The notes under the pieces are model-generated. The model searched no databases. It was not told the origin of the DNA and worked only from the letters and a program-made list of their open reading frames with translations. Source: Parcubacteria group bacterium CG08_land_8_20_14_0_20_48_21 (GTDB lineage: Bacteria; Patescibacteriota; Patescibacteriia; UBA1544). From it: a DNA stretch of 36,570 nt. Each line of letters begins with the position of its first letter. The stretch's first letter is position 1. Location of the stretch: assembly GCA_002774425.1 (NCBI GenBank), contig PEYJ01000026.1, positions 1-36,570 on the forward strand. Reading direction: 5' to 3'. The translations under genes were made by a program, and so were the position numbers. Below, piece by piece: positions 1 to 36,570 of this stretch.

Positions 1-120
1 GGATTACGTTAATTTTGTTTATGTGCTTACACTCATCCGACGATCACGTTAAAGTGAAAGTTTACATACCGCAATAAACCTGACTGCCGATAGTGGGCTG
101 GTACGGAATGACGGATATGG

Positions 121-140
121 ATTCCCGCCTTTGCGGGAAT
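121..140. repeat. Short extragenic palindrome ATTCCCGC-CTTT-GCGGGAAT (REP-like)
   Basis: Perfect 8-bp arms with a 4-nt loop. The context GGATTCCCGCCTTTGCGGGAATGAC resembles a widespread bacterial dispersed palindrome, often mistranslated as 'SRKGGNP'. Confidence 0.6.
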
Positions 141-177
141 GACAAAGGGGTTGTGCATCATGGTGGAAAACTGCATA

Positions 178-206
178 TTGACGGCTATAAAACCATATTC
201 TATACT
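178..206 (+). promoter_or_regulatory. Sigma70-type promoter TTGACG-N17-TATACT upstream of the Xer recombinase
   Basis: -35 at 178-183 and -10 at 201-206, with 17-nt spacing, read directly. Confidence 0.5.
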
Positions 207-336
207 GCATATACAAAGTGCGTATAATATCCCTTACACGCATATTCTGTATAAATATATACAACTAGAATAGAGTTGATACGCCCTATTCCCATCTATA
301 AATATTTAATGTATAACATGCTAACTTTCCTATTCT

Positions 337-1287
337 GTGCGCATCCCTTATTTTGACGACTACCTGCTCTATCTGCAGACGCAAAATTATTCTATAGAAA
401 CCGTGTACAACTACGAACGCGATCTCAAAGTGTTTGAGCGGTTTTTAGACGAGCTGCGCGTGCCGTTTGTCAAACTGGATAAAAAAACCGTCAATCAGTA
501 TAAAGCTTACTTAACGTCTATAGACCGTAAAACAGCGGAAGATGTGAAGCATGCGGAAAAACTCTCCCCGCAATCCATAAACCGTACGCTCTCCGCTTTA
601 CGCTCATTTTTAAAATACCTCGTGGAAACCGATCTGCCATCCCCCATCGCTCCGGACGCAGTGCAGCTGATACGTACCAATAAAAAGCATGCGCGTGTTG
701 CCGAATTGGCGCAATTGGTAAAGCTCATAGAAGCTCCGTCTACTATGGAAAATGATCTTATAATCGCCTTGCGTAACCGCGCCATGTTAGAGGTGCTGTT
801 TGCCACCGGAATGCGTATTTCAGAGCTCCTGGGGCTTAACAGGGCTCATATAGACGGTTCCGGACGTATATTCATCCGTGGAAAGGGGAAAAAAGAGCGT
901 TTTGTGTATATGACACCCCGCGCATCTAGACATTTACAGGATTATTTGAATGTACGCAATGATAGCCTTGGCGCGTTGTTCATTCCCTACCGCGGTAAAA
1001 ACACGACACCTGACAGAGTAACCAAACGACGCATCTCTCCCAACTACCTGCAAGGGAAAATAAAACGCTATCGGGAAAAGTTAAAAATCAATGTGCCAAC
1101 ATCAGCGCACTCGCTGCGGCACGGGTTTGCCACCTACTTGGCGGAGAGCGGCGCGAATCCTGCCGCCATACAGGTGCTACTTGGCCACGAGTCTCTCAAT
1201 ACCACGACCCGCTATGTGAATACATCGGACAAGTATGCTGAAACCACCCATCATAAATTTCATCCCTTGAAAAAAGATGATTGTTAA
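337..1287 (+). CDS. Tyrosine recombinase, XerC/XerD-like
   Basis: Catalytic motifs ATGMRISELLGL, HSLRHGFATYLAESG, LLGHESLNTTTRYVN; N-terminal SAM-like core-binding domain. GTG start. Confidence 0.93.
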   Translation: MRIPYFDDYLLYLQTQNYSIETVYNYERDLKVFERFLDELRVPFVKLDKKTVNQYKAYLTSIDRKTAEDVKHAEKLSPQSINRTLSALRSFLKYLVETDLPSPIAPDAVQLIRTNKKHARVAELAQLVKLIEAPSTMENDLIIALRNRAMLEVLFATGMRISELLGLNRAHIDGSGRIFIRGKGKKERFVYMTPRASRHLQDYLNVRNDSLGALFIPYRGKNTTPDRVTKRRISPNYLQGKIKRYREKLKINVPTSAHSLRHGFATYLAESGANPAAIQVLLGHESLNTTTRYVNTSDKYAETTHHKFHPLKKDDC

Positions 1288-1300
1288 GTTGTTCATGGCC

Positions 1301-1330
1301 TATAGGCTAATTCGCACGAATTAGCCTATA
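1301..1330. repeat. Perfect 14-bp inverted repeat TATAGGCTAATTCG-CA-CGAATTAGCCTATA
   Basis: Direct reading. It lies 14 nt downstream of the Xer gene stop and has no U-tract on either side in the direction expected for a terminator. Confidence 0.85.
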
Positions 1331-1406
1331 GAAAAAATACTTATTTAAATGAGTATTTCCATGTACTATTGCGTACTCCTTTCCTCTTACTTCGTACTAC
1401 TCATTT

Positions 1407-1742
1407 ATGCAACACATCACACCGTCTGAAGCGGCGGAAAAATTGAAACTCGGACAGGAAGTTGTGCTTCTGGATGTACGCACGCCGCAGGAGTATGATG
1501 AAGCACATCTCAAAAATGCCGTCTTACTCCCCTTGCAGAGCTTATCGCAAGAGTCACTGGAGGCGCGAGGTTTGGGAAATGGTATCAGAGATAAAGAAAT
1601 TATCATCTACTGCCACTCCGGAGGCCGTAGCTTAGCCGCGTGCTCGTTTATGAGCCAACTCGGCTACACCAATATAAAAAACCTCACTGGCGGTATTTCC
1701 CGCTGGGAAGATAGAAGTCTTGTGGTTGATGACATTGGATAG
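1407..1742 (+). CDS. Rhodanese-like domain protein (sulfurtransferase)
   Basis: VLLDVRTPQEYDEAHLKNAVLLPL and active-site loop IIYCHSGGRS. Confidence 0.92.
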   Translation: MQHITPSEAAEKLKLGQEVVLLDVRTPQEYDEAHLKNAVLLPLQSLSQESLEARGLGNGIRDKEIIIYCHSGGRSLAACSFMSQLGYTNIKNLTGGISRWEDRSLVVDDIG

Positions 1743-1756
1743 GAGTATTAAAGCAA

Positions 1757-1781
1757 ATGTTGGACTTGCGAAGTCCAACAT
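1757..1781. repeat. Hairpin ATGTTGGACTT-GCG-AAGTCCAACAT
   Basis: Perfect 11-bp stem with 3-nt loop just after the rhodanese gene. Confidence 0.8.
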
Positions 1782-1802
1782 CACCTACGAAAGTAGAAAT
1801 TG

Positions 1803-1836
1803 GATGGGGGTATTAGACATTTTTTTTACCCCCATC
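1803..1836. repeat. Hairpin GATGGGGGTA-N14-TACCCCCATC
   Basis: Perfect 10-bp inverted repeat 21 nt after the preceding hairpin. Confidence 0.75.
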
Positions 1837-1943
1837 AATAATCGCGTCTCTTTTGATTATCTCATTCTCTTCAAGAAATCTTTTTGTTTCCTCGGAATGT
1901 TTTTGAAAGGGAATATTTATGGGTAAAATCTTTAAATATTGGG

Positions 1944-3248
1944 TCAAGGCAAATACTCCAACGGATTCACCGGAATGCCGTTGTTGCGGACCTCAAAGTG
2001 CAAGTGCGCGCCGGTAGAGAAGTTTCCTGCGCCACGGGTTCCCGGCAACCCGCCAGTGGCGCCGATACTTTGACCCTGCATCACAAAGTCATCCTCTTTC
2101 ACGTCAATGCGCGATACATGACCGTAAACAGTGGAAATGCCGTTGTTATGGATGACCATGATGTAGCTGTAACCCAGTCCGTTATCTTTCGCACTGCCAA
2201 CATAGCCACTTGCCGCAGCGCGAATAGGTGTGCCTTGGGATGCGCGAATATCTATTGCTGAATGCTCAAAGAGTTTTTTAAAGGGGTAGGTGGGATCGTG
2301 GAAGTAGGCGGTAATACCGCGCAACGGGTCAACCGGCCACGCGAGGTCGGAAGACAAGTCGTTAAAGCGTGAAAGCTCCTGATCTCGTTGTGACTGGGCA
2401 ATCAAATCGCGTATGCGTTTCTCGGAACTTGCAATTTCTTGATCCGCAATCTTCTGTTGCTGCTGAATTTCCCACAATAAATTACGGTATTTTATTTCAC
2501 TGTTGCGCGTTTCGTTCATGAGTACCTGCTTTGCCTCCTTTTCTTCCTTCAAATCGGCCTTGCGGTTTTCCAGCGCCTGCAGCAATTCGCGTTGCAGTTC
2601 CTGTTGATGTGCGAGTTCTGTCTGTTGGTCAAGGAGTGCCACCTGGTATTGTTCAATTTCTCCCAATGTTTCCTGGAGACTCCCCTGCACGTCCTGCACT
2701 TGCTTGAGTTGATTGAAAAATTCGGAGAAACGGTTGTTTTCCAGCAAAATTTCCAAATATGTGCGCTGATCAAGCTGGTTGATATGCTGGAGGAGTTCTT
2801 TGATTTCCCCTTTGCGCTTCACGATACGATTTTCAGTTTCCGCAATCTTTTCCTCGGTCGTCTGCATTTCCAGTTTTGTTTTGGTGATCTTTTCTTCCTG
2901 TAATTCTATGTCAATCTGGAACTTGGCAACGCGGTTGTCTAAAATGGATACTTGTCCCGCGAGGGTTGCGGATTCTTCTTGTAAATCGGTGATTTCTTTT
3001 TTATATGCGCCGGACTTGTTACTTAATGCGTCAATGCGATCTTTGGCGTAGTTGATTTTTTCCTGCAAACCTTTAATACCCGGCACATCGCTATAGTCGT
3101 AAGCGCCAACGGGCGTGTCGCTCCCCTGCCCCTGTGCGACGTACGCGCGGATGCCCACAAAAAAAGACACCATTAAAAGTGCCGTAGTTAAGCCAATAAT
3201 TAAAAGCGGCAATGAGGAAAATAAGAGCTTTTGTTTTTTGACAAGCAT
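1944..3248 (-). CDS. Murein hydrolase activator EnvC-like / M23 family metallopeptidase with N-terminal coiled coil
   Basis: N-terminal signal/TM, long coiled coil, and C-terminal M23 signature (HSAIDIRASQGTPIRAAASG...YGHVS...GAHLHFEVRNNGIPVNPLEYL). Confidence 0.93.
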   Translation of the reverse strand: MLVKKQKLLFSSLPLLIIGLTTALLMVSFFVGIRAYVAQGQGSDTPVGAYDYSDVPGIKGLQEKINYAKDRIDALSNKSGAYKKEITDLQEESATLAGQVSILDNRVAKFQIDIELQEEKITKTKLEMQTTEEKIAETENRIVKRKGEIKELLQHINQLDQRTYLEILLENNRFSEFFNQLKQVQDVQGSLQETLGEIEQYQVALLDQQTELAHQQELQRELLQALENRKADLKEEKEAKQVLMNETRNSEIKYRNLLWEIQQQQKIADQEIASSEKRIRDLIAQSQRDQELSRFNDLSSDLAWPVDPLRGITAYFHDPTYPFKKLFEHSAIDIRASQGTPIRAAASGYVGSAKDNGLGYSYIMVIHNNGISTVYGHVSRIDVKEDDFVMQGQSIGATGGLPGTRGAGNFSTGAHLHFEVRNNGIPVNPLEYLP

Positions 3249-3282
3249 GGGTTTTTGCGCGTAACTTTTCTCTTATGCTTTC

Positions 3283-3311
3283 AGTATAGCATGATTTTGG
3301 TCATTTTTCAA
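3283..3311 (-). promoter_or_regulatory. Promoter TTGAAA-N17-TATACT for the M23 peptidase gene
   Basis: Minus-strand reading: -35 at 3311-3306, -10 at 3288-3283. Confidence 0.55.
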
Positions 3312-3365
3312 TGAAAAAATCACCCGGATAGCTATGCAGAGCAATAGGAATATCTATGCGCTCTA

Positions 3366-4871
3366 TCAGGTCAGTTTTTGCAGCGCAACGTTCACCCGTA
3401 CAAGGGTTTCTTCCTTACCCAGCGCTTCCGCAATTTCAAAAGGACCGGGAGATTTTTTAAGACCGGTTAACGCGACGCGCAAGGGGTAGAGCACATCCCC
3501 GTTGCCCCAATTGTTTTTTTCAATGGCGGGAAAAAACTTCTTTTCCAAAAAATCCTTTTTCCAATTTTTAGTATCTATCCCCTGCAAGAGCTCGCGCGAG
3601 AATTCCAACGTTGCAAGAGTTGTTTCAAGGGAATTCGCTTTCCAGTTGAGGTCATGCGCTACATACGGCTCTACGGAAAAATAAAATGCGATGGACTTTC
3701 CTGTTTCACACAGATTGGTAAGACGGTCGCGCACCAAGGAGACCACGCGCATAAGATCCGAGAACACTACCTCTTTTTTTGTTGCCGCAGAGAGGTAAGA
3801 GTCGGCATCATTCTGCGATTGCAGCACGCCAGCTTCAAGAAGATAGGGAATGACTCTGCGCGTGAGATCATCAAGAGAAAGTTTTTTAATGTGCTGCCCG
3901 TTGAGCCAGTTAAGCTTTTGTTCGTCAAAAACCGCACCTGCCGAATGCACTTGTGCAAGATCAAAACGATCAACAAGCTCCTGTACGGTAAAGACCTCCT
4001 CGTTGGTTTTCGGATTCCATCCCAAGAGCACAATAAAGTTCAAGAGCGCTTCCGGCAAATAGCCATTCTCGCGGAACCAGTTGACCGTCGCGTGATTTTT
4101 CCGCTTGGACATCTTGGTGCGGTCCGGATTGAAAATAAGCGGTATGTGAGCAAATTCCGGAGGATTCCAACCCAATGCCTCGTACAGTAAGAGCTGCTTA
4201 ATGGTGGAGGGTAAAAGATCTTCGCCGCGGATGACGTGAGTGATGCGCATCTCATGGTCATCAATAACATTGGCGATATTATAGAGCGGTATGCCGTCTG
4301 ATTTTACAATGACAAAATCACCGTAAAGCGAAGTATCCTCTTGAACGTTACCGCGGATAATATCGACATAGGAACGCTTGCCGGTTCCGGTTGGCACACG
4401 AAAACGTATGGTCGGTTTTCGCCCCTCTTTTTTGAATGCGTCGCGCGCATCTTGCGTGAGCGTACCGCAACGGCCGCTGTACTTTGGCGGAATTTTTTGC
4501 GCTTCCATTTTGCCGCGCTCGGCTTCCAACTCTTCTGGTGAGCAGAAACAAGGATAGGCTTTGCTTTCAGCAAGAAGCCGGTTGATGTATGTATGGTAGA
4601 GCGAGAGCCGCTCCATCTGGTGGTAGGGGCCATACTCCCCTCCTTTATCCACCCCTTCGTCCCACGCAAGTCCCAACCAGGTGAGCCCGTCTTTAATGTT
4701 GTCCTCGTATGCTTTGGTGGATCGGGATTGGTCTGTGTCTTCTATGCGCAAAATAAACTTTCCTTTTTTCTGTTTTTTAGCGAAAAGATAGTTGAAAAGC
4801 GCGGTACGGGCGGTACCGATATGCAAGTTGCCGGTTGGCGATGGTGCGAGACGAACTCTTACTATAGGCAT
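3366..4871 (-). CDS. gltX: Glutamate--tRNA ligase
   Basis: RLAPSPTGNLHIGTARTALFNYL (HIGH region), RIEDTD, KMSKRKNH (KMSKS). Confidence 0.96.
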   Translation of the reverse strand: MPIVRVRLAPSPTGNLHIGTARTALFNYLFAKKQKKGKFILRIEDTDQSRSTKAYEDNIKDGLTWLGLAWDEGVDKGGEYGPYHQMERLSLYHTYINRLLAESKAYPCFCSPEELEAERGKMEAQKIPPKYSGRCGTLTQDARDAFKKEGRKPTIRFRVPTGTGKRSYVDIIRGNVQEDTSLYGDFVIVKSDGIPLYNIANVIDDHEMRITHVIRGEDLLPSTIKQLLLYEALGWNPPEFAHIPLIFNPDRTKMSKRKNHATVNWFRENGYLPEALLNFIVLLGWNPKTNEEVFTVQELVDRFDLAQVHSAGAVFDEQKLNWLNGQHIKKLSLDDLTRRVIPYLLEAGVLQSQNDADSYLSAATKKEVVFSDLMRVVSLVRDRLTNLCETGKSIAFYFSVEPYVAHDLNWKANSLETTLATLEFSRELLQGIDTKNWKKDFLEKKFFPAIEKNNWGNGDVLYPLRVALTGLKKSPGPFEIAEALGKEETLVRVNVALQKLT

Positions 4872-4902
4872 AAGAAAAGCAATATTGGAATTTTGCCGCC
4901 GT

Positions 4903-6084
4903 TTATGTAATAAATTGCAACCGTTTCATTTCAGTGACAATATACTCCCCTACTTCCCGCCGTACGGGATGGACAATAGCCGGAATGTCTTGAGGGTTAA
5001 TCCATTGGTATCCCGAGAGCTCGCGCTTTTCAAGATGTAGAGCTGCATCCGATCCGTGCCACGCAAGAAAGAATATATGCTGTTCTTGTCCGCGGAAGCT
5101 TTGTATCTGACCTTTTGGCCAATTATAGGTATAGGTTTTTGCCGCTTTGCCTTCAATGGTAAATGTAGCGCATCCCAACTCTTCCTGCAACTCACGCAAC
5201 ACACCTTCCTCCGATGTTTCACCACTACTGATACCGCCTTGCGGGAATTGCCAATGCGCCGGATCCGAAGCCCTTGACACAACAAGAACTTTTCCATCGG
5301 CGCGCCGGATAACCCCAAGTGCATTTTGACGGTAGCGATATTTGCTTTGCCAAACTATCTTTATCGCCTCTTTCCCAAATACTGCAACCGCACGCCAAAT
5401 ACGCGGTAATCTCGCGGGTTGACGCGCAAGCCGCCACAGCCACTCAAGTCCAATGTTGCGCAAAGCACGGGGTGCGCGTTTTTGTCTGCCGGTAAGATAG
5501 TCCAGCGATCCGCCAATACCCATGCCCACACGCAGCGATGGCACCGCATGCTTGTGTTGTACCAGCCACTGTTCCTGATACGGTGCGCCAAAATCAACCA
5601 GAATGATATCCGGCTGGTGGCGTTTGAGCGATTCCAAAACCGCTTGCTCTGATGCTTCTTCCGTTGATGCCGAAATAACGAAAAATGCGAGTTCCGGATA
5701 GCGCTCTTTAACCGCGCGCACCAGCTCACCTTTACTGGAAAGTCCATTGAGGCGATGGAACACCGCCACGCGTAGTTGATGTTTTTGCGCTTTCAGCAGC
5801 AAGCGCAGGGTCATATCAGCCCCCGTTACCGGATGTTCCAACCTGCCTCCCAACATGCGCAAAAGCCAGGTAAGTCCCGTACCGTCAGGAACGTTGAGAT
5901 CGGCTTCATTCAAGGCATCGCGATACGGTTTATTTTTTTTAGCCTCTAACAGTATTTCCGGATTGAGCGTGGTAATGATGTGCGGCTGTTGAGATGCCAA
6001 AAAACGATCAAGGTAACCAAGCGTTTCCTTGAAAGTAACCACATCAACCCGAGTTTCAAATAGATAGCAATGTCGGGGAAACAT
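4903..6084 (-). CDS. WecG/TagA/CpsF-family glycosyltransferase fused to a C-terminal RppH-like Nudix hydrolase domain
   Basis: N-terminus: TTLNPEILLEAKK...LNVPDGTGLTWLLR...HPVTGADM...ILVDFGAPYQEQWL...GMGIGGSLDYLTGRQKRAPRALRNIGLEWLWRL. C-terminus: WQFPQGGISSGETSEEGVLRELQEELG (Nudix box). Confidence 0.92.
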   Translation of the reverse strand: MFPRHCYLFETRVDVVTFKETLGYLDRFLASQQPHIITTLNPEILLEAKKNKPYRDALNEADLNVPDGTGLTWLLRMLGGRLEHPVTGADMTLRLLLKAQKHQLRVAVFHRLNGLSSKGELVRAVKERYPELAFFVISASTEEASEQAVLESLKRHQPDIILVDFGAPYQEQWLVQHKHAVPSLRVGMGIGGSLDYLTGRQKRAPRALRNIGLEWLWRLARQPARLPRIWRAVAVFGKEAIKIVWQSKYRYRQNALGVIRRADGKVLVVSRASDPAHWQFPQGGISSGETSEEGVLRELQEELGCATFTIEGKAAKTYTYNWPKGQIQSFRGQEQHIFFLAWHGSDAALHLEKRELSGYQWINPQDIPAIVHPVRREVGEYIVTEMKRLQFIT

Positions 6085-6235
6085 ACGTTATACGCGCTTA
6101 GAAAATATGGTTGAGTATCAATGCATCGCCTAGGTCACTTGGTTTAGTATAGTGCCGTAGAAACATGCCGTCAAATTCCTCTCATTGACAGTTCACCTGG
6201 CACTTCGTCATACGCGTACATAGCACCTCTATTAC

Positions 6236-6264
6236 TTGACAGGATATTATTTATATTTTATACT
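6236..6264 (+). promoter_or_regulatory. Promoter TTGACA-N17-TATACT for clpB
   Basis: Perfect -35 at 6236-6241 and -10 TATACT at 6259-6264 with a 17-nt spacer. The ORF-track TTG start (6236) falls inside the -35 box. Confidence 0.75.
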
Positions 6265-6306
6265 GTATATTAGCAATCTCATAGAGAGAGTGCTAATATA
6301 CAGTAT
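6260..6306 (+). promoter_or_regulatory. CIRCE operator (HrcA site) in an extended palindrome
   Basis: TTAGCAATC-N9-GAGTGCTAA at 6270-6296 differs by one base from consensus TTAGCACTC-N9-GAGTGCTAA. It sits within perfect 16-bp arms ATACTGTATATTAGCA (6260-6275) and TGCTAATATACAGTAT (6291-6306). Confidence 0.85.
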
Positions 6307-6316
6307 TTTGATTTCT

Positions 6317-8929
6317 ATGAAACCCCAGCAATTTACGACCAAGTCGCAAGAAGCACTTGCTGAAGCCCAGCAGCGCGCTTATGAAATGCAGCACGCCCGA
6401 ACGGATCCCGTGCATCTTTTTGTTGCGCTGTTACAACAGCACGAGGGACTGGTCTCTGCCATATTGCAGAAAATAGAAAAGAGCGTTACAACCATGCTAG
6501 AGATGACGGAACAGGCGGAAAAATTACTGCCCAAACTCGCAACGCCTGAAGAGCCGCAGCCATCCCCTGCCCTGATTGCCGTTTTACGCCAGGCGGAAAA
6601 AGAGGCAAAAAAAATGCATGACGACTATATCAGCGTAGAACATATTTTACTTGCCTATCTTGAAGTGCGTACGGATGTGACCCCCCTTCTGGATCGGTTG
6701 GGTATTACCAAAAAAGCGGTAGAAACAGCACTGCAAAATGTTCGCGGCAAAGAACGTGTTACTTCACAGAATCCGGAAAATTCCTACCAAGCACTGGAGA
6801 AGTATACGATCAATTTGACCGAACGCGCGCGGCGGGAAAAAATTGATCCGGTGATTGGCCGCGATGAAGAAGTCCGGCGTGTTATGCAGATTCTTTCCCG
6901 CCGCACCAAAAACAATCCGGTGTTGATTGGCGAAGCGGGAACGGGCAAAACCGCCATTGTGGAAGGTTTGGCGCAGCGGATAGCGGATGGCGATGTGCCG
7001 GAAACGCTTAAAAATAAAGAGTTGGTTATATTGGATCTTGCGGCTCTTGTTGCCGGGTCAAAGTTTCGCGGGGAATTTGAGGAACGGCTTAAATCTGTCG
7101 TAAAAAATATCCAGGAAAGCGGCGGCGTCTATATGCTCTTTATTGATGAGTTGCATACACTTGTTGGCGCCGGAGCGACTGAAGGTGCTATGGACGCGTC
7201 AAATATTTTAAAACCGGCATTAGCGCGCGGAGAACTCCACACCATTGGCGCAACAACGCTGAAAGAGTATCAAAAGTATATTGAGAAAGATGCGGCGCTT
7301 GAGCGGCGCTTTCAGCCGGTGTATGTTGCGGAACCCTCGCTAGAAGATACTATCGCCATTCTGCGCGGTATCAAGGAAAAATATGAAGTGCATCACGGTG
7401 TGCGTATTACCGACGGTGCGCTGATTGCGGCGGCAACACTTGCACAGCGTTATATTACGGATCGTTTTTTGCCTGACAAGGCGATAGATTTAATTGATGA
7501 GGCAACATCCGGTATTCGTATGGAGATTGACAGTCTGCCAACCGAGCTTGACCAATTGAAGCGCAAGGACACCAAGTTGGAAATTGAACGGCATTCGCTC
7601 GTAAAAGAAAAAGATACGGCATCCCAAGCACGGCTTAAGGAGTTAGACGAGGAACGCGCCAATCTCCAAGAAGAAATCAAGAAAATTGCCTTACGCTGGA
7701 AGCATGAAAAATCCTACATTGATGCCATGCGCGAGGCAACAAAAATAATTGACGCATTAAAGTCCCAGGCGGATATTGCGGAACGCGAGGGTGATCTGGC
7801 AAGCGTTTCCGAAATACGCTACGGAAAATTACCGGAGGCGGAAAAGAAATTACAAACGGCGCAGCAGAAACTGAATGAGCTGCAAAAGGACAGTGCCATA
7901 CTCAAAGAAGAAGTAACCGAAGAAGATATTGCGGAAGTTGTATCACGCTGGATCGGCGTTCCGGTGAGCAAGATGCTGAAGAGCGAAGCGGCGAAATTAG
8001 CCGAAACCGAGAAAATACTTGGCCGCCGCGTAGTTGGACAAACGGATGCCATTGCGGCCATTGCCAATGCGCTTCGCCGATCACGCGCGGGGTTGGCGGA
8101 AGCCGGACGACCCATGGGCTCATTTCTCTTTTTAGGGCCAACCGGTGTTGGTAAAACCGAAGTAGCGAAAGCGCTTGCGGAATTTCTCTTTCATGATGAG
8201 CAGGCCATGGTGCGCGTAGACATGTCCGAATATATGGAAAAGCACGCGGTAGCGCGGCTTATCGGCTCTCCACCCGGCTATGTAGGATACGAAGAAGGAG
8301 GTCAGCTGACGGAAGCCGTTCGTCGCCGTCCCTACAGCATATTGTTATTTGACGAAATTGAAAAAGCGCATCCCGACGTCTTTAATATCTTTCTGCAGAT
8401 TTTAGAGGATGGACGGCTTACCGATGCGAAAGGCAGAACAGTCAATTTTACGAACGCGGTATGCATTTTTACCTCCAACATCGGCAGTCAGGAAATACTG
8501 GACTCGACTTCCCCAACCGATGCGGCGCAAACGGATGCACATCTTGAGCACGTGATTGAACCGCTTATCAGAAACTACTTTAAGCCGGAATTTTTGAACC
8601 GGCTTGATGAGCAAATTATCTTTCACGCACTGACGGAGAAGCACTTGGAGAAGATTGTTGAGCTGCAACTTGCCCGCGTTACGCATCGTGCGGCTGCGCA
8701 AGGCATCACCTTGACGTTTTCTCAAAATGCGAAAATGTGGCTTGCAGAACAAGGGTACGATGCGGCGTACGGAGCGCGTCCCTTAAAGCGCCTCATTCAA
8801 CAAAAAGTTCTGGATCCGCTGTCACTCAAAATGATTGAGGGTACGTTTACGGAAGGGACTCGCGTTGAGGTTGAGGTGAACAAGGGCAAAGTGGCGCTTA
8901 TCAGTGCGCAAGCGGCAAAAACGAAATAG
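6317..8929 (+). CDS. clpB: ATP-dependent disaggregase ClpB
   Basis: [20 protein letters not shown]-domain; two Walker A motifs ([16 protein letters not shown]); middle coiled coil; [10 protein letters not shown]. Start moved from the ORF-track 6236 to 6317 because the extension spans the promoter and CIRCE. Confidence 0.95.
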
Positions 8930-8979
8930 GATACACAGAAATCAAGAGATATGGTATACTGCATCACAGCATAGTACCT

Positions 8980-10656
8980 ATGTTTTTATTTGCACAGATT
9001 GTGAAAAACATTAAAAAAGCAGGGGTTTACGTTCTACTCTTTGCAGTGGTTTTTGTGCATTGTGCTCCTGGAGCCAAGGGTGCGGCAATATTTAATCCCG
9101 ACTATCTCTTAGCTGATGCTGAATTAACCGATACACTGTCCTTTCCGACCCCTGACCATGTACAAGCGTTTCTCTACGCCCGCCATAGCCCCCTCGCCTC
9201 GTACACCGAATCCATACATACGGATAATCTCTTTACCCTGATTGACGGCACCGCAACATTATTGAACGCGCAACGCGCGCTTCCCGCGAATGAACGGAGC
9301 GTTTCGCCGGTTCAAATTTTACAAAGCGCGTTTTTGCCTGATTATCCCGCACTCTACGGTGTTACCACCGATGAGCTTGCACTGGGCACCATAGCGGAAT
9401 TGCTCCGCGGTCCGAAAATAACCGCCGCGCAGCTGATATGGGAAGCCGGACAATACTACGGTATTTCACCAAAATTTCTGATTACCTTACTCCAAAAAGA
9501 ACAGAGCTTGGTGACCAGCGCAACGCTGACCACCGAACAGCTTGATTGGGCGATGGGCGCCGGAGCGTGTGATAGCTGTGATAAAACTGATGCAAAACGC
9601 CGTTTGGTGTACGCGGGTTTCTCAAAACAAATTGCGTGGGCGGCGCAAAAATATCATGAGTATCTGCAGGATATTGCCACGAAAGGCGCAACCATATCCG
9701 GCTGGGCTCCCGGCATCACCAAGACCACCGTTGATGGCATTACGGTAACGCCGGTAAATAGCGCCACGGCCGCACTGTATACGTATAATCCCTGGGTAGG
9801 AAAATACGGCGGAGGATCCGCGCGCTGGGGAGGTAATTCGCTGTTGTGGAAGCGATGGCAGGAATGGTTTCAAACGAGCTATCCTGACGGAAGTTTATTG
9901 CAGATTGCCGGTGAGCCTGGCGTATGGTATCTCTCGGGAAATGCAGTGCATCCGATTGCGTCAAAATCCGTACTGCTCTCAAGGTTTGGCGCGCGAGCGG
10001 AAAGAAGAATTCTGCAAGTTTCAGCAAACGATCTCACCCAATATCCCATAGGCGCGGCGCTTAAATTTCCCAATTATGCGGTAGTGGCAACCGGCCAGGG
10101 AGATAAATATTTACTGGTGGACGGCATGCGCAGAAAGTTCGCCGATGACGAAGCATTTCGTTCAATCGGCATCAATCCGGAAGAATTGGAAACGGTAACG
10201 CTTGAAGATATTGCCGGTTACGCTTCCGGCATACCGATAACCGGCGCATCCGTTTATCCGACAGGCATGCTGCTGCAGCATACGACGAGCGGCGGCGTGT
10301 ACTTTGTGCAGGACGGCATTAAACATCCGATTTGGTCACGGGATTTACTTGCGCTGCATTTTGAAGGAAAGTCCATTCTGCCCGCATCCCCCGAAGACCT
10401 GTCGGGCTATCCGGACGGCATGCCGGTAACTTTTCCTGATGGCGTACTCGTTAAATCAACCGATTCTCCGGTCGTCTACGTTATCTCCAATGGTTTGAAA
10501 CGGCCCATTGATACCGAAGATACGTTTTTAGGGCTTGGTTACCAATGGAGTAACGTCATTGTTGCACACACCCGCGTGCTTGATTTGCACCCGACGGGAG
10601 ATGTGGTGACTTTGCAAAAAGATGAAATTACTCTCGCGATAACTAGCAACCCATAA
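8980..10656 (+). CDS. Secreted protein with a putative lysozyme-like N-terminal region and four C-terminal ~60-aa repeats
   Basis: Signal peptide; QLIWEAGQYYGISPKFLITLLQKEQSLV...DWAMGAGACDSCDKTDAKRRLVYAGFSKQIAWAAQKY...YTYNPWVGKYGGGSARWGGNSLLWKRWQEWF, then the repeats. Confidence 0.7.
   Translation: MFLFAQIVKNIKKAGVYVLLFAVVFVHCAPGAKGAAIFNPDYLLADAELTDTLSFPTPDHVQAFLYARHSPLASYTESIHTDNLFTLIDGTATLLNAQRALPANERSVSPVQILQSAFLPDYPALYGVTTDELALGTIAELLRGPKITAAQLIWEAGQYYGISPKFLITLLQKEQSLVTSATLTTEQLDWAMGAGACDSCDKTDAKRRLVYAGFSKQIAWAAQKYHEYLQDIATKGATISGWAPGITKTTVDGITVTPVNSATAALYTYNPWVGKYGGGSARWGGNSLLWKRWQEWFQTSYPDGSLLQIAGEPGVWYLSGNAVHPIASKSVLLSRFGARAERRILQVSANDLTQYPIGAALKFPNYAVVATGQGDKYLLVDGMRRKFADDEAFRSIGINPEELETVTLEDIAGYASGIPITGASVYPTGMLLQHTTSGGVYFVQDGIKHPIWSRDLLALHFEGKSILPASPEDLSGYPDGMPVTFPDGVLVKSTDSPVVYVISNGLKRPIDTEDTFLGLGYQWSNVIVAHTRVLDLHPTGDVVTLQKDEITLAITSNP
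9880..10605 (+). repeat. Region encoding four degenerate ~60-aa repeats (YPDG-hLh...VYhh..GhhRPI...)
   Basis: Repeat starts: YPDGSLLQIAGEPGVWYLSGNAVHPI; FPNYAVVATGQGDKYLLVDGMRRKF; YPTGMLLQHTTSGGVYFVQDGIKHPI; FPDGVLVKSTDSPVVYVISNGLKRPI. Confidence 0.75.
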
Positions 10657-10711
10657 CTCTGCTGCAACAAAAAAAATGTTGTAAGTCTTTGGTTGTGCGT
10701 TGTGCGTTGAC

Positions 10712-11515
10712 ATGCCTTTTGTTTTTACCGCACTGGTACCCCATGCACCTGCTTCACTTGATTCTCTTGCCGGTACACAAGTTGCATTACTCAAAAAAAC
10801 ACGGGAAGCCATGACGAAACTTTCCTTTGAAATCTACGCTGCAAAGCCGGATGTGCTCTTAGTGCTCTCACCGCACGGTAAAATTCTTGAAGATGCGGTG
10901 AGTATCAATACCGCGCCTGAATTTGAGGGAAATCTTGAAACATTCGGCGATCATGGCACGAGATGCGTCTACCCCGGCGCAGTCGGTTTTGCGCATCAAA
11001 TTAAGGAACCTTTGGAAACGCGGTACCACATCGCACTCATTCATGAACCCGTACTGGACTATGGGACGACCATACCCCTGTTACATCTCTTGCGCGATAA
11101 TCGCATACCGCTCGTACCCATCTATCCTTCGCTCCGTTCATTGGATGAACATTTTGCAATCGGCACAGAGCTTCAGGAAACGATTCTCAAAACCAATAAG
11201 CGCATTGCTATCGTCGTAACGGGCGATCTTGCGCACCATCATCACGCAGATGCGCAAAAGAAAAAACGTAAAGGAGAAACATCGGAAGCGGCGCGGCTTT
11301 TTGACACGCGCATACAGGCGTTGCTGGTAAAGCGCGATAGTGAGGCGCTGCTCGCGATTCCCGGGGAGGAAATGGTTGCTTCGGGTTCTTGCTTGTTTCG
11401 TCCCCTGGCTCTTTTTTTGGGTATCGTGCGGCATATAAATTTTACGGTTGAAACCCTTGCTTATGAAATTGCGCAGGATGTAGGCTATGTGACGATGTAT
11501 TTTCAACTGTTGTGA
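10712..11515 (+). CDS. Class III extradiol dioxygenase subunit B-like (LigB/AMMECR1-associated) domain protein
   Basis: VPHAPASLDSLAG, LVLSPHGKI, FGDHGT, VTGDLAHHHH. ATG at 10712 preferred over the ORF-track 10700 start. Confidence 0.65.
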   Translation: MPFVFTALVPHAPASLDSLAGTQVALLKKTREAMTKLSFEIYAAKPDVLLVLSPHGKILEDAVSINTAPEFEGNLETFGDHGTRCVYPGAVGFAHQIKEPLETRYHIALIHEPVLDYGTTIPLLHLLRDNRIPLVPIYPSLRSLDEHFAIGTELQETILKTNKRIAIVVTGDLAHHHHADAQKKKRKGETSEAARLFDTRIQALLVKRDSEALLAIPGEEMVASGSCLFRPLALFLGIVRHINFTVETLAYEIAQDVGYVTMYFQLL

Positions 11516-13383
11516 CCATGTACGCTTCACTCATTCCGTTGAGAAAACTTCCCGCATCGCTCGTGAGCACGTTCACGTATAACGTCCCCAAAGAACTTGA
11601 GGGGCGTTTGTGTCTTGGGCAGCTCGTGGAAGCTCCTTTCCGCGCGACGCAGCTTCCCATGGTGGTTTGGGAACTTTCTCATGCGTTGCCCGATACGCCT
11701 CGCCAAGAGTTGAAATCAGTATCCCGCGTGCTCACGTTGCACCCCATACTTACGGTCGCGCAGCACACCTTAGTGCAGTGGATGCGTGAAACGTACGCGG
11801 TGCATGAGGCAACGTTGCTCAAACGCATACTCCCCGAGCTCACGAAGCACACGGTTGGGGATTATGCACAGGCGCGAACATTGACGCGCACATACCCGAC
11901 CGCATCTCCCTTCGTAAAATCGGTGTTTGTGCAAGCGCCATCAGCGCCTTTTCTCTCCCCACGACTTGATGCCATGTTACAAGAAACAGCGCGCGGCGAC
12001 CATAGCGCGCTCCTGCTCGTTCCCAATCTTTTTGCGCTTGCCGCGCTTGAGGATGAATTGCGGCACCGCGGATACCACTATCTCGTCGTGCACGGTGATC
12101 TCTCACCAACCGCGTACCGCGCGCTCTATGCGGCGGTCACCCTACAAGAGTCGCGAATCGTTATCGGCACACGCAAAGCGCTTTTTTTGCCTTACGGAAA
12201 TTTACGCGCGGTGATACAGTTTTGCGCAAATGACCCTTCGTATAAACAGTGGGATATGAAACCCCGCTACCGCACGCGTGATGTGGCACAAAAACTCTGT
12301 GCGCTGCATGGGAGTATGTTTGTTCGCCAGGATGTCTATCCGGGCGTTGAAGATATTCCGCTCATGAAAAATGGACAGCAGGATATTATCGCACAAACGT
12401 ATCAGTGGAAACCCCTGCGCGTTGTCAGCCAGGCTGCGGGAAAGCGTGACACCATACCGGAGGCGATACTCCATGCAATTGACCAGACGCTTGCGCAAGG
12501 CAGACAGGCAATGCTCATTTCGTATGGTACCGATCACGGGTCCGTGCTCGTCTGTAAAGATTGCGGTTGGAAGCCCCTGTGCCCTGCGTGCGATGCCGTG
12601 CTGTTTGTAGCGAAGGGTAGCACGCTCGCCTGCCGTTGGTGTACCCATCAGAGAGCGGTTCCTGTTGTTTGCGCGACGTGCAAAAGCGCGCATCTTGTTG
12701 AACGCATGCCCAAGGCAACAAACTTTCTGCGAGACCTTCGGCGGCGCTTTCCCCTGGCACGTATTGCGGCTGGAGAGACAGATCAAGTGATGACCTATGC
12801 AACAAGTACAAAATTATTCAAAGATTGGAAGAGGGGCTTGTTGGATATACTCGTAGGAGGGCCGCATCTGGCATACGGTTGGTTGTTGCCCCAAACCGCA
12901 TTTTGCAGTATACTCTCGTTTGAATCCTTGCTCGGCCAGCCCGGCTACCAGTCCCGAGAACATGCCTTTTTCTTTGTGGAACGTTTGCGTTCAATTGGCA
13001 AAGAGCTATCTCTCGTCGCGCGTAATCCGGAACATGAGTTGTTTCAGTATCTTGGAGAAGGCGGTCACAAAATCTTTTTTACGAAAGAGCTGAACGAAAG
13101 AAAGGAGTTAGGATATCCGCCGTATACAAAACTTTTGTCCTGTACGACGCGTGCCATACGGGAAAGCGTCGTAACCGAACGGCTTGCGGCTCTGGCACAT
13201 GCCCTTGACGCGAGCCTGAAAGACAGAAGCGCGCATCGCTATGTAACGCATGCTCCCTACGTAAAAAAAAGATCCATGTATTTTGGAACGCTCACCATAA
13301 AGTACGCCGAAACATTTGTATTACCTCGCATGCTCTATGGCGAAGAGTGGGTCGTAGATCCGTATCCGGAAAATATTTTATGA
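11512..13383 (+). CDS. priA: PriA-like primosomal protein N' with degenerate helicase motifs
   Basis: PriA-like segments: SALLLVPN...VVHGDLS...RIVIGTRKALFLPYGNL...SYKQWDMKPRYRTRDVA; CKDC/CPAC/CRWC/CATC zinc sites; ERKELGYPPYTKL. It lies directly upstream of def-fmt, as priA commonly does. Confidence 0.85.
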   Translation: MTMYASLIPLRKLPASLVSTFTYNVPKELEGRLCLGQLVEAPFRATQLPMVVWELSHALPDTPRQELKSVSRVLTLHPILTVAQHTLVQWMRETYAVHEATLLKRILPELTKHTVGDYAQARTLTRTYPTASPFVKSVFVQAPSAPFLSPRLDAMLQETARGDHSALLLVPNLFALAALEDELRHRGYHYLVVHGDLSPTAYRALYAAVTLQESRIVIGTRKALFLPYGNLRAVIQFCANDPSYKQWDMKPRYRTRDVAQKLCALHGSMFVRQDVYPGVEDIPLMKNGQQDIIAQTYQWKPLRVVSQAAGKRDTIPEAILHAIDQTLAQGRQAMLISYGTDHGSVLVCKDCGWKPLCPACDAVLFVAKGSTLACRWCTHQRAVPVVCATCKSAHLVERMPKATNFLRDLRRRFPLARIAAGETDQVMTYATSTKLFKDWKRGLLDILVGGPHLAYGWLLPQTAFCSILSFESLLGQPGYQSREHAFFFVERLRSIGKELSLVARNPEHELFQYLGEGGHKIFFTKELNERKELGYPPYTKLLSCTTRAIRESVVTERLAALAHALDASLKDRSAHRYVTHAPYVKKRSMYFGTLTIKYAETFVLPRMLYGEEWVVDPYPENIL

Positions 13384-13422
13384 CGGTATAACTCATGCAC
13401 CGCATGCGGTACCTCGCTCCGT

Positions 13423-13908
13423 ATGATCAGAAAAATAATTACCAAAGACATTCCCGGTATTCGGGAAAAATCAAAAGAACTCCCTAAAGAATTTTTATCT
13501 ACAACTGCTTTTCAGCGGCTGCTTGTGGATATGGAAGAAACCATGTATGCAACGGACGGTGTCGGTATAGCCGCTTCCCAGATTGGAGAAAATATCCGCG
13601 TAGCGCTCGTGACCGATGAGCGGAAAAAATTATTTCTCATCAACCCGAAGATCATTTGGTCCTCTTGGAGAAAAGTATGGGGTGAAGAGGGGTGTTTGTC
13701 GGTTCCTGGTCTATTTGGCATGGTACGCCGCGCTTCCAGCATTCGGGTAACCGCATTGAATACGGAAGGTGCGGATCATACGTTTGACGCGAAAGGGTTT
13801 TTTGCGCGCGTGATTCAGCATGAATTGGATCATTTGGACGGCATACTTTTCATTGATCGTGCAAAAGACTTGCACGAAGTGAAGGAATCTCACGACCATG
13901 CGCTCTAA
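13423..13908 (+). CDS. def: Peptide deformylase
   Basis: Motifs GIAASQIG, EGCLSVPG, QHELDHLDGILFIDR. Confidence 0.95.
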   Translation: MIRKIITKDIPGIREKSKELPKEFLSTTAFQRLLVDMEETMYATDGVGIAASQIGENIRVALVTDERKKLFLINPKIIWSSWRKVWGEEGCLSVPGLFGMVRRASSIRVTALNTEGADHTFDAKGFFARVIQHELDHLDGILFIDRAKDLHEVKESHDHAL

Positions 13909-14884
13909 TATGCAGCCCACGCGCGTCATATTTTTTGGCACAGGAAACTTTGCGGTTTCCTCTTTGCGCTATATGGCGAAAGATACGCGGTACGACGTTA
14001 TGCTGGTGGTAACCCAACCGGACCGTCCCCAAGGAAGAAAACAAGAGTATATTCCCTCTCCGGTTAAACAAGCAGCACTGCGACTCGGGTTGGAGGTGTG
14101 GCAACCGGAAAGCATAAAAGAAGCAATAGCTCTTGCGCGCATACGGTCATACCAACCCGATGTCATGGTGCTGGCTTCCTATGGTAAAATTTTATCTCAA
14201 GAGATTTTAGACATTGCGCCTCATGGCATACTGAACCTCCATGGTTCACTCTTACCGCAATTGCGCGGCGCATCACCCATACAGACGGCTATTGCGCAGG
14301 GTTACCAAGAAACCGGTGTGACGCTCATGGTAATGGATAATAAAATGGATCATGGTCCCTTATTGGCACAGCAGGCGCTAACGTTAACGGGGAAAGAAAC
14401 CACGCCTGAACTGGAGACGCTGCTTGCTGATATTGGAGCGGAACTTTTACGAAAGCATTTGCAAAACTATCTTGACGGTACGTTGGCAGCACAAGAACAA
14501 CGTCACCACGCGGCAACTTTTTGCCAACGCATTAAAAAGGAAGATGGGATTATTGACTGGGAAAAAAGCGCGGTTGACCTTGAACGGCATCTGCGCGCCT
14601 ACACCCCCTGGCCGGGAAGCTACACGTATTGGAAGGGTAAAAAATTGACTCTCCATAAAGCGTTGGTTTCGCACGAGCAATCCCCTCTTTCCCCGGGTAC
14701 GGTGTATGCAATGCCATCCCCGAGTAGCCGGGGATCTCTTGCAAAAATAGCCATCTCCTGCGGAAAAGGGTCTCTTGTTGTTGAAGAAGTGCAGCTGGAA
14801 GGAAAAAAACTTTTACCCATTGAAGCATTTATGCGCGGATGCCCGAAATTTGTTGGCGGGATTTTGTTAAGAGCGCCACAGTGA
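13898..14884 (+). CDS. fmt: Methionyl-tRNA formyltransferase
   Basis: LNLHGSLLPQLRGASPIQTAI, TGVTLMVMDNKMDHGPLL; overlaps the def 3' end. ATG at 13910 is an alternative start. Confidence 0.95.
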   Translation: MRSNMQPTRVIFFGTGNFAVSSLRYMAKDTRYDVMLVVTQPDRPQGRKQEYIPSPVKQAALRLGLEVWQPESIKEAIALARIRSYQPDVMVLASYGKILSQEILDIAPHGILNLHGSLLPQLRGASPIQTAIAQGYQETGVTLMVMDNKMDHGPLLAQQALTLTGKETTPELETLLADIGAELLRKHLQNYLDGTLAAQEQRHHAATFCQRIKKEDGIIDWEKSAVDLERHLRAYTPWPGSYTYWKGKKLTLHKALVSHEQSPLSPGTVYAMPSPSSRGSLAKIAISCGKGSLVVEEVQLEGKKLLPIEAFMRGCPKFVGGILLRAPQ

Positions 14885-16358
14885 AAAGTAACAGAAGTCC
14901 GATGCCAAGCGGGTGGTTGAGATACGGGCTAAACGCATGAGTTGTGGCAAGAGCGATCATGCCTATCCCAAAGCCAAATAACCTTGCGTCAGCACGTGTA
15001 TGATAAAATGGCGGTGGTGGTGTCCTCAAGCAGCTTGTCCACTCCCTCCCTAACGTCCACAACAGCCACAAGAGCGCCAATATACCGATAAGCCCCATTT
15101 TGAGCCACATGTCCAAATATCCCCACTCAACCGCGCTTGTGGTGTAGAGACCGTCCGGGTGGGTAGCAAGTATACGGGGATCCTGCGAGATATACGTCAC
15201 CGTTGCACCAAACCCCTGCCCCCTAATGGGTGCTTTTTTTATTTCGCCAAGCAATGGCTTGAGAAGCGCCCACCGGCTCCCTACCCCCGCTTCTCCCGAA
15301 AACGTTGCCGCACGCTGTGCAAGTACGGACAGATCAAAAGATCCGCTACCCAATTTTGGCAAGGGTACGACTGCTACGCTCCACGCCAAAAACACACCAA
15401 GAACTCCCGCAACCATGCTCACGCTAAAAAATTTTACCGCTTGCACAACATACGTCTTGCGATGTCGTATATTGGGAAAGAGAGGCAACAGAAAGATAAA
15501 AAATAATCCCGCGATACTCCCCACCCAAAAAGATCGGGATCCGCTGGCAAAAAGCGATGCGGTAAAGAGCGAAGCAAGCAACCACAAGGTGAGTGTTTTT
15601 TGGGATTCTCTTCTATGAAGCAGGAGTGCCAGCACGATAAACAGCCCAACGAGATGGAAGATTTGGCTCTGCAGAAAAATGCGACTCATACCCCCAAGAA
15701 GCTGGGTAATTTCCCCTACGCCGGTCATGCGAACCCATCGGTAAACCGGTTCCCACCAATACCAAAGAGGATGGGAAAACCAAAGCACCAACCACAGCGT
15801 CTTCAAAGAGAGTATGACCGTTGCAGCGCAAGCAACTTCAATGAGCCGCGCGAAGAAGTTGTGCCGAATATATACGGCAAGTAGCGGCAAGAGCAGCGTG
15901 CCGTAGGCATAGCTGTTCACATCAAAAAAAATGTCGGCAAACGCATGCCGCAGCAGTATTCCTCGCGCAATGCCCATACCAATCACCACAGCGAAAAATC
16001 CATACGCCTTGCCAAGAGGTGTGGCAAAAAATCGCATAAGACGTATGCGCTGCTCCCGGTACAATAGAAAATGTCCGAACCACACCGCCATGACGATAAG
16101 ATAAATCCCCATGCGCAAAGAAAGATTAACGCCTCCCAAAGGTAAAACCAGTAGGTATCCTTTGGATCCAACCATAAGTTCCGCAAACGCCGCGTATAAG
16201 CCGATTTCCAGCCGCCACAGCGTCCCCCCAAGTATAGTCAACAGCACGATACCATACGCAATGGCGCCAAAAACAGGAATAAGATAACTGAAAAAAGATA
16301 CGAGTTCCATGAGCAGCAAGAGAGCTGCCGTAAGGCGAAATGCGGAGGTGGAGCACAT
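14829..16358 (-). CDS. O-antigen ligase/polymerase-like polytopic membrane protein
   Basis: About 12 hydrophobic segments; GSRSFWVGSIAG and the periplasmic-loop region GVGSRWALLKPLLGEIKKAPIRGQGFGATVTY are typical of O-antigen ligase-family proteins. Confidence 0.8.
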   Translation of the reverse strand: MCSTSAFRLTAALLLLMELVSFFSYLIPVFGAIAYGIVLLTILGGTLWRLEIGLYAAFAELMVGSKGYLLVLPLGGVNLSLRMGIYLIVMAVWFGHFLLYREQRIRLMRFFATPLGKAYGFFAVVIGMGIARGILLRHAFADIFFDVNSYAYGTLLLPLLAVYIRHNFFARLIEVACAATVILSLKTLWLVLWFSHPLWYWWEPVYRWVRMTGVGEITQLLGGMSRIFLQSQIFHLVGLFIVLALLLHRRESQKTLTLWLLASLFTASLFASGSRSFWVGSIAGLFFIFLLPLFPNIRHRKTYVVQAVKFFSVSMVAGVLGVFLAWSVAVVPLPKLGSGSFDLSVLAQRAATFSGEAGVGSRWALLKPLLGEIKKAPIRGQGFGATVTYISQDPRILATHPDGLYTTSAVEWGYLDMWLKMGLIGILALLWLLWTLGREWTSCLRTPPPPFYHTRADARLFGFGIGMIALATTHAFSPYLNHPLGIGLLLLFTVALLTKSRQQISGIRA

Positions 16359-16362
16359 AGGT

Positions 16363-17250
16363 TTAGAGTTCTTTTTTTCGGTGAAGCGGTTGCACGTATT
16401 CCGCCAACTGTACTACTCCGGCGAGCAGTACAGTTAACTTTGCAAGCATGAAGAGTAAGGGGTAGGTATATGGGGAGAGGTGTTTTTTTGCATAGCGTAG
16501 CAGGCTCGCATTAAACCAGTGTTGCTTGGTAACCGAAAGCTGCTGCTTAAAGCTCTCCCCTTTAATATGCATGATCCGTGCTGCTGGAGTAAACCAGATT
16601 TCAAAACCGGCGTTGCGCGCGCGCTTGCACCAGTCCGCTTCTTCAAACCAGATCCAAAATCCCTCATCCAGCAGACCAATCACTTCTATCACTGCTCGCC
16701 GTATGAAGAGTGCGGCACCCATTACCTGATCAACTTCCTGTTCGTGCGCATGGTCAAAATCAAGCTGATAGTAATCTTTAATGATTTTTGGACGCCATAG
16801 GTGGTGCAATTTGAGGAGGGTCAACCCTAATGCGGAAAAAGTGGGAAAGTTACGCGTTGAGGGCTGTATACTGCCATCGGGGTTGAGGAGCTGCGGTCCG
16901 GCAATACCGGCACGAGGGTGCGCATCCATCCAAGAAACCATTTTTTGAAGCGCGTTGTCCCGTATTTCCGTGTCGGGGTTGAGCAATACGATATAACGCC
17001 CCCTTGCTTCTCGCAGCGCCCGGTTGTTCGCTTTTGCGAAACCCAGATTATCCGTATTCGCAAAGAGCCACGCGCGCGGAAAAAGCCGTTGTACCATTTC
17101 TGCCGATCCATCGCGGGAAGCATTGTCCACGACAAATATTTCAAAAGTTATGCCTTTGGTTTCCCTATAGACGCTCTCAAGAGTTTGGCGCAGAAGCTCT
17201 TGTACGTTCCATGATACGATAGCGATGGACAGGTCAAATTTATCTGACAT
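16363..17250 (-). CDS. Glycosyltransferase family 2 (rhamnosyltransferase-like)
   Basis: IAIVSWNVQELLRQTLESV, FVVDNASRDGSAEMV, NTDNLGFAKANNRALREARGRYIVLLNPDTEI. Confidence 0.93.
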   Translation of the reverse strand: MSDKFDLSIAIVSWNVQELLRQTLESVYRETKGITFEIFVVDNASRDGSAEMVQRLFPRAWLFANTDNLGFAKANNRALREARGRYIVLLNPDTEIRDNALQKMVSWMDAHPRAGIAGPQLLNPDGSIQPSTRNFPTFSALGLTLLKLHHLWRPKIIKDYYQLDFDHAHEQEVDQVMGAALFIRRAVIEVIGLLDEGFWIWFEEADWCKRARNAGFEIWFTPAARIMHIKGESFKQQLSVTKQHWFNASLLRYAKKHLSPYTYPLLFMLAKLTVLLAGVVQLAEYVQPLHRKKEL

Positions 17251-17267
17251 AGAGGATCATGTATGAT

Positions 17268-18488
17268 TTACTGCAATGATGTGATGACGTGGCGCATTTT
17301 GGAGAACCGCGTTGCCCAAGAAAGTTGTTCCAGCATCTCTTGTGGAAAGGATGGTAAGGTCCCTTGGTGAATGCTCCGGGCAATATATGCGGCAAATTCA
17401 TGCGCGGTGTTTGCTTGGTGTACGTACGGTAGCAGTACGGGATCAAGTGAAGCTAAACGGGTTGTAACCATAGGCAAACCCGCCGCGGCGTAGTCATACA
17501 GTTTCATGGGATCCATGGACTCCATGAGGGGAGTCCGCCGATGCGGCATGACGCCGACATCCGCGTGCATAAAGTAGTCGGGAAGATAGGGCTTTTTCCC
17601 AAGAAAATAAACATTTGCCAGCGGTTGCAAGCGCGCGACAATGTCTTTACGGATATCTTTCCATACGTCCCCTATATACATAAATGATACTGACGGAAGT
17701 TCCTTTGCAAGCTTTTCAGCGAGTTCCGTATCAAAACGTGACTGTAGGGTTCCCACATAGATGGCGCGGGGTCTTGGGATGTTGCGTAAAAATCCAGGTT
17801 CAGGAAAAACCCCCTTAAAGAGATGCGTATCTACGCCGTTCGGTATGGTGCAGACATTTTTCGTCCTTCCGCGACAAGCAAAAAAACGCTCCATAAACGG
17901 CGAAACAGTAAAAATAGCATCAGCATGCCGCGCGATGACTTGATACCCCTTCTCAAGCTGTTTTTTGTATTTGTAGAGGCTGGGATGTGCCGTCCAATCA
18001 TCAACTGCGTCAAAAATACGCGTATGCGCGGGAAATGTATGAAAAAGCTCTCCCGGCAATGGATTGTACGACCACAGCAGACCGGGCGTATAACCTGAAG
18101 AAAACAGGAGTTTTTTTGATGCTGCGGCGTAAATGGCTGGCGCAATTGAGGGTGCGATACTGGAAAGGATATATACGGGCGCCCATCGGCTGCCAAATAT
18201 ATTCGTCGTATCTCTGAATAGGTATGTGTGGCCGCCGATCTGGCGTTCGTATGCTGCAAACGACCGGTGATGTGCAATGCTCTCCAGTGCGGTGCGTGCC
18301 GACCGCCGCAAGTTTTGCGGGGTAAAATCAACAAGGTACAACTTGGCATTTGGATAGGTTTTTGCCAATTCGCGCACGATAAAAAAATTGCGATTCCGTA
18401 TGCCCTGCACCCAGTCGGTAAAGGGCGACATATTGTATACCACGATGTTGGCGTTTTTTTCAAAGGCAAGATCGTTCATGTTATGCAT
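17268..18488 (-). CDS. Glycosyltransferase family 1/GT4-like
   Basis: FTVSPFMERFF...CTIPNGVDTHLF...YVGTLQSRFDTELAEKLA...GVMPHRRTPLMESMDPMKLYDYAAAGLPMVTT. Confidence 0.9.
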   Translation of the reverse strand: MHNMNDLAFEKNANIVVYNMSPFTDWVQGIRNRNFFIVRELAKTYPNAKLYLVDFTPQNLRRSARTALESIAHHRSFAAYERQIGGHTYLFRDTTNIFGSRWAPVYILSSIAPSIAPAIYAAASKKLLFSSGYTPGLLWSYNPLPGELFHTFPAHTRIFDAVDDWTAHPSLYKYKKQLEKGYQVIARHADAIFTVSPFMERFFACRGRTKNVCTIPNGVDTHLFKGVFPEPGFLRNIPRPRAIYVGTLQSRFDTELAEKLAKELPSVSFMYIGDVWKDIRKDIVARLQPLANVYFLGKKPYLPDYFMHADVGVMPHRRTPLMESMDPMKLYDYAAAGLPMVTTRLASLDPVLLPYVHQANTAHEFAAYIARSIHQGTLPSFPQEMLEQLSWATRFSKMRHVITSLQ

Positions 18489-19621
18489 ATCGTAGCTTTA
18501 TTGTATGTGTTGAGCGCCTTGTGCAGTTTACGCGTCTGCGCTTCCCAACGAAATTCAGTTTGCGCGCGTTGTTGAGCTGCTGCGCCGAGCGCATGTCTGT
18601 ATGGAATATCACGTAACAGCCTTTGCAGCGCAGATGCAAGCTCTGCATCGCTTGCGACCACTATACCCGTACGTTGGTGCTGCACGGCTTCCGGTGATCC
18701 ACCGGTATTTCCGGCAACGGAGGGTACACCGAATAATGCCGCTTCAAGATAGACAAGCCCAAATCCTTCCCTATCGCCAGAGATATCTCTGTTCGGCATG
18801 GCAAAAACTGCGGCATGGGCAAAGTGTGTTGCCAGCACAGAATCAGTAACCGCTCCCAAAAAGTGTACACGACCCCTGATGCCGGGATGGCGTTGCGCGA
18901 TGCTCGTATACTGTGCTTGGAGTCGCGCACGTTCATCCCCTTCGCCGATAAGTACGTAGTGTGCATCAGGTACAGCGGCACATACGCGAGGCAGCATGGC
19001 AAGTACCCGGTCAAACCCCTTTCTTTTGACGAGGCGTCCGACGGAAAGTATATACGGTTTGCCCGCGTAGGATACAGTAAGCGCGACGGCTTGGCGCAGC
19101 TCGCGCGTAAGGTCGGTGGGGCATGGGTAGACCACGATAGTGTGGTGTATGCGCGCGCCGTTTGCCAGCGCAAGTTGTTCAGTTGCACGACTATTTGCCA
19201 CAACCACAGAAGCTCGTAAGAGTACCATGCGCGCCAATCTTTTTTTTCTCCCTTGGAGTATACCCATATCCATGCCGTGCACAAATACAACGTAGGGAGT
19301 TCCAAAAAACAGCGACAGGATAAGCGCAACCGTACCTATCGGTAAAAGCTGTCCTGCCCACAACACCGTACAGTGATTCTTGCGCATAGCGGCTCGTATG
19401 GTAAAAAACGCGCGTAGCCATCGCGGCCAAATCCATTGTGGCCACAAGAGTTTTTTACGCAATACGGGTGTCGCAAGATTGTCGGTATATCCGGGAGCAG
19501 GCACGGTTAAAACCATGACCGTGCCCTGTGAAAAGCTTTTCACTAATTCGCTGTAATAGCGCGCAACGCCGCCAAAAGCGGGTGGAAAATCAAGCGTTAC
19601 CAATAAGTTTTTTTGTGCCAT
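18476..19621 (-). CDS. Glycosyltransferase family 4
   Basis: LVTLDFPPAFGGVARYYSEL, YILSVGRLVKRKGFDRVLAMLP, EGFGLVYLEAALFGVPSVAGNTGGSPEAV. Start moved from 19786 to MAQKN at 19621. Confidence 0.9.
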   Translation of the reverse strand: MAQKNLLVTLDFPPAFGGVARYYSELVKSFSQGTVMVLTVPAPGYTDNLATPVLRKKLLWPQWIWPRWLRAFFTIRAAMRKNHCTVLWAGQLLPIGTVALILSLFFGTPYVVFVHGMDMGILQGRKKRLARMVLLRASVVVANSRATEQLALANGARIHHTIVVYPCPTDLTRELRQAVALTVSYAGKPYILSVGRLVKRKGFDRVLAMLPRVCAAVPDAHYVLIGEGDERARLQAQYTSIAQRHPGIRGRVHFLGAVTDSVLATHFAHAAVFAMPNRDISGDREGFGLVYLEAALFGVPSVAGNTGGSPEAVQHQRTGIVVASDAELASALQRLLRDIPYRHALGAAAQQRAQTEFRWEAQTRKLHKALNTYNKATICIT

Positions 19622-19632
19622 AAGCCAGTGTA

Positions 19633-21081
19633 TTAAGAAGCCCGCCAATGCAGAAAACGCCGTAATTGCCGCATATCTTCCGCTGAAAATCCTTTGAGCA
19701 GCGCAAAAAAAGATATGAAAATAGGTGCGCCAACGAGCATGGTAACCGGAAACCAGACCCATGGTCGTATCAAGAGGATGCCGCAAGCCATGCCCAATGT
19801 CGCGATTGATGATTTAAGGAATAAATCTTTGTAGAACCTATCGCTTTGGGAGAGGGTGGTACGCGTTTCCCAATAGCCGAGAGCGGCAAGGCAGATGTAG
19901 GTAATGAGTCCCGCGCCACTCGCGCCAATAAAACTGAAACGCGGAATCAGCGCGAGGTTTAAGAGAATATTCACCACCATCACTATGCCAAAATTGCGTG
20001 TATTGGTAACCTGCCGGTCAGTTGCATTCAGCAACGCGCCAAACGGAAACGAGAGAAATACGAATGGTAAGGAAAGAATGAGGATACGTAATGCGGGAAC
20101 ACTTGCAGCGTACGTTGCGCCGTACAGCAGGGTAATGCATTCAGGTGCGAGTAGGTATATGCCGATTGCGGTGGGCAGCGCAAAAATCCACAAATAAAAA
20201 ATATTCTGCTTGAATATCTTCGCAAGCCTATCCGGTGCATGCGCGTACGCGCGGCTCATTGCCGGATACATTGCCGCCCCGAATGCCATCGGTAAAAATT
20301 GTAGCGCAAAGGTCAGTTTATAAGGAACGCTGTAGAGTCCTACCGCCACAGTATCCTTCATGATACCAAGAAGCACGGTATCAAGATATGAATATATTTT
20401 TACAAATATACCGGCAAGCGCGAAGGGAAACGCGATGCGCAGCAGCCGTAACGCGTCAGACAGACGGTAGGAAGACCACGAGCATACATAGCCAAGCCGC
20501 CGCAGCACCATGTAGCCAGCGTAACCTACATTAGCTATGCTTGCCGCCATCAATACCGCCATAAGTGCCAGGAGATCAGTTCCTTGGTACATGAGCCATC
20601 CACCGACAACGACAACACCGAGTTGATAGATCGCCATTGCGATACTTTCATAGCGCAAATTTTGCCTCCCCCGCAATATGCCGTAGAACAAGAGTGCAAA
20701 CATATCGGCGCACATGACGATAGCTGCAAGTATAATGAGCACGACTGTATCGCTGGGGTATCCGCCGAGAAAGACCGCTAGTGCAATAATCGCCAAGGTC
20801 AGTACGGTGAGCGTGAGCTTCGTGGGAAACGCGGTTGAAAAAAGTTTTTGCAGCGCGTCTTCTGATTTTGAAGTTTCGCGAATAATGTATGAAGATACAC
20901 CAAAATCCGTCAGCATGCTAAACAACAGGGTAAAGGAAATCGCAAACGAATACCTGCCAACATCTTCAACTCCAAAAGATCGGGCAAGTGCGATAAAATA
21001 AAAAAAAGCAAGTACTTTTTGAAATATCAGCGACGCCGTATACACGGTCGTATTGTTGAAAATCGTCTGTCTTTGCACCAT
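19633..21081 (-). CDS. Flippase / polysaccharide biosynthesis (Wzx-like, MOP superfamily) protein
   Basis: MVQRQTIFNNTTVYTASLIFQKVLAFFYFIALARSFGVEDVGRYSFA; ~14 TM segments; start moved from 21156 to 21081. Confidence 0.9.
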   Translation of the reverse strand: MVQRQTIFNNTTVYTASLIFQKVLAFFYFIALARSFGVEDVGRYSFAISFTLLFSMLTDFGVSSYIIRETSKSEDALQKLFSTAFPTKLTLTVLTLAIIALAVFLGGYPSDTVVLIILAAIVMCADMFALLFYGILRGRQNLRYESIAMAIYQLGVVVVGGWLMYQGTDLLALMAVLMAASIANVGYAGYMVLRRLGYVCSWSSYRLSDALRLLRIAFPFALAGIFVKIYSYLDTVLLGIMKDTVAVGLYSVPYKLTFALQFLPMAFGAAMYPAMSRAYAHAPDRLAKIFKQNIFYLWIFALPTAIGIYLLAPECITLLYGATYAASVPALRILILSLPFVFLSFPFGALLNATDRQVTNTRNFGIVMVVNILLNLALIPRFSFIGASGAGLITYICLAALGYWETRTTLSQSDRFYKDLFLKSSIATLGMACGILLIRPWVWFPVTMLVGAPIFISFFALLKGFSAEDMRQLRRFLHWRAS

Positions 21082-21150
21082 AGGTTCAACTTCTAGTATA
21101 CGAGATAGGCGGTGAATCGGCAAGAGATTGCGCGAGGCGCATGAGATACA

Positions 21151-21179
21151 AAACACCCCGTTGACAAAACGGGGTGTTT
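21151..21179 (-). terminator. Intrinsic terminator-like hairpin after rpsI
   Basis: 12-bp perfect stem AAACACCCCGTT/AACGGGGTGTTT with 5-nt loop; on the minus strand the arm is followed by a short T-rich stretch (GTGTTTTGTAT). Confidence 0.65.
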
Positions 21180-21192
21180 ACTATTTCTCGCA

Positions 21193-21648
21193 TTAACGTT
21201 TGCTGAATTGCGGAGCGCGACGGGCTTTTTTGAGACCGAATTTCTTGCGTTCTTTTTCACGCGGATCGCGCGTTGTGTAGCCTACTTTTTTCAGTGCTTT
21301 TTTAAAGACGGGATTAAGCTGTATGAGCGCTCGGGCTATACCGTGGCGCACCGCTTCGGCCTGTCCGCGCACACCGCCACCCGTAACCCGCGCAGATACA
21401 TCAAGCTTATCGGTTTGCCCGACCGTGGTGAGCGCATCCAGGACAATCTGCTGGCCCATAGCGGAAAAATATTCCGCCAACGGCTTTGCATTCACCTCTA
21501 TAGTACCTTTGCCGCGTTTATAAACACGTACCGTTGCCGTAGATCGCTTTCTGCGTCCTACCGCATATAAATAGGTATTCTTTCCCGGTACGGCTGTCTT
21601 AACATCTTTATCTTTCACGGGTGCTTCTTTTTTTACTGATGCTACCAT
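21193..21648 (-). CDS. rpsI: 30S ribosomal protein S9 (uS9) with N-terminal extension
   Basis: YAVGRRKRSTATVRVYKRGKGTIEVN ... DPREKERKKFGLKKARRAPQFSKR. Confidence 0.97.
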   Translation of the reverse strand: MVASVKKEAPVKDKDVKTAVPGKNTYLYAVGRRKRSTATVRVYKRGKGTIEVNAKPLAEYFSAMGQQIVLDALTTVGQTDKLDVSARVTGGGVRGQAEAVRHGIARALIQLNPVFKKALKKVGYTTRDPREKERKKFGLKKARRAPQFSKR

Positions 21649-21650
21649 AC

Positions 21651-22037
21651 TTATGCGTTAACAATTAAGCGCTTGAGCATATCTTTTTTAAATTTTTTTG
21701 CAGGAAGCATACGAGAAACTGCGCGGCGTATCGTACTTCCCGGATCTTGCGCTACCACATCCTGTATTTTTTTTATCCGCAGTCCGCCCGGATGGCCGGT
21801 ATGGCGGATATAGTTTTTTTGCTCTATCTTCTTGCCGGTGTAGGTAACCTGTGCGGCATGCATCACTGTTACCGCATCTCCCATATCCCGGTGCGGCGCA
21901 TACGTAGCCTTATGCTTTCCCAATAGCAACGCCGCAATGGTACTCGCAAGACGTCCAAGCGGTTCACCGGTCGCATCAAGGGTATGCTGTGCACGTTCTA
22001 TCTTGTGCGCATAATGCGTGCTTTGTGTTCTCGTCAT
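21651..22037 (-). CDS. rplM: 50S ribosomal protein L13 (uL13)
   Basis: LDATGEPLGRLASTIAALLLGKHKATYAPHRDMGD...KKIEQKNYIRHTGHPGGLR. Confidence 0.96.
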   Translation of the reverse strand: MTRTQSTHYAHKIERAQHTLDATGEPLGRLASTIAALLLGKHKATYAPHRDMGDAVTVMHAAQVTYTGKKIEQKNYIRHTGHPGGLRIKKIQDVVAQDPGSTIRRAVSRMLPAKKFKKDMLKRLIVNA

Positions 22038-22046
22038 AATATGTTG

Positions 22047-22397
22047 CTAGACAAATTCAATAGTAACCACCGGAGCGCCATCTCCCGCACGATAGCCCAT
22101 GGGCACAATACGTGTATAGCCGCCGTTGCGCGTTTTGTATCGAGGACCGAGCACTTCCATAACCTTTTTAACAGAATTTTCGGTTGCAAGCTTGGGAATA
22201 AGTGTGCGGCGGTCCGTGAGACGCCCTCCTTTTCCGGTTGTTACGATCTTTTCTATGTATGGTTGCACCGCTTTTGCCTTTGCCCGCGTAGTTTGTACGC
22301 GCTCATACAAAACCAAGCTCGTTGCCAGATTGCGCAAAAGCGCTTTTCGGGGAGCTGCCGCACGCCCTAATTTTCCTCGTATCTTTCTATGACGCAT
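22047..22397 (-). CDS. rplQ: 50S ribosomal protein L17 (bL17)
   Basis: MRHRKIRGKLGRAAAPRKALLRNLATSLVLYERVQTTRAKAKAVQPYIEKIVT. Confidence 0.97.
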   Translation of the reverse strand: MRHRKIRGKLGRAAAPRKALLRNLATSLVLYERVQTTRAKAKAVQPYIEKIVTTGKGGRLTDRRTLIPKLATENSVKKVMEVLGPRYKTRNGGYTRIVPMGYRAGDGAPVVTIEFV

Positions 22398-22415
22398 ATA
22401 GGGTAAGCAAATACG

Positions 22416-23240
22416 TTAAGCGGTCTTATCCTTTTTTCTTGTTGTTGATTTAACTTTTTTCTCCTTTTTGGAGGTATGCTTAGTCTCCACTTGCTCCTCT
22501 TCGGGCTCCGTGAGCGTTTCCTTTGCAACCTGTGTTTCCGCATCAGCTTCCTTGCCAATTACCACTTGCACGTGATCACGCAGTACTTTGGCGCTTTCAC
22601 GTACAGCTTCCTCCGGGGTAAGCGACCCATCAGTCGTTACGGTGAGCAAGAGTTTATCAAAATTAGTCATCTGCCCGACACGCACATTCTCCACTTTAAA
22701 TGAAACTTTTTGCACCGGATTGAACATCGAGTCAATGGAGATCATGCCAATATCCAGTTTCTGGCGATCTCGCGCCTCGGTCGGTACGTATCCCTGTCCT
22801 TTTTCCACCACTACATCCAGTTCAAAAACGGCTGTTGCGGAAGTGAGTGTGGCAACGGGAAAGTCCGGATTAAGAACCTCAACTTGACTGTCCTTCGCAA
22901 AATCCTTACAGGTGAGCGATTTTTCTCCCTTGGCTTTCATGGTGAGGGTTACCGGCTCATTTGCATGCATTTTAAAACGAAGCTTTTTTAAATTCAGCAT
23001 GATCTCCACCGCATCTTCCTTTACACCGGGTATGGTGGAAAACTCATGAGCAACACCCTTAATTTTAAATGAGGTAACTGCGGATCCTTCAAGAGTTGAA
23101 AGCAGTACGCGGCGAAGAGCGTTGCCAAGGGTAGTGCCGTAACCGGGAAAACAGCTGGAAAGTTCCATAGTAGCTGTATGCGCTTCCTTTTCAGCGGTAA
23201 AAACAATTTTTTCGGGAAGTGGAACGTGTTGCATAGACAT
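22416..23240 (-). CDS. rpoA: DNA-directed RNA polymerase subunit alpha lacking a recognisable C-terminal domain
   Basis: FPGYGTTLGNALRRVLLSTLEGSAVTSFKIKGVAHEFSTIPGVKEDAVEIMLNLK; ends in a charged tail KHTSKKEKKVKSTTRKKDKTA. Confidence 0.96.
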   Translation of the reverse strand: MSMQHVPLPEKIVFTAEKEAHTATMELSSCFPGYGTTLGNALRRVLLSTLEGSAVTSFKIKGVAHEFSTIPGVKEDAVEIMLNLKKLRFKMHANEPVTLTMKAKGEKSLTCKDFAKDSQVEVLNPDFPVATLTSATAVFELDVVVEKGQGYVPTEARDRQKLDIGMISIDSMFNPVQKVSFKVENVRVGQMTNFDKLLLTVTTDGSLTPEEAVRESAKVLRDHVQVVIGKEADAETQVAKETLTEPEEEQVETKHTSKKEKKVKSTTRKKDKTA

Positions 23241-23255
23241 AAAGGTGCAATAATG

Positions 23256-23867
23256 TTAGCGTGAATAAAATTCAACGATCATTTGTGCATTGAATACTTG
23301 CTCACCTTCCGCAACTACTGGATCGCCAATCACCTTTGCCTCGCGCTTTTCCCTATCATAGGTGAGCCAGCTCGGGAGATGCGCATCTTTGGATTGCGCT
23401 TCAATTTGTTGCGCAAGCGCTGTTTTCTGCACATGAGGATGCAGGGTGATGCGGTCGCCGTCGCACACTTGATATGATGGTATGTCAACTTTTTTTCCGT
23501 TAATCAAAAAATGTCCGTGGTTAACCCATTGTCGCGCTTGCGCGCGCGATGTGGCATATCCCAAGCGGAACACGACATTGTCCAAACGCGATTCCAACAT
23601 TTTTTGCAGTACCATTCCCGTCTCTTTTTTACTTTTGCGTGCACGCTCAACATACGTGCGAAACTGTTTTTCCATCATGCCGTACAACCATTTCGCTTTT
23701 TGCTTTTCCAGCAGCTGCTGACCGTAACCGGTCAAACGAGGTGTACCCAGGGGTCCGTGCTGACCCGGCCGATACGGGCGTTTTTGCGCAGGACATTTTT
23801 TGTAGGAACAAAGTTTTGTCCCCATTTTTCTGCACAGGTGGTGTTTTGGTCCGAGAATTCTTGCCAT
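23256..23867 (-). CDS. rpsD: 30S ribosomal protein S4 (uS4)
   Basis: MARILGPKHHLCRKMGTKLC...RPGQHG...ESRLDNVVFRLGYATSRAQARQWVNHGHFLINGKKVDIPSY. Confidence 0.97.
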   Translation of the reverse strand: MARILGPKHHLCRKMGTKLCSYKKCPAQKRPYRPGQHGPLGTPRLTGYGQQLLEKQKAKWLYGMMEKQFRTYVERARKSKKETGMVLQKMLESRLDNVVFRLGYATSRAQARQWVNHGHFLINGKKVDIPSYQVCDGDRITLHPHVQKTALAQQIEAQSKDAHLPSWLTYDREKREAKVIGDPVVAEGEQVFNAQMIVEFYSR

Positions 23868-23893
23868 AACGTTTGTGTATACTAGAGACGAAA

Positions 23894-24421
23894 TTATATT
23901 CTGCGTGGTTTCGGCGGCCTACAGCCATTATGCGGCATGGGCGTAATGTCTTTGATAGCGGTAACATTGAGCCCCTGCGCGTGCAGAGCGCGAATCGCAC
24001 CCTCGCGACCCGCTCCTATACCTTTGACGAACGCACGCACCTCTTTCATGCCAAAGGGAGCAAGATGATCCACCGCATCCCGCACCACAACACTTGCGGC
24101 GTAAGGCGTGGATTTTTTTGGTCCTCTAAATCCCATTTTCCCCGCACTGGATGCCGCAACAGCATTACCCTGTAAATCCGTAAACGTAACAATGGTATTG
24201 TTATAGGTTGCATGCACAAATACTTTTCCCTGCGGCAATGAACGTACCTGTTTTTTCTTTTTTTTCTTCTTGCCCGTAGATGTCTTTGCTACCGCTTTTT
24301 TAGCGGGTGTAAATGCGGTTTCCACCCCGAGTAAATCCGCAACAGACGGCTCTTTTGCCGGTTGCGCATCGGTAGTTTCGCTTTTTACGGTATGCGGTTG
24401 TTTTTTTGTGATATCTTCCAT
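23894..24421 (-). CDS. rpsK: 30S ribosomal protein S11 (uS11) with long N-terminal extension
   Basis: GKVFVHATYNNTIVTFTDLQGNAVAASSAGKMGFRGPKKSTPYAA...TPMPHNGCRPPKPRRI. Confidence 0.97.
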   Translation of the reverse strand: MEDITKKQPHTVKSETTDAQPAKEPSVADLLGVETAFTPAKKAVAKTSTGKKKKKKKQVRSLPQGKVFVHATYNNTIVTFTDLQGNAVAASSAGKMGFRGPKKSTPYAASVVVRDAVDHLAPFGMKEVRAFVKGIGAGREGAIRALHAQGLNVTAIKDITPMPHNGCRPPKPRRI

Positions 24422-24434
24422 AAATGCTCAATGA

Positions 24435-24827
24435 TTATGTTTTCTGTCCGGTTTTTGTACGGCCGCTTCCCATGGTTCTGCGAACATTTCCACGCACAGT
24501 GCGCGAATTAGTCTTGGTGCGTTGCCCCCGGGCGGGAAGATGCCGTTTGTGGCGCAGCCCTCTGTACGCATTGATTTCTATCAAGCGCTTAATATCCATG
24601 AGCCGCTCCCTTTTTAAATCTCCCTCAACGACAAGTTTTTTTTCAATGACTTCACGCAGTTTCTGTTCATCATCAGGAGAAATATCCTTAACCTTCGTAT
24701 CAAAATTTATACCCAGATCGGAAAGAATCGTACGCGATCGCGTCACGCCAATACCGTAAATTGCGGTAAGCGCGCGTTCTATGCGTTTCTGTTGCGGAAG
24801 CACGATGCCTGCGATACGAATGGCCAT
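24435..24827 (-). CDS. rpsM: 30S ribosomal protein S13 (uS13)
   Basis: MAIRIAGIVLPQQKRIERALTAIYGIG...RGLRHKRHLPARGQRTKTNSRT. Confidence 0.97.
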   Translation of the reverse strand: MAIRIAGIVLPQQKRIERALTAIYGIGVTRSRTILSDLGINFDTKVKDISPDDEQKLREVIEKKLVVEGDLKRERLMDIKRLIEINAYRGLRHKRHLPARGQRTKTNSRTVRGNVRRTMGSGRTKTGQKT

Positions 24828-24925
24828 AGAAATTACGTATGACGTACAACTGACAATTGATAATACACAACTTTTTATTATTTTCTGCGTAGTAAAGCGA
24901 CACGCTTCCGACCGGACAACCCGTT

Positions 24926-25039
24926 TTACCCTTGTCGCTGTTTATGTTTCGGGTTTTTGCACACAACATGCACGCGCCCCTTGCGGCGCACGGTGCGGCA
25001 TTCCTTGCACATTTTTTTTACCGAAGCCCGTACTTTCAT
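24926..25039 (-). CDS. rpmJ: 50S ribosomal protein L36 (bL36), absent from the ORF track because of its size
   Basis: Manual minus-strand translation: [37 protein letters not shown], 37 aa with the CxxC...C...H zinc ribbon, between infA and rpsM. Confidence 0.95.
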
Positions 25040-25042
25040 AGA

Positions 25043-25282
25043 CTAATAGCGGTATACGACTCTTCCTTTTGTCAGATCATAAGGCGTCATTTCAACCTTG
25101 ACCTTATCTCCCGGCAACAGACGTATCTTGTACATGCGTAATTTTCCGGAAAGGTGCGCAAGAATTTCATGCCCGTTTTCAAGCCGTATCTTAAATGTGG
25201 CTCCGGGCAACAACTCCAGTACTTCCCCGTTAAATTCAATAAAACCTTTATTTTGCGCTTTTGACGGTTTGTCGTGTAACAT
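25043..25282 (-). CDS. infA: Translation initiation factor IF-1
   Basis: [63 protein letters not shown]. Confidence 0.97.
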
Positions 25283-25304
25283 GTCTCATTTGCAAACGAA
25301 TCTT

Positions 25305-25332
25305 AGTGTAGCAAAAATAAAAATCTTTGCAA
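25305..25332 (-). promoter_or_regulatory. Candidate promoter TTGCAA-N16-TACACT for the infA-ribosomal operon
   Basis: Minus-strand -35 at 25332-25327 and -10 at 25310-25305, just upstream of infA. Confidence 0.45.
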
Positions 25333-25414
25333 GAGCCTTTGCCAAGATTCTCTTAAAGAATACTAACTACCGTATTTTGGAGCATGACCATTTCGTGAAA
25401 GAAATTATAACACA

Positions 25415-27223
25415 CTAGACATCTTTGTCAAGTAGTACGGCTTTAATGCGTCTGATGCCCGCAGAACTCGCCTCCTCTTTCTTAATTTTGAATACCCCAA
25501 GCTCCCCGGTATGCGTTACGTGTGGACCACCACAAATCTCTTTGCTGAAACCGCCGACCGTGTACACTTTTACTTTTTCTCCGTACTTATGTTCAAACAA
25601 GCCAATGGCTCCCGCCTGCTTAGCTTGGTCTACGGTCATTTCTTCAAAAGTTACCGGCAGGTCATCTCGTATCACCCAATTCACCATGTCTTCCACGCGC
25701 CGCTTTTCCGCATCGGTCATTTTTGCCGCATGGGTAAAATCAAAGCGCAGCCGTTCAGCCGTGATATTACTCCCCTTTTGTTCAACATGATCGCCCAGCA
25801 CGTTGCGCAGCGCTTTGTGCAGTAAGTGGGTTGCGGTATGCAGTTGTGTTGTTTCTTCCCGATGATCGGCAAGGCCGCCGGCAAATTTTTGTTCAGCGCC
25901 TTTTCGGGAAATATCCTGGTGTTTTGCGAGTTCCTGCATAAACCCTTCTTCATCTATCCCCAATCCTTTCTCTTGTGCCAATTCCTTTGTAATCTCAATA
26001 GGAAATCCAAAACTTTGATAGAGGTCAAAGACATCTTTGATAGCAACAGTCTGTAGGTTACGAACCTTTGCATCACGTGCAATTTTATCAAATTCCCGCA
26101 GTCCTTTGTCCAGTGCTTTGGTAAATTTTTCTTCTTCTTGCTTCATTTCATTCCCAATATGCTGCCGGTGTATGTTTAATTCAGGATATGATTCCCACAT
26201 GGTTGCAATAATAGTTTCCACAATGGCACTTGTCCAGCCAAATGCTTCTATGCCAACCTTCCTGCCTTCACGCATAGCTCTGCGAATAAGCCGCCGCAAC
26301 ACATATCCCTGATCAACATTTGAAGGCATAACACCGTCCGCAAGAATGAACGTAGCCGCCCGAAGGTGATCGGCAATAATTCTTTTCGCCCTCCGGTCAT
26401 CTTGATTCGTTAATGTACCCATTGCTTTGAAAAGAGGTGCAAACATATCAGTTTCAAAGACACTCTCTACACCCTGCAATACCATTGCTACCCGTTCAAG
26501 GCCTAATCCCGTATCAACATTGCGTTGCGTGAGCGGCACATAGGAACCGTCCGCCATTTTTTCATACTGCATAAAGACGTCGTTCCATATCTCCACATAC
26601 CGACCGCAGTCGCAATTGATGTGGCATTTCTTTCCATAGGCAGGAGCGTGAGTTTTACCCGTATCGTAAAACATTTCGGTGTCTGGGCCGCAAGGCCCCG
26701 TTTGCCCCGCAGGACCCCACCAATTTTTAGCTTTCGGATACATGAAGATACGATCACCCTCCTTTGCGTCAATTCCCACACCTTTAAAGGCCGTTTTCCA
26801 TATGCGGATAGATTCTGTGTCTTTCGGTGCGTCCGCATCTCCGGTAAAAACCGATACGGACAGTCGATGGGGGTCAATGCCAAGCCACTTTTTTGATGAT
26901 AAAAACTCAAAACTCCAGCGTATCGCATCTTCTTTAAAATAATCGCCAAGCGACCAATTACCCAGCATTTCAAAAAATGTGAGATGACGGTTGTCGCCAA
27001 CCTCGTCAATATCTCCGGTGCGAATGCATTTTTGCGCGTTAGCAAGGCGGGTGCCCCCCGGATGCTTTTCGCCCATGAGATAGGGAACCAGCGGATGCAT
27101 ACCGGCTGTCGTAAACAGCACTGTTGGGTCATTTTCAGGCAACAATGAAGCGGACGGGATAATAGTGTGTCCCTTCTCTGTAAAAAAGGAGAGAAATTTT
27201 TCGCGTATTTCACTTGATCTCAT
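25415..27223 (-). CDS. alaS: Alanine--tRNA ligase, short form lacking C-Ala
   Basis: FFTEKGHTIIPSASLLPENDPTVLFTTAGMHPLVPYLMGEKHP; editing motifs HTATHLLHKALR and CGGPHVTHTGELG; ends at SSAGIRRIKAVLLDKDV. Confidence 0.96.
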   Translation of the reverse strand: MRSSEIREKFLSFFTEKGHTIIPSASLLPENDPTVLFTTAGMHPLVPYLMGEKHPGGTRLANAQKCIRTGDIDEVGDNRHLTFFEMLGNWSLGDYFKEDAIRWSFEFLSSKKWLGIDPHRLSVSVFTGDADAPKDTESIRIWKTAFKGVGIDAKEGDRIFMYPKAKNWWGPAGQTGPCGPDTEMFYDTGKTHAPAYGKKCHINCDCGRYVEIWNDVFMQYEKMADGSYVPLTQRNVDTGLGLERVAMVLQGVESVFETDMFAPLFKAMGTLTNQDDRRAKRIIADHLRAATFILADGVMPSNVDQGYVLRRLIRRAMREGRKVGIEAFGWTSAIVETIIATMWESYPELNIHRQHIGNEMKQEEEKFTKALDKGLREFDKIARDAKVRNLQTVAIKDVFDLYQSFGFPIEITKELAQEKGLGIDEEGFMQELAKHQDISRKGAEQKFAGGLADHREETTQLHTATHLLHKALRNVLGDHVEQKGSNITAERLRFDFTHAAKMTDAEKRRVEDMVNWVIRDDLPVTFEEMTVDQAKQAGAIGLFEHKYGEKVKVYTVGGFSKEICGGPHVTHTGELGVFKIKKEEASSAGIRRIKAVLLDKDV

Positions 27224-27336
27224 AGTATTGCGTCTGCAACGAGTATATGGCAGAATACCTCTATTGGCAAGCCATCATACATCCCGTAACCTTAATGGCA
27301 CTCCTTTTATCGCACTTTACCACCCGAGGAGATACC

Positions 27337-27684
27337 ATGGGCTTTCGCATACAAGAATCATCAACGAATCGTATCGCGCGCATGTTTGCCTCTGTACTTT
27401 CAGAAATTAAGGAAATCCGTTGGCATAAAGCTATTAAGGCACCCAATGCGCATGTCGTTACTTTAGAAACACCTTCCGAAACCTTGCAAAAGCAGCTACT
27501 TGCGCAATTGGCACATTTTGCTTCCCAGGATGCCGAAGCTCTCTGTCAGGCGCTGATTATTCTTTTGAAGCTTCCGAATGAGTCGCGCATCTATAGATGG
27601 GAACGTTTCTTTGATAAGACTGCATACGGTATGCAGATCGGCTATGCATCTGATGCGCGGTGTCATCACTTCATTGGCGGATAA
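27337..27684 (+). CDS. Hypothetical protein
   Basis: MGFRIQESSTNRIARMFASVLSEIKEIRWHK...; ATG preceded by GAGGAG Shine-Dalgarno; start moved from 27247. Confidence 0.6.
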   Translation: MGFRIQESSTNRIARMFASVLSEIKEIRWHKAIKAPNAHVVTLETPSETLQKQLLAQLAHFASQDAEALCQALIILLKLPNESRIYRWERFFDKTAYGMQIGYASDARCHHFIGG

Positions 27685-28385
27685 ACACTGTACCTCCTTC
27701 TCTTTGTGGAAGGTTTTTTATAAAACCGATGTCTGCGGACATCTGGTATGAGGAAGGTTCTTCAGTTTAGGTAAGGTGGTGGATAACTTCGCGCAGTGTG
27801 TCCACTCGCTTTTGCAGTTGCACATTTTCTTCTTGCAACGCCATATTTTGCTTCTGCGTTGCCATATTCCGCCTAAAAAGATCACTCTCTTCACTCATCC
27901 TTGAGCGAAGGGCGAGTATGATCTGCGCCGCAAGATCACCTTCAGCCTATCTGCCGCGAAACTCTTTGAGTTTCTTTTCCTGATTTTCCCGCGAATCATG
28001 GTCGCTCAAATCTAGCAGTTTTCCTACAAGAGCGCGGATTGCGCGCGGATAATTCGTGCTACGTCCGCCTAATTCAAACTCCGCTAGGGCAAGCATCGCA
28101 CTGGCGAAGCCAATACTTATTTGGGGAGATAACTTAAAATCAGGAGAGATGGAAATACCCTGTACATGGCTATACAGGTGTTCCGGCTTCGGATACTCTC
28201 TATCAAAAGAAATACAATCGCTTAAATCAATCCCCCTTACCTCTCGGGTAAAATCACCTTTCCACTCTATGAGCTGCGCATTAGCAATCGGCTCTTTACC
28301 TATGCCAACAAGCACAAACTCATCTCCCCTGTCACGGTACACTTCCGTCCACATCGTCTTTTTTGCAATATAAGCCCTTGTTTCG

Positions 28386-28393
28386 CCCCCCCC
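28386..28393 (-). repeat. Homopolymer G8 (minus strand) at the frameshift point
   Basis: Plus-strand GCCCCCCCCT, direct count. Confidence 0.95.
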
Positions 28394-28429
28394 TCAAGCG
28401 TGCTGATTATTTTTTTGAGATACCGATTA

Positions 28430-28438
28430 CCCCCCCCC
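28430..28438 (-). repeat. Homopolymer G9 (minus strand) inside the same gene
   Basis: Plus-strand ACCCCCCCCCT, direct count; in-frame codons GAG GGG GGG GGT AAT. Confidence 0.95.
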
Positions 28439-28824
28439 TCCCCGTCATGCCCGATCAAAAAATTCACCGCTTTCAGCATCCAGACGTCAATATACATCAC
28501 AAAAAGACGTTGGTAGGCATCGGGAGTAACGTTATTTCGTACCAGTAAGTCTAAATAATACCGCAAATTTCTTCGCAGCAGGTTGGTATTTCCCAGCCCA
28601 AATAATTCATCTCTCGCACACTTACGATGCATAATTTGCTGCCAGCCGGTCTGTGTGGCATATACCAAGTGATTAGCAATAGGCCATTTCTTGCGCAATT
28701 GATACAGCTCGGAGTGACCCCGGGCAGCATCGGGCGCACGATGCGTAATGCTGCGTCGAGTCATGGTAGATTCCTCCATTGCGTTGTTAAAAGATCAGCA
28801 CACAATATTGTATCGTGCGCTTGC

Positions 28825-28852
28825 ATAGTACAGAAAAATACCCGTTTGTCAA
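28825..28852 (-). promoter_or_regulatory. Promoter TTGACA-N16-TACTAT upstream of the poly-G gene
   Basis: Minus-strand perfect -35 (28852-28847) and -10 TACTAT (28830-28825), ~45 nt upstream of the start codon. Confidence 0.5.
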
Positions 28853-28876
28853 CAATACGAAATCGCAAGTCGTATT

Positions 28877-29956
28877 TTAGGTAATGACACCACCGCCAAG
28901 ACATTTTTCACCATTATAGAGTACCGCGTACTGTCCGGGAGTTATCGCACGCTGTTTTTCTTGAAAATGCAGTTCCAGTAAGTTTTTTTTCGTTCCTTGC
29001 CGTACGGTAACTTTTTGATCCGGCTGACGATAGCGAATTTTTACCGTGCAGTGCAGAGGCAATTTTGGAACAGTTCCCGATATCCAATGCATGTCCGCAA
29101 TGATAAGCTCCTTTTTAAAAAGCGCGTCATCCCAACTGCCTTTTGCTACCATAAGCTCGTTGCGCTTGACGTTTTTACTGACCACGTACCACGGAATTCC
29201 CCCGCCGGTTGATCCGATGCCGTGCCGCTGACCAATGGTATAAAACCATACGCCATCATGTTCGCCTAGTATGTCGCCATCGGTTGTAACCACGTTTCCT
29301 TTTTTTGGTCGTAGACGCTGCGACAAAAATTCCCGTAACGATACTTTACCAATAAAACAAATCCCTTGGCTGTCCTTTCTATCCCAGTTGTGCAATTCTT
29401 CTTTTTTTGCGATTGCCCGAACTTCCTTTTTGGTAAGATCGCCAAGAGGAAACATACTTTTGGAAAGTTGTTTTTGGGTGAGCTGATGCAAAAAATATGA
29501 TTGGTCTTTGGTTTGGTCAATACCTTTATGCAGCTCGTAGATGCTTTTTTTAGCCAGGACGCTCGCGTAATGTCCCGTACCGATTGCCCCGGCGCCAAGT
29601 TTTTCCGCATAGTCTAAAAAAACTTTGAATTTTATTTCACTGTTGCAGAGAATGTCTGGATTTGGGGTCAATCCTTTTTTGTAGGTGGTAAAAAAATATT
29701 CCAACACTTTTTTTTCGTATTCTTTTTCAAAATTAACAACATGAAACGGCAAGTCAAGCTTGGCGCATACCCGCCGCGCATCACGCATATCATCTTCCCA
29801 AGGACAGCACCCTTGCAATCTCTCGGGATTGAAGTTCTGCATGAATACGCCAATTACTTCATACCCCTGCCGTTGCAACAACAGCGCGGCGACGCTACTA
29901 TCCACTCCTCCGGACATGCCGACGAAGACCTTGGATTTGTTTGATGAAATGGTCAT
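28877..29956 (-). CDS. mnmA: tRNA 2-thiouridine(34) synthase MnmA
   Basis: VFVGMSGGVDSSVAALLLQRQGYEVIGVFMQ, NPDILCNSEIKF, GICFIG, YYTIGQRHGIG-like FYTIGQRHGIGSTGG. Start moved to 29956. Confidence 0.96.
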   Translation of the reverse strand: MTISSNKSKVFVGMSGGVDSSVAALLLQRQGYEVIGVFMQNFNPERLQGCCPWEDDMRDARRVCAKLDLPFHVVNFEKEYEKKVLEYFFTTYKKGLTPNPDILCNSEIKFKVFLDYAEKLGAGAIGTGHYASVLAKKSIYELHKGIDQTKDQSYFLHQLTQKQLSKSMFPLGDLTKKEVRAIAKKEELHNWDRKDSQGICFIGKVSLREFLSQRLRPKKGNVVTTDGDILGEHDGVWFYTIGQRHGIGSTGGGIPWYVVSKNVKRNELMVAKGSWDDALFKKELIIADMHWISGTVPKLPLHCTVKIRYRQPDQKVTVRQGTKKNLLELHFQEKQRAITPGQYAVLYNGEKCLGGGVIT

Positions 29957-30172
29957 AATAAAAAATGTGGTGCGAGCCCGGCTCCTGCCAAGCGAATGCA
30001 AAAGGATCAAAGAATCCAAGAGCCAAGGGGTCAAAAATTATATGCAAGGTATATAAACTCCTCAGCTCGGAAATATAAAAGTAAACTTTACTATTTCACT
30101 CGCTCTACGTCGCTTATAAAGAGGCTTTATGGCGACAATAAGTTCTTTGTTATACTGATTCAAGAACGGTTA

Positions 30173-30958
30173 CTATTCCCGAATACGGCGCGTAAGCCAC
30201 TCCTCCAGCACATCCGTCATTTCCTGCCGCGCTTCCTGTGCATAAAAAAAGTGATCCGCATGCGGAAGATACGCAAATGCTTTTTGTCCGGCATAGGCAT
30301 CGTAAATTTTTCTCACTTCGGCTTCAAGAATCGTCGTGTCATGCTTCCCCCAGAGAAAAAGTGCTGGTTTCCGAGCCTTGCGCGCGTAGTCGGCGATGTC
30401 GTACCGATCAAAATCTTCAAGATAGTCTTTAGTTACTTTTCTCTTTTCACCAGAAGTAAGTTGTACATACGTGTAACCAACTTGCTCCGCTTGCCGCAGC
30501 GCTTCTTGAGAAAATCTGCGTATTTTTGACGCTGGCAAATCTCCCGTTCCTGATAGTGCTATAAAATACTTTATTTCCTTTATTTCCGATACGAGCGTTA
30601 ATCCCACCGCACTGCCAAAACTATGTCCCAAAACGGCGAATTTTTTAAAGCCTTGCGTTTGCAGATACGCGAGAGCAGATCTCGCGTCTTCACGCATTTT
30701 TGAAAAACTTCCCTCACCAAACTCTCCCGCCGATTCGCTGTTTCCGGAAAAATCAAAGCGAAAAAGTGATATTCCGGCTTGCGGTAACGTGTTTGCAAGT
30801 GCTTTCCCAATCCGCCCTTCTTTTTCCGACAAATAGCCATGTAAAAATACCAAACAAAAATCTTTCTTGAGTGGCTTTCGCGCAACGTCAAAAATAGCGG
30901 CAAGGTTATCCCCCTGCTTATTGGAAAAGTTCACATGGCGTCCAATAGGCAAAAACAT
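30173..30958 (-). CDS. Alpha/beta hydrolase (serine aminopeptidase S33-like)
   Basis: CLVFLHGYLSEKEG, FRFDFSGNSES, AVLGHSFGSAVGL nucleophile elbow, LFLWGKHDTTI, PHADHFF. Confidence 0.9.
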   Translation of the reverse strand: MFLPIGRHVNFSNKQGDNLAAIFDVARKPLKKDFCLVFLHGYLSEKEGRIGKALANTLPQAGISLFRFDFSGNSESAGEFGEGSFSKMREDARSALAYLQTQGFKKFAVLGHSFGSAVGLTLVSEIKEIKYFIALSGTGDLPASKIRRFSQEALRQAEQVGYTYVQLTSGEKRKVTKDYLEDFDRYDIADYARKARKPALFLWGKHDTTILEAEVRKIYDAYAGQKAFAYLPHADHFFYAQEARQEMTDVLEEWLTRRIRE

Positions 30959-30968
30959 AGTACATTTT

Positions 30969-30998
30969 TTGCTGTTTCATGCTATCTTAAGTTATACT
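30969..30998 (+). promoter_or_regulatory. Candidate promoter TTGCTG-N18-TATACT
   Basis: -10 at 30993-30998 and a weak -35 at 30969-30974, upstream of the small ORFs at 31024/31065. Confidence 0.35.
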
Positions 30999-31064
30999 GT
31001 ACCAAAATTTCGCGGAAAGGAACATGTCCTACAACAGCCCAAGGATCGGCAACTTACGGATGAG

Positions 31065-31241
31065 GTGAGTTTCCAAGAGCTACAACAATTTATTAATGCA
31101 AGCTTTAGCGAGGAAGAAGTGACTTTGGGAAAACGAGATTTGCGTACCAGTATTCCTGAAAAATACCTTCAAGCGTTTGCTCAACTGGTAAAAGCGTTAC
31201 CTCAAAGCATACCACGTAAAGCTGGAGAGAATCCCCGATAA
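31065..31241 (+). CDS. Small hypothetical protein (58 aa)
   Basis: GTG start overlapping the TGA of a 14-codon upstream ORF (MSYNSPRIGNLRMR*, ATG 31024 with an AAAGGAAC SD). Translation starts MSFQELQQFINASFSEEEVTLGKRDLRTSIPEKYLQAFAQLVKALPQ. The upstream part of ORF 30867 overlaps the hydrolase and is unlikely to be coding. Confidence 0.4.
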   Translation: MSFQELQQFINASFSEEEVTLGKRDLRTSIPEKYLQAFAQLVKALPQSIPRKAGENPR

Positions 31242-31255
31242 TTCCTCCTCACTCT

Positions 31256-31909
31256 TTACTTCCACTTCCCCACTTCTATTCTGGGACATTTTTTCTGTAA
31301 AGGGCATTGGCTGCACACCGGCGTTGGTGCTTTGCATACTGCGCGCCCATGTTGAATGAGCCGATGGGAAAATGCAACCCATGCTCTTCGTGGCAGTAAA
31401 CGCATGAGATCCACCTCTATTTTTTTAGGATCAGTTGCTTTCGTCCATCCAAAACGCCGTACGATGCGCCCCACATGGGTGTCAACCACAATGCCATCTA
31501 CCTTGCCAAAGGCTGCGCCTAATAGGACATTGGCCGTCTTGCGTGCGACACCCGGAAGGGTCAGTAACTCCTCCATGGTATCAGGAACCTTGTCATCATA
31601 CACCTCTACGATGCACTGCGCACTCCCCTTGATGGCTTTTGCTTTATTTTTATAAAATCCGGTTGAACGAACGAGCGTTTCAATTGATGCAAGACGCGCT
31701 GTTGCAACGCCTTGCACATCGGGAAATTTTTGAAAAAAGGCTGGCGTAACTTTGTTGACCTGTACATCCGTACATTGCGCGGATAGGATTGTTGCAACCA
31801 ATAATTCCCAAGGATCACGAAACCGGAGGCTGCAGTGAGCCTCCAGATAGGTGCGTTTGAGTACGCGCAATGTCTCTGTAACGGGTAACGGCTGCATAGC
31901 CTTATCCAC
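31256..31909 (-). CDS. nth: Endonuclease III
   Basis: LSAQCTDVQVNKVTP, LPGVARKTANVLLG (HhH), VDTHVGRIVRRFG, CKAPTPVCSQCPLQKKC Fe-S loop. Confidence 0.96.
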   Translation of the reverse strand: MDKAMQPLPVTETLRVLKRTYLEAHCSLRFRDPWELLVATILSAQCTDVQVNKVTPAFFQKFPDVQGVATARLASIETLVRSTGFYKNKAKAIKGSAQCIVEVYDDKVPDTMEELLTLPGVARKTANVLLGAAFGKVDGIVVDTHVGRIVRRFGWTKATDPKKIEVDLMRLLPRRAWVAFSHRLIQHGRAVCKAPTPVCSQCPLQKKCPRIEVGKWK

Positions 31910-31984
31910 ATTTAAAACGATTCCTTAGGGGATAGTACATGGGGAAAAAGTTGGGTACGAAAAAAATAACTTCGTCAAAGAATA

Positions 31985-32197
31985 TTATTTTTTATTGGAA
32001 ACGTACGCAGTATTACCGGCTTTTTTTGTATCATCTTGCAACAGCACAAATGCAACGATGAGCGACATAATACCGATAATGACAAGCAACGTATTCCCGA
32101 TAGGTATTGTTGACACCGCATCTTTTAATCGCGGCACCAATAGAAATGCCGCATCAACAACGAGGAGTATGGTTGCGAGTACATGTCTTCCTTTCAT
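31985..32197 (-). CDS. Small membrane protein, two predicted TM segments
   Basis: MKGRHVLATILLVVDAAFLLVPRLKDAVSTIPIGNTLLVIIGIMSLIVAFVLLQDDTKKAG; G-run as Shine-Dalgarno 7 nt upstream of ATG. Confidence 0.6.
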   Translation of the reverse strand: MKGRHVLATILLVVDAAFLLVPRLKDAVSTIPIGNTLLVIIGIMSLIVAFVLLQDDTKKAGNTAYVSNKK

Positions 32198-32204
32198 TTG
32201 GTCA

Positions 32205-32212
32205 CCCCCCCC
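32205..32212 (-). repeat. Homopolymer G8 (minus strand) at the Shine-Dalgarno position of the small membrane protein gene
   Basis: Plus-strand CACCCCCCCCT, direct count; 7 nt from the ATG. Confidence 0.9.
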
Positions 32213-32264
32213 TCTATCCACAGTTACGTTAAATAAACTTCTTTAAGAATACACGAAACTACGA

Positions 32265-34973
32265 TTACGCGCCATCTCTCCCGTTTCTCTGCAAAATAAA
32301 TACCAGTTTGATGCTTTCAATAACAATAATAACCCCGAAACATACCAATGCTATGATACCCCAGTCCCACAGCATAATCGCTTTGGTTGAAAAAACACGT
32401 TGCAGCGCCGGAAGATAAATCGCAAGCAGTTGCAGCAGCATGCCTCCGCCGATTGCCAAAAGCAGCCACGCATTCCGCAACGGATTATAGGTAAATAGTG
32501 TATGCCGAAGCGTGCGGCAGCTAAAAACGTACAGCAGAGAATCAATACCCAGCGTAGCGAACACTATGGTACGCGCGTACATGATGTCTCCTGTCGCACG
32601 TACATAGTAAAAGAATAATCCCAGCGTGCTTAACCCCGTAACGATACTGATAACGCCAATGAGTATTTTACGCTCAAGATCAAAAAGCGGGGTATGTCGG
32701 GGAAGCGGCTCCTCGTCCATTACCTCATTTTCTTTTGGTTCAAAGATGAGCGCTATGTTGGGAAAGCCATCGGTAACGAGATTTATCCACAAAATTTGCG
32801 AAGCGAGTAGAGGCAGGGGCGAAATTCCCTCATTGGCCAAGATAATCGGCCCAAGCAAGAGACTTCCGGTAATAATGCATACTTCAGAAAAACTGTCAGA
32901 AAGAAGATACAGCGCAACTTTACGTATGTTATCGTACATGACACGTCCGTACTCAACCGCATGGACGATCGTTGCAAAATTATTGTCCAGCAGTACCAGG
33001 TCGGCAACACTTTTGCTCACATCCGTTCCCGATCCCAATGCAACACCGACATCCGCGGCTTTTAATGCCGGTGCGTCATTGACGCCGTCTCCGGTCATGG
33101 CCACTACCGCACCGTGTTTTTGCCACGCGGCAACGATGCGCAGTTTATCTTTTGGCGCGACTCGCGCATAGACGGAAATATTTTCAACGCGCTCGGATAA
33201 TTGCGCATCGGTCATGTTGGCAAGGTCAACACCGTCTATGACCGATTCTTTTTGTGTAGGGAGTCCAAGCTCGCTTGCTATAGAAAGCGCGGTTAATTTA
33301 TGATCACCGGTAATCATCACCGGTTTGATCCCCGCTTTTTTGCACAGCGCAATCGTCTGCAGTACTTCGGGACGCAGCGGGTCGCGCATGCCGATAGTTC
33401 CCGCATATACCAAACGGGCATCGGCAAAACTTTCTTGCAGACCCACGGTTTTTACATTGGAAACTTGCTGATACGCGGTTGCGATGGTGCGCATTCCCTC
33501 GGCATTCATGTGTTCAAAATTGTCTGTTATTTTTTTTCGCAAGGCAGGGGTAAGATGCGTTATTTTTGCTCCTACAAGTATATCGGTGCATTTTGCAAGA
33601 ATAATTTCCGGGGCGCCTTTAACATGCACACGCAACGATCCGTCCGCAAATCGGTCAAGTGTTGCCATAAACTTTTTCTCCGATGAAAAAGGGATGCTGT
33701 CTATGCGCAGGATGTTTTTTTGCGCATCCGTGTAGAGACCGAGCGTAGCGGCGGCACTCAAAAGTGCCGTTTCCGTCGGTTCGCCAACAAAAACTTCCGA
33801 AGAAAGATTTATTTTTTTGCGCGTGCGATTTGTAACTGCAACACTTGCATCATTGCACAACATGCCGATACGTACTACCTCAAGCAATTCTTCCGACATT
33901 TTTTCAACGCCACTTTTTTCACGCCATGCCGATGAAACGCTTGCGGTTTCAATGCGTGTAACGCGCATGGCGCCTTCGGTCAATGTACCGGTTTTATCCG
34001 TGCAAATAACGGTCGTACTCCCCAGTGTTTCTGCAGCGATAAGTTTTTTCACCAACCCGTTGCGTTTCAGTATCTGCTGCATGCCTATAGCTAGAATCAC
34101 GGTTACTTCAACCGCCAACCCTTCTGGAATTGCGGCAACCGCCACGGCAACCGCTATGGTGAACATTTCACTGAATGCATGTCCCGAAAATAAACCGACA
34201 AAAAGTATGAAAATGGCAATACCGACTACCATTTTTGCCAAAAACGCGCTAAAGACTTTTAAGCGCTGCTGCAAGGGCGTTGCTTCTTCCGCGGCAGTTG
34301 CGACTAAATTGGCTATGGCACCAATTTCCGTGTGTAACCCGGTTTCTACTACGACACCAATCCCATTCCCTCCAACAACCGTGGTACTCATATAAGCCAT
34401 GTTTTTTCGGTCTCCAACAGGCGTATCCGCATGTACTACACCTGCTGCGCGCTTTTTTACCGGTTGTGATTCTCCCGTGAGCGAACTTTCGGCAATAGAT
34501 ATCTCGTGGTCTTGCAGGAGACGAAGATCCGCGGGGATGGTGATCCCCTCTTCTAACACAACAACGTCCCCCGGTACCAAATCTTTGGAAAATATCTCTT
34601 TGCGTACGCCTGCGCGAATCACTAGTGTTGTGGGCGTGAGCACTTGGCGCAGCGCAAAAAGCGCGTTTTGCGCCTTGTATTCCTGTATCAACCCAACAAG
34701 TATGTTGAGAAATACCGCAGCAAGGATGACCCATGCGTCTATAAATTCACCGAGCACAAAACTGATTGCGGACGCAATAAGCAACATGACCACCATGATG
34801 TTTTGTATCTGGTGCAATAGCAGTGTACCGATACCCAATTTTTTTTCCTTGGGCAATGTGTTCAAACCAAAATGGAGTAAGCGTTTTTTTGCTTCCGATT
34901 CCGTTAGACCTGTCTTGGCATCACTTTTAATTTTTTTGAGCGTATCTGCCTGTGAGAGCGTATGCCAACGCAT
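32265..34973 (-). CDS. P2-type cation-transporting ATPase (calcium-ATPase-like)
   Basis: LTGESQPVKK, AIPEGLAVEVTVILAIG, CTDKTGTLTEG, MTGDGVNDAPALKAADVGVALGSGTDVSK. Confidence 0.94.
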   Translation of the reverse strand: MRWHTLSQADTLKKIKSDAKTGLTESEAKKRLLHFGLNTLPKEKKLGIGTLLLHQIQNIMVVMLLIASAISFVLGEFIDAWVILAAVFLNILVGLIQEYKAQNALFALRQVLTPTTLVIRAGVRKEIFSKDLVPGDVVVLEEGITIPADLRLLQDHEISIAESSLTGESQPVKKRAAGVVHADTPVGDRKNMAYMSTTVVGGNGIGVVVETGLHTEIGAIANLVATAAEEATPLQQRLKVFSAFLAKMVVGIAIFILFVGLFSGHAFSEMFTIAVAVAVAAIPEGLAVEVTVILAIGMQQILKRNGLVKKLIAAETLGSTTVICTDKTGTLTEGAMRVTRIETASVSSAWREKSGVEKMSEELLEVVRIGMLCNDASVAVTNRTRKKINLSSEVFVGEPTETALLSAAATLGLYTDAQKNILRIDSIPFSSEKKFMATLDRFADGSLRVHVKGAPEIILAKCTDILVGAKITHLTPALRKKITDNFEHMNAEGMRTIATAYQQVSNVKTVGLQESFADARLVYAGTIGMRDPLRPEVLQTIALCKKAGIKPVMITGDHKLTALSIASELGLPTQKESVIDGVDLANMTDAQLSERVENISVYARVAPKDKLRIVAAWQKHGAVVAMTGDGVNDAPALKAADVGVALGSGTDVSKSVADLVLLDNNFATIVHAVEYGRVMYDNIRKVALYLLSDSFSEVCIITGSLLLGPIILANEGISPLPLLASQILWINLVTDGFPNIALIFEPKENEVMDEEPLPRHTPLFDLERKILIGVISIVTGLSTLGLFFYYVRATGDIMYARTIVFATLGIDSLLYVFSCRTLRHTLFTYNPLRNAWLLLAIGGGMLLQLLAIYLPALQRVFSTKAIMLWDWGIIALVCFGVIIVIESIKLVFILQRNGRDGA

Positions 34974-35046
34974 AAAATAGGAATGAGGTAGTGTGTACGA
35001 TGGTCGTGTACAATAATGTAATGAAGTGTAGCATGTTTTGTCCGTA

Positions 35047-35075
35047 TTGTCTTTTTTATATATTGTTTGTATACT
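35047..35075 (+). promoter_or_regulatory. Promoter TTGTCT-N17-TATACT for the ProB-like gene
   Basis: -35 at 35047-35052 and -10 at 35070-35075, ~47 nt upstream of ATG 35122. Confidence 0.55.
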
Positions 35076-35121
35076 TCTTTCGCTCTCCTATGTTCTTTTA
35101 CAATATCCTCGAGGAATATCC

Positions 35122-35892
35122 ATGAAAAAAATTGTGGTAAAGGTTGGATCTGATGTAGTAGTCAAAGAAGGCAAACTCGCTCTCAGGCGCATGGCGCATG
35201 TATGCGAGTCGCTCGGTATACTGCATGCAAGCGGCTATCGCGTACTGCTCGTAAGTTCCGGTGCCATTGCGTGCGGTAAAATGGCGGTTGTTGGGTACAA
35301 CCACGCGTCAGTGATTGATAAGGCTACCGCAGCAACGTTTGGACAAGGAGATCTAATCCGATACTATAAAATTTTTTTTCACATCAACAACTTTCCGGTT
35401 GGGCAACTGTTGTTAAGTCATGATCAGCTACATGATTCCTTGCTGCGCAACCATATTTTAGGCATGATTATCCGTGCATGGGAAAGCCATGGCATAATGA
35501 TAGCGAATGGTAATGACGGGGTAAATCCTGATGAGGTGCAACTGGACAACGATATGCTCGCGCGCATGCTTGCGGAATTTGTTGACGCTCAAGCATTCAT
35601 TGTTCTATCCATGCATCAAGGTCTCTATACCGCCGATCCCACATATGCTCACGAAGCGGACTTTGTAGCAACCGTTCCTCACATCACTCAAGAAGTGCTT
35701 GCCTACGCGAGTTCAACGCAATCACCAAACGGAGCTCCTGGGGGTATGCGCACCAAGCTCTTGCAAATACAGCGCGCGACACAAGCTGGTATTCCATGCT
35801 ATCTCGCGGCATGGAATGCAGATCTTCTGAATGTTCTTGCAGGAAAAGCTGGTACTTTTTTTCCCCCACAAGAAAAAGAAGTGGTGAAATGA
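35122..35892 (+). CDS. proB: Glutamate 5-kinase-like amino acid kinase without PUA domain
   Basis: MKKIVVKVGSDVV, VLLVSSGAIACGK, QLLLSHDQLHD, QLDNDMLARMLAEFVDAQAFIVLSMHQGLYTADP, GGMRTKLLQIQRATQAGIPCYLA. SD GAGGAA; start moved from 35038. Confidence 0.8.
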   Translation: MKKIVVKVGSDVVVKEGKLALRRMAHVCESLGILHASGYRVLLVSSGAIACGKMAVVGYNHASVIDKATAATFGQGDLIRYYKIFFHINNFPVGQLLLSHDQLHDSLLRNHILGMIIRAWESHGIMIANGNDGVNPDEVQLDNDMLARMLAEFVDAQAFIVLSMHQGLYTADPTYAHEADFVATVPHITQEVLAYASSTQSPNGAPGGMRTKLLQIQRATQAGIPCYLAAWNADLLNVLAGKAGTFFPPQEKEVVK

Positions 35893-36180
35893 GTGCGAGA
35901 AAATTTTGCGGCGCATGTTGGTTTGCCGGAAGTATCATAACACTCTGGTGAGTAATTACGTGCTTTATGTTGCATACACCCCCTCCAGATTGTATTACGC
36001 TGTTAGGTATGTGGCTTGGCAATGAACCCCGGAACTATCCAAACGCGGCGCAGTCAAACTGGGCTATGATCTGCTCTTTTTCTCTGGTCATACCAAGTAT
36101 GATCTTACCTTTCACATCAAAACGAGCAACCAATTCTTCGTAGTATATCCTCGGCAACGGGGATTTTTTTATGGCACCTA

Positions 36181-36209
36181 TTGTCCAATGTGATGCTTTA
36201 TGTTATATT
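36181..36209 (+). promoter_or_regulatory. Promoter TTGTCC-N17-TATATT for tRNA-Lys
   Basis: -35 at 36181-36186 and -10 at 36204-36209, ~24 nt upstream of the mature tRNA 5' end. Confidence 0.5.
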
Positions 36210-36232
36210 GGCAACGTTCCGCAGGTATTTAT

Positions 36233-36309
36233 GCGCCGTTAGCTCAGCCTGGTAGAGCAACTGCCTTTTAAGCAGATGGTCGGGGGTTCAAATCCCTCAC
36301 GGCGCACCA
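36233..36309 (+). tRNA. tRNA-Lys (anticodon UUU), CCA encoded
   Basis: 7-bp acceptor stem GCGCCGT/ACGGCGC, D-arm GCTC...GAGC, anticodon loop CTTTTAA, T-arm GGGGGTTCAAATCCCTC, terminal ACCA. Confidence 0.97.
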
Positions 36310-36390
36310 AGCTCGCACTTACTTTCAAAACAAATGATGTGGCACGCGCGGAGCGCATGGTGGCTTGAAACTAAATCGTACGCTCGACGA

Positions 36391-36547
36391 AAGCCCCGCC
36401 ACCGCCTCGCTTCACTCGGCAACCCCAAAAAGAAAAAAGTTCCTTGCTTTTTCTGATCTTCGCTGGGGTGATTTTTTCTAAAATGGAAAGGACATTTTTC
36501 TTTTTGGGGTTCTGCCCTCCAAGTATTCGGGCAGTGTGGCGGGGCTT
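36391..36547. repeat. Nested long inverted repeat (candidate palindromic element or structured RNA)
   Basis: Outer arms AAGCCCCGCCAC (36391-36402) / GTGGCGGGGCTT (36536-36547); inner arms AACCCCAAAAAGAAAAA (36421-36437) / TTTTTCTTTTTGGGGTT (36495-36511); extra hairpin CTGCCC...GGGCAG in the right half. Confidence 0.8.
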
Positions 36548-36570
36548 CAATGCGGACGAAGTTTTGGCAA

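Follow-up and report, generated by a model that had tools for sequence, protein, structure and literature searches.

A minus-strand gene lying between mnmA and alaS in the window, the 36,570-nt stretch of DNA analyzed here (the whole of contig 19 in an 876-kb genome of 41 contigs), meets two runs of guanine and loses its reading frame at the second, which raises the question of whether the gene is switched by changes in tract length, is being lost, or is out of frame only in the consensus sequence. An earlier note on this DNA had proposed a phase-variable locus. The two tracts, G9 and G8 on the minus strand and 36 nt apart, are present as that note described (Table 1), as is the TTGACA/TACTAT promoter sequence upstream, and the outcomes predicted for other lengths of the first tract check out when the sequence is read.

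Table 1. Features of the interrupted gene and its surroundings, in window coordinates.
Feature	Position	Strand	Details and basis
Neighboring gene mnmA	28877-30034		
Candidate sigma-70 type promoter	28825-28852	-	TTGACA 28852-28847, 16-nt spacer, TACTAT 28830-28825; consensus match only
Ribosome-binding site and likely start codon	28762-28777	-	GGAGGA 28777-28772, ATG 28764-28762; sequence reading
Coding segment for the N terminus (first frame), with the beginning of the GGDEF-like domain	28394-28764	-	Profile positions 101-172; alignments
G tract 1 (G9), in frame	28430-28438	-	Sequence; profile alignment
G tract 2 (G8), frameshift point	28386-28393	-	Sequence; profile match breaks at positions 172/174
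Middle coding segment, second frame, RGDEF motif	27950-28385	-	Profile positions 174-315; coding score
In-frame TAG within the family's homologous region (second lesion)	27947-27949	-	Sequence; one TAG inside profile match
Coiled-coil tail beyond the TAG, second frame, ending at TAA 27769-27767	27767-27946	-	Coding score; added profile bits
Neighboring gene alaS	25415-27223		

Two ATG codons could start the gene, of which that at 28764 is likelier than that at 28779, as it has a GGAGGA ribosome site. Read from 28779, the first frame yields a 159-aa open reading frame (ORF) that stops 83 nt beyond the G8, and the frame one base off runs open straight from the G8 down to 27947, in agreement with the earlier note. 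Past the TAG at that point, the same frame is again open and coding-like as far as a TAA at 27767; the gene therefore carries two lesions, only one of which is a G tract. The note had missed both this TAG and the coding tail to 27767, and the joined protein of ~340 aa that it envisaged requires readthrough of the TAG. The middle segment has a coding score of 0.055 (its two alternative frames score -0.108 and -0.206), and the tail beyond the TAG has the best score of the three segments (0.097, with alaS at 0.089). None of the three segments contains any other stop codon, and their codon use is coding-like. Reassignment of TAG as a sense codon was rejected because TAG serves as a regular stop here, ending 112 of the genome's 484 long ORFs.

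Homology across the breaks identifies the gene. A search with the middle piece among relatives (genomes of the same class as the window genome) returned one weak match, a protein of 428 aa that carries a GGDEF motif, and the reverse search from that relative matched window positions 27791 to 28363, across the TAG (E = 1.1e-7). Scanned directly against named genomes, the middle piece gave no match to a close relative. Further family members were recovered from relatives and from named genomes, and all the named homologs are Patescibacteria (Buchananbacteria, Uhrbacteria, Moraniibacteriota, and Adlerbacteria, plus other metagenome-assembled genomes), which bears out the note's assumption of a CPR genome. 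A profile built from eight relatives, with the window gene left out, had a single match in the window genome, at this locus (E = 1.1e-14), with one TAG inside the match; no second copy was found in the genome. The frame before tract 2 matches profile positions 101 to 172 with 25 bits (maximum among shuffled sequences, 3.4 bits) and the frame after it matches positions 174 to 315 with 42 bits (maximum, 4.6 bits). Because the profile follows one frame before the tract and the other frame after it, the G8 is the break point, and homology on both sides bears out the frame jump that the note had placed there.

Against the profile, the joined sequence reaches 89 bits, compared with 25 and 42 bits for the parts. 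Without the tail beyond the TAG the score is 77 bits, so the tail contributes a gain of 12 bits, which was equaled by 8 of 2,000 shuffled tails; the tail by itself gave no significant match to the profile. These scores for the parts, the joined sequence, and the added tail indicate that a single gene most likely once spanned all three segments.

The note had not recognized the family, which proves to be recognizable and known in other Patescibacteria: judging by its sequence, the window gene encodes a degenerate GGDEF-like domain and, C-terminal to it, a coiled coil, and belongs to a divergent Patescibacteria family. Several relatives match the Pfam diguanylate cyclase model PF00990 (for L142, E = 5.5e-7), and an AlphaFold model of L142 (mean pLDDT, 79) matches GGDEF structures, including the solved diguanylate cyclases DgcR (6zxm), SiaD, and PleD, with a Foldseek probability of 1.00. 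The window gene differs in being unmatched by PF00990, whether searched as pieces (E ≤ 1), as the joined sequence (E ≤ 10), or across the genome (E ≤ 1), and the family differs from the Pfam domain in adding a C-terminal coiled coil. Weak phmmer matches to AvrM in the PDB (E = 0.02) were rejected since the evidence for GGDEF is far stronger. The gene points to a GGDEF-like, coiled-coil group that the Pfam GGDEF model detects weakly or not at all.

Members elsewhere vary in architecture. One relative (L143:3407-6421) encodes a 1,004-aa protein with two tandem copies of the GGDEF-like domain. In three relatives (L016:2715-4169, L018:2207-3343, and L020:2-676), similar membrane proteins are encoded after GGDEF-type genes, and one of these membrane proteins has a weak Baseplate_J match (E = 0.0013); two of these GGDEF-type genes belong to the family of the window gene, and that at L020 encodes a longer, 827-aa GGDEF protein.

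The window copy is eroded in the motif best conserved within the family. There it reads DVWMLKAVNF, as opposed to D[LAV][ND]GLK[AS]VND in the relatives, and it has RGDEF where the relatives mostly have GGDEF or SGDEF, so that neither active-site motif (GG[DE]EF or DxD...ND) is intact. The family ORFs used from the relatives are uninterrupted, and an extended profile match in one of them (G048) holds one TGA. No G run longer than 7 nt was seen in the family gene of these distant relatives. Relative to the eight-relative profile, tract 1 coincides with a three-residue insertion in the loop before G(N/D)xYL, and by its position in the L142 model, tract 2 falls in the loop leading out of the helix ahead of the GGDEF hairpin.

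We consider it somewhat more probable than its negation that this was a single GGDEF-like, coiled-coil gene that was recently inactivated, with a change in G-tract length, perhaps in part an error of the consensus, as one lesion and a nonsense codon as the other. The poly-G tract, prone to slippage and situated in a tolerant loop, would have changed its length in a slip and so caused the frameshift; a nonsense mutation (the TAG) would have arisen ahead of the coiled coil, either after or before the slip; and the gene would no longer have been strongly needed. The analysis shows that the frame breaks at the G8, that a TAG follows, and that homology extends over all the segments. Compared with intact homologs, the gene has two independent disabling lesions, as a pseudogene would: the G8 frameshift and the TAG. 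Beyond these observations, we infer that the consensus tract length is real, that replication slippage produced it, and that the gene has died and is not being switched. The inactivation, if real, must be very recent, because the segments are otherwise stop-free and retain coding-like codon use. As a counterpoint, an in-frame tract would still allow production of a truncated protein that terminates at the TAG.

That the G tracts instead constitute a contingency switch, toggling a GGDEF-like protein that ends at the TAG within the population, appears distinctly unlikely to us. The locus resembles the poly-G contingency loci of Campylobacter and Neisseria in possessing a coding G run of 8 to 9 nt with one length out of frame, and such a switch would accord with the conservation of frame on both sides of the tract, with the intact promoter-like and ribosome sites, with the occurrence of two G tracts of at least 8 nt only 36 nt apart (0.004 such G/C pairs are expected by chance in the genome), and with the three-residue in-frame insertion at tract 1, which fits a tract that has grown. 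However, the gene is not otherwise intact, containing an in-frame TAG outside both tracts; its distant homologs lack the G tract; and the family shows no role in surface structures of the kind typical of contingency loci. The resemblance to the Campylobacter and Neisseria loci breaks down on these same points. Among relatives, coding G8 tracts lie mostly in intact frames (30 sampled loci, judged by eye), and a literature search turned up no description of poly-G phase variation for this group; the nearest report found concerns a gene hypervariable in repeat length in a gracilibacterium (PMC6851277).

Since a G8 frameshift is accompanied by an ordinary stop codon, a dying gene is likelier than an on/off switch, and since the second lesion is a TAG, no change in tract length can restore the gene. 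Of the earlier proposal, then, the second tract as the site of the frame break survives, but a reversible switch is unsupported, given the TAG, the absence of runs of 8 or more guanines in the distant homologs, the eroded motif, and the parallel case of rdgB described below. The note had said that homologs which both lack G tracts and end at the first ORF would count against it: the lack of G tracts was found, whereas an end at the first ORF was not, as the homologs continue through. Less likely again than a contingency gene in general is a specific version in which the tract switches a GGDEF-like regulator, c-di-GMP related or nucleotide binding, and the TAG yields a naturally shortened product. 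If tract lengths were found to vary in the population, the locus would be a phase-variable regulatory or signaling gene in bacteria that are rarely culturable.

The frame might also be restored without any change in the DNA, by RNA polymerase slippage or by -1 ribosomal slippage on the guanines, giving low-level expression; we rate this the least probable of the explanations. The tract contains G GGG GGG, in the X XXY YYZ arrangement known from -1 slip sites, and in Blochmannia, homopolymer frameshifts have been interpreted either as the onset of gene erosion or as lesions that transcriptional slippage compensates (PMC3017870). The situations are alike in that an otherwise open gene in a small genome is put off frame by one short homopolymer indel, but the Blochmannia tracts are poly-A/T, and the window gene combines poly-G with a nonsense codon that would remain in the way after frame rescue. 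Folding of the downstream RNA revealed no unusual structure (z = -0.67 and -1.36). Moreover, the slip site occurs in no relative, so conservation cannot be invoked in its favor.

A further explanation is that the G8 was miscalled in sequencing or assembly and that the true tract is in frame, with the gene coding for a shortened GGDEF-like protein that the TAG terminates. We regard this as unlikely, albeit less so than a switch. In its favor, all four homopolymer frame breaks identified in the genome (the window G8, a T7 and a G8 in rdgB, and an A8 in rlmH) are one base short, and both rdgB and rlmH are genes that are usually kept; two more kept genes are broken at other kinds of sites. Against it, the ~225 A/T runs of 8 nt in long ORFs are nearly all in frame, and frameshifts affect only ~3 of the roughly 350 to 390 genes matched by the relative G073. 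A/T runs fall from 267 at a length of 8 nt to 14 at 9 nt, and they do likewise in G073 and G071 (one closed genome among the relatives); because this drop is common to relatives, the run-length spectra give no sign of general homopolymer under-calling. It is as if A/T runs of at least 9 nt were avoided across the group. An error in length would also leave the TAG and the motif erosion unexplained.

Runs of guanine or cytosine of at least 8 nt are rare, numbering only nine in the genome, and two of the four coding ones are out of frame (the window G8 and that in rdgB). Coding G8 tracts are broken in 2 of 3 cases, as opposed to the A/T runs of the same length (Fisher exact test, P = 0.0003, based on small numbers), and the ~13 coding G7 tracts are intact. 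An example of a G8 that is intact lies at C39:1723-1730. The rdgB/Ham1-like gene, present as a sole copy (C32:11229-11763, minus strand; L220 and L221), is split over three frames by the T7 and the G8 (C32:11469-11476), which lie ~90 nt apart and are each one base short. In both this gene and the window gene, an off-frame G8 comes together with a further lesion, a pairing that would be expected from gene decay and not from switching.

The remaining interrupted genes are a rlmH-like gene that goes off frame at the A8 (C36 near 14967-14988, L058, minus strand), a D-alanine-D-alanine ligase-like gene (ddl) off frame at a 13-nt near-tandem repeat (C2 near 5612-5631, L022, minus strand), and an FMN-reductase-like gene off frame within a run of GC dinucleotides (C18 near 2579-2655, L038). 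Breaks in these usually kept genes show low-level erosion or consensus errors. Many candidates flagged by the frame-jump scan proved to be neighboring genes, and several of the homology-scan matches fell on antisense ORFs or on rRNA.

If the window gene is indeed decaying, it is an ordinary case of poly-G tracts acting as frameshift hotspots in small genomes, and it warns against taking an off-frame poly-G tract on its own as evidence of phase variation. The window contains a third G8 (32205-32212, minus strand), which lies just upstream of an ATG at 32197, at the spacing of a ribosome site; the small ORF beginning at this ATG lies downstream of a P-type ATPase gene.
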